Source: Thermoanaerobaculum sp.
GTDB lineage: Bacteria; Acidobacteriota; Thermoanaerobaculia; Multivoradales; UBA5704
Direction: 5' to 3'
Assembly (NCBI GenBank): GCA_021154885.1
Contig: JAJKHS010000097.1
Coordinates: 1-62,244, forward strand
DNA length: 62,244 bases
A program made the translations under genes and the position numbers. The notes under the pieces were generated by a model. The model saw only the letters and a program-made list of their open reading frames with translations. It did no database searches and had not been told where the DNA came from. Of this stretch, positions 1-62,244 are shown in pieces. How positions within the stretch are numbered: position 1 is the stretch's first letter; every line of letters starts with the position of its first letter.

Positions 1-150
1 CGGCTCGTGGCTTCGAAGGTCTCAGCATCTGGCGTTGTGATGAGCACCTATGTTCCGGCTGGAGATATTGCGCTTGGCACAGTTGGTTAAGCCTAGCCGA
101 GCGCGAAAGAATTGACCGGCACGCCAAGATGGCGAAGGTCGGCCTGACTG

Positions 151-1086
151 TCACAGTGCGAGGCTCTCCTTCAGCATGGTGAGACCGAACGCCCACTGGC
201 CGTCCGCCGTGCCAAGCTTCAGCGCGCCGGCCTGTAGCCGCTGATAGAACTCGCCGAGCGCAAGCGTGGAGTCGAGCGTCTCCGCGCCGGTGGCCCCCAG
301 GTGCTTCATCTGGCGGGCGACGTACAACTGCAACGTGCCCACGAGCGCCGCCGCCAGCCGGCGGTTGTAGATGAAGCGGTCGGGGAGCCCGACGGATCGT
401 CTGCCGTCGTAGGCCGAGAGCAGGTGCAGGCTGGTGCCCTCGTCCATGCGCAGGAATACGGAGAGCACAGCGAGATCGTAGAAGGCTTCCATCGGACCGG
501 CCGTGGCCCAGTCGAGCATCAGGATCGCCTCGCCGTCGTAGACGATGTTGGTGGGGTTGAGATCGTTGTGGCCGACGACCAGGGCTCGTTCGCTGGTCGG
601 TGGCTCCTCGGCGAGCACGCGCCGGGCCGCGTCGCGGGCAAAGTTCGGGACGGCGAAGTCGGCTAGGAAGCCTTCCCAGAGCCGGGCGATGAACTCGCGG
701 GGTTCGCGCATGCGCGCGTCGGCGGGGAGTGGGAGCGCGTGGATGCGGCGCACGGTGCGGCCGAGCTGGATGAGTGCGGCTTCGTGGGTGCGCGGGTCCC
801 GGTAGAAGGCCGCGAACGAGTGGTCGGCGACGAACGCAGTCAGGACCGCGCGCCTTGGCTCGTCGACGTGGACGACGCGAGGCGCGAGGCCCGCGTCGGC
901 GGCGAGCCGTTGGATGTGGAGCGTACGGAGCCAGTCAGCGGCGCTCTCGCTCTCCGCGGCGACCTTGAGCACGAACGACTGGCCCGCGGCCTCGATGCGG
1001 TAGACGCCGGCGCCTGACAGGCCCGCGGCGATCCGGGTGATCGTGGTCGTGGGTCCTCTGAGGTCCGGCGGGAGGTAGTCGTCCAT
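151..1086 (-). CDS. Aminoglycoside/choline phosphotransferase-family (APH) kinase-like protein
   Basis: A 311-residue protein of the APH/choline-kinase fold, expected to transfer phosphate from ATP to a small hydroxylated substrate that cannot be named from sequence. The catalytic loop reads HNDLNPTNIV, matching the H-x-D-x-x-x-x-N Brenner motif, and is followed by LMLDWATAGP, which carries the metal-binding Asp. The nucleotide-lobe lysine is probably in SFVLKVAAE. The ORF is open upstream to 1275, but those 63 residues have no family similarity, so the ATG at 1086 (MDDYLPP) is chosen. The gene points left, while the attC-like site just beyond its start (1256-1332) is in plus orientation, so it would be a reversed-ORF cassette. 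Family is fairly sure; an antibiotic-resistance role is not implied. Confidence 0.75.
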   Translation of the reverse strand: MDDYLPPDLRGPTTTITRIAAGLSGAGVYRIEAAGQSFVLKVAAESESAADWLRTLHIQRLAADAGLAPRVVHVDEPRRAVLTAFVADHSFAAFYRDPRTHEAALIQLGRTVRRIHALPLPADARMREPREFIARLWEGFLADFAVPNFARDAARRVLAEEPPTSERALVVGHNDLNPTNIVYDGEAILMLDWATAGPMEAFYDLAVLSVFLRMDEGTSLHLLSAYDGRRSVGLPDRFIYNRRLAAALVGTLQLYVARQMKHLGATGAETLDSTLALGEFYQRLQAGALKLGTADGQWAFGLTMLKESLAL

Positions 1087-1255
1087 CAGCGCAGCATAGC
1101 AGGCCCCATCGGGTCCGCCGCCTGTAGAGGAGCACTGGAAAAATTTGGCGCCGCTCTTGCTGACATCGCCACCCACAAGGACTCTGTACCCTGCGAAATA
1201 GGTTCCTTGAGAAGAGTGGCAATAATGCCAAGCTGTTATGCTTGGGAAGAGGGGC

Positions 1256-1332
1256 GGCCAACCCTGGCGCTCCACCGGACGCCAACCGCACTATCGTGCG
1301 GCTGGCGCCGGTGAGCTTCTGAGGCGTTGGGC
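1256..1332 (+). other. attC-like integron recombination site
   Basis: A 77-bp imperfect palindrome with integron attC architecture. The left end is GGCCAAC (1256-1262) and the right end is GTTGGGC (1326-1332), matching the GTTRRRY core. The inner arms GCTCCACCGGACGCC and GGCGCCGGTGAGC pair except for two extra bases on the left arm; on the bottom strand these are an extrahelical T and G, as in classical attC hairpins. A central stem CCGCAC/GTGCGG closes the structure. The next gene starts about 50 bp downstream, normal cassette spacing. The left core has one mismatch to the perfect complement GCCCAAC. Confidence 0.8.
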
Positions 1333-1380
1333 GGACACGTCGATCGAAACTCAATAGTTGATCTCTCAAGAAAAACAGCC

Positions 1381-1752
1381 ATGTCAGCCAAACCACAGAC
1401 CATCGACGAGTACCTTGCACCTTTGAGCAACGAGAAGCGAGCTGCGCTTGAGAAGCTTCGAAGGGCCATCAAGTCCGCGGCGCCCGAGGCTGAAGAGTGC
1501 ATCAGCTACCAGATCCCAACCTTTCGTCTTGGCGGAAAGTTTCTTGTGTCCTTTGGCGCGGCCAAGAACCACTGCGCCTTCTACCCCGGGGCGTTCCCCG
1601 TGGAAGCCCACAAGGACGAGTTCAAGGCCTATGACACCAGCAAGGGCACCATCCGCTTTCAAGCGGAAAACCCCTTACCGGACACACTGGTGCGGAAGCT
1701 GGTAAAGTCTCGGATCGCGGAGCGCGCCGCCGGTGAACCAGAGCGTAGATAG
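1381..1752 (+). CDS. DUF1801 (YdhG-like) small protein
   Basis: A 123-residue DUF1801-family protein. It opens with TIDEYLAPL and continues with the family pattern of a helical segment (EKLRRAIKSAAPEAEE), a short strand region (ISYQIPTFRLGGKFLVSF), then KNHCAFYPG and a final GTIRFQAENPLP segment typical of YdhG/YdeI-like proteins. The ORF is open to 1327, but the ATG at 1381 gives the usual N-terminus. It begins 49 bp after the attC-like site, so it may be the last cassette of the array or flanking DNA. Its 3' end overlaps the next gene by 20 bp. Some relatives are described as iron chaperones; function here is unknown. Confidence 0.75.
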   Translation: MSAKPQTIDEYLAPLSNEKRAALEKLRRAIKSAAPEAEECISYQIPTFRLGGKFLVSFGAAKNHCAFYPGAFPVEAHKDEFKAYDTSKGTIRFQAENPLPDTLVRKLVKSRIAERAAGEPERR

Positions 1753-2563
1753 ACCGCAAACAAATCTTGGAGTCAAGACCTTGAGGATTCCTACATACCA
1801 CATCGACGCTTTCGCTGGGGCAATCTTCTCAGGAAATCCAGCCATGGTCTGCCCGCTGGATCGGTGGCTCGACGACGAGACCCTGCAACTCATTGCCAGG
1901 GAGAACAATCTCCCCGCAACAGCGTTCTTCGTCGAGCACGATGAGCACTATGAGCTTCGCTGGTATACCCCGACGGTCGAGCTGAATCTTTGCGGACATG
2001 GCACGGTGGCTGCTGCTGCGGTCATCTTCGAGTACACGGCTCCGTCGAAGGAGTCCGTAGCCTTCAAGACGAAGGGAGGGATCTTCAATGTCGTCAAGGA
2101 CGGTCCACGCATAAGCATGGATTTCCCCGTCCATGAAGCGGTCTCATGCGCGACAAAACCAGAGGATCTGGTACGCGCCTTGGGCAGAGAACCCAAGGAA
2201 ATCCTCAAGGCCACAAATTATCTGGCAGTGTATGAGGGCGAAGCAGATATTCGCGCCATCACTCCGAATCTGGAGCTTCTGAAAGAGGTGGATTGTCTCG
2301 GGGCGATCGTCACGGCGAAGGGGGAGGACGCCGACTTCGTCTCGAGATACTTTGCCCCGAAGCTTGGTATCGCCGAAGATGCCGCAACCGGTTCGACGCA
2401 CTGTACGTTAGCGCCGTATTGGTCCAAGAGCCTCGGGAAGCGAAAACTCCATGCAATCCAGCTCTCTCAGCGTCGAGGGGAGTTATGGTGCGAGTCTCTT
2501 GATGACAGAGTCAGAATTTCTGGAAAAGCCGTGCGCTACGCAGAGGGCTTTCTCTATGTGTGA
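1733..2563 (+). CDS. PhzF-family isomerase/epimerase-like protein
   Basis: A 276-residue PhzF-family protein, close to the family size. The N-terminus carries the hallmark YHIDAFAGAIFSGNPAMVCPL region, where the second-position acid used in proton shuttling is normally found further on (ARENNLPATAFF). The middle has LCGHGTVAAAAV and the C-terminal half has EDAATGSTHC, matching the DAATGS(A/T)xC signature. Members isomerise small acids such as dihydro-hydroxyanthranilate, but there are no phenazine genes nearby, so the substrate is unknown. The GTG at 1733 lies inside the DUF1801 gene; an in-frame TTG at 1781 is an alternative start closer to the conserved N-terminus. Confidence 0.85.
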   Translation: MNQSVDRPQTNLGVKTLRIPTYHIDAFAGAIFSGNPAMVCPLDRWLDDETLQLIARENNLPATAFFVEHDEHYELRWYTPTVELNLCGHGTVAAAAVIFEYTAPSKESVAFKTKGGIFNVVKDGPRISMDFPVHEAVSCATKPEDLVRALGREPKEILKATNYLAVYEGEADIRAITPNLELLKEVDCLGAIVTAKGEDADFVSRYFAPKLGIAEDAATGSTHCTLAPYWSKSLGKRKLHAIQLSQRRGELWCESLDDRVRISGKAVRYAEGFLYV

Positions 2564-2775
2564 AGACGTTCCGGCGGCGCGACACCGGCGATCCGGTCTA
2601 CGTTTACGTGCTCCTGGAGTTCCAGTCTCTGTTGCTGGAAACGCGGTTCGGTCCCCACGCAGTCTGCCGCCCTTGCCTCTCTCCAACGCCGGCAGCAGCC
2701 TACCGTTTCCTGAAGGACCTGACCTGTGGTAGCATCTCTACCTTGATCTCCCGCAGGAAGGTACCGCCCACATAA
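2560..2775 (+). pseudogene. Remnant of Rpn/PD-(D/E)XK recombination-promoting nuclease
   Basis: Immediately after the PhzF stop, an open stretch of about 71 codons includes TGDPVYVYVLLEFQS, closely resembling the core strand of Rpn (RpnA-like) putative transposase/nucleases, where the E-x-Q of the PD-(D/E)XK site lies. The sequence then loses similarity and ends early (Rpn proteins are about 300 residues), and no plausible start or RBS is seen. Read as a decayed fragment; identification rests on one motif. Confidence 0.4.
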
Positions 2776-2829
2776 GCTGCGAGCCGGGAAGGCGCCTGAC
2801 GCCATCCGCTTGAACGCTGTACAACCGTG

Positions 2830-2866
2830 GAGCTCACGCCACGGATCGTTGGACGTGCGTGAGCTC
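2830..2866. repeat. 10-bp inverted repeat upstream of hydrolase gene
   Basis: GAGCTCACGC (2830-2839) and GCGTGAGCTC (2857-2866) are perfect inverted arms around a 17-nt spacer, centred about 70 bp upstream of the hydrolase start. It could be an operator or the stem of an RNA hairpin; no run of T follows. The rest of 2776-2918 shows no gene. Confidence 0.4.
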
Positions 2867-2918
2867 GAACCCAAAACGCAGGATCCACTTCGCCATGGAC
2901 CCCCGAGAGGAGGGAAAG

Positions 2919-3740
2919 ATGACCGTCTCCGTCAACGGTGCTGAGCTGTTCTATTCGACGCGCGGCAATGGGCCGGCGTGCCTCGTCCTGAGCGGCGTCG
3001 GCACGAAGCCGTACGAGCGCATGACGCCGCCCCAACTGAGCGACCGCTTCCGGCTCGTCTACGTCGACCTGCGCGGCAGCGGACAGTCGACGGGCGAGCC
3101 CACCGATCTCACCTTCGACGTGCTCGCCGACGACCTCGAGGCCATCCGGGTCGATCTCGGGGTTGAGCGGATCGTCGTCCTGGGGCACTCGATCATGGGC
3201 GTGCTCGCCATCGAGTATGGCAGACGCTGCCCCGCCACCGTCTCGCACGTGATCACGGCGGGTGTCCCACCCAGCGGCGACATGGCCCTGGTGGCGGCGA
3301 AAGCCGCGTCTTTTTTCGAGGAGGACGCATCGGAGGATCGCAAGCAGGTCCTGCGGGACAATCTGGCCAGGCTGCCTGCGGGAGCGTCCATGGGTCAGGT
3401 CATGTTCGCGCAGACGCCGATGCGTTTCTTCGACGCACGCTTCGACGCCGTTCCGCTGTTTGCGGAGGCGGTCGCCAGGCCGCAGTTTCTCCAGCACGTC
3501 CTGGGGACGCTCACGCAAGGATGGGACGTCACCGTCGGAGCGAGCGGATTGAGCGTACCGATCTTCCTCGCTCATGGACGCTACGACTACACGGTTCCCT
3601 ACGTTCTCTGGGATGGCATCCCATCACAACTCCCCAACGCCAGACTGGAAATCTTCGAGCAAAGCGGGCACCAGCCATTCTTCGAGGAGCCAGACCGCTT
3701 CGTCGCGGCCCTGACGGACTGGATGGCCAGCCAGCGGTGA
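2919..3740 (+). CDS. Alpha/beta-hydrolase fold protein
   Basis: A 273-residue single-domain alpha/beta hydrolase, probably cytoplasmic since no signal peptide is seen. Nucleophile elbow GHSIMG (G-x-S-x-G), oxyanion region VLSGVG, acid in AHGRYDYTVP and catalytic His in SGHQPFFEEP are all present in the normal order. The substrate is not predictable. The ATG at 2919 is preferred over upstream starts (2859, 2895) because a strong GAGGAGGGA ribosome-binding site sits just before it. It stands alone between the cassette-like region and the foldase gene. Confidence 0.8.
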   Translation: MTVSVNGAELFYSTRGNGPACLVLSGVGTKPYERMTPPQLSDRFRLVYVDLRGSGQSTGEPTDLTFDVLADDLEAIRVDLGVERIVVLGHSIMGVLAIEYGRRCPATVSHVITAGVPPSGDMALVAAKAASFFEEDASEDRKQVLRDNLARLPAGASMGQVMFAQTPMRFFDARFDAVPLFAEAVARPQFLQHVLGTLTQGWDVTVGASGLSVPIFLAHGRYDYTVPYVLWDGIPSQLPNARLEIFEQSGHQPFFEEPDRFVAALTDWMASQR

Positions 3741-3851
3741 CGTCTCCGGCATCTCCGGCCCTGGGGCGGGCGCCAAGCGGGCTCTCTGCTACACTGCCGT
3801 GCTCACATCCGGCGGCGGCCCACCCGGCCCCCGCCTTTCAAGGAAGCCAAT

Positions 3852-4997
3852 ATGAACCAGAAGACCCAGCCCCGTTTGACGTTCCTGGTCCTGGGGCTCG
3901 CCCTGCTGCTCGCCGCCTGGAGCGCCTGCAAGCCCGCCGACAAGAAGGGGGAGGCGACGCCCGGCACGACCTCCTCCACCTCCACGGCCGCCGCCAACTC
4001 GGGTCCACCGCTTCAGCGCAGCCAGCAGGCGGCACAGACTCCCGGCGCGGGATCTCCCGCCTTCAGCATTACGCCGCCCAGCCCGGCCGCCCCCGGGGTG
4101 CCCCCGGAGAAAATGCCGGACGTGGTGGCCAAGGTGAACGGCCAGGCGATCAAGAAGGACGACCTGCTCAAGGGTGCCCAGGTGGTGCAGATGAGGAGCG
4201 CCCAGATGGGCCAGCCGGTCGCCCTGACGCCGCAGGTCTACCGCCAGGTGCTCGACGAGCTGATCGGCATCACCCTGCTCCAGCAGGAGGCCAAGGCCCA
4301 GGGCATCGCCCCCAGCGAGCAGGAGCTCGATCAGCAGGTGGCGGCGCGCAAGAAGCAGTTCCCCAGCGAAGAGATCTACCAGAAGGCCCTCAAGCAGACG
4401 GGGCTCACCGAGGCGCTGCTGCGCCAGCAGACGCGCGACCAGATCGCCGTCCAGAAGTACGTCGAGACCAAGGTGATCCCCGGCGTCACCGTCCCCGACC
4501 AGGCTGCCAAAGACTTCTACGACAAGAACAAGGATCAGATCCACTCGCCCGAGCGGCTGCACGTGCGTCACATCCTGATCGGGGTCAATCCCAAGGGTGC
4601 CCCCGCGGACAAGGAGAAGGCGCGAGCCAAGGCCGAGGATCTTCTCAAGCAGATCCAGGGCGGCGCGGACTTCGCCAAGCTGGCCCAGGCCAACTCGGAC
4701 GATCCCGGCTCCAAGCCCAACGGCGGCGATCTCGGCTGGATCAGCCCGGGCACGACGCCGCCGACCTTCGAGAAAGCCGCCATGGCCCTCAAGCCGAATC
4801 AGGTGAGCCCGGTGGTCGAGAGCCCCTTCGGCTTTCACGTCATCCAGCTCCTCGAGCGCCAAGCTGCGGGGACGGTCCCCTTCGAGCAGGTCAAGGACCG
4901 CATCGGCATGATGCTCAAGCAGAAGCAGACCCAGGAGCTGGTGCAGGCGCGGATCAAGGACCTGCGGGGGAAGGCGAAGGTGGAGGTGTATATCTAG
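3852..4997 (+). CDS. SurA/PrsA-like peptidyl-prolyl isomerase lipoprotein (PpiC domain)
   Basis: A 381-residue exported foldase-like protein. A hydrophobic signal (residues 9-25) ends in AWSAC, with Cys26 the probable lipidated residue; Trp at -3 is unusual for a lipobox, so lipidation is likely but not certain. After a Pro/Ser/Thr-rich linker, residues 90-220 form a SurA-N-like chaperone domain (VVAKVNGQAIKKDDLL). Residues 237-335 are a parvulin domain with LHVRHILI, FAKLAQANSDDPGS, GGDLGWI and PFGFHVIQL motifs. Such proteins help fold proteins in the cell envelope. It is a single-gene unit. Confidence 0.88.
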   Translation: MNQKTQPRLTFLVLGLALLLAAWSACKPADKKGEATPGTTSSTSTAAANSGPPLQRSQQAAQTPGAGSPAFSITPPSPAAPGVPPEKMPDVVAKVNGQAIKKDDLLKGAQVVQMRSAQMGQPVALTPQVYRQVLDELIGITLLQQEAKAQGIAPSEQELDQQVAARKKQFPSEEIYQKALKQTGLTEALLRQQTRDQIAVQKYVETKVIPGVTVPDQAAKDFYDKNKDQIHSPERLHVRHILIGVNPKGAPADKEKARAKAEDLLKQIQGGADFAKLAQANSDDPGSKPNGGDLGWISPGTTPPTFEKAAMALKPNQVSPVVESPFGFHVIQLLERQAAGTVPFEQVKDRIGMMLKQKQTQELVQARIKDLRGKAKVEVYI

Positions 4998-5003
4998 GAG
5001 GGG

Positions 5004-5488
5004 TTACCGCCGCTGAAACTCCGGCGACCCCAGCAGCATCCCCACCACCTCCTGGGCCGGCGTCGGCGCCCCCTTGACTGCGGCCCTGGGGCCGGCAAGG
5101 CGGGCCAGGATAGCGGTCTCCTGTTCCTGTCCCTCGGAGAGCAGGAGCGGCGGATAGACGTTCATCGCCTCCTGCCACGACTGCGGCGGACGCGGCGACC
5201 CGGGCGAGTTGAGCGCGGCGAGGTCCACCTTGACCCCGGCGAGCCTGCCCGACGCGAGCTGCAGCCCGAAATTCAGGCGCGACAGCAGGGTGCCCGAGTT
5301 CATCCACGCTTCGTTGCGGTCGGTATAGCCGGTCGGCGGCTGATAGGAGTAGAGCGGCTCGCCGAGCCTGGCGACCTCGATCACGTCGGCTTGCGTGTAG
5401 CCGCCGTCTGGGGACGGGGATTTCCGGCGCAGGCGAGACAGGTGAGGCCGAGGATCAGAGCTGTGGAGGTGGTGCGTGCTGACGTCAT
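5004..5488 (-). pseudogene. Broken DUF1800 gene fused to a lipoprotein-like start
   Basis: The distal part encodes a C-terminal DUF1800 signature (RLGEPLYSYQPPTGY, WMNSGTLLSRLNF, LLGSPEFQRR). Just before it lies GGYTQADVIEVAR, which in intact DUF1800 proteins sits well upstream of the LGEPLYSYQPPTGY part, so an internal segment is missing. In another frame, an ATG at 5488 with a GGAG site starts a 35-residue lipoprotein-like peptide (LGLTCLACAGN lipobox) that stops inside the fragment. The whole is best read as a deletion remnant of a larger DUF1800 protein (normally about 500 residues). Confidence 0.6.
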
Positions 5489-5596
5489 GGATCGCGCTCC
5501 TTCCGCTCAAGGGTATCGCAAAGGGCGGGCCAGGCGCTTTCTCGTAGCAGGACAACGGCGGATAGCGCCTTTTGGGATATCCTTGCAGTGTCAGAG

Positions 5597-8500
5597 ATGA
5601 ACAACAAGGGGAATTCTGACCCAGACTCCTGGCGTAGCAGCCTCTTTCTGAGCTTCAACGGCTCGGACCGAGAGGCCGTGGTCGAAATCTGCCGGCTCCT
5701 TGAAGGCCGCGGCATCTCCACCTTCCTGGATGAAAAGGATCTGGTGCCCGGTCAGCCGTGGCCGGACGCCTTGGAGCAGGCCTTGGCAGAAACCGGAGCC
5801 GTGGCCGTGTTCCTCGGCAGGGACGGTCTCGGCGCTTGGCAGAAGCGGGAGATGTGGTTCGCCCTCGACCGCCAAGCTCAAGCAGAGAAAGCGGGCGCGA
5901 AGTTCCCGGTAATTCCCATCCTGCTCCCTGGCGCCAATCCCAGCGCCGGCTTCCTTTTCCTCAACACGTGGGTCGACCTCCGGCGCGGCCCGGACGACCT
6001 TGAGGCTCTGGACCGCCTGGCGCGAGCGCTCCACGACGGAGCTTCCACCGAATCCAAAGAGCCCCTATCGTCCATCTGTCCCTACCGCGGCCTCGAGCCC
6101 TTCGGGGAGGAAGACGCGGCCTTCTTCTGCGGCCGGGAAGCCTTCTCCGACCGTCTCCTGGAGGCCGCTCTCAAGAGCTCTTTCGTAGCGGTCGTCGGGC
6201 CCTCCGGCAGCGGCAAGTCCTCCGTGGTCCACGCGGGCCTCATCCCCCGGCTGCGCCGGCAGCGCCCGCCAGCACCGGCGTGGGACGCTGTCTCCTTTAC
6301 TCCAGGCGAGCGCCCCTATCACCGGCTGGCGGCGGCCTTGCTGCCCCTCCTCGAGCCGGAGATGAGCGAGGTCGACCGGTTGAAGGAATCCGCGAAGCTG
6401 GGAGACTCCTTGGCCGATCGCAGCATCCGCTTGGAAGACACCCTGAGCCGGATACTGGAAAAGTCCAAAGGCACCGGCCGCCTGCTCCTCGTTGCTGATC
6501 AGTTTGAGGAACTGTTCACCCTGACCACCGGCGCAGCCATCTGGAAACGGTTCGCTGATGACCTTCTGGCCGTGACGGAGAAGCTACCCATCACCCTCGT
6601 GCTGGCGCTTCGAGCGGATTTCTATGATCGCGCCCTTACCTTCAGCCGTGAGTTGAGCGACCGGTTGGAAGGAGCCCTGGTCAACCTCGGCCCGATGCGG
6701 CGGGAGGAGCTCGCTCGGGCTATCCAGGAACCCGCCACGCGCGTGGGCCTGGAGTTCGAGTTGGGGCTGGTCGGCCGCATCTTGGACGACGTGCGAGAAG
6801 AGCCAGGTAATCTGCCGCTCCTCGAATTCGCCCTCACCGAGCTTTGGGCGAGGCGGTCGGGTGGCTCGCTGACCAACAATGCCTATAGGGAGAGCGGCGA
6901 AGTGGCGGGGGCCATCGCCCAACGGGCCGAGAGGGACTTCGAAAAGCTGTCACCAGAGCAGCAGAGGGCTGCGCATCGGGTATTCACCGAGTTGGTCCGT
7001 GTGGCGCGCCCCGAGGACGGGAGCCGAGACACGCGGCGACGGGCCAAGCTTGAGGACTTTGAGGATGCGGCCCAACAGGTGGTGGCCAGATTGGCTGCGC
7101 CTGCAACCCGGCTGCTGGTGACCGGGAGGGACGAGAAAGGCAAGAATGTCGTGGAGGTGGCTCACGAGGCCCTCATCCAGACCTGGGAACGGCTGCGGAG
7201 ATGGCTGGATGAGGACCTGGACTTCCTACTATGGCGTGAGCGGCTCCGCGCCTACCTTTCTGACCATGAGCGGAGCGGAGCCCTCTTGAGCGGTGGCCCC
7301 CTCGCCGAGGCGAACCAGTGGTTGGGTGAGCGCAGGAAGGATCTGGGCGCCGAAGAGGCGACTTTCATCGCGGCCAGCATCAAGGCCCGCGATACCGAAA
7401 GGGCCGCCCAAGCTCGCCGGCAGCGCAGATTGATCTTGGCCGGGCTCGGCGTCGCCGTGCTGATAGCGGTGCTGGGAGCCATCGCAGGCTGGCAGGCTAT
7501 CAGGGCGAAACGGCAGGCTGAAGAAGCACGCGTGGATTCGATCCTCGCGCTCCAGGATTCAATTCAGGACCCGGCTGTGATGGCGCTTTTGGCACTGGAA
7601 ATCGACCAGATTCCGGCCCCCCGAGCCAAGGCATCTCTGGATGCCGTCCGTTTCGCGCAACGCCCAGCCATGAGCATGCTTCCCATAGCGATTCTCCGAG
7701 GACACGAGGAGGAGGTCGTAGACGCCGCTTTCAGTCCAGACGGCACGCGAGTGGTTACCGCCTCTTCCGATGGCACGGCCCGAGTTTGGAATGCTGGCGG
7801 CTTCGGCAAGCCCGTCATTTTTCGAGGTCATAAGGGCTCCCTGTATAGTGCGTCTTTCAGCCGGGACGGCTCCCGGATCGTCACCGCCTCCCAGGATGGC
7901 ACCGCTCGGATCTGGCACGCGGACGGCTCCGGCAAGCCCGTCATTCTTCGCGGCCATAAGGGCCCTGTGTGGAGCGCCACCTTCAGCTTGGACGGCTCAC
8001 GAGTCCTCACTTCTTCGGTGGATAGCGCCCGGGTCTGGAATACCGACGGCTCCGGCGAACCCCTCATCTTTCGCGAGCCCGCGGGTTCGCACCTCACCGC
8101 GGACGCCGCCTTCAACTCAGCCGGCTCGCGTATTGTCACCGGCTTCCTGGACGGCACCGCGTGGGTCTGGAACGCCGACGGCTCCGGCAAGCCCGTAGTC
8201 CTCCGCGGGCATAAGAAAAGTGTGGTGACGGTCGCTTTCAGTCCAGATGGCTCTCGGGTTCTGACCGCTGCTGAAGATGGCACCGCCCGGGTGTGGAAAA
8301 CCGACGGATCAGGCGAGCCTCTTGTCCTCCGTGCACACAAGGAAGGAAGACTGGTCGCCGCGTTCAGCCCTGATGGATCTCGCATACTTACCGCCCTCGG
8401 AGACAAGACTGCCCGAGTTTGGAATGCTGACGGGTCCAGCAAACCTGTCGTCCTCGACGGGCAGGGCTTGATCGACAGCGCTGACTTCAGCCCCGATGGC

Positions 8501-9880
8501 TCTCACGTCGTCACCACCTCCGGCCGCTATGCGCAGGTCTGGAATTCCGATGGCTCGGGCAAGTCCGTCATCCTGGGCGGACATGAAGAAGAGATCTTGA
8601 ACGCCGCCTTCAGCCCGGACGGTTCCCACGTCGTTACCGCGTCCAAGGATGGCACCGCACGGGTTTGGAACACCGACGGCCCCGGTGAACCCGTCCCCCT
8701 GAAGGACTACAATGTGACCAGCGCCTTCTTCAACCCAGACGGCTCACGCGTGCTCACGATCTCCGCCGATCGCATCGTTCGGATTTGGAATTCCAGCGCC
8801 TTCGGCGAGCCGGTCGTCTTACGCGGACAAATGGGCACAGTGGAAGCTGCCGCTTTCAGCCCAGACGGCTTAAGGGTTCTTACCGCCTCCTCGGATGGAA
8901 CAGCCTGGGTCTGGAATACCGATGGCTCCGGAGCGCCTGTTGTCCTCCATGGACACAAGGACTCGGTCCTGGAGGGCGCTTTCAGCCCAGATGGCTCACG
9001 CGTCGCCACCGCCTCCAGCGATCACACTGCCCGGATCTGGAGCGCTAATGGCTCTGGCCAGCCGGTTGTCCTACGCGGCCATGAAAACGTAGTGAGAACC
9101 GCAGCCTTCAGCCCCGACGGCTCAAAGGTCCTCACCACTTCGGATGACGGCACCGCTAGGGTCTGGAAGGCCGATGGTTCCGGAGCGCCTGTCGTACTCC
9201 ATAAACGGCATGCGCCACTCCGAGCCACCTCCCTCCCAGACGATTCAGGCGTCACCATCGTCAACGCCGGCACGAAGCAGTTCATTTGGAAAGCTGACGG
9301 CTCAGGCAAGCCCATTGAGCTCAACGGAAATTTCACCCTCGACGGTTCCCGAGTCATCACCATCTCCGATGACGGCACCGCACAACTCTGGAATGCCAAC
9401 GGCTCAGGCAAGCCTGTCGTTGTCGGTCGCTTGAAAAGAGGGGTATTGGCCTTCAGCCCGGAAAGCTCCCGCGTTGTCATCGCCTCCAGAAATGAAGGCG
9501 TCCAAATCTGGAATACCGATGGCTCGGGGAAACCACTCGTCCTCAGCGATCCTAGCGATCACGTGGGTGCGCTCAGAGCTACGTTGAGCCCTGATGGATC
9601 TCGAATCCTGGTTCTCTATCGCGATGGCACAGTTAGGACCTGGCGCATCAGTTGGAGAGCGCTGGTCGAGTACCTGAGAGCCTCCATCAACGCCTGTCTT
9701 ACCCCTGGCCAGCGCATGCAGTACCTGAGAGAGCCACTTCCTGCCGCCCAGGCCGCCTTCGAGGCTTGTGAGCGAAGGCACTCCCGCGGACCGAAGGAGC
9801 ACCACACAGCTAGGTCAAGGTTCTCAGAACCGGTAAAATACGACCCGCTCACCCCTCCGGCGTCACGTACGCCGCCGTGA
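5597..9880 (+). CDS. TIR - STAND NTPase - transmembrane - WD40 protein
   Basis: A roughly 1427-residue multidomain protein. Residues about 13-150 are a TIR domain ([37 protein letters not shown], whose Glu fits the NADase catalytic position). Residues 155-570 form a novel-STAND-type ATPase: FCGREAF entry, Walker [12 protein letters not shown] near 200, Walker [12 protein letters not shown] near 300, and winged-helix-like [17 protein letters not shown] membrane segment lies near 611-634. Residues 700-1356 hold 16 WD40-like repeats, enough for two propellers, each with [19 protein letters not shown] and an extra DGSGKPV turn. This is a signal-sensing STAND layout, used in bacterial immunity and regulation; NADase activity and defence are inferences. 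GTG at 5588 is an alternative start. The end overlaps the convergent SDR gene by 32 bp. Confidence 0.88.
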
Positions 9881-10625
9881 TCCCGCCGTCGACCAGGAAA
9901 GTCGCGCCGGTGGTGAAGGAGGATTCGTCGGAGGCGAGGAAGAGGGCGGCTTGGGCGATCTCGTGGGCTTCGCCGAAGCGGCCCATGGGGATGTGGACGA
10001 GCCGGCGCTGGCGCTTCTCTTCGGTGTCCAGATACTTCATCAGCAGCTCGGTGCGCAAGGGGCCCGGGCAGAGGGCGTTGACGCGGATGTTCTCGCGGGC
10101 GTGGATCGTCGCCAGCTCGCGGGTCATGGCCAGGACTCCCCCCTTGCTGGCGGTGTAGGCGAGCTGCGGCGTGGCCGCTCCCAGGACCGCCACGAAGGAG
10201 GCGGTGTTGATGATCGAGCCTCCCCCGGCCCGGCGCAGGACCGGAATGCCGTACTTGCAGCCGAGGAAAACCCCTTTGAGATTGATATTCATGGTGAGGT
10301 CCCAGACCTCTTCCTCGGTCGTCACCGCGTCGCCGTCTTTGGGGTGGGAGATGCCGGCGTTGTTGAACAGCACGTCCAACCGGCCGAAGCTCGCCTCGGC
10401 GGCGCGGATCATTCCCTCGGCCTCGGCTGCCTGCGAGACGTCAGCGTGAAAGTAGACGGCCTCGCTCCCGGCCGCTCGCAGCTCGGACGCGACTGCGTCG
10501 CCGGCCGGATCGTTCACGTCCACGACCACGACCCGCGCGCCTTCCCTGCCGAAAAGGAGCGCCGTTTCGCGGCCGATCCCGGAGCCGGCGCCGGTGATGA
10601 GGGCGACTTTGTTTTCGAGACGCAT
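9849..10625 (-). CDS. SDR-family NAD(P)-dependent oxidoreductase
   Basis: A 258-residue classical short-chain dehydrogenase. It has the coenzyme motif TGAGSGIG, the NNAG motif, catalytic Ser in NTASF, catalytic Tyr/Lys in YTASK, and a C-terminal LVDGG. Asp after the second strand (VVVVDVND) favours NAD(H) over NADP(H). It is the third gene of a tight minus-strand operon after an aldehyde dehydrogenase and a glutamine-synthetase-like ligase, 14 bp downstream of the latter, so it may act on an alcohol or keto intermediate of amine catabolism. The substrate is not known. Confidence 0.88.
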   Translation of the reverse strand: MRLENKVALITGAGSGIGRETALLFGREGARVVVVDVNDPAGDAVASELRAAGSEAVYFHADVSQAAEAEGMIRAAEASFGRLDVLFNNAGISHPKDGDAVTTEEEVWDLTMNINLKGVFLGCKYGIPVLRRAGGGSIINTASFVAVLGAATPQLAYTASKGGVLAMTRELATIHARENIRVNALCPGPLRTELLMKYLDTEEKRQRRLVHIPMGRFGEAHEIAQAALFLASDESSFTTGATFLVDGGITAAYVTPEG

Positions 10626-10639
10626 CCAGATCTCCTGTT

Positions 10640-12028
10640 TCAGGCCCGTTCAAAGTACCGCGCCCGCTCCCAGCAGGTCACCACCTCGTCGAACTTCCGC
10701 TGCTCGGTCTGCAAAAAGTGGAGGTAGTGCTCGGTCACATCCGCGCCGAAGGCTTCGCGCGCCAGGTCGCTCTGCTCCAGCTCGTCGATCGCCTCGCGCA
10801 GGGTCGCGGGGACGCGCGGCAGCTCGCGGGCGGCGTAGATGTCGCCCTGGAAGACGTCCGGCGGCTCGATGCGGTTGCGGATGCCGTCGAGGCCGGCGGC
10901 GATGGCGGCAGCGTACGCAATATAAGGATTGGCGTCGGCGCCGGGGATGCGGCATTCGATGCGCAGCGACGAGCCGTGCCCCACCACCCGGAAGCCGGCG
11001 GTGCGGTTGTCGTAGCTCCAGGCGATGGCCGTCGGCGCCCAGGAGCGCGACTGGTAGCGCTTGTAGGAGGAGATATACGGGGCGTAGAAGGCGGCGAAGG
11101 CGCGCGCGTGGCGAATCCAGCCGCCGAGGAACCAGCGGAACGTATCGCTCGCCTCGACCGGGCCCGTGGGCCGGTCGCCCGGAAAGACGTTCCTGCCGTC
11201 CTCCGCGCCCCAGAGGCTGACGTGGACGTGGGCGCTCGACCCCGTGTGCTTCTCGTCCCACTTCGCCATGAACGTCACCGCCTTCCCCTGCGTCCAGGCG
11301 ATCTCCTTGGCCGCGTGCTTATAGATCACGTTACGGTCGGCCTGGGTCAGCGCCTCGCTGAAACGGAGGTTGATCTCCTGCTGGCCGAGCCCGGCCTCGC
11401 CTTTGCTGACCTCGACGGGGACGCCGCTCTGGTCGAGGTGCCGCCGGATGGCGCCGATCAGCTCCTCTTCCTTGGTGCCCTGGAAGATGTGGTAGTCCTC
11501 GTTGTAGTCCCCCATGGGCCGCAGGTCGTGATATCTCTTCGCCCGCGCCTCGGCGAAGCTGTCGTCGAAGGCGTAGAGCTCGATCTCCGTGCCGCCCATC
11601 ACCCGGAAACCGGCCTCCAGCGCCCGCGCGAGCTGGCGCTGCAGCATGCGGCGCGGTGAAACCTCGACCGGCTGCTCGTGGCGGTCCAGGAGGTCGCACA
11701 GCACCAGGGCGGTCTGCGGCAGCCAGGTAGCCCGGCGCAGGGTGGCGAAGTCGGGCACGCAGTGGAAGTCGCCGTAGCCGCTCTCCCAGCTCGTGTACTT
11801 GTAGCCGGGGATGACGTCCATTTCCATGTCGCAGGCGAGCAGGTAGTCGCAGGCGTGCATGCCGTGGCCGGCCACCGTGTCGAGGAAATAGGGGGCGGTG
11901 ATCCGCTTGCCCATCAGGCGGCCGTACATGTCGGGGAAGACCGCCAGGACCGTCTCGACCTCGCCGCGCTCCACGAGGTCGGCCAGATCTCCCTGGGTCA
12001 GCATGCCGCGCACCGGCTTGTCGCTCAT
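10640..12028 (-). CDS. Glutamine-synthetase-family gamma-glutamyl-amine ligase (PuuA-like)
   Basis: A 462-residue GS-III-type ligase resembling glutamate-putrescine ligase rather than true glutamine synthetase. Conserved parts include the N-terminal DMYGRLMGKRI region, GGTEIELYAFD with metal-binding Glu residues, GEAGLGQQEINLRF, SSAHVHVSLW for ATP/metal contact, and NPYIAYAAAIAAGLDG. It should ATP-dependently attach glutamate to an amine such as putrescine or ethanolamine. The adjacent aldehyde dehydrogenase (15 bp upstream in the operon) fits oxidation of the gamma-glutamyl-aldehyde in this pathway. No amine oxidase (puuB) or hydrolase (puuD) is in the window, so the pathway is incomplete here. 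Confidence 0.85.
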   Translation of the reverse strand: MSDKPVRGMLTQGDLADLVERGEVETVLAVFPDMYGRLMGKRITAPYFLDTVAGHGMHACDYLLACDMEMDVIPGYKYTSWESGYGDFHCVPDFATLRRATWLPQTALVLCDLLDRHEQPVEVSPRRMLQRQLARALEAGFRVMGGTEIELYAFDDSFAEARAKRYHDLRPMGDYNEDYHIFQGTKEEELIGAIRRHLDQSGVPVEVSKGEAGLGQQEINLRFSEALTQADRNVIYKHAAKEIAWTQGKAVTFMAKWDEKHTGSSAHVHVSLWGAEDGRNVFPGDRPTGPVEASDTFRWFLGGWIRHARAFAAFYAPYISSYKRYQSRSWAPTAIAWSYDNRTAGFRVVGHGSSLRIECRIPGADANPYIAYAAAIAAGLDGIRNRIEPPDVFQGDIYAARELPRVPATLREAIDELEQSDLAREAFGADVTEHYLHFLQTEQRKFDEVVTCWERARYFERA

Positions 12029-12043
12029 CTCCTCACCTCACGA

Positions 12044-13516
12044 CTATGAATCCGCGATGAACACGCTCTTCCACTCGCTGTAGTGATCGAGCGCCGAGGG
12101 ACCCAGCTCGCGCCCGACGCCGCTGCGTTTGACGCCGCCGAACGGCATCTCCAGGTGGACGCTCCAGCTCGTATTGACCGAGATCACGCCGGTCTCGATC
12201 GCCCGCACGACCCGCAGCGCCCGGCCGACGTCGCGCGTCCAGAGCGAGCCGGAGAGGCCGTAGATCGTGCCGTTGGCGAGCCGGATGGCCTCCTCCTCGG
12301 TGTCGAACGGCAGGAGGGAGACCACGGGACCGAAAATCTCCTCCTGGGCGATAGCCATCCCGGGGGTGACGTCGCGGAACACGGCCGGCGCGTAGAAGCT
12401 GCCGCGGTCGAAGGGGTCCCCCGCGAGCGGCCGGCCGCCGGTGCAGAGCGTCGCCCCCTCGGCGACGCCGCGACGCACCCAGCCGTCGACCTTGTCGCGA
12501 TGCGAGGGCGAGATGAGCGAGCCGATCTCGGTCGCCGCATTCTGGGGATCGCCCACGCGCAGGGCCTGGACGCGGGCCACGAAACGCTCGACCACCTCTT
12601 CATAGACCGGCCGCTCGACGAGGACCCGGCTCCTGGCGCAGCAGTCCTGGCCGGCGTTGCCGAAGGAGCCGGAGACCGAGGCGCCGGCCTTCTCCAGGTC
12701 GGCGTCGGCGAAAATCAGGCTGGCCGATTTGCCTCCCAATTCCAGGGAGACACGCTTGACGTCACCGGCCGCCGTGCGCATCACTTCGCTGCCGACCTCG
12801 GTCGAGCCGGTGAAGGAGATCTTGCGCACGTCCGGGTGCCGGGCGAGCGCCGAACCGGCGGCGCCCCCCGGTCCCGGCACGACGTTGAGCACTCCGGGCG
12901 GCAGTCCGGCCTCGGCGGCCAGCTCGGCCAGGCGCAGGGCGGAGAGCGGCGTGGCCGACGCCGGCTTGACCACCACCGAGTTGCCGAGCGCCAGGGCGGG
13001 AGAGACCTTCCAGGTGGTAATGGCGAAGGGGAAGTTCCACGGTACGATCAGGCCGCAGACGCCGACCGGCTCGCGGAAGGTGAGGCCGGTGCCGGGCGCG
13101 GAGAGCGGCACGGTCCGGCCGCCGAAGGCCGGGATCAGGCCAGCGTAATACTGGAAGCACGCCGCCCCCATCTCGACCTCGCCGCGCGCCTCCGCGATGG
13201 GCTTGCCCACGTTGCGCGATTCGAGCGCCGCAAGCTCCTCGGCCTCCTCTCGAATCCGCTCGGCCAGCCGCAGCAGCACCCGCGCCCGCTCGGCCACGGT
13301 GGCCCGCCGCCAGTCCCCCCGCTCCCAGGAGCGCCGGGCCGCGGCCACCGCGGCGTCGACGTCCTCGGGTCCCGCCTGGGCGACCCGCGCAAGGATCTCT
13401 CCCGTCGCGGGATTGAGGACCGGGGCGGATTGGCCCGAGCGGGCGGACACGGACCGGCCGTCGATCCAGAGCCCGGCTGCGACGGGGGTGTGAGCGGCCA
13501 TGGCGAGGCGGATCAT
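12044..13516 (-). CDS. NAD(P)-dependent aldehyde dehydrogenase
   Basis: A 490-residue ALDH, normal family length. Motifs include NFPFAI in the coenzyme groove, FTGSTEVGSEV, general-base Glu in LELGGKSA, and the nucleophile in GQDCCARSRV (catalytic Cys of the doublet). EEIFGPVVSLLPF near the C-terminus is also present. It is similar in type to betaine-aldehyde or gamma-glutamyl-aminobutyraldehyde dehydrogenases. As first gene of the operon with the PuuA-like ligase and SDR, oxidation of an amine-derived aldehyde is the most likely role. An in-frame ATG at 13501 (MAAHTPV) is an equally good start; neither has a clear RBS. Confidence 0.88.
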   Translation of the reverse strand: MIRLAMAAHTPVAAGLWIDGRSVSARSGQSAPVLNPATGEILARVAQAGPEDVDAAVAAARRSWERGDWRRATVAERARVLLRLAERIREEAEELAALESRNVGKPIAEARGEVEMGAACFQYYAGLIPAFGGRTVPLSAPGTGLTFREPVGVCGLIVPWNFPFAITTWKVSPALALGNSVVVKPASATPLSALRLAELAAEAGLPPGVLNVVPGPGGAAGSALARHPDVRKISFTGSTEVGSEVMRTAAGDVKRVSLELGGKSASLIFADADLEKAGASVSGSFGNAGQDCCARSRVLVERPVYEEVVERFVARVQALRVGDPQNAATEIGSLISPSHRDKVDGWVRRGVAEGATLCTGGRPLAGDPFDRGSFYAPAVFRDVTPGMAIAQEEIFGPVVSLLPFDTEEEAIRLANGTIYGLSGSLWTRDVGRALRVVRAIETGVISVNTSWSVHLEMPFGGVKRSGVGRELGPSALDHYSEWKSVFIADS

Positions 13517-13601
13517 ACAGCCGCGGTAACGGCAGGGACAGCAGGGACAAACAAGGACACCGGAAGAACCGGGTGTGTTCTTCGTTGGAGGGCCCGGCGG
13601 C

Positions 13602-14009
13602 TCAGCTCGCCGTCCGGGCCGGCGCGTAGCGGTGGAAGAAGGAGACGATCTCGGCGACCGAGAGGAGGGAGCTGGCGTTGCGGAACTCGCCGTCGAGCTG
13701 CGCCGCGACGAGCGAACCGTCCGGCTCCACGATCGCCACCGCGGGGATGCCGCTCTCGACGGTCATGCCGTACCGCTCCATGAGGTCGATGTTGCGGTCC
13801 CGGTTCCCCACCGAGACCTTGACGACGACGAAGCTGGGATCGACGATGGGGGCCACGAGCCGGTGACCCAGAGCCTTTTTGAAGGCGTCGCAGTCGGGGC
13901 ACCAGTCGGACCCGAAGACCACGGCCACACGCTTTCCCTCCCCCGCCGCCCGCACCCGCGCGGCCTCGATCTCGGCCCGCGCATTGTCCTGATACGTTGA
14001 ATTCTCCAT
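13602..14009 (-). CDS. Thioredoxin-fold protein with CPDC active site
   Basis: A 135-residue thioredoxin-like protein. The redox site reads VVFGSDWCPDCDAF (C-P-D-C), the cis-Pro region is GIPAVAIVEPDG, and the rest follows the thioredoxin fold. No signal peptide is seen, so it probably acts in the cytoplasm as a disulfide reductase or thiol buffer. It is transcribed away from the FHA-PP2C gene, with about 75 bp between the two starts. The 85 bp between it and the aldehyde dehydrogenase contain a GGGAC-type short repeat (13535-13558) and a small hairpin. Confidence 0.8.
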   Translation of the reverse strand: MENSTYQDNARAEIEAARVRAAGEGKRVAVVFGSDWCPDCDAFKKALGHRLVAPIVDPSFVVVKVSVGNRDRNIDLMERYGMTVESGIPAVAIVEPDGSLVAAQLDGEFRNASSLLSVAEIVSFFHRYAPARTAS

Positions 14010-14083
14010 GGCCCTAGGGTGCCGTCAGTCGCCGATTTCGGGACGCGGGCGCCCCCACTGAGATGACGGTCTAGAATGCCGCC

Positions 14084-15763
14084 ATGCTCAAGCTCCACGT
14101 CGTCCCTCCCGAAGGGTTGCCATTCGACCACCCCTTCACGGGAGACTCGCTGGTCGTCGGCCGCGCCGCCGACGCGGACCTGATGCTGGCCGATCCCTTC
14201 CTGTCGCGCCGGCACTCGCGGCTCTTCCGCGCCGGCTCGACGGTCTACGTGGAGGACCTGGGCTCGCGCAACGGCACGCTGCTCAACGGCCAGAAGGTGC
14301 TGGAGCCGTCAGCGATCGTGCCGGGGGATACGGTCAGGATCAGCGGCAGCGTCCTCACGCTCCTGGAGGAATCCCCCCCGGCGCACCGCGTCACCCAGGT
14401 CGACAGCGTCCTGGAGGATGGCACGATCTTCCGCAACGCCTCCGAGCTGCTCGATCGCCAGAATTCCCCCGACGCCGCCCAGCTCCAGGGCGAGGCCGGC
14501 CTGCGGCGCTACGCCGAGCGGCTCAAGCTGCTGAACGAGATCCACCAGGCTCTCGGCCGGTCGCTCTCCCTGGAGGGGCTGCTGGAGCTGATCCTCGAGC
14601 GCACCCTCGACCATCTGCGCCCGGACCGCGGCGCCATCCTCCTCAAGGAGGCCGACGGCGAGCTCCGGCCCGCGGCCACCCGCTCGACGGCGAGCAACCT
14701 CGACGAGATGCGCTTCTCTCGCACCCTGGTGCGCGAGGTCGCCGAGAAGAACATGGCCGCCCTGGTGCTGGACGCCTGGACGGACGTGCGCTTCGCCGAG
14801 GCGCCGAGCATCCTGTTCTCGGGCGTGCGCAGCCTGATCGCCGCGCCGCTCCTCGGTCCGGAGGGGACGCTGGGGCTGATCGTCCTCGAATCCCGCCTGC
14901 AGGTGCGCCAGTTCGCGGAGGAGGACCTCGAGCTGCTGGTATCGCTGGCGGCGGTGGCGGCCCTCCACCTGCGCAACCTCAAACTGGCCCTGGAGGCCGA
15001 GGAGCGGCGGCGCCTGGAGGAGGAGCTGGCGCTCGCCCGGCGCATCCAGATGGCCCTGCTGCCGAGCCAGTTGCCGCAGGTCGCGGGGTGGGAGCTCTAC
15101 GGCGCGAACTTCCCGTCGCGCGTGGTGTCCGGCGACTACTACGAGGTGGTGCCGCGCGGCGACGGCCGCGAGCTGGTGCTGATGATCGCGGACGTCTCCG
15201 GCAAGGGGGTCGCGGCCTCGCTCCTCACCGCCTCGCTCCAGGCCTTCTCCGCCGGCCCGGTGGAGGACGGCCTGCCGCCGGACGAGATCTGCGTCCGCCT
15301 GTCGCGCCTCCTCTATCGCCGGACGCCGCCGGAGAAGTTCGCGACGGCGCTGCTCGCCGTCCTGGAGCCGGCCACCGGCCGGCTGCGCTATACGAACGCC
15401 GGCCATAATCCGGGTCTGATCATCCGCGCCGGCGGCAGTACCGCGGGGATCGAGGAGCTGGGTCCCACCGGCGTCCCTCTGGGCCTCCTGCCCGGCGCGC
15501 TCTATGGCGCCGCCGAGGCGACGCTCGCGCCGGGAGACCTCCTGGTCCTCTACACCGACGGCATCGCCGAGGCCGCGAGCCCGGACGACGAGGAATACGG
15601 CCTGGAGCGCATCAAGCAGACCTGCTCCCGCCACCGCGGTGAGCCCTGCGCCCGTCTGGCGGCGGCCTTGGAAAAGGATCTGGAGACCTTCGCCCGCGGC
15701 GTGCCCTTCGCGGACGACCGGACGATCGTGCTGGCGCATCATCGGCCTGCCCTGGCCCGTTAG
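14084..15763 (+). CDS. FHA-GAF-PP2C (SpoIIE/RsbU-type) serine phosphatase
   Basis: A 559-residue signalling protein. Residues 1-95 form an FHA domain (VVGRAADADLML, SRRHSRLF, DLGSRNGTLLNG), which reads phosphothreonine. Residues about 145-300 form a GAF domain for small-ligand or redox sensing, then a helical linker (EERRRLEEELALARRIQ). Residues 320-555 are a PPM/SpoIIE phosphatase with VSGDYYEV, IADVSGKG, TNAGHNPG and DGIAEA metal and core motifs. It probably dephosphorylates a partner such as an anti-anti-sigma factor, none of which is visible nearby. The C-terminus (HHRPALAR) is encoded by the first unit of a 21-bp tandem repeat. Confidence 0.9.
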   Translation: MLKLHVVPPEGLPFDHPFTGDSLVVGRAADADLMLADPFLSRRHSRLFRAGSTVYVEDLGSRNGTLLNGQKVLEPSAIVPGDTVRISGSVLTLLEESPPAHRVTQVDSVLEDGTIFRNASELLDRQNSPDAAQLQGEAGLRRYAERLKLLNEIHQALGRSLSLEGLLELILERTLDHLRPDRGAILLKEADGELRPAATRSTASNLDEMRFSRTLVREVAEKNMAALVLDAWTDVRFAEAPSILFSGVRSLIAAPLLGPEGTLGLIVLESRLQVRQFAEEDLELLVSLAAVAALHLRNLKLALEAEERRRLEEELALARRIQMALLPSQLPQVAGWELYGANFPSRVVSGDYYEVVPRGDGRELVLMIADVSGKGVAASLLTASLQAFSAGPVEDGLPPDEICVRLSRLLYRRTPPEKFATALLAVLEPATGRLRYTNAGHNPGLIIRAGGSTAGIEELGPTGVPLGLLPGALYGAAEATLAPGDLLVLYTDGIAEAASPDDEEYGLERIKQTCSRHRGEPCARLAAALEKDLETFARGVPFADDRTIVLAHHRPALAR

Positions 15764-15953
15764 CGGCTTCCCTTCGCCCGTGACGGGCTTCGCTTGGCCC
15801 GGCAGCGGCTTCGCTTGGCCCGGCACCGGCTTACACAGGCCTGTGATTGGCTTACACAGGCCTGTCATCGGCCTACACATTCCCGCCAGCGGCCTGTGTA
15901 TGCCCGTCATCGGCTTCGCTTGGCCCGTCATCGGCTTCCGCTGGCCCGGTACG
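15744..15953. repeat. Ten 21-bp tandem repeats
   Basis: Ten consecutive 21-nt units run from 15744 to 15953. Each starts GGCTT or GGCCT, has GGCCCG or a variant in the middle and ends with GTCATC, GGCAGC or a similar form. Unit 1 contains the stop codon of the PP2C gene. Because 21 is divisible by three, frames stay open on both strands and would encode 7-residue repeats (GFAWPVI-type on plus, MTGQAKP-type on minus). Units differ by substitutions, not indels. No protein function is claimed. Confidence 0.9.
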
Positions 15954-15980
15954 AGTCATGCAGTACCATCCGCATCCCAG

Positions 15981-16601
15981 ATGTCCGCAAGCGCCCCCTT
16001 CCCCACCGCCGTCGCCGTCCTCCCCGCGGCCGGCGCCTCCCGCCGGATGGGACGGCCGAAGCTCCTCCTCCCTTTCCGCGGCGCCCCGCTCGTGGCGGCG
16101 GTGGTGGCGGCTTTGCGGGATGGGGGCGCGGAGCGCATCGTCCTCGTCACGGCGCCTGGGGACGAGGAGCTGCGGACCTGGGCACGGCAGGCGGGCCTGG
16201 CCACGGCCGTGAATCCGGAGCCGGCGCGCGGCATGCTCTCCAGCATCCAGGAGGGCGTCGACGCCCTGGGCGGCGCGGACGCCCTCGTCCGGCGCGGCGC
16301 GATCCTCCTCGTCTCCCCCGCCGACCTCCCCCGCCTGCGCGCCGAGTCCGTCGCCGAGCTGCTGCGCCGGATGGCCGCCGCCAGCGCTCCGCTCGCCGTG
16401 CCCGTTTTTCAAGGCCAGCGCGGCCATCCCCTGGCCCTTGCCCCGGCGCTGATCCCGGAGGTCTTCACCCTCGATCCCACCGTCGGCCTGAAGCAGCTCC
16501 GCGACCGTCATGCGGCCGAGTTGCTGGAGGTGACGGTGGACGATCCCGGCGTGGTGATGGACGTGGATACGCCCGGGGACTATGAGAGGCTGGAGACATG
16601 A
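15981..16601 (+). CDS. MocA/MobA-like nucleotidyltransferase
   Basis: A 206-residue GT-A-fold NTP transferase of the MobA/MocA type. It opens with VLPAAGASRRMGRPKLLLPF, the G-x-x-x-R-M-G-x-x-K nucleotide-binding signature, and has LVSPADLPRLR as the metal-binding segment and GHPLALAP further on. Relatives transfer CMP or GMP to the molybdenum cofactor, or activate sugars; no molybdoenzyme is nearby, so the substrate is open. The ATG at 15981 is chosen because the frame upstream is only the 21-bp repeat array. It overlaps the next gene by ATGA, so the two are coupled. Confidence 0.8.
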   Translation: MSASAPFPTAVAVLPAAGASRRMGRPKLLLPFRGAPLVAAVVAALRDGGAERIVLVTAPGDEELRTWARQAGLATAVNPEPARGMLSSIQEGVDALGGADALVRRGAILLVSPADLPRLRAESVAELLRRMAAASAPLAVPVFQGQRGHPLALAPALIPEVFTLDPTVGLKQLRDRHAAELLEVTVDDPGVVMDVDTPGDYERLET

Positions 16602-17581
16602 GCGCTACGCCCATCGTCATCGCCCACCGCGGCGCCAGCGGCTACCGGCCCGAGCACACGCTCGAGGCCTACGAGCTGGCGATCGACATGGGTGCGGATT
16701 TCATCGAGCCCGACCTGGTGACCACCCGGGACGGCATCCTCCTCGCCCGCCATGAGAACGAGATCTCCGAGACCACCGACGTCGCCGGCCATCCCGAATT
16801 CGCCGGCTGGCGCACCACCAAACGGATCGACGGCCGCGAGGTCACCGGCTGGTTCACCGAGGACTTCACTTTCGCCGAGATCACCACCCTGCGCGCCCGC
16901 GAGCGCCTGCCGTTCCGCAGGCACGAGCACGACGGCCGCTTCAAGGTCGCGACGCTCGAAGAGGTGCTGGACCTCGCCGTGCGCAAGAGCCTGGAGATGG
17001 GGCGCACGATCGGCGTCTATCCCGAGACCAAGCACCCGACGTATTTCCGCTCGCTCGGGTTGCCGCTGGAGGAGGCGCTCCTCCTGGCCCTGGAGGCGAA
17101 GGGTTACCGTGGACGGCTGGCCCCGGTCTTCATCCAGTCGTTCGAGACCGGTAACCTGCGGGAGCTGCGGCGGTGGACGGACCTCCCCCTCATTCAGCTC
17201 CTGGACGACGCGGGGCAGCCCTGGGACCTCGCCGCGGCGGGCGATTCGCGCACCTACGCCGACCTCGCCACGCCGCAGGGCCTGGCCGCCATCGCCGGCT
17301 ACGCCGAGGGCATCGGCCCGAGCAAGCGGCTGATCGTCCCCGCCGGGCCGGACGGACAGCTCCGGCCGCCCACCTCCCTCGTGGCGGATGCCCACCGCGC
17401 CGGCCTCGTCGTCCACCCTTGGACCTTCCGCAGCGAGGACACCTTCCTCGCCGCCGACTACGAAGGGCAGCCGGAGCGGGAGTACGAGCAGTTCTTCGAC
17501 CTCGGCGTGGACGGCCTGTTCAGCGACTTTTCCGATGTCGCCGTGCGGGCCCGCGACGCCTGGATGGGGAGGCGCGCCTGA
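16598..17581 (+). CDS. Glycerophosphodiester phosphodiesterase (GDPD)
   Basis: A 327-residue GlpQ-type GDPD. The catalytic and metal motifs are IAHRGASGYRPEHT (both His and Glu), FIEPDLVTTRDGILLARHE, and VYPETKHPTYF. The C-terminal VDGLFSDFSDVA closes the TIM barrel. It hydrolyses glycerophosphodiesters to glycerol-3-phosphate plus an alcohol. No signal peptide is present, so it should be cytoplasmic, unlike periplasmic GlpQ. It is translationally coupled to the MocA-like gene by a 4-bp overlap and followed by a small GNAT gene. Confidence 0.9.
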   Translation: MSATPIVIAHRGASGYRPEHTLEAYELAIDMGADFIEPDLVTTRDGILLARHENEISETTDVAGHPEFAGWRTTKRIDGREVTGWFTEDFTFAEITTLRARERLPFRRHEHDGRFKVATLEEVLDLAVRKSLEMGRTIGVYPETKHPTYFRSLGLPLEEALLLALEAKGYRGRLAPVFIQSFETGNLRELRRWTDLPLIQLLDDAGQPWDLAAAGDSRTYADLATPQGLAAIAGYAEGIGPSKRLIVPAGPDGQLRPPTSLVADAHRAGLVVHPWTFRSEDTFLAADYEGQPEREYEQFFDLGVDGLFSDFSDVAVRARDAWMGRRA

Positions 17582-17634
17582 GCTGGATCGAGGGGATCTA
17601 CAATACCCGTCTCACGGTCGAGAGGAGGATAGGG

Positions 17635-17910
17635 ATGAGCCTGCAGGTCCAGAACGACGAGAAGGAGAGGAAGTTCTACGCCGTCGTGGACGGTCACGAG
17701 GCGGTGATCAGCTACGTGAAGTCCGGCGACGCCTACAACCTCCTCCACACCTTCGTGCCCGAGGAGCTGCGCGGCCATGGCGTCGCCGAGCAGCTCGTGC
17801 AGACCACCCTCGACCAGATCAAGGCGCAGGGGGCGAAATTCATCCCCACCTGCCCCTTCGTGCAGGGGTTCCTCAAGCGTCACCCGGAGTACAGAGAAGG
17901 GGTGGCTTAG
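17635..17910 (+). CDS. Small GNAT-type N-acetyltransferase (YjdJ/Gtn10-like)
   Basis: A 91-residue single-domain protein of the small GNAT family. The acetyl-CoA loop is LRGHGVAEQLVQ and the segment FIPTCPFVQGFLKRHPEY is the C-terminal motif typical of this short family. An AGAGGAGG ribosome-binding site precedes the ATG at 17635; a longer frame upstream overlaps GDPD and is rejected. The acceptor is unknown. It is the last gene of the PP2C-MocA-GDPD-GNAT run. Confidence 0.85.
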   Translation: MSLQVQNDEKERKFYAVVDGHEAVISYVKSGDAYNLLHTFVPEELRGHGVAEQLVQTTLDQIKAQGAKFIPTCPFVQGFLKRHPEYREGVA

Positions 17911-17913
17911 GGC

Positions 17914-18003
17914 CCCCTGGGACCGCCGGCGTCCCGCCGGCTACTAACTCCGTTTTTAAAAAGCAAAGTTAGAAAGCCGGCGGGACGCCGGCGGTCCCAG
18001 GGG
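17914..18003. repeat. Perfect 29-bp-arm palindrome (REP/MITE-like)
   Basis: The arms at 17914-17942 and 17975-18003 are perfect reverse complements over 29 bp (outer end CCCCTGGGACCGCC, inner end CCGCCGGCT), separated by 32 bp of AT-rich loop. It can act as a bidirectional terminator between two convergent genes. Part of it is translated as the last residues of the minus-strand redoxin gene (GTAGVPPAF). Confidence 0.9.
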
Positions 18004-19009
18004 TCGCATCCGCCAAGGGTAATGCGCAGGTCGAGAAGCTGAAGGCGTAGGCCCGCACGCCCGGCTGCGCGAACCGCAGCACCAGGTGCCGGCGGCGGAA
18101 GACGGGGGAGTCCACCAGCCGCACCATGCGCGGGCGCTCCCAGCGGGCGAAGGTCCGGCCGTCCTGCACCACCACGTCGGCTCCGCGCTCTGCTGCCGGC
18201 ACGGGGCCGCCGTCGACCTCAATCTCCAACTCGCCGACCGGTTCCAGCGCCGGCTCCAGCACCAGGTTCACTCCCGAGGCCTCACAGACGAGGTCCAGCT
18301 CCGCTCCCGGCTCCCGGGTCTCCAGGAATTCGGCCTCATGGCGCCAGAGGCCGCGAGCGGTGAACATCCCCGGCGGTGCCGGCCCCTCCTCCCGGTCGCG
18401 GTGCCGCACCTCCTCGCCCGGCCGGTAGCCCTCGGGGGCGAGGAGCTTGCCGCGGTGGAAGCCGAGATGGACCTCCCGCGTCGCCGGATAGCAGACGGCG
18501 CCCGGCCGGTCCTCCTCCCGCACGGGCGCGAGCAGCTCCGGCATGGGGGCCGTGTCCCCCGCCTCGCGCAGCAGGCGCTGAAGCCACTCCTCCGTCTGGC
18601 CGTACGCCCCCTCGCCGAAGTGCTCGTAGCGCAGGTAGCCCCGGGCGTCAATCAGGTATTGGGCCGGCCAGTAGTGGTTGGCGAAGCGCTGCCAGGTGCC
18701 GCGGTCCTGGTCGAGGAGCACCGGGTAGTGGATTCCCTCGGCCCGCACCGCTGCCGCCACGAGCTCCGGATCGGCGGTGAATTCGAACTCTGGCGTATGA
18801 ACCCCGACGATGACGAGCCCGTGCCCGGCATAGCGCTCATGCCAGGCCTTGAGGTAGGGCAGCGTCCGCAGGCAGTTGACGCACGTGGACTCCCAGAAAT
18901 CCACCAGCACCACCGCGCCGCGCGAGAAGGCGATGGAGACTGGAGGGCCCTGAACCCACCGGCCGGGGGCCAGCTCGGGGGCGTGGAGGGGGACGGTGAT
19001 CGGCGGCAA
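17969..19009 (-). CDS. TlpA/DipZ-like redoxin domain protein
   Basis: A 346-residue protein. Residues 1-150 form a thioredoxin/TlpA-type domain with active site VDFWESTCVNCLRTLP (C-V-N-C) and cis-Pro-like YWPAQYLID. The remaining 190 residues resemble the beta-rich tail following the redoxin domain in DipZ-type proteins (PATREVHLGFHRG; LDLVCEASGVNLVLEP). The CcdA-like membrane part of full DipZ is absent, and no signal peptide is seen. A thiol-disulfide exchange role is likely. The last nine residues come from the flanking palindromic repeat, so the original C-terminus was probably shorter or has been replaced. Confidence 0.8.
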   Translation of the reverse strand: MPPITVPLHAPELAPGRWVQGPPVSIAFSRGAVVLVDFWESTCVNCLRTLPYLKAWHERYAGHGLVIVGVHTPEFEFTADPELVAAAVRAEGIHYPVLLDQDRGTWQRFANHYWPAQYLIDARGYLRYEHFGEGAYGQTEEWLQRLLREAGDTAPMPELLAPVREEDRPGAVCYPATREVHLGFHRGKLLAPEGYRPGEEVRHRDREEGPAPPGMFTARGLWRHEAEFLETREPGAELDLVCEASGVNLVLEPALEPVGELEIEVDGGPVPAAERGADVVVQDGRTFARWERPRMVRLVDSPVFRRRHLVLRFAQPGVRAYAFSFSTCALPLADATPGTAGVPPAF

Positions 19010-19011
19010 GA

Positions 19012-19347
19012 CTAAGTCTGACCCAGGAGTTTCTCGACTACATCGATCAGAACGGGAACGTCCCGCTCGGAGGTTTTCCAGACCTCCTCAAGGTCGACGT
19101 CGTCGTATTCATGAATCAGGTTGTTCCGCATCCCCGTGATCAACTGCCAGGGGATCTCCGATGACTTCTGGCGAGTCTCCGGGGAAAGCCGCTTCGCAGC
19201 CTCACCCAGGATCATCAACTGATGCAGGATCGCGGACTGGGTCTTGAGATCTTCGAGAAACTCCTCTTTCCCGATTCCGGCCTTGAACTCGAGGATTCTG
19301 CGTCCGGCGGTGACGATGTCAAGAAGCGTCGCCTCATCCCTCGACAT
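19012..19347 (-). CDS. hepT: HepT-like ribonuclease toxin
   Basis: A 111-residue HEPN-domain protein. The HEPN catalytic signature R-x4-H-x-Y is seen as RNNLIHEY. The order nucleotidyltransferase then HEPN, overlapping by 14 bp, matches HepT/MntA-type (type VII) toxin-antitoxin modules, in which the HEPN RNase is silenced by AMPylation of a Tyr near the active site by the partner. Length fits the family. It sits just after the redoxin gene with 2 bp between them. Confidence 0.85.
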   Translation of the reverse strand: MSRDEATLLDIVTAGRRILEFKAGIGKEEFLEDLKTQSAILHQLMILGEAAKRLSPETRQKSSEIPWQLITGMRNNLIHEYDDVDLEEVWKTSERDVPVLIDVVEKLLGQT

Positions 19348-19657
19348 AGAGGGTTTCCGCAGAGTCGAGGATCGCTTGGCGACGGATCCAGTTCACGCTC
19401 CGTTCGATGGCGCGGCGGCTCACCAGGTCGACCGCACGGCCCAGGGAGGATTCGAGATCTTTTTGCATGCGCACGTGATCCAGCAGGCTCCAGTCCGCAT
19501 CCGGCTTGAACGTGACCAGAACGTCGACGTCGCTATCCGGGCCGAAGTCGTCTCGCAGCACCGAGCCGAAGAGCGCGAGCTCCCGAATCTTCCACCGTTC
19601 GCAGAAACGCGCGAGGGTCTCCCGGGGCAGAATCGTCTCGATCTGGATTCGTGGCAT
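19334..19657 (-). CDS. mntA: MntA-like nucleotidyltransferase antitoxin
   Basis: A 107-residue minimal nucleotidyltransferase. The GSVLRDDFGPDSDVDVLV segment matches GS-x9/10-D-x-D, the metal-binding site of MNT-fold AMP transferases. It is expected to AMPylate and inactivate the HepT toxin encoded by the overlapping downstream gene. N-terminal start ATG at 19657. An alternative role as stand-alone DNA-polymerase-beta-like transferase is unlikely given the HEPN partner. Confidence 0.85.
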   Translation of the reverse strand: MPRIQIETILPRETLARFCERWKIRELALFGSVLRDDFGPDSDVDVLVTFKPDADWSLLDHVRMQKDLESSLGRAVDLVSRRAIERSVNWIRRQAILDSAETLYVEG

Positions 19658-19723
19658 GGCAGGAAAGTATATAACGGCCTGGCAGACCGCCGGACCCGGA
19701 TTCCGGGCCCGGCGGCGCGGATC

Positions 19724-21550
19724 TCAGCGGATGGTGACCGTCATGTTGTAATTGTTACGGGTGTCGGAGGCAAGGAAGACCTTCCAGACGACGAAGTCCG
19801 CCTTGCCGCTGGTATTCGTCCACCGCACCACCTCCTGGTTGTTGCTGGTGTGCGAGGTGACCAGGGGACCTGCGCCGCAGCCCGCGCCGAAGAGGTCGAG
19901 GTCGATGTCGCCGTTGGCGTCCACGAAGGATACGGTGATGGTGGCCGTCCTGCCCTTCGGCACTTTGACCTGGTACCAGTCGGGGTCGAGGACCTTGACG
20001 ACCCGGTTCTTCAGCGTGCCGGGTACGATCACCCGCGCCTTGTCGCAGGAATTGTTCGGCTCCGAGTCGTCGTCCCAGCCCCGGCGAAGGGGGTTCTTGA
20101 CGTTCGGGTAGCTGGCGGCGAACGCGCCGTAGCAGTCGAAAAGGTCGGCCGGATCGGCTTCGCAGGCCGAGGGTCCCCCCAGGAGCTGGCCGAAGAGCTG
20201 TTGGTTGTCCACCCGGAAGATGCCCGAGCCGGACGAGCCTGGCTCCGTGACCCCCTTCGTCCAATTGATGCGGACGAAATTCTTGACGCTCGGGCACGCG
20301 GAGCTCTCGGCCTTGGTGCCGAAGCTGATGCGCTTGAAGTCCGCCGAGGGGTGATGGATACCGGCGGCATCGGTGCCGTCGGCGACCGGCGCCGCGGTCC
20401 AGCCGGACCAGAACAGGCCGTCCGGCAGAGCGCCCTCGACCATCAGCAGCGTGAAGTCGGAGGCGGCGCCGGTGGAGACCAGCGTCGCGCCCTGGGAGCG
20501 CGGCACGGTGTCCAGGGTGGGCGGCGTGCCATTGCACGTGCTGGTCTGGTAGAGCCAGAAGTACTCGCTGCTGGCGGCCTCCGACCTGGTGCTCAGGCAG
20601 TGGTGCGCCGTCAGGTAGTAGGGGGTGAAGTCGCCCGCCAGGTCGTTGATGAGCTGGCCGGTGCAGAAGCCGGTGCCGCCCGAGAACACGATGCCGAGGC
20701 CGGAGACCGACTTGGCCACGTTGGCCCACTCAGGAAAGCAGGTCACGTCGTTGTGGCAGTCGCCCGCCTCCTTGGTCATCAGGCTCTTCGCCAACCTCGC
20801 CACCGGATCGAGGTAGAGGTGCTGCAGGCTGTCGACGGCGAACGGCAGGGCGGCGGCATCCGCAGCATTCACGGCGCCGGCCGGGGCCAGGTACTCGATG
20901 CGCACCCGCTCGCCCAGCAGGGTGCCGGTCCAGAAGTCGGTGCGCCGACCTTGAGCCTCCGCGCCCTGGTAGAACTCGACGTAGCGCTCCGGATCGAAGC
21001 CCGGGAAGCCGTTCTTCAGGGTACCGCCGGCGCCGGACCTGTCGGTGGGGCCGTAGACCGCCAGCTCGGCTCCGGCCGGCAGATGGAAGCTCTTGAAGTG
21101 GAGGCGGATGCCGAGGGCCTCGGTCGAGACGACGTCGCCCACCCAGAGCCGCGCACCGCCGCCGACGTCATACCAGTTGCCGTTGACGGGGGTCACCTGG
21201 ACGCTGCGGGCGATGCCGAAGCGCAGGATCTTGGCCTGCCCCGTCCGCTCGTTCATCGCGTCCTCTTTGAGGACCTTGTCCCGGTCGATGGCCTCGAGGC
21301 GGACCTCCGGCACGGCGACGAGGGCGATTCCCGCCTTCTCCGACGGCGTAAACTGGATCGGCTTCAGGGACTTGGCGACGCGCTGGGGCAGCGTGATCCC
21401 GAAGGTCTGAGGAGCCTGGGAATCGTCGAAGGCGGGCGCGTTCGCCCCCCACCCCGCAGCCGTGCCGGCGACGGCGCCGACGCAGAGCGCCAGCACGAGC
21501 CGGCGTGCCTGGCTTGACCTGCCACGCCTGCGACCGAAGAATCTGTCCAT
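19724..21550 (-). CDS. Secreted trypsin-like serine protease with pre-peptidase C-terminal domain
   Basis: A 608-residue exported protease. The N-terminus has many Arg residues and a hydrophobic signal ([18 protein letters not shown]). The triad is visible as His in LTAHHC, Asp in [10 protein letters not shown] and Ser in GSSGSGIF, resembling lysyl-endopeptidase/ArgC-like S1 enzymes, with several Cys that may pair outside the cell. Residues about 500-608 form a pre-peptidase C-terminal (PPC) beta domain ([25 protein letters not shown]). The ATG at 21550 has an AAAGGAG site and is preferred to the upstream GTG at 21637. Transcribed away from the histidine kinase. Confidence 0.88.
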
Positions 21551-21690
21551 TCCTCTACTCCTTTCAAAAGCTGAAGCGCGCCGGTCGACAGGACGGAGCT
21601 GCCGGAGCGACTCATAGAACTTTGTGGATTTTAACACGGTCCTCCAGGGGGAAACGGCGGCCGGCTCCGAGCTATACTGTCGAAACCGTC

Positions 21691-24483
21691 ATGGCAAACG
21701 ATATCCGCGGCGCGACGGCGCTGCTCGCGGTCCTGCTGCTCGTCCCCGCTGCCGGCGCCACGGCCGAGCTGTGGCGGTCGCGGCCCGGCGACGATCCGCG
21801 CTGGGCGAGCCCGGGCTTCGACGACTCGGCCTGGCGGGCGGTGCCCCTCCCCGCAACCTGGCGGGAGCAGGGCTACACCGGCGTCGACGGCAGGATCTGG
21901 TTCCGGCGGGTGGCGCCCCTGGACGCGGCGGCACGGCTCGCCGCCGCCCGTGGTCAGCTCGCGATCCGCCTCGGCCGCTCCACGGTCTACGGGGCCTACC
22001 AGGTCTATGCCGGGGGCCGCCTCGCCGGCAGCTCCGAGGGGTGGACCCTGGAGATCCCCTTCACCCGCACCGAGGTCTTCCCCGTGCCCCGCGACGCGGT
22101 GGGCCCGGACGGCAGGCTGGCCCTGGCGCTGCGGGTGCGGCGAGTGGCCTGGGCCGCGGACGCGAGCCCACAGGCCGCTCCGGTCGGCCAGATCCTGGAG
22201 CTGGGCAGCTACCAGGCCTTGAAGGATGGCGCCGAGCTCGCGTGGGACCGCACCCTGCTGGCGGACCTCCCCGGGCTCCTCCTCGCCCTCCTCTTCTGCG
22301 TCGTGGCCCCCTACCACGCGCTGCTCTACCTGCGCCGCCGCCGCGAGATCGGGCACCTCTGGTTCGGCCTCCTCGCCCTCGGCTTCGCCGCCAATACCTT
22401 CGCCAGCTCCTATTGGATCTACCAGCTCACCAGCCGGCACGACCTGGCGCTCCGCGCCAGCGATCTCACGGGCCATCTCGCCGCGCTGCTGGCGATCCAG
22501 TTCCTCTGGACCTTCTTCTCGCGGCCGATCTCCCGGCTGCTGCGCGCCTATCAGCTCTCGCACGCCGCGCTGGCCCTGTTCGTCGGCCTCTGGCCCGATC
22601 CGCGCCTGGTGATCGCCAGCGAGGGCGTCCGCACGCTGTGGCTGCTGCCTCTCCTGGTGGCGGCGGTGGTCCTCATCATCCGCGAGGCCTGGCGGGGAGA
22701 CGCCGAGGCCCGCCTCCTCGCCCTGAGCGGTCTGGCGCTGGTCGCCGCCGAAGCCGTCGAGCTGGCCGGCCAGGCTCTCAACCTGCCGTGGCAGAGCCCC
22801 GTCCCGCTGCCCCCCTTCGGCTTCGCGGCGGTGCTGGCGGCGATGAGCTATTCCCTCTCCAACCGTTTCCGGCGGGTCCACGACGAGCTCGACCGGCTGC
22901 ACGTCAGCCTCGAGGAGCAGGTGCGCGAGCGCACCGCCGCCCTCCAGCAGGCCCGGGAAGGCGCCCTCGCCGCGAGCCGGGCCAAGAGCGAGTTCCTGGC
23001 CAACATGAGCCACGAGATCCGCACTCCCATGAGCGGCGTCATCGGCATGACCTCTCTGCTCCTGGACACCCGCCTCACGGCGACGCAGAGGGATTACGTG
23101 GAGACCATCCGGGCGAGCGGCGAGGCCCTCCTGGTGCTGATCAACGACATCCTCGACCTCTCCAAGATGGAGTCGGGAAAGGTCAAGATCGAGCGCGCCC
23201 CCTTCGACCTCGCGGCGGTGATCGCGGAGAGCCTGGAGATGGTCGCCCCCCTGGCCGCCAGACAGGGACTCGCCCTCCACCACACGATCGCGCCCGGGAC
23301 CCCGCAGGCCCTCGTGGGCGACCTCGCCCGCACCCGCCAGATCCTCCTCAACCTCGTGGGCAACGCCGTCAAGTTCACCCCTCAGGGCGAGGTGCGGGTC
23401 TCGCTCTCCGCCCGCCCGTTGGAGGACGGCCGCTGGGAGGCCCTCTTCGCCGTCGCCGACACGGGCATCGGGATCCCCGGCGAGGAGCTCGACCGGCTGT
23501 TCGTCGACTTCCACCAGCTCGACGGCTCGCTGACCCGCAAACACGGCGGCACGGGTCTGGGACTCGCCATCAGCCGGCGGTTGACGGAGCTCATGGGCGG
23601 ACGGATCTGGGCCGAGAGCACCGTCGGCCATGGGTCGACCTTCTACTTCACCCTCGTGGGCGAGGCCGCCGCCTGCCCGCCACGCCAGCCGGCCGTGCCC
23701 CTCGCCGCCGGCCGCGGGCCGGCGCGGCGTCCTCATGCGGACGATCGGCTGCGCATCCTGCTGGCCGAGGACCATCCGGTGAACCGGCAGGTGATGCTCG
23801 GCCTGCTCGAGCACCTCGGTTATCGGGCCGACCTCGCCGCCAACGGGCTGGAGGTCCTGGCAGCGCTGGACCGCCAGCCCTACGACGTCATCCTGATGGA
23901 CGTCCAGATGCCCGAGATGGACGGCCTGGAAGCGACCCGTCGCATCCGCCGGCAACCGCCTGGCGGCTGCCGGCCGCGGATCCTCGCCATGACCGCCCAC
24001 GCCATGTCCGGGGACCGGGAGCGCTGCCTGGAGGTGGGCATGGACGGCTACCTCAGCAAACCGGTGCAGATCGCCGATCTCGCGGCCGCCCTGGCAGCGG
24101 CGGAGCCGCGCGACGCACCCTTGCCCCCGGACCCTCTCGACCGGCCGACTCTGGACCTCTTGTGCGAGCTGTCGGCGAATGGCGAGGACGTCCTCGGCAC
24201 TTTGGTCCGGACCTTCGCGGCGAGCGCGGCCGGCGACCTCGCGGAAATTCGCCGGCTCGCGGCGGAAGATCAATGGTGCGAGGTGGAGCGGGCCGCGCAC
24301 CGGCTCAAGGGCGGCAGCGGGTGTCTCGGCGCCGTCCGCGTGGCGGCCCTCTGCGCCGCCGTCGAGGAGCGGGTGCGCGCCCTGCGGACTGGGGAGGTCG
24401 GCCCGCTGCTCACAGAATTGGAGCGGGAGCTCGAGCGCGCGCACGGCGCGCTCGACCAGGCGGTCCGGGAGAACGCGAGATGA
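21691..24483 (+). CDS. Hybrid sensor histidine kinase (7TMR, HisKA, HATPase, REC, Hpt)
   Basis: A 930-residue membrane kinase. A signal peptide (1-26) leads into an extracytoplasmic jelly-roll domain resembling the sugar-binding domain of GH2 enzymes ([15 protein letters not shown]). About seven membrane helices (195-400) follow, then a short coiled coil. Phosphoacceptor His lies in [12 protein letters not shown] near 441, ATPase motifs DTGIGIP and GGTGLGLAI near 590-620, receiver Asp in [11 protein letters not shown] near 735, and Hpt His in [10 protein letters not shown] near 869. It is an unorthodox phosphorelay kinase; the ligand is probably carbohydrate-like by analogy. Its stop overlaps the mtgA start, so both are co-translated. 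Confidence 0.9.
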
Positions 24484-25211
24484 TCGCTCCCCCCTACGAG
24501 GCACCCCGCTTCAGGCGCAAGCGGCTCCCGCTCTACGCGGCCCTGGCGCTGCTCGGGGCCTGGCTCGTCTGGGAGGCGGTCACCTGGCCGCGCGTGGCCA
24601 GGCTCAGAGACCACCATCCGACGACCACGGCGTTCATCGAGCACTACCGGGGCTGGGGGATCTTCGGCCCCCGCAAGACGGTGGAGTGGAAGTGGGTGCC
24701 CTACTCCCGCATCTCACCCCATTTCAAGCGGGCGGTGGTCGCCGGCGAGGACCTCCGCTTCTTTGGTCATCACGGCTTCGACGACGAGGAGATCAAGGCC
24801 GCCCTCCAGGACGCCTGGGATGAGAAGGGGTTCCCCCGGGGCGCCTCGACGATCACCCAGCAGCTCGCCAAGAACCTCTGGCTCTCCCCCTCCTACAACC
24901 CGTTGCGCAAGGTGAAGGAGGCGCTCCTCACCCGCCAGCTCGAGAGAAACCTGAACAAGCGGCGCATCCTGGAGCTGTACCTGAACGTGGTGGAGCTCGG
25001 CCCCGGCATCTACGGCGCCGAGGCCGCCGCCCGCCACTACTACGGCAGGTCCGCCGCCAGCCTCACCGAACGCCAGGCCGCCGAGCTGGCAGGGGGCCTG
25101 CCCGCCCCGAAGGTCTGGCACCCCGGCAGCCGCAGCCGCGGCTACCGGGCGCACATCCGCACCGTCGTGCGGCGCATGGCGCGGGCGGGGTGGCTGTGGG
25201 ACGAGATCTGA
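24480..25211 (+). CDS. mtgA: Monofunctional biosynthetic peptidoglycan transglycosylase
   Basis: A 243-residue GT51 enzyme that polymerises lipid II into glycan strands at the inner membrane. One N-terminal membrane helix ([19 protein letters not shown]) anchors it. GT51 motifs are complete: [15 protein letters not shown] with the catalytic Glu, [29 protein letters not shown], and [15 protein letters not shown] with the second Glu region. No penicillin-binding domain follows, so it is MtgA-like and not a bifunctional PBP. ATGA overlap with the hybrid kinase suggests wall-related coupling. Confidence 0.92.
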
Positions 25212-25212
25212 A

Positions 25213-25262
25213 CAAGGGACAGCAGGGACTCCAGGGACAGCAGGGACGAAAGCTGAAGTCCC
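25213..25262. repeat. 9-bp-period GGGAC repeat array
   Basis: Four GGGAC cores occur at 25216, 25225, 25234 and 25243, exactly nine bases apart, with AGCA/TCCA spacers, followed by an inverted piece (AAGTCCCTGCTTCC). Similar arrays occur at 13535-13558 and 45351-45452. The position just after the mtgA stop suggests an intergenic repeat family. Confidence 0.75.
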
Positions 25263-25321
25263 TGCTTCCGGCAACGCGGGCTACAATACGCCCCGTCCGC
25301 GCAGCCGGGAGGAGGAAACAC

Positions 25322-26518
25322 ATGCGCCTGTATGCTTTCGAGGGGATCCACTACACGCCGCAGGCCGGGGACGCCGGCGAGCTCGCCGCGCCGCCCTACG
25401 ATCAGGTCAACGACGCGCTGCGGGACCGCTTCCACACTCAATCGCCCTACCAGTTCGTCCACCTCAGCAAGCCCGTGGCGCCGGAAGGGGGCGATCCCTA
25501 CCGTTTCGCCGCGGCTCTGCACCACCGCTGGCTCCACGATGGGATCATCGCCCGCGATCCACGGCCCGCCCTCTATCCTTACGTCATCGCGCTCGCAGGC
25601 GGCGGCGAGCGCCTGGGCGTCCTCGGCCTGGTGCGCTACGAGGACCCGGCGGTCATCCGCCCCCATGAGGCGACGCTCGACAAGCCCCTGGCCGACCGCA
25701 CGGCCCTGCTCGAAGCCATGCGGGTGGACCTCGAGCCCGTCCTCCTCCTCTCCGAGGACCGGGGCCAGCTCGACGCCCTGCTGCGCGAGGACCTCAAAGC
25801 CCTGCAGCCCCTGGTGCGCCACCGCGACGCCGATGGCCACGTCCACGTCCTCTACCGGCTCGACAACCCCGAGCGGATCGCCCGCTATCGCGCGGCCCTG
25901 GACGTCCCCTCGGCCATCGCCGACGGCCACCACCGCTACAAGGTGGGCCAGCGCTTCGCGCAGGAGCACCACGCCGCTGCGGATACCGCGGCCGCGGCCA
26001 AGCTCGCCGTGATCACCAGCCTGGACTCCCCGGCCCTCACCATCGATCCCATCCACCGGGCGTTCAAGGAGCCCATCGACCTTTCGCGCCTGGCGGACCT
26101 CGCGGCTGGAGCACAGCCCTTCCACGGCAAGAGCGGGCTCGGCTTCGCCGCCGCCGTGGCCGCGGCGCCGCAGCCGGCCCTCGGCTTCTGGGTGCGCGGA
26201 CGCGAGCCGGAGGTCTGGCACTTCGCTCAGCCCGGGCTCGCGGTGGAGGTCTTCCAGGAGACGATCCTCTCCGCCCTCGGTCTGCGGGCGGAGGCGGCCA
26301 CCGACGGCACGGTGATCTATCGCTCTCACGCCGACGAGCTCTGGGGCCAGGTGGCCGCCGGCGACCTGGGCACCGGCGTCTGGCTCCCCCCCATGCAGCC
26401 CGCCGCCTTCGCCGCCGCCATCGCCGGCGGAAAAATGCTGCCCGCCAAGTCGACGCGGTTCCTGCCCAAGGTGATGTCCGGCCTGGTCTGGGCGGACCAC
26501 GAATCGAAGCTGCTGTAG
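25322..26518 (+). CDS. DUF1015 family protein
   Basis: A 398-residue DUF1015 protein. Family marks include the N-terminal PPYDQVNDALRDRF region, FVHLSKP, YVIALAGGGERLGVLGLVRYE with HEATLDKP, and the highly conserved IADGHHRYKVGQRF. Length is normal. The family's biochemical role is not established; it is often found beside serine-biosynthesis genes, which are not seen here. A GGAGGAGGAA ribosome-binding site precedes the ATG at 25322. It ends facing a minus-strand secreted-protein gene, with a hairpin terminator between. Confidence 0.85.
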   Translation: MRLYAFEGIHYTPQAGDAGELAAPPYDQVNDALRDRFHTQSPYQFVHLSKPVAPEGGDPYRFAAALHHRWLHDGIIARDPRPALYPYVIALAGGGERLGVLGLVRYEDPAVIRPHEATLDKPLADRTALLEAMRVDLEPVLLLSEDRGQLDALLREDLKALQPLVRHRDADGHVHVLYRLDNPERIARYRAALDVPSAIADGHHRYKVGQRFAQEHHAAADTAAAAKLAVITSLDSPALTIDPIHRAFKEPIDLSRLADLAAGAQPFHGKSGLGFAAAVAAAPQPALGFWVRGREPEVWHFAQPGLAVEVFQETILSALGLRAEAATDGTVIYRSHADELWGQVAAGDLGTGVWLPPMQPAAFAAAIAGGKMLPAKSTRFLPKVMSGLVWADHESKLL

Positions 26519-26521
26519 GCA

Positions 26522-26549
26522 CAAAAAACCCCGCCGGTCTCCGGCGGGG
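26522..26549 (-). terminator. Rho-independent terminator
   Basis: On the minus strand, CCCCGCCGG and CCGGCGGGG form a 9-bp stem with a 3-nt loop (26529-26549), followed directly by six T residues (26523-26528). It ends the secreted-protein transcript from 27853 and may also slow the convergent DUF1015 transcript. Confidence 0.85.
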
Positions 26550-26602
26550 CGGGGGTGAGGCTCGATCGGCGCGGGGAGGGCCCGCGCCGCCGAGAGGAAG
26601 GT

Positions 26603-27853
26603 CTAGAAAGTCAGACGGCGGGCGGAGATGCCCGGCCGCGCGTTGCTGTCGGTGTAGCCTTCCCAGGGGATCAGGACGGTCGAGCCGAAGGCCGCGAGCG
26701 CGGTCCGGAACTGGGAGCCGATCGGCCGGCTGTTGATCGCCGTCTCGGCGCCGAGGGCATTGCCAAGCTTGTCGATCTCGACGCCGAAGAGGCCGACCGG
26801 GAACGGCTCCTTCCAGTCGGTCCAGGTCACCATGAAGTTGCCGCTCGCCACCTGCGCCACCGAGGGCGAGATCTGGAGCGGGCCCACGCCCTGGCTGATG
26901 CGGACCTGCGGACCGACGAAGGAGCCGGCGCTGCCCAGGAACTGGCCATAGATGTGGGCGTTCTTGATCGAGCCCGCCTGGCCCTGCCAGACCACCAGCC
27001 AGCCGCCGCCCTTGACGGCCGCCACCGCCGGGCGCCGCTGCAGACCTTCGACGGTGGAGTTGACGAGGAATTCGCTCCCCTTCGGCGTCGCCGAGCGATC
27101 GAACAGCCGGGCATAGACGCCCTGCGAGCTGCGGTCCGCCGCCTCCCAGGAGACGAGGAAATTGCCGGCCGCATCGGCGGCGATCACCGGATTGCCCGCC
27201 GGACCCGGCAGGGTGTTGATCTTCAACTCGGCGCCCACGGCCTTGTTCTTCTCCGGCCGGAAGGCGCGGCCGAAGATGCCGTCCTCGGTCTGCCAGACCA
27301 CGAAGGCGTCGAGCCCGCCGCCGCGCACCAGCACCTTGGGCAAGCTCTGGTAGCCCGCGACCGCGGCGTTGAGGCGGGCCGGCGTGCCCTGCGGCGCGCC
27401 CGCGGCGCTGAACCGCTGGGCGAACACGTTGCGGTCGATCACCTGGCGGCTCTCGAAAAGGATGTCGGCGCTGACGTTGTCCCTCTCCTCCGTCCAGGCG
27501 ACGATGAGCTCGCCGCTGGCGAGGAAGGCCACGGAGGCGTCCTTGCGGATGACCTCGACACCGTGCGCCGGCAGGCCCGCGAGCGTCTGGTTGGCCACCA
27601 GCGCCAGCTCATCGGTCAGGGGGTTACCGTTGCGATCGTAGAATCGGCCCCGCAAGCCGTTGCGCTCGTCCTCCCAGACCACCACCGCGTTGCCGGCGGC
27701 GTTGAAAGCGGCCGCGGGATTGCGCAGCGTGGAACCGGTGTTGCCATTGACCCGGAACTCGGCTCCTGCGAATTGCGGCTGGCCCAGCATCGGGGCAGCC
27801 GTCACAGTCAGCAGGACGAGAACCACCAGCCACAACCAAGGCTTTGATCTCAT
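26603..27853 (-). CDS. Secreted beta-propeller-like protein of unknown function
   Basis: A 416-residue exported protein. A clear signal peptide (WLWLVVLVLLTVTAAPMLG) is followed by six to seven repeats of about 55-60 residues with the pattern AADAAGNFLVSWEA/YARLFDRSATP (for example GNAVVVWEDE, GELIVAWTEE, DAFVVWQTE, GGWLVVWQG, GNFMVTWTD). Such strands point to a beta-propeller, without catalytic residues that can be recognised. The ATG at 27853 has a GGAGAAGGG site. The start is 21 bp from the divergent GT39-like gene, so the two promoters must overlap. Confidence 0.7.
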   Translation of the reverse strand: MRSKPWLWLVVLVLLTVTAAPMLGQPQFAGAEFRVNGNTGSTLRNPAAAFNAAGNAVVVWEDERNGLRGRFYDRNGNPLTDELALVANQTLAGLPAHGVEVIRKDASVAFLASGELIVAWTEERDNVSADILFESRQVIDRNVFAQRFSAAGAPQGTPARLNAAVAGYQSLPKVLVRGGGLDAFVVWQTEDGIFGRAFRPEKNKAVGAELKINTLPGPAGNPVIAADAAGNFLVSWEAADRSSQGVYARLFDRSATPKGSEFLVNSTVEGLQRRPAVAAVKGGGWLVVWQGQAGSIKNAHIYGQFLGSAGSFVGPQVRISQGVGPLQISPSVAQVASGNFMVTWTDWKEPFPVGLFGVEIDKLGNALGAETAINSRPIGSQFRTALAAFGSTVLIPWEGYTDSNARPGISARRLTF

Positions 27854-27874
27854 ACCCTTCTCCTCCGCAAGTTG

Positions 27875-29800
27875 ATGACGGTAACGTACAACCGGAAACG
27901 GATCCATCCTATGCCAAGACAACATATATTGCAAGGGTCCTGTTCGGCCGTGGTGCGAACCCGTCCCGATTCCCTGTTTTTCATTGTAGCGCTCCTCGGC
28001 CTCCTCCGCCTGGCGCTGCTCGCTCCGGAGCTGATCCCGGCGGACCTGAACCTCACCTATCCGTTCGTGGGCGGCGACTCGCACGACTGGATCGCCAACG
28101 GTCTGCGCCTGGCCGGCGAGGACGTCCGCTACTCCGGCCGCCCGCCGCTGCTGCCCCTGGTCATCGCCCTGCTCTACCGCCTGTCGGCTCTCTCCTGGCT
28201 GCCGCTGTTGCTCCAGGGGCTCTTCCTGGCGACGGTCCTCGTCTTCTACCGGCGCGCGGCGCTCCTCGGTGATTCCGACAGCCGGCGCGCGGCCTGCGTG
28301 GCGGCCCTGGCGCTGCTCGTCAACTACTCGCTCGGCGACTTTTCGCTGCAGGTGATGGCGGACGTGCCCACCTCCTGCCTGCTGTTCCTCGCCGCCGTCT
28401 GCTTCCTCCGCGCCGGCGAGGTGGAGCGCGAGCGCTCCTGGCGCTGGGACCTCGCGAGCGGCCTGCTCGCCGGACTGGCCGCGCTCACCCAGTCGGCCGG
28501 GGTGCTGTGGACTCCCGTGGCCATGGCGACGGCGCTCGTCCATCGGCGGCGCGACCTGCGCTCGCCCTGGCTGTGGGTGGGGCTGATGGCGCCCGTGGCC
28601 TTTCCGGCCCTCTGGATGGCGATGCAGCCGGCGGCCCTCGCCGGCCCGGGCGGACACGCCGCCGATCAGTGGCACTTCGTGGCCCTCCACGCGGGCTCGG
28701 TGCCGTTCTATCTCTTTGCCCTCGCCTCGTTGCTCGGCATCCCCGGCGCCCTCCTGCTCGCGGCCGGCGCCGTGCTGCTCGCGGCCGGCGCGCGCCGTGC
28801 GGCCGGTGAGCCGGCGCTCTTCCTCAGCCTCGGCCTGGCCGCGGCGCTGGCGCTCTTCTTCGTCTTCCTTTACAGCTTCGACGCCAAACGGTTCCTGGCC
28901 TATGGCGTCTGGGCCGCGGGGCTCCTCCTGGCCGGGGTCCTGGCCCGCCTGCGGCGGCGGATCGCCTTCTACGCGGCCGCGGGCCTGCTGCTGGCCGTCT
29001 CGGCCCTGCCCCTCCCCACCGCAGCCGACGACGCCACCGCCGCCGGGCTCTGGCCCGCCCCGCCGGTCTATCTGGTGCAAGCGGCACGGCCCGTCCGCTA
29101 CCCTTGGGCGAGCTGGCTACGCTTCAGCGCCCCGTTTCGCGCCTGGGAGGCGCGGTCCCGGGAGAGCGCCTTCGTCCGCCGCGATCCCGCCGAGCTCGCG
29201 GCCGACCGCTCGGCGCTCTTCCTCTACACCGATTTCATGGACGGCGGCGGACGCTTCCGCACCATCACCCGCTTGAGCAGCGCGCTGCACAAGCGGGTCA
29301 AATTCGTATCGGCCTCTACCTTCGATCCCTACTGGCGGTGGATCGGCGTCTCCCCTCTCGGTCCGTTCGCCGACTACGCGCTCTACCGCGCCCGCCTGCC
29401 CGGCAGCCCCGAAACCTGGCTCCTCGCCGTCCCCGTGGACAGCCCGCTACGCTCCCGGCTGGACGCGCTCCCGGCACAGCCGAGCTGGACCGCCGACGAA
29501 GGACCCCGGCTCGCCCGGGGCCGGGAGACGGCCGCGGCCATCCAGCGCTTCGTGGCCGGCAGCGACGGCTTCGTCGCGCTGGTGCCCGTCCGCCGGCCCC
29601 TCCCCGCCCAACTCTACCTGCCGTTCCTGCTGGAGACGACGGAGCTCTACGTGGCCGAGCCGGGCCGCGGCGGCGAAACGCTGCGCGTGCTGGCCGCCGC
29701 TCCGCGCTTCGCGGAACGGCGGTTCGGGCCGGCCCTGGTGAGGAGGACCGAGTACCTGGGACGGCGGACGGCGCTGATCTCCTTTCTTCCCGTCGATTGA
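27875..29800 (+). CDS. GT39/ArnT-like polytopic membrane protein
   Basis: A roughly 641-residue membrane protein of the PMT/ArnT superfamily by topology. Eight to ten hydrophobic helices fill residues 35-390, and an early acidic segment (VGGDSHDWIANG) followed by SGRPPLLPLVIALLYRL matches the first-loop Asp and R-P-P-L-x-P pattern of lipid-linked sugar transferases. The last 250 residues are a soluble, probably periplasmic, domain. It likely moves a sugar from a polyprenyl donor, but donor and acceptor are unknown. ATG at 27911 is another possible start; no strong RBS distinguishes them. Confidence 0.65.
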   Translation: MTVTYNRKRIHPMPRQHILQGSCSAVVRTRPDSLFFIVALLGLLRLALLAPELIPADLNLTYPFVGGDSHDWIANGLRLAGEDVRYSGRPPLLPLVIALLYRLSALSWLPLLLQGLFLATVLVFYRRAALLGDSDSRRAACVAALALLVNYSLGDFSLQVMADVPTSCLLFLAAVCFLRAGEVERERSWRWDLASGLLAGLAALTQSAGVLWTPVAMATALVHRRRDLRSPWLWVGLMAPVAFPALWMAMQPAALAGPGGHAADQWHFVALHAGSVPFYLFALASLLGIPGALLLAAGAVLLAAGARRAAGEPALFLSLGLAAALALFFVFLYSFDAKRFLAYGVWAAGLLLAGVLARLRRRIAFYAAAGLLLAVSALPLPTAADDATAAGLWPAPPVYLVQAARPVRYPWASWLRFSAPFRAWEARSRESAFVRRDPAELAADRSALFLYTDFMDGGGRFRTITRLSSALHKRVKFVSASTFDPYWRWIGVSPLGPFADYALYRARLPGSPETWLLAVPVDSPLRSRLDALPAQPSWTADEGPRLARGRETAAAIQRFVAGSDGFVALVPVRRPLPAQLYLPFLLETTELYVAEPGRGGETLRVLAAAPRFAERRFGPALVRRTEYLGRRTALISFLPVD

Positions 29801-29839
29801 TCCTTCCCACAGGCCCTCGCCACCCCTGCTCAGAGGATT

Positions 29840-29853
29840 GGCGAAATTTCGCC
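29840..29853. promoter_or_regulatory. 14-bp perfect palindrome upstream of HTH-TPR gene
   Basis: GGCGAAATTTCGCC is a perfect 14-bp palindrome lying 106 bp before the start of the double HTH-TPR gene and 40 bp after the GT39-like stop. Its size and position fit a dimer-binding operator, possibly for the encoded HTH protein itself. No experimental basis. Confidence 0.4.
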
Positions 29854-29958
29854 TGGAGAACACAAAAGGAGCTGTGAATATCTTCCACCCGTGTCACACT
29901 TGGGGCCGCCAAGGCACTCACTCTATGAAAGGCTCAATAATTCTGGAGGCGGCTCTCA

Positions 29959-32334
29959 ATGGCGCGCAAGCTCACCTTCCGGCAATTGCAAGTGTTGATC
30001 CTGGCAGCCTGGCACGACCTGAGCTTCAAAGAGATCGGTGCCGAAGCCGGCATGGACCAGAAGCTGGTCTCTCATTACCTGCGCCGAGGAGAGGTCAACG
30101 GGGAGGTTTTCCAGCGGTTGCTGCGCGCCATGAAGTGCCGGCCGGCCGCGGTGCGGAGCGTCGCGGCATGCCTCGAAGCCCTGGAGGCACTGGAGAAGGC
30201 CATGGACCTGTCGGAGGAGGAGCTGAGCCTGATCGAAGAGGCGGCGCTGGAGTCTTCTCGCCTGACTCGCGAGATCCTGTCCGTTGCGGCCCGCCGATCC
30301 CGCTCCGGCCCCATGGCCACCGGGTACCCTCAGACTTCCGGCCTTTTTCTCGCCCGCCGGCGGGCCGACGAGCTCTGGAGCCGGCTGCACGGGCTGAACG
30401 CCGAGGCACGGCTCGCGGTGGTCCAGGTGGCCGAGGAGTTTCAGGTCTGGCCGCTCTGCGAGCGCGTCTGTGAGGAGTCGAGGCGAGCGGCATCGCACCA
30501 GGTTGAAGAGCTGGAGGAGGCGACCGTGCTCTCACGGCTCGCCCGGGAGATCGCGCACCGGGTCCCGGGGCCTGAGGGCTGGCGGAACCGCCTGCAAGGC
30601 TACGCCGCGGCCCATGAAGCCAATGCCCTGCGGGTCGCCGGCGAGTTGAAGGCGGCGGCCAGCGCCTTCGCGGCGGCGAAGCGGCTGTGGCAGTCCGGCG
30701 CCGATCCCGCCGGCATCCTCGACCCCGGGCGGGTGCTGGAGCTGGAGGCCTCACTGCGCCGGGATCTGCGGCGTGCGGCAAGGCTGCGGACTGGCACCGG
30801 CCGTCGATGGCTCGCACGGACCGCCCCTGCAAGGGTGAGCGTCCGAACCCGGCGCCGTGACGAAAATTCGGCTTCGGCCTCAGCACAGGAGCGGATGAGA
30901 CGAGAGCACTTGATGGCGCGCCTGTTCCGGGCGCTCTCCGGCAAGACGCAGAAGCAGTTCGGCAAGGAGACCGGAGTCCACCCCAATCTCGTCGCGCAGT
31001 ACGAGCTGGGCCAGATCCTCCCGGGTCCCGCTCGCCTGGCGCGCCTGGCCAGAGGCGCCTCCCTTACCGTGGTGGACGGCGACGAGATCCTGCGGCTGGC
31101 CGACGTGCTGCGGGGCGCGGGGAGGCTGGGACGAGAGGAGGCCGAGGACCTCGACGATCTGGGGGAGAGGCTGCGCGCCCTCATCTCGCGAAGCCGTCGG
31201 CGCCTCCTGACTTTGCCCCTCCCGGAAAGTCTTCCCAAGCCCGGCGACCGGGTGCATGCCGGGGAGCTCTGGCGGCGGCTGAAGGAGCTGGATGGCGAAA
31301 CACGACGGGTGGTGGTCCGGGTGGCGGAAGAGTTTCAGGACTGGGCGCTTTGCGAGGCCGTCTGTGAGGAGTCGACGCGAGCGGCATCGCGCAAGGTGGA
31401 GGAGGCGGCGGCGCTGGCATGGCTCGCCCGGGAGATCGCGGACCGGGTCCGCGGGCCGGAGGGCTGGCGGAGCCGCATGCGAGGCTATGCCGCGGCCCAT
31501 GAGGCCAACGTCCTGCGCGTCTCCGGCGAGCTGAGAGCCGCGGAGATCGCATTCGAGCAGGCGACGCGGCTGTGGCTCTCGGGCGCCGATCCCGCCGGTC
31601 TGCTCGACCCCGGGCGTCTGCCGGACCTGGAAGCCTCGTTGCGCCGGGATCAGCGCCGCTTCGCCGAGGCCCTGACCCTTCTCGACGCAGCCATGGCCGT
31701 GGGGCGCCGCCCGGAGCGAGTGCTGACCAACAAAGGGTTCACGCTGGAGGTGATGGGAGAGTACGAGCGCGCCGTCGAGACCCTGCTCCAGGCTGAGCCC
31801 CTGCTGGATCGGGAAGGCGAGCCCCGCCTCTGGTATCACCAGCGCTTCAACCTGGCCGTCAACCACTGCCACCTCGGTCGCTACGCCGAAGCCGTCGAGC
31901 TGGCTCGGCAAGTCCGCGCGCTGGCCACCGGTCTGGGGGATGCGACGTTCTTGATCCGGGTGACCTGGCTGGAGGGGCGCATCGCGGCCGGATTGGGCCG
32001 GCCCGAGGAGGCCCTGAGGCTCCTGGAGGAGGCGCGGCGGAGGTTCGCCGCGGAAAAGATGTCCTATGACGTTGCCCTGGCCCTGCTGGAGGAGGCGGTC
32101 CTGCTCCTTGCCGCGGGCCGGACGGCGGAGGTCAAGGCGCTGGCCCGGGAGCTGACCCAGGTGCTCGAGTCCAAGGGGGTCCACCGGGAAGCCCTGGCCG
32201 CCCTGCGACTCTTTCAGGAGGCCGTCGAGCGCGAAGAGGCCACGGCCGAGCTGGCGCGCGGAGTCCTGCGCTACCTCTTCCGGGCTCGCCACGACCAGGG
32301 CCTACGGTTTGAGCCGTCCACGCGACAGACGTAA
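29959..32334 (+). CDS. Double HTH - TPR regulator with internal duplication
   Basis: A 791-residue protein made of two related halves. Half A (1-275) has an HTH (LSFKEIGAEAGMDQKLVSHYLR) and a helical module (LWSRLHGLNAEARLAVVQVAEEFQVW; HEANALRVAGELKAAASAF). Half B begins with a second HTH near 317-370 (KTQKQFGKETGVHPNLVAQYELG), repeats the helical module and then continues into TPR repeats (ALLDAAM...LTNKGFTLEVMGEYERAVETLLQAE) to the end. The halves are alike even at nucleotide level. A paralogue with one HTH is encoded at 42715-44187. It is probably a DNA-binding regulator whose TPR part senses a ligand or partner; the ligand is unknown. Confidence 0.75.
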   Translation: MARKLTFRQLQVLILAAWHDLSFKEIGAEAGMDQKLVSHYLRRGEVNGEVFQRLLRAMKCRPAAVRSVAACLEALEALEKAMDLSEEELSLIEEAALESSRLTREILSVAARRSRSGPMATGYPQTSGLFLARRRADELWSRLHGLNAEARLAVVQVAEEFQVWPLCERVCEESRRAASHQVEELEEATVLSRLAREIAHRVPGPEGWRNRLQGYAAAHEANALRVAGELKAAASAFAAAKRLWQSGADPAGILDPGRVLELEASLRRDLRRAARLRTGTGRRWLARTAPARVSVRTRRRDENSASASAQERMRREHLMARLFRALSGKTQKQFGKETGVHPNLVAQYELGQILPGPARLARLARGASLTVVDGDEILRLADVLRGAGRLGREEAEDLDDLGERLRALISRSRRRLLTLPLPESLPKPGDRVHAGELWRRLKELDGETRRVVVRVAEEFQDWALCEAVCEESTRAASRKVEEAAALAWLAREIADRVRGPEGWRSRMRGYAAAHEANVLRVSGELRAAEIAFEQATRLWLSGADPAGLLDPGRLPDLEASLRRDQRRFAEALTLLDAAMAVGRRPERVLTNKGFTLEVMGEYERAVETLLQAEPLLDREGEPRLWYHQRFNLAVNHCHLGRYAEAVELARQVRALATGLGDATFLIRVTWLEGRIAAGLGRPEEALRLLEEARRRFAAEKMSYDVALALLEEAVLLLAAGRTAEVKALARELTQVLESKGVHREALAALRLFQEAVEREEATAELARGVLRYLFRARHDQGLRFEPSTRQT

Positions 32335-32345
32335 GCTCGCTGTGC

Positions 32346-33272
32346 TCAGAGGCACAGCAGCGCCACTCCCGCCACCGCCACCAGGGCCCCCGCCACCCCT
32401 CCGATCCCCACCCGCTCCCGGCGCAGCAGGACGACCAGAGGGATGAGGAGGACCGGAGTGAGCGCCATGAGGCTGGCGGCCACTCCCGACACGGTGCGGT
32501 GGACGGCGTAGAGCGAGAGCGAGACGCCGAGGCAGGGGCCGAAGAAGGCGCCCACGGCGGCGAAAGAGAGGGCCCGGCCGTCGCGCAGCGCCGGCCCCAC
32601 CCGCGGCCACCAGCGGAAGACGAGGAAGAGGAGGGCGTAACCGGCGATCCCCGCCACCACCCGCACCTGGGTGGCGGCCACGGCGTCGTAGCCGCCCATG
32701 CCCAGCTTGCTCAGCACCAGCCCGCCGGCCTGGCCCAGCGCGCCGCAGAAGCCGAAGAAGACTCCGGCGGGCGAGGCGCGGCGGGCCGCGGCGCCCTCGC
32801 CGGCCTCACCCGGCACACCTGGCGAACCCGGCCGCTTGCGCTCCAGCACGGCCCAGGCGATGCCCGTGACGGTGAGGACCATGCCCACCAGGTCGCGCCC
32901 GGTCAGGGTCTCCCCCAGCAGCAGCCAGCCGATGATCGCGGTCAGCGGCGGCGCCAGCGACATCATCAGCATGGACAGCCGCGGGCCGATCGCCAGGAAG
33001 GCCCGGAACAGGCAGAAGTCGCCGAAGACGAAGCCGACGAGCCCGGACACGGCGAGCCAGGCCCAGGCCCGGGGCGAGGCGTCCACGGGCAGCGGCAGCC
33101 CGCGTAGCGCCCAGGCCAGCAGGGAGAGGAAGAGGAAGGCGAGGACCAGCCGGATCAGGTTGAGGGTGAGCGGTCCCAGCCGCCGGGCGGCGGCGTCGAA
33201 GGCCAGGGCGGAGAACGACCAGCAGGTCGCAGCGCCGAGGGCCGCCAGTTGGCCGGCGTGGGCGGGGCTCAC
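32346..33272 (-). CDS. EamA/DMT-family transporter
   Basis: A 308-residue inner-membrane protein with ten predicted helices in two EamA repeats ([28 protein letters not shown] and [19 protein letters not shown]). [17 protein letters not shown] and [17 protein letters not shown] are the matching fourth-helix motifs. It should export or import a small metabolite by drug/metabolite-transporter mechanism; substrate unknown. The GTG at 33272 overlaps the stop of the upstream hydrolase gene by GTGA, so they form a two-gene unit. Confidence 0.85.
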
Positions 33273-33886
33273 AGGGTCTCGACGAACCGCAGCACCGCCG
33301 CCACCGCCGCGGCGAGGTTCTGGGCCTCCGTCCGTCCCGACGAGACCCGGGGCTTGAAGGAGTGGTCGCCATCCTCGAGCCATTCGATGCGGATGGCCGG
33401 CGACAGGCCGTAGCCGGCGACCTCGTCCCGCGAGCCCAGGGCGTCGCGGGTGCCCTGCACGAAGAGCGCGGGGGTGCGCAGGTCCTGCAGGTGCTTCGTC
33501 CGCAGGCGGTCCGGCTGTCCCGGAGGGTGGAACGGATAGCCCAGGCAGACCAGGCCGCGCGCGCCGGCCTCGTCCGCCACCAGGCTGGCCATGCGGCCGC
33601 CCAGCGACTTGCCGCCGATCACCAGTTGCTCGCCGCCACCGAGGGCGGCGATCGCCTCCAGCCATGCCTCGCGCAGCACCGGCTCGCGGTCCGGTGGCCG
33701 CTTCTCGCCGCTCTCCCGCCGGCGGCGCATGTAGGGGAGCTCGAAGCGCACCACCCGCAGCCCGCCCTCCGCCAGCCCGGCGGCGACGACCTCCATGAAC
33801 GGCGAATCCATGGGCGCTCCGGCGCCATGGGCGAGGACGATCGTGGGGCCCTTCGGCCCGTCGAGGAGGAAGTGCGGTTTGGACAT
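33269..33886 (-). CDS. Small alpha/beta hydrolase (KANL3/Tex30 dienelactone-hydrolase-like)
   Basis: A 205-residue protein of the KANL3/Tex30-type alpha/beta-hydrolase group. It has [15 protein letters not shown] (oxyanion region), the nucleophile elbow [11 protein letters not shown], Asp in [10 protein letters not shown] and His in DGDHSFKPR, so the triad is complete. No signal peptide. Substrate unknown. Start ATG at 33886. Its stop overlaps the start of the DMT transporter. Confidence 0.8.
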
Positions 33887-33977
33887 GAGTGGGATTCTAT
33901 GCGAGGCGCGGGCCTTTGCAGGTCCTTTGGAAATAACCCGTTGACACGCCGCGAACCGGCGGTTTAGCCTCTGACCC

Positions 33978-35579
33978 TTGATCCCGAGCCCGCGGCAGTT
34001 GGAGGAGATCGCACAGCTTCGCGAGGGAAGCCTCCCCGAGGTACCCTTCGCGCCGCTGCTGCTCGCCTTGGCGTTGCAGCGCCGCACGCTGGTGCTGGAG
34101 GTGCGCCGGCGGCAGGTGTGGAAGCGCATCCTGCTGGAGGACGGCGTACCGGTGGACTGCCGGTCCAACCTGGCGCACGAGACCCTGGGCCGCTACATGG
34201 TGCTGGAGGGCCGGCTCTCGGAGGAGGAGTTCACCGCCTCGCTGTCGAAGTCCGCGGCCCGCGGCGTCCCCCTGGGCGAGGTGCTGCTGGAGCACGGGCT
34301 GGTCACGGCCGTGGACCTCTTCCGCATCCTGCAGCAGAACCTGGCCAAGAAGCTCCTCGACCTCTTCACCTGGAACGAGGGGGAGTTCCGCTGGCTCGAA
34401 GAGCCGCCGAGCTCCGAGTCGTCGCTCAAGGTGAAGGTGCCGCAGCTCATCCTCACCGGCGTCACCAAGTTCGCCCCCCAGGAGGAGGTGGACATGTCGG
34501 TGGGGCCGCTGGTGGGCAAGCGGCTGGTGCTTCATCCCCGGCCCCCCTTCCCCCTGGAAGACCTCCGCCTCCATCCGCGGCAGGCGCAGCTCGCCGAGGC
34601 CCTGCGGCCGGGGCGGCGGATGGGCGAGCTGGCCGAGGCGACCGGGCTGCCGGTGGACGAGATCACCCGCCTCCTCTACGCCCTTTCCATCCTCGGCGTC
34701 GTCGTCGCGGCGGACACCGTGCCGAAGGAGCTGATCGGCACCGCCCCGCCGCTGCGCCCCGCGGCGCCGGCCACGGGCGCCATCCCGCTGCCGGCTGCGG
34801 CAGCAGATCGGACCGATCGGACGGATCGGACCGATCGGACGGATAAAATGGCACCGCCGGTCGTGCCGCCTCAGGACCTGGAACGCCGGCGCAACGAGAT
34901 CATGCAGGCTTATCTCTCGTATCGCCGGCAGGACGCTTTTGACCTGCTGGGCGTGCCGGAGGAGGCGAGCGCCGAAGGGATCGACGAGCGGTTCCTCGCC
35001 TTCTGCCGCCGCTTCGCGCCCTGGACCCTCGACCCCCCGGAGCTGGCGGCCATGGCGGAGCGGGCGCGGGACCTCTTCCTGGCCGGCGCCCGGGCCTACG
35101 GCGAGCTCACCGACCGCGAGCAGCGCAGCACCCTTCTCTTCCGCCGCAAGACGCTGCGCGACGAGCGGGCGAAGAAGCCGGCGGCTAGCTTCGCCATCAA
35201 GACCGACCTGCTGGACTCCGAGGCCCAATACAAGAAGGGCAAGGCGCTGCTGGAAGCCGGCAAGCCCCGCGACGCCCTGGTGCTCCTCGAGTTCGCCGCC
35301 GACTGCGACCCGCAGAACGGCGTCTACGCCGCCGAGACGGCCTGGTGCCGCTTCCTCGTCTCCAGCGCCCACTCCGGCCGCTCGCTGCGCGAGCTGGCCG
35401 AGGCGTTGCGGCGCGACCCCAACTGCGGCCTCGCCGCCTACTACGCCGGCGAGATCCACCGCCAGCTCGGGCAGGTCGAAGAGGCCGAGCCCCACCTGCG
35501 GCGGGCTCTCAAGCTGATGAGCCCCGACCGCCGCCCCATCGACGCCCTGAAGGCCCTCGCGGGCGAGCGCAAACGGTAG
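33978..35579 (+). CDS. DUF4388 (PATAN) - J-like - TPR protein
   Basis: A 533-residue cytoplasmic protein. Residues 1-150 match DUF4388/PATAN (REGSLPEVPFAPLLLAL, GRYMVLEGRLSEEEF, KKLLDLFTWNEGEFRW), found in gliding-motility and signalling proteins. Residues 215-240 look like a small winged-helix. After a linker with a DRT repeat encoded by a 9-bp array, residues 320-385 resemble a J-domain (YRRQDAFDLLGVPEEASAEGI) lacking the HPD motif. The last 120 residues are TPR-like (YKKGKALLEAGKPRDALVLLE). An adaptor role is inferred. The start is a TTG at 33978, the first reasonable start before the conserved region. Confidence 0.75.
   Translation: MIPSPRQLEEIAQLREGSLPEVPFAPLLLALALQRRTLVLEVRRRQVWKRILLEDGVPVDCRSNLAHETLGRYMVLEGRLSEEEFTASLSKSAARGVPLGEVLLEHGLVTAVDLFRILQQNLAKKLLDLFTWNEGEFRWLEEPPSSESSLKVKVPQLILTGVTKFAPQEEVDMSVGPLVGKRLVLHPRPPFPLEDLRLHPRQAQLAEALRPGRRMGELAEATGLPVDEITRLLYALSILGVVVAADTVPKELIGTAPPLRPAAPATGAIPLPAAAADRTDRTDRTDRTDKMAPPVVPPQDLERRRNEIMQAYLSYRRQDAFDLLGVPEEASAEGIDERFLAFCRRFAPWTLDPPELAAMAERARDLFLAGARAYGELTDREQRSTLLFRRKTLRDERAKKPAASFAIKTDLLDSEAQYKKGKALLEAGKPRDALVLLEFAADCDPQNGVYAAETAWCRFLVSSAHSGRSLRELAEALRRDPNCGLAAYYAGEIHRQLGQVEEAEPHLRRALKLMSPDRRPIDALKALAGERKR
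34806..34841. repeat. Four 9-bp units (GATCGGACS) inside coding sequence
   Basis: Units GATCGGACC and GATCGGACG alternate four times from 34806 to 34841 and code for Asp-Arg-Thr repeated four times in the linker of the DUF4388 protein. Each unit contains the palindrome CGATCG or GGATCG, so the array can fold back on itself. Confidence 0.85.
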
Positions 35580-35749
35580 GGCGCAATGAATTGCGCCCTA
35601 CTCTCCCTTGTCCCGCCTCGGCGGCGGCCCGGCACCACCTAGAGCAAAGAGGGCCGCTGTGCTAGCATTTGCGCCCGACGATAACGCAGGCCCGGCCGGA
35701 ACCCCGGCGCAGACCCATGGGCCGTTATTCTGTGCAACGAGGAGGGGAC

Positions 35750-36217
35750 GTGAAACAAGGTGAAGTCCTGATGAAAGAGAGGGAGCGCAAGAAGCTCTCC
35801 ATTGAACAGATGGCCGAGAAGCTGGGCGTCTCCCCCGAGAGATATGGCGACATCGAGGCCGGAAACTCGCCGGCCGAGCGCTGGGGGCCGAGAATCCGCG
35901 ACTTGGCGGTGGCGCTCAACGTGCCGACCAGCCGCATGTTCGCGACCTCGGGCAAGTCCGCGGACACCCGCCCCGGCCAGGCCGCGGAGCTGATCCGCAA
36001 GCACCGCGAGACCCGCCAGCTCTCGCCCGAGCAGGTGGGCGAGAAGCTCGGGATCACGGCCGAGGAATACACGGAGATCGAGTCCGGCAGCTCGGAGATC
36101 GAAGAGTATGGACCGTTGTTCCTGCGCTTCGCCGAGGCGATCGAGCAGCCGGTGTTCAACCTGTTCCACCCCTTCGGCCTGCCGTTCGAGAAGCTCACTT
36201 TGGACGATTACAGGTAA
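35750..36217 (+). CDS. Tandem XRE-family HTH protein
   Basis: A 155-residue protein holding two Cro/C1-type HTH domains. The first is LSIEQMAEKLGVSPERYGDIEAG and the second LSPEQVGEKLGITAEEYTEIESG, about 75 residues apart, each followed by a similar phrase (ERWGPRIRDLAVALNVP; EEYGPLFLRFAEAIEQP). It is thus an internal duplication of one 75-residue unit. Probably a transcription regulator binding paired half-sites as a monomer, or a partner for other proteins. GTG at 35750 follows GGAGGGG; ATG at 35771 is an alternative. Confidence 0.75.
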   Translation: MKQGEVLMKERERKKLSIEQMAEKLGVSPERYGDIEAGNSPAERWGPRIRDLAVALNVPTSRMFATSGKSADTRPGQAAELIRKHRETRQLSPEQVGEKLGITAEEYTEIESGSSEIEEYGPLFLRFAEAIEQPVFNLFHPFGLPFEKLTLDDYR

Positions 36218-36235
36218 GGACGCCAGTAGGGCGCC

Positions 36236-36437
36236 CCTTCGGGGCGGGCCCTCACCCCTGCCCCTCTCCCGCCCCCTCGCCACCCCCCTCCCCGGGAGAG
36301 GGGACCCGGCTGAAGGGTTCTTGCCTCTCTCCCTCTTCTCCTGGTGTGGAGGGTGGGCGGGGGCGGGAGAAGAGGGCCGGGGTGATGAGGGTCTTGGGGC
36401 GAGGGGGAGTGAGGGCCGGGGTGATGAGGGCCTCCGG
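36236..36437. repeat. Imperfect long inverted repeat (CCCTCACCCC type)
   Basis: The left part (CCCTCACCCCTGCCCCTCTC...) and the right part (GGGAGAAGAGGGCCGGGG...GATGAGGG) are imperfect inverted copies around a pyrimidine-rich middle. GGCCGGGGTGATGAGGG appears twice, at about 36388 and 36416. This fills the space between the XRE gene and the VPS10-like gene; no ORF is supported in it. Confidence 0.6.
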
Positions 36438-36478
36438 TGTGGTAGAAAGCGGAGAATCTCGAGGGGGGATCTTCGCCG

Positions 36479-39400
36479 ATGATGAAATCTTCATTCCGCC
36501 GTACCCTGAAGCCGCTCGTTTTCGCCCTGGCCGCGGCCCTCGCCGCTGGCGCGTACGCCGCGCCGGCCGGGAAACCACCGAAGAAAGACGTCCCGGCCGT
36601 GGAGCCGGCGCTGTTCAAGTCCCTGAAGTGGCGCGAGGTCGGCCCCTACCGCGGCGGCCGCTCGGCGGCCGTCGCCGGCGTGGCGGGCGATCGCAACACC
36701 TATTACTTCGGAGCCACCGGCGGCGGCGTGTGGAAGACGACGGACGGCGGGCGCACCTGGAAGAGCGTCTCCGACGGCTTCTACGGTGGCTCGATCGGCG
36801 CCGTCGCCGTGTCGGAGTGGGACCCCAACGTCGTCTACGTGGGCGGCGGCGAGGTGACGGTGCGCGGCAACGTCTCCCACGGCGACGGCCTGTGGAAGTC
36901 CACCGACGCCGGCAAGACCTGGAAGCTCTCCGGTCTCGCCGACTCGCGGCACATCCCCCGCATCCGCGTCCATCCCAAGAACCCGGACCTGGTCTACGCC
37001 GCCGTCCTCGGCCACCTCTTCGGGCCCAACGAGATGCGCGGCGTCTACCGCTCGAAGGACGGCGGCGCCCACTGGGACCGCGTCCTCTACGTCAACGACA
37101 AGGTCGGAGCGGTAGACCTCGCCATGGACCCGGTCAACCCGCGGGTGCTCTACGCCTCGACGTGGAACGTGCGGCGCACACCCTACAGCCTGGAGAGCGG
37201 CGGCCCCGGCTCCGGCCTCTGGAAGTCGACCGACGGCGGCGACACCTGGACCGAGCTGACCTTCAATCCCGGCCTGCCCAAGGGGCCGCTGGGGATCATC
37301 GGCGTCACCGTCTCCCCCTCCAATCCGGAGAACGTCTACGCCATCGTCGAGGCCAAGGACGGCGGCGTCTTCCGCTCGCGGGACGGCGGCAAGACCTGGA
37401 CCAAAACCAACAGCGACCGCGACCTGCGCCAGCGCGCCTGGTATTACAGCCGCATCTTCGCCGACCCGCGGGACGAGGAGGTGGTCTACGTCCCCAACGT
37501 CCAGTTCCACCGCTCCAAGGACGGCGGCAAGACCTTCACCACCCTGCGCACGCCCCACGGCGACAACCACGAGATGTGGATCGATCCCAACGATCCGCAG
37601 CGGATGATCGAGTCCAACGACGGCGGCGTCAACGTCTCGAGCGACGGCGGTGCCACCTGGACGCCACAGAACAACCAGCCCACGGCCCAGTTCTACCGGG
37701 TATCGACCGACACCCATTTCCCCTACCGCATCCTGGGGGCGCAGCAGGACAACTCGGCGGTGCGCATCCTCTCCCGCGGCGGCGGCGGGGGCATCGGCCC
37801 CAACGACTGGGAGCCCACGGCCGGCGGCGAGAGCGGCTACATCGTGCCCGACCCGAAGAACCCCGACGTCGTCTTCGGCGGCTCCTACGGCGGCCTGCTC
37901 ACCCGCCTCAACCATGTCACGGGCGAGATGCGCGATGTCAATCCCTGGCCGGACAACCCCATGGGGGCCGCCGCGGGCGACATCCAGTATCGCTTCCAGT
38001 GGAACTTCCCCATCGTTTTCTCGCCCAATGATCCCAACACCCTCTACGCCGCGGCCCAAGTGCTGTTCAAGAGCGCCGACGCCGGACAGAGCTGGCAGGC
38101 GATCTCGGGGGACCTGACGCGCAACGACAAGTCCCGGCTCGGCTCCTCGGGCGGTCCGATCACCAAGGACAACACCAGCGTCGAATATTACGGGACCATC
38201 TTCACGGTCGCCGAGTCGCCCCTGGAGCCGGGGACGATCTGGGCCGGCTCGGACGACGGCCTGATCCACGTCACCCGCGACGGCGGCAAGACCTGGAAGA
38301 ACGTGACCCCCAAAGGGATGCCGGAGTGGATCCAGGTCAACGCCATCGACGCCAGCCCGCACGACAAGGGCGCCGCCTACGTCGCGGCGACGATGTACAA
38401 GTCCGACGACCTCCGCCCCTACCTCTACAAGACCGCCGACTACGGCGCGACCTGGACGCGCATCGACTCCGGCATCGACCCGTCCCACTTCACCCGCGTG
38501 GTGCGCGCCGACCCCGCCCGCCGCGGCCTGCTCTACGCCGGCACCGAGCGCGGGGCCTACGTCTCCTTCGACGACGGCGGCCGCTGGCAGCCGCTGCAGC
38601 TCAACCTGCCGGTGGTGCCGGTCGCCGACCTGACGATCAAGGACGGCGACCTCGTCGCCGCCACGCAAGGCCGGGGCTTCTGGGTGCTGGACGACCTCCA
38701 GCCGTTGCGCGACTCGGTTGGCAAGGCCGCTGACGGAGCCAAGGCCTACCTCTTCCCGGTCGCTCCCGCCACCCGTCTGTGGTCCGCCTTCAACTCCCTC
38801 CGAACCCCCCAGGGCGTGGGCACCAACCCGCCGGCCGGAGCGGTCATCGACTACTACCTCAAAGAGGCGCCGCCGGAAGCCCAGGCCAAGCAGGTGAAGC
38901 TCGAGATCCTCACTGCGGATGGCAAGGTGATTCGGACCTTCCAGGGCAAGCCGGCCGAGGGGGGAAAGGACGGCAAGGACAAGGAGAAAAAGGCGCCGCC
39001 GGTGGACAAGCCCAAGGCCGGCGAGTCCAAGGCCCAGGAGGCCCAGAAGGCCCAGGAGAAGACGCCGCCCGCCACCGCCAAGGGCGAGGAGGCGAATCAG
39101 GACAAGGGCAAGGAGGCCGAGAAGGAGGAGAAGGACGAGGCCGGCTCCGACGACGAAGAAGAGCAGCCGAAAATCCCCACCGAGGCGGGGCACAACCGCT
39201 TCGTGTGGGACCTGCGGTGGCCTGCGGCGGCCAAGTTCCCCGGCATGGTCCTGTGGAGCGGCGACCCGGTGCAGCCCCTGGCCCTGCCGGGCCGCTACCA
39301 GGTCCGCCTCACCGCGGCCGGCGAGACGCTCACGCAGCCCTTCGAGATCCACAAAGACCCTCGCTCCACCTCCACCCAGGCCGACCTGGAGGCACAATCC

Positions 39401-39853
39401 CAGTTCCTTCAGGAGATCCGCGACAAGCTCACGGAAACGCATGACGCCATCCGCCGCATCCGCGACGTGCGGGCACAGCTCAAGGACGTCGAGAAGCGCC
39501 TGGCCAAGGACGATGCCCAGAAGCCGGTGGTGACCGCGGCCAAGGACCTCGACAAGAAGATGACCGAGGTCGAGGAGGCGCTCTATCAGACCAGGAACCG
39601 CAGCTCCGAGGACCCGCTCAACTTCCCCATCAAGCTCGACGACAAGCTCAACTCCGTGGCCGACTCCGCCTCCCTCGGTGATTACCGGCCCACCGCCCAG
39701 GCGGTGGCGGTGAAGAACCAGGTGGCCACGGCCATCGACGCCCAGCTCGCCAAGCTGCGCCAGATCTGGGAAACGGACCTCGTCCGCTTCAACGGTCTGG
39801 CAAAAGAAAAAAGCGTTCCGGCGGTGATCCTCCCCCCAGCTCGGCTAAAATAG
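36479..39853 (+). CDS. Exported sortilin/VPS10-like BNR-repeat protein
   Basis: A 1124-residue secreted protein. A signal peptide (PLVFALAAALAAGAYA) precedes a large beta-propeller (45-760) built from VPS10/BNR repeats with Asp-box motifs such as TDGGRTW, STDAGKTW, RDGGKTW and SADAGQSW. Residues about 834-897 are an unusual Lys/Glu/Ala/Gln-rich charged stretch. Then comes a domain with FVWDLRWP and GRYQVRLTAAGETL, and a helical C-terminal region (960-1124). Proteins of this build are often labelled glycosyl hydrolase, but no catalytic pair is clear; binding of peptides or glycans is as likely. A GAGGGGGGA site precedes the ATG pair at 36479. A terminator follows. Confidence 0.85.
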   Translation: MMKSSFRRTLKPLVFALAAALAAGAYAAPAGKPPKKDVPAVEPALFKSLKWREVGPYRGGRSAAVAGVAGDRNTYYFGATGGGVWKTTDGGRTWKSVSDGFYGGSIGAVAVSEWDPNVVYVGGGEVTVRGNVSHGDGLWKSTDAGKTWKLSGLADSRHIPRIRVHPKNPDLVYAAVLGHLFGPNEMRGVYRSKDGGAHWDRVLYVNDKVGAVDLAMDPVNPRVLYASTWNVRRTPYSLESGGPGSGLWKSTDGGDTWTELTFNPGLPKGPLGIIGVTVSPSNPENVYAIVEAKDGGVFRSRDGGKTWTKTNSDRDLRQRAWYYSRIFADPRDEEVVYVPNVQFHRSKDGGKTFTTLRTPHGDNHEMWIDPNDPQRMIESNDGGVNVSSDGGATWTPQNNQPTAQFYRVSTDTHFPYRILGAQQDNSAVRILSRGGGGGIGPNDWEPTAGGESGYIVPDPKNPDVVFGGSYGGLLTRLNHVTGEMRDVNPWPDNPMGAAAGDIQYRFQWNFPIVFSPNDPNTLYAAAQVLFKSADAGQSWQAISGDLTRNDKSRLGSSGGPITKDNTSVEYYGTIFTVAESPLEPGTIWAGSDDGLIHVTRDGGKTWKNVTPKGMPEWIQVNAIDASPHDKGAAYVAATMYKSDDLRPYLYKTADYGATWTRIDSGIDPSHFTRVVRADPARRGLLYAGTERGAYVSFDDGGRWQPLQLNLPVVPVADLTIKDGDLVAATQGRGFWVLDDLQPLRDSVGKAADGAKAYLFPVAPATRLWSAFNSLRTPQGVGTNPPAGAVIDYYLKEAPPEAQAKQVKLEILTADGKVIRTFQGKPAEGGKDGKDKEKKAPPVDKPKAGESKAQEAQKAQEKTPPATAKGEEANQDKGKEAEKEEKDEAGSDDEEEQPKIPTEAGHNRFVWDLRWPAAAKFPGMVLWSGDPVQPLALPGRYQVRLTAAGETLTQPFEIHKDPRSTSTQADLEAQSQFLQEIRDKLTETHDAIRRIRDVRAQLKDVEKRLAKDDAQKPVVTAAKDLDKKMTEVEEALYQTRNRSSEDPLNFPIKLDDKLNSVADSASLGDYRPTAQAVAVKNQVATAIDAQLAKLRQIWETDLVRFNGLAKEKSVPAVILPPARLK

Positions 39854-39861
39854 ACCTGTGG

Positions 39862-39893
39862 GCGGACCGGCGCCGTGCCGGTCCGCGTTCTTC
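39862..39893 (+). terminator. Hairpin terminator after VPS10-like gene
   Basis: GCGGACCGGC (39862-39871) and GCCGGTCCGC (39877-39886) form a perfect 10-bp stem with a 5-nt loop, followed by GTTCTT. The T-run is weak, but the stem is very stable and placed 8 bp after the stop codon. Confidence 0.7.
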
Positions 39894-39934
39894 CGGACGA
39901 CTTTTAACTCCGAGTGACGACAAGCGCCCTCAAA

Positions 39935-41734
39935 ATGACCGTAATCACTGGATCTATCCCGACGTATTCGTTGAGCGGCTGGGACCTTTCCGAGTTGCTG
40001 CCGGAGCCCAGCGAGGCCGTCTTCGCGGCCCGGCTCGCCGACCTCGATGCGGCGGTGGCCGCTTTCGAGAGCCGGCGCGAGAGCCTCCACCCTCAAATGG
40101 ACCCACAGGAGCTCTTCGCCATCCTGCGCCAGTACGAGGACCTGACCAACCGCATCCATGTGATCTCCGGCTACGCCTCGCTCTGGTTCTACTCCGATAC
40201 CAGCAGCCAGGAGGCGCTGACCTTCCGCAACCGCGTACGGCAGGCGAGCACGGCGGCGAGCAACCGCAGCCTTTTCTTCAGCCTGTGGTGGCGCAGCCTG
40301 TCCGACGACGAGGCCTGGCGCCTGCTGCCCAGGGAGTCCGAGCACGGCGACTACCGTCACTACCTGCAGGACCTGCGGCGCTTCAAGCCCTTCACCCTCG
40401 ACGAGAAGTCCGAGCAGATCATCAACACCAAGGACGAGAACGGCATCGGCGCCGTCCTGACCCTCTACTCCATGCTCACCAACCGCCTGGAGTTCACCCT
40501 CCAGGTGGACGGCGAATCCCGGCGCCTGACCCGCGACGAGCTGATGAGCTATGCCTTCTCCCCCCAGCCGGACCTGCGGGCCGCGGCCTACCAGGAGCTC
40601 TACCGGGTCTATGCCGAGGAGGCCAACATCCTCGGCCAGATCTACGTCAACCGGGTGCGCGACTGGTACGACGAGCAGGTGGAAGTGCGGAGCTATCACT
40701 CCCCCATCGCCGTCCGCAACCTTGACAACGACATCCCAGACCGCGCCGTCGAGGTCCTCCTGGAGGTGGCGCGGGAGAACGCCCCCCTCTTCCAGCGCTA
40801 CTTCCGCCTCAAGGCGGGGTGGCTGGGGCTCGACCGGCTCCGCCGCTACGACGTCTATGCTCCGCTCGCCACGTCGGACCGCAAGATCGAATATCCGGAC
40901 GCCGTCCGCTCGGTGCTGGAGACCTTCGAAGACTTCCATCCCGACTTCGCCACCCACGCCGACAAGGTGTTCGCCGAGAGACACCTCGACAGCGAGATCC
41001 GCCGCGGCAAGCGAGGCGGCGCCTTCTGCTTCACCGTGCTGCCGCGGTACACCCCCTGGGTGCTGGTCAACTTCGCCGGCCGGGTGCGCGACGTGGCCAC
41101 CCTGGCGCACGAGCTGGGTCACGCCATTCACAGCATGCTGGCGGGCGGCCACTCGAGCCTCACCCAGCACGCCTCCCTACCTCTGGCCGAGACCGCCTCG
41201 GTGTTCGGCGAGATGCTGATGACCGACCGCCTGCTGCGCGAGGAGAAGGACCCGCTTGCCCGCCGCGAGCTGCTGGCGGCGGCGGTGGACGACGTCTATG
41301 CCACCGTGCTGCGCCAAGCCTACTTCGTGCTGTTCGAGATCGAGGCCCACGCCGCCATCCGCGCCGGCCGCTCCACCGAGGAGCTGTCGGACCTCTACAT
41401 GGAGAAGCTGCGCGAGCAGTTCGGCGACAGCGTCGAGGTGGCACCGGAGTTCCGCTACGAGTGGCTCTCCATTCCCCACATCTACCAGACGCCTTTCTAC
41501 TGCTATGCCTACAGCTTCGGCCAGCTCCTGGTGCTCGCCCTCTACCGCCGCTTCCAGGAGGAGGGAGAGGCATTCAAGCCGGGCTATCTGCGACTCCTCT
41601 CCTACGGCGGCTCGGCCCGGCCAGAGCACATCCTGGCCGAAGTCGGCATCGACGTCACCGACCGCTCCTTCTGGCAGGGCGGCTTCGATCTCGTCCGCGA
41701 GCGCATCGACGAGCTCGAAGGCATGAAGCTGTAG
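39935..41734 (+). CDS. pepF: M3-family oligoendopeptidase F
   Basis: A 599-residue zinc metallopeptidase. The zinc site is HELGHAIH (HExxH), with the downstream Glu in ETASVFGEM, and C-terminal IYQTPFYCYAYSFGQLL typical of PepF. The N-terminal half (residues 1-200) is the helical lid domain. It should cleave short peptides in the cytoplasm, since no signal is present. ATG at 39935 is preferred to the GTG at 39914. Downstream, 26 bp away, a convergent XRE gene ends. Confidence 0.92.
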   Translation: MTVITGSIPTYSLSGWDLSELLPEPSEAVFAARLADLDAAVAAFESRRESLHPQMDPQELFAILRQYEDLTNRIHVISGYASLWFYSDTSSQEALTFRNRVRQASTAASNRSLFFSLWWRSLSDDEAWRLLPRESEHGDYRHYLQDLRRFKPFTLDEKSEQIINTKDENGIGAVLTLYSMLTNRLEFTLQVDGESRRLTRDELMSYAFSPQPDLRAAAYQELYRVYAEEANILGQIYVNRVRDWYDEQVEVRSYHSPIAVRNLDNDIPDRAVEVLLEVARENAPLFQRYFRLKAGWLGLDRLRRYDVYAPLATSDRKIEYPDAVRSVLETFEDFHPDFATHADKVFAERHLDSEIRRGKRGGAFCFTVLPRYTPWVLVNFAGRVRDVATLAHELGHAIHSMLAGGHSSLTQHASLPLAETASVFGEMLMTDRLLREEKDPLARRELLAAAVDDVYATVLRQAYFVLFEIEAHAAIRAGRSTEELSDLYMEKLREQFGDSVEVAPEFRYEWLSIPHIYQTPFYCYAYSFGQLLVLALYRRFQEEGEAFKPGYLRLLSYGGSARPEHILAEVGIDVTDRSFWQGGFDLVRERIDELEGMKL

Positions 41735-41760
41735 CGGCCCGCCAGATCCTCGCCCGGTCG

Positions 41761-42162
41761 CTAGGACGGCTCCCGGCCGCCGTCCCAGTGCCCGTCGATG
41801 AACTCCGGCGGGCCTTGGGTGATCACGGAGGCGGCCTCGCGGAAGACCTCGTACATGTGGTCCATGAACTGGTAGGCGAGCACGTCCAGCTTCTGCTGCA
41901 GCGTCGCCGGATTCGCGATGGCGGCACGGGAAGCGCGGATCCAGGCGAAGAGCCGGTCGGTCAGCGGCGGCGGCAGGCCGACCGCCGCCACGATCTGTTC
42001 CCACACCCTTTCCGGCGGCACGGTCTCCCCGCTCTCGTAGCGGGAGATCGAGCTCGCCGACGTTCCCATCACTTCGGCCAGGTCCTTCTGGTCCCACCCA
42101 CGCAGCGAGCGCAGCAGGACGATCGCGATCCTCACATCCTCGGTCGGTCTCGGGTCGTTCAC
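41761..42162 (-). CDS. XRE-family HTH regulator
   Basis: A 133-residue protein with an N-terminal Cro/C1 HTH (LRGWDQKDLAEVMGTSASSISRYESGETVPPE) and a helical C-terminal part (LFAWIRASRAAIANPATLQQKL; AYQFMDHMYEVFREAAS) of unknown role. A GAGGAGGAA ribosome-binding site 7-8 bp before the GTG at 42162 fixes the start; the longer frame upstream is not supported. It is divergent from the Cys-repeat secreted protein, with 138 bp between them, and its HTH is similar to that of the larger HTH-TPR protein beyond, suggesting a connected module. Confidence 0.8.
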   Translation of the reverse strand: MNDPRPTEDVRIAIVLLRSLRGWDQKDLAEVMGTSASSISRYESGETVPPERVWEQIVAAVGLPPPLTDRLFAWIRASRAAIANPATLQQKLDVLAYQFMDHMYEVFREAASVITQGPPEFIDGHWDGGREPS

Positions 42163-42300
42163 GATTTTTCCTCCTCTGGGTGCAATCCTACTGCAAGACG
42201 GGCTGATTTTTCCACTTCCCGACAGGCATACTCCCTGGAGAGGTGCCCGCGCGGTCATGAAGGCCGCATCCCGGGTCGCCTTCCCGAGAGGAGTTGCCGT

Positions 42301-42678
42301 ATGTCTCATCGTCTCGTCCGTAGCAGGATCGCCGTCCTCGTCCTCGCCCTGGCCCTCGTCGCCCCCTGGGCTTCGGCGGCTCAGCCCCGGCACCGGGCGG
42401 AGCGCTCCACGAAGTCGTTCTCCGTCCCGGCACCGTGGGACCTGCTGGCGATGCTCCGGAGCGTCCTGAGCAGCCTTCAGACCGACAACGGGTGCAGCCT
42501 CGACCCGAATGGCCGGTGCGTCAGCCAACCCGGACCCTCTGCTCCGCGAATAGACGCAGGCTGCCAGGTAGATCCCAATGGGGCGTGCATCGGTCAGCCA
42601 AGTCCGAACAGTCTCCCCACCTCATCCGATAACGGGTGCTCAGCGGACCCAAATGGGCGTTGCCTGAGCGGGCATTGA
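42301..42678 (+). CDS. Small secreted protein with three Cys-x7-Cys repeats
   Basis: A 125-residue exported protein. The signal peptide (RIAVLVLALALVAPWASA) is followed by a short helical part (PWDLLAMLRSVLSSL) and three 12-residue repeats: DNGCSLDPNGRC, DAGCQVDPNGAC and DNGCSADPNGRC, joined by Pro/Ser-rich spacers (SQPGPSAP; GQPSPNSLPTSS). Each repeat has two Cys, so one disulfide per repeat is likely. The repeats look like units released from, or displayed by, a precursor. Strong GAGAGGAG site before the ATG at 42301. It lies between an XRE gene and an HTH-TPR gene. No family is recognised. Confidence 0.75.
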   Translation: MSHRLVRSRIAVLVLALALVAPWASAAQPRHRAERSTKSFSVPAPWDLLAMLRSVLSSLQTDNGCSLDPNGRCVSQPGPSAPRIDAGCQVDPNGACIGQPSPNSLPTSSDNGCSADPNGRCLSGH

Positions 42679-42686
42679 AGCCTTCC

Positions 42687-42719
42687 GGGCCGGAGACAGA
42701 GCTCCGGCCCGCCTTTATT
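42687..42719 (+). terminator. Hairpin terminator after Cys-repeat gene
   Basis: GGGCCGGAG (42687-42695) and CTCCGGCCC (42702-42710) form a 9-bp stem with a 6-nt loop, followed by GCCTTTATT. It sits 8 bp after the stop codon of the secreted protein and abuts the 3' end of the convergent HTH-TPR gene, so it may serve both. Confidence 0.75.
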
Positions 42720-44187
42720 CGCCGGCCTCGAACCGGAGACCGGGATTGTGGCGCGCACGGTAGAGATAGTCGACAAGGCGTCGTGCGAGCTCCACTGTGA
42801 CGGCCTCTCTTTCGGCAGCTTGGCAAAACAGCTTGAGCGCCGCGAGTGCCTCCTTGTGAACACCGTGGGTCTGGAAGACCGGCATCATCGGGCGCACCAA
42901 AACCTTGACATCCGCTGTCCGTCCCTGCTGAAGGAAGAGCACAGACAGCTCAAGCGTAGCCAGAGCGGCGTCATAAGCGATAACTCGCACGCCCAACTCG
43001 GCTCTCACCTGGGAGAGGATTTCGACGGCCTCGCCCATCCTTCCGAAGCCGGACGCGATACGCCCCTCAAGCCAGCGCACCCGAAGCGAGTCCAATCCGT
43101 TGCCGAGGAGAGCCGTCAGCCTTTGCAATTCAGGCAGCAGGGCATTCGCCTGCTGATACCAACCCACGTGGCACAGATTGGTTCCCAGATTGAAACGCTG
43201 GACCCAAAGCAACCGCGGCTCTTCCATCTCAGAGATGAGGGGAGCCACCTGCTGCAATGCCGAAATTGCACCCTCATAATCGCCACTCCACTCCAGGAGT
43301 CTGGCCTTTTGGACGAGCAGATTCTTTTTCAGAGACCCCTTGTCAGCCGCCAAGGCGCGGTCGAGCAAGGCCGAGGCAGCCGGCAGCAGTTCCTGCTCGA
43401 TGCGTAGCGACACTTCCAGGCTCAGCACCACGGCTTCATCGAGCAGCCCCGGGTCCCCCGGCGCTCCGGCCGCCCAGAGCTGGCCGGAGCGGCCGAACGC
43501 CTCGTCGGCTCCCGGCAGGTCGCCCTTCACTCGCCGGGCGTTCCCCACGTGCGCCCAGGCATAGCCCTGGAGACGCCAGCGCCAGGTCTGCTCTCCCGGC
43601 GCAAGGTCGGCGATCCGCCAGGCGAGGTCCGCCAGCTCGACGGCGCGGTCCGCGTCGTCGGCCGCCGCCTTGATGCTCTCGGCACAGAGCAGCTCGCAGA
43701 GCGCCCAGGTCCGCAGCTCCGGAGTCTCCTCCACCAGGGTCCGCCGCTTCGCGGGTGGCCGGCTCCGGAGACGCTCCCACAGGACGCGAGCCTGCTGGCG
43801 AGCCGCCAGGGCCTGGCCTTCGACGGTGAGGCTCGTCAGCAGCGAGCGCGTGAAATCCGCCATGGCCTTGGCGGACTCCAAGGCGACCCTGTCGATCCGC
43901 TGGCGGTCGGCCTGGGCCGCGCCGTCCTGGGGGACAGGCGCCCGCAAATGGCTCCGTATCTTCTCCAGGAAATCGAGGGCATCGCCGATTGCAGCGGGCG
44001 GCAGCCCCATGGCGCGGACGATCTCCTCCAGCTTCTCCCGAGACAGGTGCTTCTGGCCGCGCTCGTAGTCGGAGACCATGCTGGAGGTCGTGCCGATGGC
44101 GGCGGCCAGCTCCTTCTGCCCCCAGCCCAGGACCGAGCGCAGGAGGGTGAGGGCGTGGCCCAGAGGCGGTGGAGTCTTGAGTGTCAT
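42715..44187 (-). CDS. HTH-TPR regulator (RRNPP-like layout)
   Basis: A 490-residue protein. Residues about 10-60 are an XRE HTH (LGWGQKELAAAIGTTSSMVSDYERGQ). Residues 120-290 form the helical module shared with the 29959-32334 protein (RLQGYAWAHVGNARRVKGDLPGADEAF), and 290-490 are TPR repeats (NLLVQKARLLEWSGDYEGAISALQQ; GRMGEAVEILSQVRAEL). Order and size resemble peptide-sensing RRNPP regulators of Firmicutes, though homology to them is not shown. The start at ATG 44187 (MTLKTPPP) gives the natural HTH N-terminus; frames upstream add an unrelated 24 residues. It converges on the Cys-repeat secreted protein. Confidence 0.78.
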   Translation of the reverse strand: MTLKTPPPLGHALTLLRSVLGWGQKELAAAIGTTSSMVSDYERGQKHLSREKLEEIVRAMGLPPAAIGDALDFLEKIRSHLRAPVPQDGAAQADRQRIDRVALESAKAMADFTRSLLTSLTVEGQALAARQQARVLWERLRSRPPAKRRTLVEETPELRTWALCELLCAESIKAAADDADRAVELADLAWRIADLAPGEQTWRWRLQGYAWAHVGNARRVKGDLPGADEAFGRSGQLWAAGAPGDPGLLDEAVVLSLEVSLRIEQELLPAASALLDRALAADKGSLKKNLLVQKARLLEWSGDYEGAISALQQVAPLISEMEEPRLLWVQRFNLGTNLCHVGWYQQANALLPELQRLTALLGNGLDSLRVRWLEGRIASGFGRMGEAVEILSQVRAELGVRVIAYDAALATLELSVLFLQQGRTADVKVLVRPMMPVFQTHGVHKEALAALKLFCQAAEREAVTVELARRLVDYLYRARHNPGLRFEAGE

Positions 44188-44237
44188 GTCGTCCCGTCCG
44201 TCGTGTTTCAACGATAGAAGGTGATGCGATAGGACCG

Positions 44238-44281
44238 GTATCGTGACACGAAATGGCATGCGTAGCCAGTATCGCGTTACG
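44238..44281. promoter_or_regulatory. Direct repeats upstream of HTH-TPR gene
   Basis: GTATCGTGACACG (44238-44250) and GTATCGCGTTACG (44269-44281) are similar 13-bp repeats spaced 31 bp, about three helical turns. They lie 51-94 bp upstream of the HTH-TPR start and 117-160 bp upstream of the divergent gene at 44398. They could be operator sites for the HTH protein. No other element is visible in 44188-44397. Confidence 0.35.
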
Positions 44282-44397
44282 CCCAGGAGAAAACAGGCGA
44301 CGCTGCGATTCAGTTGCAGTGGCTCCCCGGGACTCCCCAGGCGCTTCAGGTAACCGAGGTCCGGCCCCTACCCTTCGCGACGAGGAGGAGAGTCGCG

Positions 44398-44688
44398 ATG
44401 ATCGAAGCGGAGGAAGAGGCGCAGCAGCGGGTGCGGGAGGAGGCGAGAGCGCTGACCTCCCTGCGGGACCGGCTGAAGGAGGTCGCCGGCGACCTTCCGC
44501 AGGCCGCCTGGGAGCTGGACCCGAGCGACCTGGTGGACGATCCGGAGGTGGCGGCCGAGATACGCCGCGTCATCGAGTGCGTGCTGGCCGATCGCCTCCA
44601 GCCCGCCATTGAGGACCTGCTGGCAGTGGCGGACTACAGGAAGGGAGAGGGAGGAGACGGGGAGGTGGGCCTTGGGCGCCGAGCTTGA
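44398..44688 (+). CDS. Small acidic coiled-coil protein, unknown
   Basis: A 96-residue protein with no recognised family. The first half is strongly charged and helical (EEEAQQRVREEARALTSLRDRLKEV), suitable for a coiled coil. It continues with DPSDLVDDPEVAAEIRRVIECVLADRLQPAIEDLLAVADY and a Gly-rich tail. A GAGGAGGAGAG ribosome-binding site precedes the ATG at 44398. It is followed after 77 bp by an exported-protein gene in the same direction; the two may be one operon, perhaps controlled by the divergent HTH-TPR gene. Confidence 0.6.
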   Translation: MIEAEEEAQQRVREEARALTSLRDRLKEVAGDLPQAAWELDPSDLVDDPEVAAEIRRVIECVLADRLQPAIEDLLAVADYRKGEGGDGEVGLGRRA

Positions 44689-44765
44689 AACGTTCCCTCG
44701 TCCCCTCTCGTCTGTTCCCCTGAAACCGGACGAGCACGGACGGTTCCGATCCAAGGGAGAACAAG

Positions 44766-45326
44766 ATGAACGGCAAGAAGCTTCTCGGGATGGCGCTGCT
44801 GGCGGCGGGCCTGGTGACGACGGCGCATCGGGCCGTAGCGGCCGAGCTCTGGCTCCACATCGACGTCAACGGCAAGGGAGATCAGGTGAACGTCAACCTG
44901 CCCCTCTCCATGGTGCGGTCCATGGCCGCCCCCATGCTGGAGGAGAAGGGGCACGGCTCGAAGCGCCTCCACGTGCGGGACAAGGACTTCTCCGTCTCCG
45001 AGTTGCGGCAAGCCTGGCGCGAGATCGCAGACGGCCCCGATGCCAACTACGTCACCGTCCGGGACAAGGACTCCGACGTGCACATCGGCAAGGAGGGCGA
45101 TTACCTCCGCCTGAAGGCCAAGGACCATGGGCCGAACGGCGACGACGTCGACATGAAGATCCCCCTCGAGGTGGTGGCCGCCCTCTTCTCCAGCGACGGG
45201 GACGAGCTCAACATCGGCGCCGCCCTGGAGGCCCTGGCCCGCCGCGGCGAGGGCGAGTTGATGACCGTCACCGGCAAGGACGAGACGGTGCGGATCTGGG
45301 TGGATTCCCGCTCGGAGAAGCGCTAG
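44766..45326 (+). CDS. Exported protein of unknown function
   Basis: A 186-residue protein with a signal peptide (LLGMALLAAGLVTTAHRAVA). The mature part repeats a beta pattern: AELWLHIDVNGKGDQVNVNLPLSMV and DHGPNGDDVDMKIPLEVVAAL look like two copies of one unit, separated by a charged DKD-rich section (VRDKDFSV, VRDKDSDV). No catalytic motif is seen. An AAGGGAG-type ribosome-binding site lies before the ATG. It may be part of the 44.4-45.3 kb unit with the coiled-coil protein. Confidence 0.65.
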   Translation: MNGKKLLGMALLAAGLVTTAHRAVAAELWLHIDVNGKGDQVNVNLPLSMVRSMAAPMLEEKGHGSKRLHVRDKDFSVSELRQAWREIADGPDANYVTVRDKDSDVHIGKEGDYLRLKAKDHGPNGDDVDMKIPLEVVAALFSSDGDELNIGAALEALARRGEGELMTVTGKDETVRIWVDSRSEKR

Positions 45327-45350
45327 GAGCTGCGCGGCAGCAAAACCAAA

Positions 45351-45452
45351 GAAGGGACTTCAGGGACAGCAGGGACTTCAGGGACACCGTGGGAGGAGAC
45401 TGTCCCCGGCCCTGTTGTCGCTGAAGTCCCTGATGTCCCCTTGGGTCCCTTG
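45351..45452. repeat. 9-bp-period GGGAC array with inverted copy
   Basis: GGGAC cores at 45354, 45363, 45372 and 45381 are nine bases apart with TTCA and AGCA spacers. An inverted set (GTCCC at 45426, 45435 and 45445) follows, so the region can form a long imperfect hairpin between the convergent exported-protein gene and lhgO. Confidence 0.8.
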
Positions 45453-45466
45453 CTCTCCCGAGCCGC

Positions 45467-46681
45467 TTAATCCCGCCCCAGCGCCGCCACCGCCATCGCC
45501 GCGATCTCCTCTCCGATGCGGATCGACGCGGTGGCGGCGGGCGACGGCGCGTTGAGCACGTGGATGGCCCGCTCGCCGCGCACGATGTGGAAGTCGTCGA
45601 CCAATCTCCCCTGAGCATCCAGCGCCTGCGCCCGCACGCCGCTCCCCGCCCGGTGGAGGTCCGCCGGGCGGATCTCCGGCACCAGGCGCTGCAGGTCCCG
45701 CACGAACGCTCCCTTGAGCAGCGACCGGCGGACCTCGTAGGCGCCGGTGCGCCAGTAGCGGGCGGCGAGGCGCCAGAAGCCCGGCCAGGCCGCGGTGCCG
45801 GCGAAGTCGCGCAACGAGACGTCGCGCCAGCGGTAGCCCTCGCGCTTGAGGGCCAGGACGGCGTTGGGCCCGGCCTCGACGCCGCCGCTCACCATGCGGG
45901 TCAGGTGCACTCCCAGGAACGGGAAGCGCGGGTCGGGCACGGGGTAGATGAGGCCGCGGACGAGGCCGCGCCGCTCGGACGTCAACTGGTAGTACTCGCC
46001 GCGGAAGGGGAGGACGTGCACGCCGGGATCAGCGCCGCAGAGCCGGGCCACGCGGTCCGCCTGGAGGCCGGCGCAGTTGATCAGGAGCGACGCCGCGAAG
46101 GCCCCGCGCGCCGTCTCCACCACCAGCCCTGAGCCGTCGCGCCGCACGCCGAGGACACGGGCGCCCGTGACCACCCGGCCGCCCCGGACCTCGATGCGCC
46201 GGGCATAGGCGCGGGCCACGGCGGGATAGTCGGCGATGCCCGTCTCCGGTACGTGGAGGGCCGCGATGCCGGCGGCGTGAGGCTCGATCTCGGGGATCTC
46301 CTCTGCCCGCAGCCGGCGCACCCCGTCGAGGCCGTTGGCGCTCCCCCGCCGTTCGAGCTCGTCGAGCCGCGGCAGCTCCTCCGGCCGGATGGCCACCACC
46401 AGCTTGCCGCAGCGCTGATGGGCGATCCCCTCCTCGGCGCAGAAGCGGTAGAGGGCGCGGGCCCCCTCGACGCAGAGCCGCGCCTTGAGCGAGCCGGGCT
46501 TGTAGTAGAGGCCGGAGTGGATGACGCCGCTGTTGTGGCCGCTCTGATGGGCGGCGACGTGGTCCTCGGCCTCGCACACGGTCACCTTCAGGCCGCGGCC
46601 GGCCAGGGCCATGGCCGTGCCCAGACCCACCAGGCCGCCGCCGGCCACGGCCACGTCGCAGGAGCCGTCGAGAGAGGTCAT
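45467..46681 (-). CDS. lhgO: L-2-hydroxyglutarate oxidase/dehydrogenase
   Basis: A 404-residue FAD-dependent DAO-family enzyme. FAD-binding VAVAGGGLVGLGTAMALAGRG lies at the N-terminus, then HNSGVIHSGLYYKPGSLKA, a signature of LhgO, and the C-terminal VLNAPSPAATASIRIGEEIA. It oxidises L-2-hydroxyglutarate to 2-oxoglutarate, removing this side product of central metabolism. Length fits. It is second in a two-gene unit behind pdxH, 17 bp apart. Confidence 0.9.
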   Translation of the reverse strand: MTSLDGSCDVAVAGGGLVGLGTAMALAGRGLKVTVCEAEDHVAAHQSGHNSGVIHSGLYYKPGSLKARLCVEGARALYRFCAEEGIAHQRCGKLVVAIRPEELPRLDELERRGSANGLDGVRRLRAEEIPEIEPHAAGIAALHVPETGIADYPAVARAYARRIEVRGGRVVTGARVLGVRRDGSGLVVETARGAFAASLLINCAGLQADRVARLCGADPGVHVLPFRGEYYQLTSERRGLVRGLIYPVPDPRFPFLGVHLTRMVSGGVEAGPNAVLALKREGYRWRDVSLRDFAGTAAWPGFWRLAARYWRTGAYEVRRSLLKGAFVRDLQRLVPEIRPADLHRAGSGVRAQALDAQGRLVDDFHIVRGERAIHVLNAPSPAATASIRIGEEIAAMAVAALGRD

Positions 46682-46698
46682 GGGACGGGAGGCGAGGC

Positions 46699-47337
46699 TC
46701 AGGGGGCCAGCCGCTCGATCCTCCAGCCATCCTCGGGGAGGCGCACGTAGCGCAGGCGGTCGTGCAGCCGGCTCGGCCGCCCCTGCCAGAACTCCACGAT
46801 CTCGGGGCGGACGCGGAATCCGCCCCAGTCGTCCGGCAGGGGAACGTCGCCGTCGGCGAAGCGCTCGGCGGCCTCCTCCACCTTGTGCTCCAGCTCCTCG
46901 CGGCTCATCAGGGAGCGACTCTGCGGTGAGGCCCAGGCCCCCAGGCGCGAGCCCCGGGGACGGGAGGCGAAGTAGGCCTCGGACTCCTCTCGTGTCGTCC
47001 TCTCCACCACCCCCTCGATCCGCACCTGCCGCTCCAGGGCCGACCAGTAGAAGACCAGGGCCGCCCGGGGGTTCGCCGCGAGCTCCCGCCCCTTGGCGCT
47101 CGCGTAGTGGGTGTAGAAGACAAATCCCCGTTCGTCGAATCCCTTGAGCAGCACCACCCGCGCCGCCGGACGGCCGTCGCGGTCGGCCGTGGCCAGGACC
47201 ATGGCGGTGAAGTCCTCGGGCTGGGCTTCGCGGGCCTGGCCGAGCCAGACCCGGAACTGGTCGACGGGATCGGCGGCGAGGTCCTCTTCGGAGAGCCCCG
47301 CCAGAGCGTACTCCCGGCGGACGTCGGAGACTTTCAT
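46699..47337 (-). CDS. pdxH: Pyridoxamine 5'-phosphate oxidase
   Basis: A 212-residue FMN-dependent PdxH. It shows MVLATADRDGRPAARVVLLKGFDERGFVFYTHY, then NPRAALVFYWSALERQVRIEGVVER, SRLGAWAS.QS, and the C-terminal RPSRLHDRLRYVRL, where Arg and His bind the PLP phosphate. It makes PLP from PNP or PMP. First gene of the minus-strand pair with lhgO; its start is 223 bp from the divergent imuA gene. Confidence 0.93.
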   Translation of the reverse strand: MKVSDVRREYALAGLSEEDLAADPVDQFRVWLGQAREAQPEDFTAMVLATADRDGRPAARVVLLKGFDERGFVFYTHYASAKGRELAANPRAALVFYWSALERQVRIEGVVERTTREESEAYFASRPRGSRLGAWASPQSRSLMSREELEHKVEEAAERFADGDVPLPDDWGGFRVRPEIVEFWQGRPSRLHDRLRYVRLPEDGWRIERLAP

Positions 47338-47497
47338 CGGCGCGCCAATTCTAGCCGCGCTTCGCCGGAGAGAAAAGTTAAACCTTCATGCCATCAAATG
47401 TCGCTGGCGCGGAACGGCGCTTTGGCCGGCATCATGATAATCGATCAGTTGGAACGCAGGGCCGCGATTTCACTGGATTCGTAGCCGATATTAAATA

Positions 47498-47546
47498 CCA
47501 ATTCCGATTTGACTTACGCCGACATTACGCTTAACATTCGGATTGG
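47498..47546 (+). promoter_or_regulatory. Promoter of imuA-imuB flanked by an inverted repeat
   Basis: TTGACT (47509-47514) and TAACAT (47532-47537), 17 bp apart, form a good sigma-70-like promoter upstream of imuA at 47561. It is bracketed by CCAATTCCGA (47498-47507) and TTCGGATTGG (47537-47546), inverted arms with one base difference. Such an arrangement would allow a repressor, for example a LexA-like protein, to cover the promoter; that the regulator is LexA is an inference. Confidence 0.5.
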
Positions 47547-47560
47547 GAGAGACGACGGAA

Positions 47561-48445
47561 ATGGCCGAGCCCCTGATCCGAGAACCGCTTCTGGACACGC
47601 CGGAGATGCCCGGGAACGTCTCGCCGGCGCTCCGGCTGCTGCGGTCGTCGCTGCCCGAAGCCTTCCGGTCGCGCCTGCGCAGCGCCCGCGAGCTCGACCG
47701 GGAGATCCGCGACGCCGCCGGCGAGGGCGCCTTCGCCACCGCCGTGCCGGCCCTCGACCGGCTGCTCGACGGCGGCCTCCCCCGCGGCCAGCTCGTGGAG
47801 CTGGTGGGCGGGCGCACCAGCGGCCGCTTCTCCACTCTGCTCGCGGTGCTGGCGGCGGCCACCGGCGTGGGCGAGACCGCGGCCCTGGTGGACCTGGGCG
47901 ACGGCCTCGATCCCGAGGCGGCCCTGGCCCTGGGAGCGGACCTCGAGCGCCTGCTGTGGCTGCGCCCCGTCACCCTCAAGGATTCTCTGGCCGCCGCCGA
48001 GATGCTCCTCGCCAGCGGCTTCCCCCTCGTCGCCCTCGACCTCGGGCAGCCGCCGGTGCGGGGCGGGCGCGGCGTCGAAGCGGCCTGGCTGCGGCTGGCG
48101 CGGGCCGCCCGCGCCCATGACGCGGCGCTGCTGGTGGCGTCTCCCTACCGGGTGAGCGGCACGGCGGCCGCCGTGGTGCTGAAGGCCGAGCGGGCCCGCG
48201 CCGCCTGGCAGGGGCAGGGCGCTTCGCCCCGGCTGCTGGGGGGGTGCTCCTCGCGCCTGGTGCTGGAGAAGCGGCGGGGTCAGCTCGCCGGCCGCGCCGA
48301 GGAGCTCACTCTCACGGCTCCGGGCGCGCCCCGGCCGGCGGCGGTCCCGGCCCGTTCGCCCGTGGCCGAGGCCCGGCCGCGAGTGCGAGAGGAGAGGCCC
48401 GCCATCGCCGCAGTCCCCCCTCTGCGTCGGGCCGCCGCGGGCTGA
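47561..48445 (+). CDS. imuA: ImuA-like RecA-fold protein
   Basis: A 294-residue protein of the ImuA/SulA-like RecA-fold group. FATAVPALDRLLDGGLPRGQLVELVGGRTSGRF corresponds to the degenerate Walker A region, where the normal G-K-T/S lysine is replaced (GRTSGRFS), so ATPase activity is doubtful. LVALDLGQPPVRGG fits the Walker B strand. It is followed by imuB 9 bp downstream, the normal order of the damage-inducible mutasome. ATG at 47561 is used; a TTG at 47543 is less likely. Confidence 0.8.
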   Translation: MAEPLIREPLLDTPEMPGNVSPALRLLRSSLPEAFRSRLRSARELDREIRDAAGEGAFATAVPALDRLLDGGLPRGQLVELVGGRTSGRFSTLLAVLAAATGVGETAALVDLGDGLDPEAALALGADLERLLWLRPVTLKDSLAAAEMLLASGFPLVALDLGQPPVRGGRGVEAAWLRLARAARAHDAALLVASPYRVSGTAAAVVLKAERARAAWQGQGASPRLLGGCSSRLVLEKRRGQLAGRAEELTLTAPGAPRPAAVPARSPVAEARPRVREERPAIAAVPPLRRAAAG

Positions 48446-48454
48446 TTGATCTCC

Positions 48455-49999
48455 ATGGCCTCCCCCCGGCTCGCCTGTCTCCTCCTCCCTCTCTTCCCCC
48501 TGGCCGCGCGGCTGCGCAGCGAGCCGGAGCTGGTGCGGGAGGCGCTGGTGGTGGTGGCGGGCAACGGCAACGCCGCCCGGGTGGTGGCCGCCACCCGCCT
48601 CGCCCGGGCCGCCGGCGTGCGTCCCGGGCTCACCCTGCCGCAGGCCCGGGCCCTCTGCCCCAAGCTGGTGGCCCGCCCGCGGGACGGGGAGTGCGAACGG
48701 GCGGCCCAGGAATCGCTCCTGGAGGTGGCCGAGGGGTTCTCCCCGCGGGTGGAGGACGCGGGAGAGGGCACCGCCTATCTGGACCTCGAAGGGCTGGAGC
48801 GCCTCTATTCTAGGGGTCCGGACGCGACGCCGGAGCTCGACCTGGCGCGCTCGCTGATGGCCGCCGCCGACGCCGCGGGGCTGCCGGCCCGGGTGGGCAT
48901 CGCCTCCAGCAAGCTGGCGGCGCGCATCGCCGCCGGCCTCCCCGAGCCGCCCGTGATCGTGCCGGCGGGCGAGGAGGCGGCGTTCCTGGCGCCGCTCCCC
49001 CTGCAGCGCCTCGCCCCCGAAGTGGACGTGGCGGGCACGCTGGAGCGCTGGGGCGTGCGCTCGGTGGGCGACTTCGCGAAGCTCCCGCCCTCGCGGGTGG
49101 CGAGCCGCCTGGGGCGCACGGGCCGCGAGCTCCACGCCACCGCCCGCGGCATCGACGCCCGCCCCCTGATCCCCCGCGAGCCGCCGCCGGCCTTCCACGA
49201 GGGGATGAGCCTCGAATGGCCGCTGGTCGCCCTCGAGCCCTTCCTGTTCGTGGGGCGGGCGGCCCTCGACCGCCTCTGCCAGCGCCTGGAGTCGCGGGGC
49301 TACGCCGCCATCCGCCTGGAGCTCGCGCTGCGCCTGGAGCCGGATGGCCACCAGGAGCGCGCCATCGACCTGCCGGCGCCCACCTGCGACGTCAAGACCC
49401 TGCTCACCCTGGTCCGCCTGGAGCTGGAGGCCCGGCCGCCCGGGGCGCCGGTGGCCGGCTTCTCCTTCGCCGCCCATCCCGACCGGCCACGGGAGGCCCA
49501 GCTCTCGCTCTACGGCCCGGCGGCCCTCTCGCCGGACAAGCTGGCCACCACGCTCGCCCGCCTCTTCGCCCTCCTCGGTCCTGAGCGGGTGGGCTCGCCG
49601 CGGCCGGTGGACGGCCACAGCCCGGAGCGCTTCGCCTTGGTGGACTTCTCCCCTCCCCCGCCGCCGGAGGTGCGCCGCGAGCCGCGGGCCGGCCGCGGCC
49701 TGCTCGCCGTGCGCGTGCTGCGGCCACCAGTGGAGCTCGAGGTGATCACGAACGGGAGTGCCGAGGGAGAAGCTCCGGTGGAGATCCGCACCCCCGCGAG
49801 CGAGGCGGCGGCGAAGCGCCCGCGCGTCGAAGGCGAGGTGAAGGTGGCCTCCGGCCCGTGGGGGCTCGAAGAGGACTGGTGGGCCGAGGACCCCATCGGC
49901 CGCGACTACTGGGACGTGGAGCTCGCCGGCCGCGGGCTCTACCGCATCTACCGCGAACGCGCGACCGGCGTCTGGTACGCGGACGGCATCTACGACTGA
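48455..49999 (+). CDS. imuB: ImuB-like Y-family polymerase subunit
   Basis: A 514-residue ImuB-like protein. The fold of Y-family polymerases is visible (ARAAGVRPGLTLPQARALCP; YLDLEGLERLY; RVGIASSKLAARIAAG; LERWGVRSVGDFAKLPPSRVASRLGRTG), but the N-terminal palm (CLLLPLFPLAARLR) lacks the metal-binding Asp normally found there, so catalysis is not expected. This is known for ImuB, which acts as a hub between the clamp and DnaE2. The C-terminus ends in a GLYRIYRERATGVWYADGIYD segment. No dnaE2 is in the window; it must be elsewhere if the system is complete. Confidence 0.85.
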   Translation: MASPRLACLLLPLFPLAARLRSEPELVREALVVVAGNGNAARVVAATRLARAAGVRPGLTLPQARALCPKLVARPRDGECERAAQESLLEVAEGFSPRVEDAGEGTAYLDLEGLERLYSRGPDATPELDLARSLMAAADAAGLPARVGIASSKLAARIAAGLPEPPVIVPAGEEAAFLAPLPLQRLAPEVDVAGTLERWGVRSVGDFAKLPPSRVASRLGRTGRELHATARGIDARPLIPREPPPAFHEGMSLEWPLVALEPFLFVGRAALDRLCQRLESRGYAAIRLELALRLEPDGHQERAIDLPAPTCDVKTLLTLVRLELEARPPGAPVAGFSFAAHPDRPREAQLSLYGPAALSPDKLATTLARLFALLGPERVGSPRPVDGHSPERFALVDFSPPPPPEVRREPRAGRGLLAVRVLRPPVELEVITNGSAEGEAPVEIRTPASEAAAKRPRVEGEVKVASGPWGLEEDWWAEDPIGRDYWDVELAGRGLYRIYRERATGVWYADGIYD

Positions 50000-50005
50000 C
50001 CTGCC

Positions 50006-51277
50006 CTATGGCACGACGTGATTCGGCGCGCAGGCGCTGTCGAGCCGGGTGCCTTCGACGCCGACGCTGAAGCGGCCGTTGGCATCCATGTCCACGATCA
50101 TCCAGGCCTGGGCCGCGGCAGGATCGAACGGCGGGTTCGGGTTGCCGGTGACCGTGGCGTTCAAGTCGAGATAGAGCCAGCCGAAGTTGAACGGCACCGG
50201 GAACTCAGCGCCCCCGATCTTCGTGCGTTGAGCCTCAGCCGGGAAGGGAATGATGCTCGGCCCCGGGGGCTGCGGACAGATGGGAAATACCAGTGGCACG
50301 CTCACATGCTCCTCCTCGTCGAAGACGTCGACGCTCTCCTGGCCCAGCGGGAACCAGGAGGGACGGCCCAGGGCCGCCGGGCAGGTGAAGGGGTCCTGTC
50401 TGGTCTTCGAATCCCGCCACACCACATAGCTCGTGCCGCCGTTGAAGGGGCCGCCATTGACGTAGCGGCCGGCGAAGGTCGTGGCGAGCGGCTCGCGATG
50501 GTCGCTCGCGTTCCAACCGACGTAACGGCCGTAGAAGGTGTACCGGCCGGGGGTCGTGGTCGCCGGGTCGGTGAGGGAAGCCTCGATGTGGACCAGGGTA
50601 CCGCCGTTGGCGAAGCTCTGGCCGGGGTTGACGTAGAAGTAGTCACCCCAGAGGACGTTCTGGAAGGTGATGTCGCTGCTGAAGTAGGCGGCATCGCCCG
50701 GCTCACGCAGAGTGCAGTTGCTCACCGTGTCGACCGTGATGTAGCCGCGAGCGATGTTGTCACCCAGGTCACGGCCGGAGCATTGGCCGTTGATCACCGG
50801 CGAGCCCTTGCCGGTGAGCGACAGGGCGAGGTGTTTAATGAAGGCCGGCGGCAGCGGCGGCGGCGGCAACTGGCCGGTGCAGCTCGCGAAGTTGACGTCC
50901 TGCGACAGGATACCCTTCGGGCTGATCTGGTCGTTGGGATCCTGGCCGGCGGACGCCGTCTGCGGCAGGTTGCCGTTGATCAGGATGTCGCGCAGGTTGA
51001 TCGTCTGCACGTCATAGCCCGTCAGGTAGATGTTGAAGGTGAGGACGTAGACCGACAGGTCGCTCCAGATCGTGACGTGGGCCAGTATCGAGTTGGCCGA
51101 GGCGTTGTTCACCGAGAACAGGGTGGTGAGCCCGTTCGGATCGTTGAGATCCACCTCGAAGTACGGCAGCAGCAGCGTGGCCGCCGGCGCGACGTCGATG
51201 TTGCAGACGGCGGCCGGTGCCGGAGAGACGGAGGACAGCAGAGCCGAGAGTGCCAACAGGAAAACCGTACGCCGCAT
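50006..51277 (-). CDS. Exported protein of unknown function, tandem paralogue 1
   Basis: A 423-residue exported protein. After a signal peptide (VFLLALSALLSSVSPAPA) the mature part carries conserved blocks also seen in the next two genes: PAATLLLPYFEVDLNDPNG, VNNASANSILAHVTIWSD, YLTGYDVQTINLRDIL, YTFYGRYVGWNASDHREP and FGWLYLDLNATVTGNPNPP. There are two to four Cys, no catalytic motif and no repeats. AAAGGGAGG ribosome-binding site before the ATG. It is the most diverged of the three copies around 300-420. Probably a cell-surface or matrix protein; unknown. Confidence 0.75.
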   Translation of the reverse strand: MRRTVFLLALSALLSSVSPAPAAVCNIDVAPAATLLLPYFEVDLNDPNGLTTLFSVNNASANSILAHVTIWSDLSVYVLTFNIYLTGYDVQTINLRDILINGNLPQTASAGQDPNDQISPKGILSQDVNFASCTGQLPPPPLPPAFIKHLALSLTGKGSPVINGQCSGRDLGDNIARGYITVDTVSNCTLREPGDAAYFSSDITFQNVLWGDYFYVNPGQSFANGGTLVHIEASLTDPATTTPGRYTFYGRYVGWNASDHREPLATTFAGRYVNGGPFNGGTSYVVWRDSKTRQDPFTCPAALGRPSWFPLGQESVDVFDEEEHVSVPLVFPICPQPPGPSIIPFPAEAQRTKIGGAEFPVPFNFGWLYLDLNATVTGNPNPPFDPAAAQAWMIVDMDANGRFSVGVEGTRLDSACAPNHVVP

Positions 51278-51304
51278 CTTGCACCTCCCTTTGGATGGCC
51301 TGCA

Positions 51305-52579
51305 CTATGGAGTGAAGTGTTGCGCCGCGCAGGCGCTGTCGAGCTGGATCGCACTGAAACCCACGCTGAAGTGGCCGCTGGAATCCATGTTCAGCGTTAC
51401 CCAGGCCTGGGCCGCGGCAGGATCGGACGGCGGGTTCGGGTTGCCGGTGACCGTGGTGTTGAGGTCGAGGTAGAGCCAGCCGAACGCGAACGGCACCGGG
51501 AAGTCGGGGCCGCCGATCCGCGTGCGCTGCGCCTCGGCCGGGAAGGGGATGACGGAATCGACCGGCGGCTGCGGCGAGAACGGGAAGCCCGTGAAAGTCG
51601 ATGTCAGCTCCTGCTCGTCGAAGATGGCGACCCCCTCCGTGCTCAGCGGGAACCAGGAGGGGCGGCCGATCGTCGCGGGGCAGGTGAAAGAGCTCTGGAT
51701 GGTCTTCGAATCGCGCCAGACGAGAAGGCTGGAGCCGTTCCCCTGGAATGCGTTGTCGAAGGAGTAACGGCTGGCGAAGGTCGTGGGCAGCGGCTCGCGA
51801 TGATCGCTCGCGTTCCAGCCCACGTAACGGCCGTAGAAAGTGTACCGGCCGGCGGTCGTGGTCGCCGGGTTGGTGAGCGAGGCCTCGACGTGGACGAGCG
51901 TATCGCCACTGGCGAAATTCCGGGCGCTGTCGACGTAGAAGTAATCGCCCCAGAGGACGTTCTGGAAGGTGATGTCGGTGGTGAAGTAGCCCGGATCGCC
52001 CGGCAGGCGCAGGGTGCAGTTGCTCACCGTGTCCACCGTGACGTAGCCGCGAGCGATGTTGTCTCCATAGCTGCGGCCGACGCACTGGCCGCCGAACAGC
52101 GACGAGCCCTTGCCGGTGAGCGACTGGCGAAGGTGGTCGAGGAAAGCGGCCGGCAGCGGCGGCAATGGTAGCTGGCCGAGGCAGCTCGCGAAGTTGACGT
52201 CCTGCGACTTCTTGCCCTTGGGACTGATCCTGTCGGTCACGTCCTGGCCGGCGGAAGCCGTCTGCGGCACGTCGCCGTTGACCAGGACGTCGCGCAGATT
52301 GATCGTCTGCACGTCGTAGCCCGTCAGATAGACGTTGAAGTCGAGCACCGGCACCGACAGGTCGGACCAGATCGCGACGTGGGCCAGCACCGCCGTGGCC
52401 GACGCGTTGTTGATCGAGAACAGCGTCGTCAGCCCGTTCGGGTTGTCGAGGTCCACCTCGAAGTAGGGCAGGAGCAGCGTCGCCGCCGGCACGGCGTCGA
52501 TGGTGCAGATGACGGCCGACGCCGGAGGGACGGAGGACAGCAGGGCTGAGACCGCCAACAGGAGCACTGTACGCCGCAT
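51305..52579 (-). CDS. Exported protein of unknown function, tandem paralogue 2
   Basis: A 424-residue paralogue of the flanking two genes, with the same signal peptide style (VLLLAVSALLSSVPPASA) and the same blocks in order (CTIDAVPAATLLLPYFEVDL, FQNVLWGDYFYVDSARNF, RPSWFPLSTEG, FPAEAQRTRIGGPDFPVPF). It is 27 bp from the first copy and has its own GAAGAGAGG site, so the group may be one transcript. Differences from copy 1 are concentrated in the region after YTFYGRYVGWNASDHREPL. Function unknown. Confidence 0.75.
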   Translation of the reverse strand: MRRTVLLLAVSALLSSVPPASAVICTIDAVPAATLLLPYFEVDLDNPNGLTTLFSINNASATAVLAHVAIWSDLSVPVLDFNVYLTGYDVQTINLRDVLVNGDVPQTASAGQDVTDRISPKGKKSQDVNFASCLGQLPLPPLPAAFLDHLRQSLTGKGSSLFGGQCVGRSYGDNIARGYVTVDTVSNCTLRLPGDPGYFTTDITFQNVLWGDYFYVDSARNFASGDTLVHVEASLTNPATTTAGRYTFYGRYVGWNASDHREPLPTTFASRYSFDNAFQGNGSSLLVWRDSKTIQSSFTCPATIGRPSWFPLSTEGVAIFDEQELTSTFTGFPFSPQPPVDSVIPFPAEAQRTRIGGPDFPVPFAFGWLYLDLNTTVTGNPNPPSDPAAAQAWVTLNMDSSGHFSVGFSAIQLDSACAAQHFTP

Positions 52580-52666
52580 CTCGCACCTCTCTTCGTGAGG
52601 GCCTTCGATCGTCTATGTCATAACAGCAATTTCACCCCCCGTCAACAGGCGCGGAGAGCGAGACCC

Positions 52667-52687
52667 GGCCGGGGAGAGACCCCGGCC
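52667..52687. terminator. GC hairpin between paralogues 2 and 3
   Basis: GGCCGGGG (52667-52674) and CCCCGGCC (52680-52687) form a stable 8-bp stem with a 5-nt loop. It follows the stop of paralogue 3 on the minus strand by about 36 bp. No T-run follows on either side, so it may be a processing or attenuation hairpin rather than a full terminator. Confidence 0.4.
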
Positions 52688-52723
52688 CTCGGTGTTCATC
52701 GCAGGAGCTACGTCTGCCTGTTC

Positions 52724-54025
52724 CTACGGCACGAAGTGATTCGGCGCGCAGGCGCTGTCGAGCTGAATGGCGTCGAAGCCGGCGCTGAAATTACTGCTTC
52801 TGCCAGAAACATTATCGACCATGACCAATGCTACCCAGGCCTGGGCGGCGGCAGGATCGAACGGCGGGTTCGGGTTGCCGGTGACCGTGGTGTTCAGGTC
52901 CAGGTACAGCCAGCCCAAGGTGAACGGCACCGGGAAGTCCGCACCGTTGATCGGCGTGCGCTGGGCCTCGGCCGGGAATAGAGTGGGCCCCTGCTGCGGC
53001 GGCTGCGGTGAGAACGGGAATGGATTCCCTATAGCCATCTGCTCGTTCTCGTCGAAGACGTCGAACCGCCCCTGCCCCAGCGGGAACCAGGACGGACGGC
53101 CCGTGGTCGCCGGGCAGGTGAAGGGCTGCTGGTTGGTCTTCGAGTCGCGCCAGACGATGTAGCTCGTGTCGCGGGTGAAGGCGTCGCCGATGAAGGGGTT
53201 GTTGCCGGTGACAAAGCGGCCGGCGAAGGCGGTGGCGAGCGGCTCGCGGTGGTCGCTCGCGTTCCAACCCACGTAGCGGCCGTAGAAGGTGTAGCGGCCG
53301 GCCGTCGTGGTCGCCGGGTCGGTCAGCGAAGCCTCGACGTGGACCAGCGTGTCGCCGTTGGCGAAGCTCTGAGCGGCGTTGACGTAGAAGTAGTCGCCCC
53401 AGAGGACGTTCTGGAAGGTGACGTCCTGGGTGAAGTAGTTGACGTCGCTGGGCAGACGCAGGGTGCAGTTGCTCACCGTGTCGACCGTGACGTAGCCACG
53501 GGCGATGTTGTCGCCCAGGTTGCGGCCGGCGCACAGGCCGCCGAACAGCGGCGAGGCCTTGCCGGTGAGGGCCAGCGCGAGGTGCTGGACGAAGCTCGGC
53601 GGCAGCGGCGGCGGCGGAAGCTGGCCGTTGCAGCTCGCAAAGTTGACGTCCTGCGACTTCGGGCCCTGGGGGCTGATCTTGTCGTCCGGATCCTGACCGT
53701 CCGACGCGGTCACCGGGATGGAGCCGGCGAGCAGGTCGCGCAGGTTGATCGTCTGCACGTCGTACCCTGTGAGGTAGACGTTGAAGTCGAGGACCGGCAC
53801 CGACAGGTCGGACCACACCGTGACGTGCGCCAGCGCCGCGGTGGCCGACGCGTTGTTGATCGAGAACAGGGTCGTCAGCCCGTTCGGATTGTTGAGATTC
53901 ACCTCGAAGTAAGGCAGGAGCAGCGTCGCCGCCGGCACGGCGTCGATCGTGCAGATGACGGCGCCGGCGGGGACGACGGCCGCCACGGCACACAGCAGGA
54001 ATACACCCAGGACGAGTCGCTTCAT
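52724..54025 (-). CDS. Exported protein of unknown function, tandem paralogue 3
   Basis: A 433-residue third copy of the exported family. Signal peptide LVLGVFLLCAVAAVVPAGA, then the same blocks (PAATLLLPYFEVNLNNPNG, NLRDLLAGSIPVTASDGQDP, WGDYFYVNAAQSFANGD, FPAEAQRTPINGADFPVPF). It has a small insertion (FVTGNNPFIGDAFTRDTS) relative to the others. Being first in the minus-strand direction, with a GGAGGGAG site before the ATG at 54025, it is probably the parent promoter-proximal gene. Longer frames to 54196 are not supported. Confidence 0.75.
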   Translation of the reverse strand: MKRLVLGVFLLCAVAAVVPAGAVICTIDAVPAATLLLPYFEVNLNNPNGLTTLFSINNASATAALAHVTVWSDLSVPVLDFNVYLTGYDVQTINLRDLLAGSIPVTASDGQDPDDKISPQGPKSQDVNFASCNGQLPPPPLPPSFVQHLALALTGKASPLFGGLCAGRNLGDNIARGYVTVDTVSNCTLRLPSDVNYFTQDVTFQNVLWGDYFYVNAAQSFANGDTLVHVEASLTDPATTTAGRYTFYGRYVGWNASDHREPLATAFAGRFVTGNNPFIGDAFTRDTSYIVWRDSKTNQQPFTCPATTGRPSWFPLGQGRFDVFDENEQMAIGNPFPFSPQPPQQGPTLFPAEAQRTPINGADFPVPFTLGWLYLDLNTTVTGNPNPPFDPAAAQAWVALVMVDNVSGRSSNFSAGFDAIQLDSACAPNHFVP

Positions 54026-54140
54026 CTCACTCCCTCCATGCTGGGGAAAACGGCCACGAAAACTGCGGCGATGGTAACACCAAATCGAAGGGAGGGAGAG
54101 GGGCGCAGCATGCCGCGCCCCGAGGTAAACAAAGAGCGTC

Positions 54141-54689
54141 TCAGAAGTGCCAGACGAGGCCGGCGTTGGCGCCGAAGCCGCGAAGCTGCAGGTCAACCCG
54201 ATCGTTGAAGGTGGTGTTGGTGCCGCTCTCTCGCACCGTCGCGTCGACGCTGCGGTAGACGCCTTCCAGCATGATTCCGAAGCCGTGGTCGGTCTTGATG
54301 TCGGCCCCCACCTCGCCGTACCAGCCGGCTTCGTTCTTGATGCTGCCGCGGTTGGTGTCGAGCAGGTAGTAGGCGGCGCCGCCGCCGACGTAGGGCGAGA
54401 AGCGCTCGTCGGGGGCGAACTTGAAGACCAGGCCCGCCTCCAGGGGAGCGGCGTGGATCTTGAAACCGCCGCTCTGGGGGAAGGGGGTGTCCGAGGTCAC
54501 GTCGCCGAAATACGTGGCGCGCAGCTCGATGAAGCGGGCGAAGTCGAACTTGACGCCGCCGCCGTAGCCGCCGGCCACGTCCTTGGGTTTCCAGTAAGAG
54601 CCGAACACCCCGAAGTCCGCCGCCATTGCCGGCCCCGCCAGCAACACCAGCGCCGTCGTCACACACAGGATCGCAAGGATTTTTTTCAT
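54141..54689 (-). CDS. Outer-membrane beta-barrel protein (OmpW/Opa-like)
   Basis: A 182-residue protein with a signal peptide (ILAILCVTTALVLLAGPAMA) and alternating strands rich in Gly and aromatic residues (FGVFGSYWKP, YGGGVKFDFARFIELRATYFGD, PYVGGGAAYYLLD, WYGEVGADIKTDHGFGIMLEGVYR), ending in the outer-membrane sorting residues WHF. Eight strands are expected. A role as a small pore or structural protein is inferred. ATG at 54689 after GGAGG. It is transcribed as a single gene near the paralogue cluster. Confidence 0.8.
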   Translation of the reverse strand: MKKILAILCVTTALVLLAGPAMAADFGVFGSYWKPKDVAGGYGGGVKFDFARFIELRATYFGDVTSDTPFPQSGGFKIHAAPLEAGLVFKFAPDERFSPYVGGGAAYYLLDTNRGSIKNEAGWYGEVGADIKTDHGFGIMLEGVYRSVDATVRESGTNTTFNDRVDLQLRGFGANAGLVWHF

Positions 54690-54859
54690 GGCACTTGCCT
54701 CCGTTCCACTGCGCAACCCAACCCTCGACGGAGTTGCGACCGGTGATTCCGCGGCCGGAGCCAATTCCGGCCGACCGTTGCGGGCACGCCGCGGCGAGCG
54801 AACGCGCCCTCCCGGAGATGCTTAACTGCAAATGGCAGGCCAGCGAGGGGTGGAGAGAG

Positions 54860-56665
54860 TTACTTCCGGCGGTTGGCCTGAAGGATCCGCTTGCGCAGGC
54901 GGAAGGAGGCGGGAGTAACCTCGACGAGCTCGTCGTCCTTGACGAACTCCAGGGCCTGCTCAAGGTTCATCAGCCGCGGCGGGATGAGGCGCACGGCGTC
55001 GTCGGAGCCGGAGGCCCGCATGTTGGTGAGCTTCTTCTCCTTGGTGATGTTGACGTCGAGGTCGTTGATGCGCGCGTGCTCGCCCACGATCATCCCCTCG
55101 TAGACCTCTTCGCCGGGAGAGAGGAAAAGCTCGCCTCGGGGCTGCAGGTTCTCGATGGCGTAAGCCGTGGTGCGGCCGACGCGGTCGGCCACCAGGGCAC
55201 CCGTGGGACGGTGGGCGATCTCCCCGTGCCACGGCTCCCAGCCGCCGAAGAGGTGGTTCATGATCCCCGTGCCCTTGGTGTCGGTGAGGAACTCGGAGCG
55301 GAAGCCGATCAGGCCCCGGGACGGCACCCGGAACTCCATGCGCACCCGGCCGGAGCCGTGGTTGACCATCTTCATCATCCGCCCCTTGCGGGCGCCCATC
55401 TTCTGGGTGACGACGCCGATGAAGTCCTCCGGGCAGTCCACCAGCAACATCTCCATGGGCTCGTGGAGCTGGCCGTCGACGTGGCGGGTGATCACCTCGG
55501 GCTTGCCCACCGACAGCTCGTAGCCTTCGCGGCGCATGCGCTCGATGAGGATGGCGAGCTGCAGCTCGCCGCGGCCGGAGATCTTGAAGGCATCCGGCGT
55601 GTCGCCGGGCTCGATGCGGATGGCGACGTTCATCAGCGACTCTTTCTCCAGCCGCTCCTTGAGCTTGCGCGAGGTGACGTGCCTGCCTTCGCGGCCGGAG
55701 AACGGCGAGTCGTTGATCGAGAAGATCATCGAGATCGTCGGCTCGTCGATCTGAATGGGGGGCAGAGGCCGCGGGTCGTCCCGCTCGGTGAGCGTCTCGC
55801 CGATGCTCACCTCCGCGATCCCGGCCACCGCGACGATGTCACCCGGCCCGGCCTCGGCGATCTCGGTGCGGCGCAGCCCCTCGTAGCCGTAGAGCAGGCT
55901 CGCCTTCACCGGCACCAGCGAGCCGTCGAGCCGGCTCAGAGCGATCTCCTGGCCCTTGCGAATACGGCCGTTGAACACGCGGCCGATGGCGAGGCGCCCC
56001 ACGTAGTCGTCGTAGTCGAGGGTGATGAGCAGGAGCTGGAGGGGCATCGCGGGATCGAAGCGCGGCGCCGGCACCGAGCGCACGATCTCCTCGAACAGCG
56101 GCTGCAGCGTCTCGTCCGGCCCGTCCAGGGTGAGGCGGCACAGCCCGGCGCGGGCGTTGCAGTAGAGCACCGGAAAGTCGAGCTGGTCCTCGGTGGCGTC
56201 GAGGTCGATGAAGAGGTCGAAGACCTCGTTGAGCACCTCGCCCACCCGGGCGTCCGGGCGGTCGATCTTGTTGATCACCACGATCGGCGGCAGCCCCGCC
56301 TCCAGCGCCTTCTTCAGCACGAAGCGGGTCTGGGGGAGCGGCCCCTCGCTGGCGTCGACCAGCAGCATCACGCCGTCCACCATCTTGAGCGTCCGCTCCA
56401 CTTCGCCGCCGAAGTCCGCATGGCCCGGGGTGTCGACGATGTTGATGCGGGTGCCGCGGTAATTGATGGCCGTGTTCTTGGCCATGATGGTGATGCCCTT
56501 CTCGCGCTCGAGGTCGATGGAGTCCATCACTCTCTCGTTCACATGCTCGTTGGCGCGGAAGATGCCGCTATGCCAGAGCATCGCGTCGACCAGGGTGGTC
56601 TTGCCATGGTCCACGTGGGCGATGATGGCGAGGTTGCGCACGTCGTCTCGGGTCTGCAAGGTCAA
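54860..56665 (-). CDS. typA: Ribosome-associated GTPase TypA/BipA
   Basis: A 601-residue translational GTPase. G-domain motifs [18 protein letters not shown] and NKIDRPDA are intact, and the elongation-factor-like domains III and V ([40 protein letters not shown]) with the BipA-specific C-terminal domain follow. It binds ribosomes during stress and assembly of the 50S subunit. Full length and well conserved. It lies alone, 99 bp from the upstream zinc-protein gene end. Confidence 0.95.
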
Positions 56666-56764
56666 AACACTCTCTCCGTTCGGGGATCAGGCGGGGCCAG
56701 GCATGGCCGCGCCTCAAGTGGGCCGGTGAGGATACCACAGACGGGGCCGGGCCCCGGAATCAGA

Positions 56765-57127
56765 TCAGACCTGCGCCAGCGCCCGCATGGCCCGGAGGGC
56801 GCGGCGGATGGTTTCCACCTCGTCGGGCTCGAAGTAGGCGAGCTCGCAGCGGTTGCAGATCCAGGCTGGGACCTGCTCCCAGGCCAGTCGGTAGCCGTCG
56901 CGGTCCACACGGACGGGAGCCGTCCCCCGCTCCACCGTTCCCTGGCAGCGCAGACAGCGCATCGGCAGCGTCTCGGGAACGGGCCGCGAGCGCGCGCCCT
57001 GTCCGAGGGGCAGGGTCGCATCCAGATCGACCGGCGGCGGGACGACGCCCCGCGGACCGGGCCGGGGTGGGGGCAGCGGAGCGGAATCGATCGCGGAAGA
57101 GAACCTGTAGCCGACATTCCTCTGCAT
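56765..57127 (-). CDS. YgiT-type zinc-finger protein
   Basis: A 120-residue protein. The C-terminal part has two CxxC pairs, MRCLRCQGTVERG and WICNRCELAYFEPDEVETIRR, matching the YgiT/MqsA N-terminal zinc finger. MqsA-like antitoxins carry an HTH after it, which is absent; instead an N-terminal 55-residue Pro-rich extension precedes the zinc finger. No MqsR-like toxin is nearby. It may be a stand-alone zinc-finger protein. Start at ATG 57127; a shorter start at the Met of MRCLRC is possible. Confidence 0.65.
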   Translation of the reverse strand: MQRNVGYRFSSAIDSAPLPPPRPGPRGVVPPPVDLDATLPLGQGARSRPVPETLPMRCLRCQGTVERGTAPVRVDRDGYRLAWEQVPAWICNRCELAYFEPDEVETIRRALRAMRALAQV

Positions 57128-57260
57128 GGGGCGCCCCCTGGTTGCTGCGACGTCAACGACGCCGATTTTACCTGCAAATCTCCTGCCCGCCATCCTGTAT
57201 AGGATCGCCAGGATCGCCGGCCTGGAATGACCCGCCCCCTGCGGGCGATTGGAAAGGACT

Positions 57261-58691
57261 ATGAGAGCCGTCCTCATCCTCACGTTCCTGCTCGCCGCGC
57301 CCGTGCTAGCGCAGCCCGCCGCCGAGCCGCCCCGTGGCCAGGTGGTCGACAAGATCGCCTGCGCCGGTGTCCCCGGGGAGACCTACGCGCTCTACCTGCC
57401 GGCCGGCTACACGCCGGAGCGCGCCTGGCCCGTCCTCTTCATCCTGGACCCCCGCTCGCGGGGCGCTCTGGCCGCCGAGCGCTTTCGCCCCGGCGCCGAG
57501 AGGTTCGGTTACGTCCTGGCCAGCTCCAACAGCTCGCTGAGCGATGGCCCGTCGGAGCCGAACGTCAAGAGCATGCGCGCGATGTGGGCGGACACCCACG
57601 CCCGCTTCAAGATCGACGACCGGCGGATCTATGCCGCGGGATTCTCGGGCACCGTGCGCTCCAACGTCCTCCTGGCCCGGGCCGTGCCCGGCACCTTCGC
57701 CGGCATCGTCGGCGCCGGCGCCGGCTGGCCTTTCGACCAGGCGCCGCGCAAGGAGGACGGCTTCGTCTTCTACGGCACCGTCGGAGACAAGGACTTCAAC
57801 TACTACGAGATGATGGACCTCGAGCCGAAGCTCACAGCCGCCGGCGTCACGCACCGGCTGGAGATCTTCGACGGCATCCACCAGTGGCCGCCGGCCGAGA
57901 TCGCCACCCGCGCTCTGGCGTGGATGGACCTCCAGGCCATGAAGGCGGGGACGATCCCCAAGGACGCCGCGCGCATTGAGGCCGCTTGGAGCGAGACGAC
58001 GGGGCGGGCCCGGGGGTACGAAACGGCCGGCGACCGGTTCCAGGCCTGGCGCACCTGGTCGGGGGCCGCCGCCGACTTCGCCGGCCTGCGCGACACGGCC
58101 GAAGCTCAGAAGAGGACGGCCGAGCTGGCGGCCGATCCCGCCCTGCAGCGCGAGGTCAAGGAACGGGCGGAACGGCTCAACCACGACAAGGAGCTCCTGG
58201 CGCAGGCCCCGGGGATCCTCGGCGCCGCCGTCAACCCTTCAGGCGAGCCCCGGACGGTGGCCCAGGTCGTAGCCCTGCTCAAGATCCATGAGCTGCGCAG
58301 GAAGGCCGAGTCGGCCCCCACCGCCGACGAGCGTCTCTCCGCCCAGCGCATCCTCAACACCCTCGGCGTGCAGACCGGCTATTACCTTCCCCAGATGTTC
58401 GGGGAGCGCAAGCAGTACGACCGCGAGGTTTTCATCCTTTCCGTCGCCACCGAGATCGATCCCAAGAGCCCCGCCGTGTTTTACAACCGGGCGGCCGCCT
58501 ACGCGAAGAAGGGCGACCGCAAGCGGGCCCTGGCCGATCTGCGCCAAGCCGCCGGCAACGGCTGGAAGGACCGGGCGGCGATCGACAAGGACGCCGATTT
58601 CGACGGGCTGCGCCAGGACCCGGAATTCAAGCAGCTCGTCCAGTCGCTGGAGGCCGGCGGCACTCCCCAGCAAGGAAGGAAGATTCCGTGA
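57261..58691 (+). CDS. Exported alpha/beta-hydrolase-like protein with TPR tail
   Basis: A 476-residue exported protein. Signal peptide LILTFLLAAPVLA is followed by a dienelactone-hydrolase/esterase-like domain (YALYLPAGYTPERAWPVLFILDPRSRG; IYAAGFSGTVRSNVLL, with G-x-S-x-G as GFSGT; HQWPPAE with the possible catalytic His). Residues 250-470 are helical and end in TPR-like repeats (SPAVFYNRAAAYAKKGDRKRALADLRQ). ATG at 57261 after GGAAAGGA. The stop overlaps the AcvB-like gene (GTGA), so both are translated together in the envelope. Confidence 0.75.
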   Translation: MRAVLILTFLLAAPVLAQPAAEPPRGQVVDKIACAGVPGETYALYLPAGYTPERAWPVLFILDPRSRGALAAERFRPGAERFGYVLASSNSSLSDGPSEPNVKSMRAMWADTHARFKIDDRRIYAAGFSGTVRSNVLLARAVPGTFAGIVGAGAGWPFDQAPRKEDGFVFYGTVGDKDFNYYEMMDLEPKLTAAGVTHRLEIFDGIHQWPPAEIATRALAWMDLQAMKAGTIPKDAARIEAAWSETTGRARGYETAGDRFQAWRTWSGAAADFAGLRDTAEAQKRTAELAADPALQREVKERAERLNHDKELLAQAPGILGAAVNPSGEPRTVAQVVALLKIHELRRKAESAPTADERLSAQRILNTLGVQTGYYLPQMFGERKQYDREVFILSVATEIDPKSPAVFYNRAAAYAKKGDRKRALADLRQAAGNGWKDRAAIDKDADFDGLRQDPEFKQLVQSLEAGGTPQQGRKIP

Positions 58692-60220
58692 AGAAGATGA
58701 CCGCGCACCTCCTCGGCCTCCTGCTCCTGGCGGCCAGCCTGCCGGACCCGGCCCGGGCGCTCAAACCCAAGGCCAGGCCTGCCGCCGCGACGCCGGCGAA
58801 GCCGCCGGCCGCGCCGGCCGCGATCACCCCGGCCAAGCCTCCCGAGAGCCTGTCGTATGGCCGCTTCGGCCAGGTGGCGATCTACCGCTCCTCGCCTCAT
58901 CCAAAGAACGTCGTCCTTTTCTTCTCGGGGGACGGCGGCTGGAACCTGGGCGTGGTGGACATGGCCCGCATATTGTCGGAGATGGACTCCCTCGTGGTCG
59001 GGATCAACGTTCCCCAGTACCTCAAGAAGCTCAACGCCTCCCAGGAGAGCTGCGTCTACCCCGCCTCCGAGCTCGAGCTGCTGAGCAAGTTCGTCCAGAA
59101 GACGCTCGGCTTGCCCACCTACGTCCCGCCGGTGCTCGTGGGCTACTCCTCCGGGGCCACCCTGGCCTACGCCGTGCTCGCGCAGGCGCCGCCCAACACC
59201 TTCCGCGGCGCCCTCAGCCTGGGCTTCTGCCCCGACCTGGACCTCCAGCATCCGCTCTGCGCCGGTCACGGCATCGCCAGCGTGCCCGGGCCAAAGAACA
59301 AGGGGCTGGTCTTTCAGCCGACCGCGACCCTGGAGGCGCCGTGGGTCGCCTTCCAGGGGACCATCGACGAGGTCTGTAACAAGGACGACGTCGTCCACTA
59401 CGTCTCGCAGGTCAAGAACGGCGAGACCGTCCTGCTGCCCGACGTCGGGCACGGCTTCTCCAAGACCTACAAGTGGGAGCCCCAGTTCCGGCAGGCGTAC
59501 CAGCGCATCCTGGAGAAGACGCCGGCGAGGCCCGCCGTCGCTGCCCCCTCAGGGGTGCCCGCGCCGGGAGGCTCCCGGAGCGGTGGCCCCGCCGTCCAGG
59601 ACCTGCCGCTGGTGGAGGTGCCAGCCAAGGGTAGCGCCTCTGGAAGCGAGCTGATGGCCGTCATCCTCTCCGGCGACGGCGGCTGGGCCGGGATCGACCG
59701 CGACGTGGCGGGGGCTCTCTCGGCGAAGGGCATCCCGGTCGTGGGGCTCAACTCGCTCCAGTACTTCTGGACCGCCCGCAATCCCGACGTCATGGCCAAG
59801 GACCTGGAACGCATCCTGCGCCACTACCTGGCGACCTGGAAGCGGCCGCAGGCGCTGCTGATCGGCTACTCCCTGGGCGCCGACGTGCTCCCCTTCGCCG
59901 CCAGCCGCCTGCCCGCCGACCTGCTGGGCAAAGTCAAGCTGATCGCCCTGCTCGGCCCCAGCACCAAGGCGGCCTTCGAGTTCCACGTCAGCGACTGGCT
60001 GGGCGGCGGCTCCTCGGGCCAGCCGGTGCTGCCGGAGGTGAAGAAGCTCGCCGGCCACCCGCCGGTCCTCTGCCTCCACGGCGCGAAGGAGAAGGACAGC
60101 CTCTGTCCGGAGCTGACGGCCGCCCTAGGCAAGTCGGTCGAGCTGCCCGGCGCCCACCACTTCGGCGGCGACTACGAGGAGCTGGCCGCCCTCATTTTGA
60201 AGGAGGCGCAGGGGAAGTGA
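58688..60220 (+). CDS. AcvB/VirJ-family exported hydrolase
   Basis: A 510-residue periplasmic protein. The signal peptide (LLGLLLLAASLPDPARA) is followed by two alpha/beta-hydrolase-like halves, both with SGDGGW and a nucleophile elbow (GYSSGAT and GYSLGADV). The C-terminal half has the full AcvB/VirJ signature (LSGDGGWAGIDRDVAGAL, GLNSLQYFW, HHFGGDYEEL). In Agrobacterium AcvB hydrolyses lysyl-phosphatidylglycerol, so a membrane-lipid or antimicrobial-peptide-resistance role is plausible. The GTG at 58688 overlaps the previous gene; ATG at 58697 is an alternative. Confidence 0.85.
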   Translation: MKKMTAHLLGLLLLAASLPDPARALKPKARPAAATPAKPPAAPAAITPAKPPESLSYGRFGQVAIYRSSPHPKNVVLFFSGDGGWNLGVVDMARILSEMDSLVVGINVPQYLKKLNASQESCVYPASELELLSKFVQKTLGLPTYVPPVLVGYSSGATLAYAVLAQAPPNTFRGALSLGFCPDLDLQHPLCAGHGIASVPGPKNKGLVFQPTATLEAPWVAFQGTIDEVCNKDDVVHYVSQVKNGETVLLPDVGHGFSKTYKWEPQFRQAYQRILEKTPARPAVAAPSGVPAPGGSRSGGPAVQDLPLVEVPAKGSASGSELMAVILSGDGGWAGIDRDVAGALSAKGIPVVGLNSLQYFWTARNPDVMAKDLERILRHYLATWKRPQALLIGYSLGADVLPFAASRLPADLLGKVKLIALLGPSTKAAFEFHVSDWLGGGSSGQPVLPEVKKLAGHPPVLCLHGAKEKDSLCPELTAALGKSVELPGAHHFGGDYEELAALILKEAQGK

Positions 60221-60898
60221 TGGGAGACGGCCGGGTGGGGCTTCTGGCAGCCCCGCTTCGACGAGGCCGCCGTGCCCACCCACGGCCTGCATGGCGGCTC
60301 TGCCGTGCCGTATAAGCCGCTGACCTTATCCACCCTCCCGAGGCGTCTAAGCCTCTGGCTCGGCCAGAGAGGATTCGGTGTATGTGATTGAGCCACAGCA
60401 GCTTACCTCTCTTACACTGCAGAGCCTGGAATGCATATCGTTGCCGGCTATCTCTCCCTGCACCCACGCCCTTGCGATGCTTATCCGAACGCCGAGAGCG
60501 GATCTGCTCCCGCCAACGCCAACCTCATCAACCAGATACGTCTGGGAGCCGGACTGGAACGCGCCTCCCACAGGGTGACCCGAAGTCGCTCCCCCCTCAG
60601 GCATGCTTATCCGAGGCATTGACGAGGTTTAGGAACAGGCGTATGATCTCAATGTTCTGTAGAATGAGGAGGATACACAAGCCGAAGGTAATTCGGACTG
60701 GAACTACGGCGAGTCGCTATGGACGTAAGGGGCAAAAGCGGAGAAGTTTAAAACGCGGTTGGGCGAAGTAACTTCTTCGGTTGTATTCGGCTAGTCCGTG
60801 CTGTTCTAGAGCCATGGCCGTCGAGACAAGGGAACAGCTTGAGCAAAGTAACGGTCGAACTTGGCACGATAGATAGTCGTAGGTAGAAAGGAGAAACG
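60221..60898. other. Gene-free 678-bp stretch before the right cassette array
   Basis: No ORF here has coding character; frames of 60-127 codons are low in family likeness and Arg/Ser-rich. Visible elements are a small hairpin CTCTGGC/GCCAGAG at 60353-60369, which may terminate the acvB-like transcript, and GTTGGGC at 60758-60764 followed by the palindrome CGAAGTAACTTCTTCG. The last fits an attI/attC-type core and may be the left edge of the first cassette. Base composition falls from here to the right end. Confidence 0.5.
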
Positions 60899-61204
60899 AT
60901 GAACAGGAGCATCCTTTTGTGCGGTCTGACAACAGCTCTCGTCGTGGTGTTCTGGATTGCGGGCCCCTCGCCGGCCAAAGCGTGGCCTCCTTATCCAATT
61001 GAACCTTATCCCGTTGACGAATATCCTAGCTGTTGCGTTGATTTCAACCAGTTGCAGGGGCAGAGTTGCCCGACGGGTACGAGAGTCGCCTGTAACTGGG
61101 GGTACTACGGGCCAGGATACTGCGAGTGCTATTACGGTACCACTTGGGAGTGCTACTCATCTCGATCAATTCCCGCTAATCCGGATCAGCCAATATGCGA
61201 TTGA
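60899..61204 (+). CDS. Secreted Cys-rich protein (cassette candidate)
   Basis: A 101-residue exported protein of no recognised family. A signal peptide (LLCGLTTALVVVFWIAGPSPAKA) ends near residue 28. The mature 73 residues contain eight Cys (SCCVDF, GQSCPTGTRVACNW, GYCECYYGTTWECY, PICD), so four disulfides are likely, and many Tyr and Gly. AGAAAGGAG site before the ATG. Lower GC than the chromosome and position between the GTTGGGC at 60758 and the attC site at 61280 fit an integron cassette. Confidence 0.7.
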   Translation: MNRSILLCGLTTALVVVFWIAGPSPAKAWPPYPIEPYPVDEYPSCCVDFNQLQGQSCPTGTRVACNWGYYGPGYCECYYGTTWECYSSRSIPANPDQPICD

Positions 61205-61279
61205 GAGGATTTGGGCCAGGTTATGGTGACAAATCTGCCTGTCGGCACACGCGACCTACGGCCAACTCACATCTCTGGC

Positions 61280-61355
61280 GCCCAACCCAATCGGTCGAGC
61301 GGACGGGGACCGCCCTGTCGTGCGGTCCCGCCGCTCACCTCCTACTCCGTTGGGC
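61280..61355 (+). other. attC site of an integron cassette
   Basis: GCCCAAC (61280-61286) and GTTGGGC (61349-61355) are perfect reverse complements. The inner arms GAGCGGACGGGGACCGC and GCGGTCCCGCCGCTC pair with two extra bases in the left arm, giving extrahelical bases on the bottom strand, one a T. The central CGCCCTGTCG part is the variable loop. 76 bp long. It lies 76 bp after the stop of the Cys-rich gene and 62 bp before the next start. Confidence 0.88.
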
Positions 61356-61416
61356 GCGATTTACAAGGTCGATGATTAGATCGAAATCCATTCTTGACTA
61401 ACGCCAGGGAGAGGCT

Positions 61417-61875
61417 ATGCGCGGAACTCTAGAGATACGAGTCACCTTGGTTGTGATGACCGCTTTAGCCTTCGGCTGCGGAGGGGGATCATCTTCTCCG
61501 ACGGAGCCAGCAGCTCGGCGTGATACGCTCGTCCTACTTAGTGTGGACCCTCCAGAAGGCACGCGCGTGCAACTTGGCGGGGAGGTACAGGTGCTTGCCC
61601 GGTTCCGTTATACATTTGAACAGCCTGCTGGCGGCAAGATTGGTGTAATCGTGCATCCGCTGCCTTTCGGTTTACCGCTCCTTACGAATCCGCTTATCGC
61701 CCAAGCCGACGTCGAAGGGCAGGAAGGTGAGGCGACACTCCGCTTCGCCATCTTGCTAGACGATCCTGACCAGCAGTTGCGCCCTGGGCTCATCGCGGCA
61801 GATTTTGTGTTGTTCCCTCGAGGCCAGAGAGAGTCAACGGCCAGTGTCCTGATTCGCTACGAGGTCGTACCCTAG
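61417..61875 (+). CDS. Lipoprotein of unknown function (cassette candidate)
   Basis: A 152-residue protein. A hydrophobic signal (VTLVVMTALAFGCGGGSSS) with Cys in a lipobox-like AFGC context suggests lipidation. The mature part is predicted beta-rich (DTLVLLSVDPPEGTRVQLGG; VLARFRYTFEQPAGGKIGVIVH; VLIRYEVVP), like an immunoglobulin-like domain. No family match. It begins 62 bp after the attC site at 61280-61355 and ends 65 bp before a decayed attC-like site, so it is one complete cassette. Confidence 0.7.
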   Translation: MRGTLEIRVTLVVMTALAFGCGGGSSSPTEPAARRDTLVLLSVDPPEGTRVQLGGEVQVLARFRYTFEQPAGGKIGVIVHPLPFGLPLLTNPLIAQADVEGQEGEATLRFAILLDDPDQQLRPGLIAADFVLFPRGQRESTASVLIRYEVVP

Positions 61876-61939
61876 GCAGGCCCGAATAGAGGTCCACAAT
61901 TGTCGAAGCAGACTGTCTTTAAGATCGCTTCGGAGAGTC

Positions 61940-62007
61940 GCCCAACCTAGGCTCCTGCACCGGACTGCCGGCTTCGCCGTCAGCCGGTGAGGGCAGAAGC
62001 GTTTCGC
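61940..62007 (+). other. Decayed attC-like site
   Basis: GCCCAAC at 61940-61946 starts a 68-bp imperfect palindrome whose arms CTGCACCGGACTG and CAGCCGGTGAGGGCAG pair with extra bases on each side, as in attC. The right core reads GTTTCGC (62001-62007), which departs from GTTRRRY. It is probably a degraded or alternative attC. A 61-codon frame crosses it on the minus strand and is not treated as a gene. Confidence 0.5.
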
Positions 62008-62158
62008 CGTCGGGGCGGTAGGACTTCAGCATCGAGCCGCCCGGGTGCTCCACCGGGGGTTGCCCGAGAACGGCTCCGTGGAGCTTCCAGTCACCAGCCG
62101 GCACGCCGTGTCGCCCAGCGCTCCGGTCGTGTTAGTCTAGGGCGGCCAGGAGGCCGCC

Positions 62159-62244
62159 ATGCAACACCGCTTGACCATCGATTACGGCGACGACGTCCTC
62201 TTCAGTAGTGGCCTGACGCGCGGAGCCTTCGACGAAGAGGCCCG
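62159..62244 (+). CDS. UPF0175-like antitoxin, 5' part only
   Basis: The frame runs off the window after about 28 codons. The translated start MQHRLTIDYGDDVLFSSGLTR resembles UPF0175 proteins (short strand I-x-x-P/D-x-x-D-V-L-x-S followed by acidic residues and a helix), which are HTH antitoxins. AGGAGG lies 8 bp upstream. It follows the second attC-like site, so it fits a further cassette carrying a toxin-antitoxin gene, common in integrons. Identification rests on a very short piece. Confidence 0.4.
   Translation, partial: MQHRLTIDYGDDVLFSSGLTRGAFDEEA

Follow-up and report, generated by a model that had tools for sequence, protein, structure and literature searches.

The usual picture of an integron has one integrase gene (intI), one attI site and one cassette promoter (Pc), and because it holds a single Pc, only the cassettes nearest to this promoter are strongly expressed. 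In class 1 integrons the promoter precedes attI and intI is oriented the opposite way. The minimal consensus of attI1 is AAACAAAGTTRRRY, and mobile integrons may contain delta-attI-type cassettes, in which attI fragments (14-18 nt, attI1 types) replace attC inside the array (PMC12901181). The sedentary chromosomal integron of Treponema has one attI per integron, with intI pointing towards attI (PMC3607928). Clusters of attC sites lacking an integron integrase are called CALINs (PMC8618304, PMC9024848, PMC12444791) and can be mobilised in trans (PMC12444791). According to PMC9024848, little has been described of attI sites other than those of class 1, and IntegronFinder 2.0 does not detect them. 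Since such sites go undetected, attI heads could hide among many known CALINs.

The attC site and its cassette array

We analysed a stretch of 62,244 nt from Thermoanaerobaculum sp. (the window), which is the whole of contig C97. The original prediction placed an attC site at 61280-61355 on the forward strand, and the cores bear out these exact coordinates. By sequence, we regard it as confirmed as a genuine gene-cassette recombination site. The core R'' (GCCCAAC, 61280-61286) is the exact complement of R' (GTTGGGC, 61349-61355), as had been claimed. The single-stranded bottom strand folded with -25.3 kcal/mol (z = -4.2, equalled by 0 of 200 shuffles), and a lone T and a lone G bulged from one arm. 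Extrahelical T and G are a feature of canonical attC sites. When 20 attC sites of the same genome were aligned, the consensus fold predicted 10 inner-arm pairs, with compensatory change in 7, and no outer core pairs. The covariance model made from this alignment (R1) scored the site at 80 bits, a value that is partly circular because the site is in the training set. A DNA search of the genome with this stretch found five places besides itself. The neighboring ORFs are close, as predicted; the upstream one ends at 61204 and the downstream one starts at 61417, and the measured distances are 75 and 61 bp instead of 62-76 bp.

The site belongs to the first of at least two cassettes that, judged from their cores, lie behind an attI core at 60758-60764. 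All of these features are on the forward strand. Cassette 1 (60759-61349, reaching from the attI core as far as the G within the attC core, as inferred from the G/TT cut) contains an ORF of 101 aa (60899-61204). Cassette 2 (61350-62001, inferred from both attC cores) contains an ORF of 152 aa (61417-61875). Neither product had a Pfam match; by eye both look exported, the first probably so and the second lipoprotein-like. Cassette 2 has a further attC at 61940-62007, matched by R1 over 61939-62009. It is weaker (R1 34 bits, E 0.005; absent from the R1 training set), with a degenerate R' (GTTTCGC) and outer arms that are unpaired in the fold. A third cassette ORF may tentatively start at 62159 and is open at the contig end (62159-62244, by eye). 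Because the window is the whole contig, the array stops at 62244. The cluster predicted to run off the window therefore runs off the assembly too, and the data support that 61280-61355 is part of a cassette array truncated by the contig end. Neither finding named in advance as speaking against an array was obtained, since a second attC lies before the contig end and the genome contains the sequence at other places as well. An Rfam search of 55000-62244 gave no match.

A separate attC lies at the left end of the window (1255-1333, forward strand; R1 77 bits as a training-set site, fold z -6.0). A search for attI upstream of it found none. It is followed by a DUF1801 ORF (1327-1752) and a PhzC/PhzF-like ORF, and preceded by an APH-family ORF on the opposite strand.

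We then compared the right-end locus with the parts of a complete integron. An attI joining site and a Pc are present as judged from sequence, and a foldable bottom-strand attC lies between single-gene cassettes, the second attC being weak. The intI gene that was to be sought within 5 kb of the attC was not found, either with TIGR02249 on C97 or by tblastn of the window with IntI of relatives. As in a CALIN, C97 has at least two attC sites and no neighboring intI, within a view limited rightward by the contig end. An attG, an insertion site without common attI sequence, does not describe the locus, which shares leader and core with other copies.

Repeated leaders and attC sites in the genome

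The sequence before cassette 1, which the original prediction had overlooked, is a repeated leader of 480 bp (60285-60764, forward strand), identified by DNA search of the genome and alignment; 12 further places of varying length were found. We read it as Pc plus attI. The putative sigma70-type Pc, supported by consensus scan and conservation, consists of TTGACG (60619-60624), a 17-nt spacer and TATGAT (60642-60647), with the -10 lying 110 nt upstream of attI. Homology between copies ends at the attI core GTTGGGC (60758-60764; AAAC-GCG-GTTGGGC with the preceding bases), where cassette 1 is joined after the G. The aligned copies have the TTGACG-17-TATGAT promoter in common (spacers of 16-18 nt in single copies) and end at core GTT, mostly GTTNNNCG, with nothing in common beyond. 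With core positions picked by eye, the mean pairwise identity of 11 copies was 0.73 over the 20 nt before the core plus GTT vs. 0.35 over the next 20 nt. The promoter is the most conserved block of 10 aligned copies; the share of the commonest base was 0.91 in the promoter block, 0.95 in the hexamers and 0.73 from promoter to core.

A sequence-only model (R2) was made from these 10 copies and applied at E<=1, with the best 150 candidates scored. The 8.2-Mb genome gave at least 28 matches, at least 20 of full length and 8 partial. By eye they form family A (the 10 training copies and partial copies at C35 and C148), family B (seven copies at C38, C62, C59, C143:101432, C55, C108 and C116) and other copies, C57 being single and C132 and C17 paired. 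In family B identity falls from 0.71 to 0.41 at the core, and two of the seven have ATT instead of GTT. When 3 mismatches at most were allowed, the promoter pattern occurred 18 times in the genome vs. 0 in the reversed control. Fourteen of these matches are at full attI copies, one belongs to the partial C35 copy, which lies at a contig end, and three (C4, C42:109331 and C53:39604) are without attI. Six partial R2 matches (L128 7762-7823 and 4447-4488, L067 7330-7363, L066 3585-3636, L096 3582-3651, L127 6033-6099) contain the promoter end without an attI core; they may be either remnants of heads or the same promoter in other use. In named species genomes, among which our genome is possibly absent, the exact attI pattern had 0 matches.

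A mobile repeat, MITE-like or transposon-borne, might have spread promoter and attI, with arrays growing behind it later. The copies lie at many places with different neighbors, and in one relative (G023) the homologous segment of contig C37 begins exactly at the stop codon of the C51 intI, as such a unit might. However, the 5' ends of homology vary between copies, unlike a unit with fixed ends, and the leader had no match in plasmid and phage collections. We consider this origin highly improbable.

Even less credit can be given to an artefact of assembly or binning, in which foreign arrays or one fragmented integron would mimic many heads. The genome is a draft of 161 contigs (96.6% complete, 1.7% contamination), and several attC arrays reach contig ends. 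However, the 10 copies of the alignment are not identical (mean column identity 76%) and have different continuations, 12 of the 20 full copies among the matches listed are on contigs of at least 48 kb, and relatives also have repeated heads (see below). A single intI may possibly lie in an assembly gap, which would leave the multi-head picture unchanged.

For the attC census, a pattern search with CCCAAC-N40-70-GTTGGG gave 18 places per strand vs. 8 in the control, all but the window site unrelated by eye. The GAGCGG..CCGCTCA pattern gave 23 per strand vs. 40 and 31 in controls, though true sites were included. A stem scan in Python returned far too many false sites and was replaced by the covariance model R1 (E<=1, best 150 candidates scored). 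R1 found at least 42 attC sites in the genome; 38 were at E<0.01, 20 of them training sites.

Linkage of heads to attC was counted with all 42 R1 and all 28 R2 matches of the whole-genome lists. Among these matches, 18 full heads are followed by 1.4 kb or more of contig, and 15 of these 18 had a same-strand attC no further than 1.7 kb downstream; 0 of 18 had one upstream and 0 of 18 had one downstream on the other strand. About 0.004 per site would be expected by chance. For heads outside the R2 training set the count was 7 of 10, again among the matches listed. A closer search behind the heads raised the 15 to 17 of 18 by adding a long match at C57 (41 bits) and a weak one at C143:101432 (21 bits). 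The site behind the C132 head, already among the 15, is weak with 25 bits. The full attI of C38 has no attC after it, even in this closer search. Fifty-one of 63 matches were used there; 10 opposite-strand shadows of stronger matches and two weak matches (L071 3363 and L099 1787) were omitted.

Among the matches listed, 28 of 42 attC sites follow a full attI or the C148 copy at a distance of up to 7 kb, and 14 of 42, including the left-end site of the window, have no attI in the preceding 7 kb. The latter would fit off-target insertion, in which an integrase places cassettes at secondary, attG-like sites and the repeated leader is incidental; this is one proposed origin of CALINs (PMC8618304). 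However, a common leader of about 150 nt or longer, with a promoter and ending at a core, is unexpected at scattered secondary sites, and it precedes the 28. Off-target insertion is thus unlikely for the headed arrays, and as a general account we give it hardly any weight.

To survey the cargo, cassette ORFs were extracted as the longest per strand and cassette, with at least 50 aa. Among 15 chosen cassette proteins, Pfam assigned six families, one protein each: PF00144 (beta-lactamase-family), DUF3471, TraB/PrgY/gumN, TIR_2, TIR and DUF5677 (borderline). No homologues between arrays of this genome were found among the extracted ORFs at E<=0.001; since no cassette is common to two arrays, movement between heads was not seen. 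The first cassettes of C132 (L095) and of contig C843 of the genus mate G001 (L129) form a distantly related TIR-type pair (24% over 115 aa), and these TIR-domain-like cassettes are possibly defence genes.

Integrase genes, relatives and the origin of the heads

No intact intI was found in the genome; the best TIGR02249 match, 84 C-terminal positions at C75, scored 122 bits vs. a cut-off of 265. Tblastn of selected loci with IntI of relatives gave remnants of 83 aa (67%) at C75 and of 39 aa (44%) at C42, the latter about 180 nt before its attI. Both remnants are on the cassette strand just upstream of attI copies, which indicates that intI once preceded attI and pointed at it. There are 13 PF00589 matches in the genome. 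The recombinases of C118, C126 and C95 were rejected as integrases (25-34% identity to IntI of relatives, 29-34% for C118 and C126), and C95 scored best with XerC and XerD. The first cassette behind the C75 remnant encodes a 517-aa PF00144 serine hydrolase of the beta-lactamase family, probably with DUF3471 (L047 14703-16256). No intI over the TIGR02249 cut-off was found in our genome and its two genus mates (G001 and G002), so the heads there may no longer be in use.

Attention was then turned to the relatives. R1 at E<=0.001 had matches in 21 of 40 genomes, our own counted. Outside the training genome it detected an attC beside intI at four (G004, G011, G019, G030) of the 12 loci of relatives that contain intI. 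All six genomes of one genus, g5 (G006, G014, G021, G027, G032, G039), had neither an R1 match at E<=0.001 nor an intI match at E<=1e-30. R2 at E<=0.01 matched three of 40 genomes, namely our own and the two genus mates with two matches each. Of these four genus-mate sites, three are followed by an attC, which is strong in one case (80 bits) and weak in the other two (24 and 20 bits); behind the fourth the contig ends. Three of four matches were used in that listing, one shadow being omitted. R2 had no match near intI in 12 loci of relatives, so the tie to their intI genes rests on repeats within each genome. Because R2 misses more distant relatives, arrays were compared by blastn within each of five genomes. 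Their loci had been chosen for holding attC, and their attI-attC linkage is therefore no independent test.

Repeated leaders ending at a GTT core were present in all five genomes compared (G023, G015, G011, G029, G002), and attI-like leaders are repeated in six of 39 relatives when G001 is included. In three of the six (G011, G015 and G023), one of several leaders has next to it the one intact intI that exceeds the cut-off, and none was found in G001, G002 and G029. G023 has six leaders, one directly behind the intact intI. G015 has three leaders in three of four loci, one of them after intI. G011 has two in two of five loci, one after intI; with two copies alone, this case is weaker. G029 has three leaders among seven loci and no intI match at E<=1e-30. 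In G002, leaders of two families occur at five of 10 loci, with a clear GTT core in four copies and none in two. The promoter layout in G023 and G015 has an 18-nt spacer and a -10 at 88-124 nt before the core, and the spacer in G002 is 17 nt. No TTGAC promoter pattern was found in the G029 and G011 leaders. The order intI, attI, cassettes on one strand is the same in G011, G015, G023 and at the C75 and C42 remnants. The last 127 bp of the intI contig of G023 are the same as those with which its contig C16 begins, and the C16 array appears to continue the intI contig. The attC sites of this C16 array and of the remote C37 array are 89-95% identical, as expected if one integrase handles both arrays.

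Some further observations were made at these loci. A small ORF directly after the intI 3' end, opposite to the intI strand, is conserved in G023, G015 and G022 (L163 8301-8534 (-), L169 11299-11487 (+), L072 1314-1436 (+), L162 7365-7523 (+); 51-61% in tblastn, the G023 ORF being the query) and partly kept in a remote intI-less leader of G023. It had no Pfam match; by eye it is possibly a ribbon-helix-helix regulator. A repeat of another kind than the leaders occurs in G029, where about 620-630 bp containing an attC recur at 93-96% identity near three contig ends (L150 5641-6271, L153 1-637, L156 4045-4664). The VirJ-family neighbor gene, whose relatives are in Acidobacteriota, Proteobacteria and Myxococcota, occurs at 9 loci in named genomes. 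These loci gave no attI and just two attC matches of 17 bits, and thus no empty site was obtained.

From the attC sites, the attI core, the promoter hexamers, the cassette order, about twenty heads and the failure to find an intact intI, all read in the sequence, we arrive at an explanation that is probably correct as a whole: these are attI/Pc-headed cassette arrays of intI-bearing ancestry that were served in trans and then lost intI. The structure rests firmly on sequence, and the action in trans is what we infer from it. The putative Pc before attI would drive transcription of the window cassettes. In the ancestral integrons, intI would have been upstream of attI on the cassette strand, to judge from the C75 and C42 remnants. 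The heads would then have multiplied, with a single integrase serving all of them in trans, and intI beside most heads would have been lost with Pc and attI retained. G011, G015 and G023 would represent the state in which one intact intI is still kept beside one of several heads. In our genome the integrase may have been lost or remained unassembled; its arrays may be either frozen and just expressed or served by an integrase missing from the assembly.

The main rival is that the heads are independent fossils, i.e., separate complete integrons that were acquired or duplicated at various times and each lost intI, without sharing in trans ever being important. The several attI families seen by eye and the intI remnants at two loci are explained by it. 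In addition, a third of known intI genes have been reported as pseudogenes and a fifth of integron bacteria as having more than one intI (PMC2426708). It explains less well that the heads have retained both promoter and core, with the promoter more conserved than other parts of the leader, and that relatives with one intact intI have several heads too. Moreover, just two intI remnants vs. 20 full heads were found in the loci searched. We consider independent fossils unlikely, with a clearly better claim than the other alternatives.

Under the explanation that we prefer, the integrons of this bacterial order may be distributed, with one trans-acting integrase serving many chromosomal Pc/attI heads. 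As part of the same reading, some lineages, e.g., this genus, would have shed the integrase and kept promoter-driven arrays. We propose this view tentatively, as a real possibility that falls somewhat short of being probable.

Comparison with known integron systems

If this view is true, about twenty Pc/attI heads would lift the expression limit of an integron with one Pc. Many cassettes would occupy the expressed first position simultaneously, and the genome would amount to integrons working in parallel. In other organisms, many of the elements classed as CALINs may then carry overlooked attI heads. Standard integron software would not report an arrangement of about twenty headed arrays without an intact intI. 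When the arrays of a genome are compared with each other upstream of their first attC, attI can be recognised without prior knowledge, and the leaders found in this way are substrates ready for testing. In the open-access literature we came across no description of multiple Pc/attI heads accompanied by a single integrase or none, nor of CALINs with conserved heads, which is weak evidence of absence.

The window array resembles class 1 integrons in having Pc before attI and differs from them in the direction of the presumed ancestral intI. Compared at the core alone, AAAC-GCG-GTTGGGC of the window is shaped like the minimal attI1 consensus AAACAAAGTTRRRY (PMC12901181). Like delta-attI cassettes, as described in the parts of that source compared, the genome has several attI-derived sequences; here, however, whole Pc/attI leaders head separate arrays. 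In the Treponema integron, as outlined in PMC3607928, intI, attI and cassettes are on one strand, similar to the C75 and C42 remnants and to G011, G015 and G023, but here a genome has many attI sites and no more than one intact intI. The Xanthomonas CALINs also occupy several loci dispersed from the intI locus, whereas no attI heads are described in the passages of PMC12444791 compared. With CALINs in general the window array shares at least two attC sites, cassettes and the lack of a nearby intI. It differs from them in its own Pc/attI head, one head family occurring about 20 times in the genome, and such attI heads are absent from the CALIN descriptions compared.
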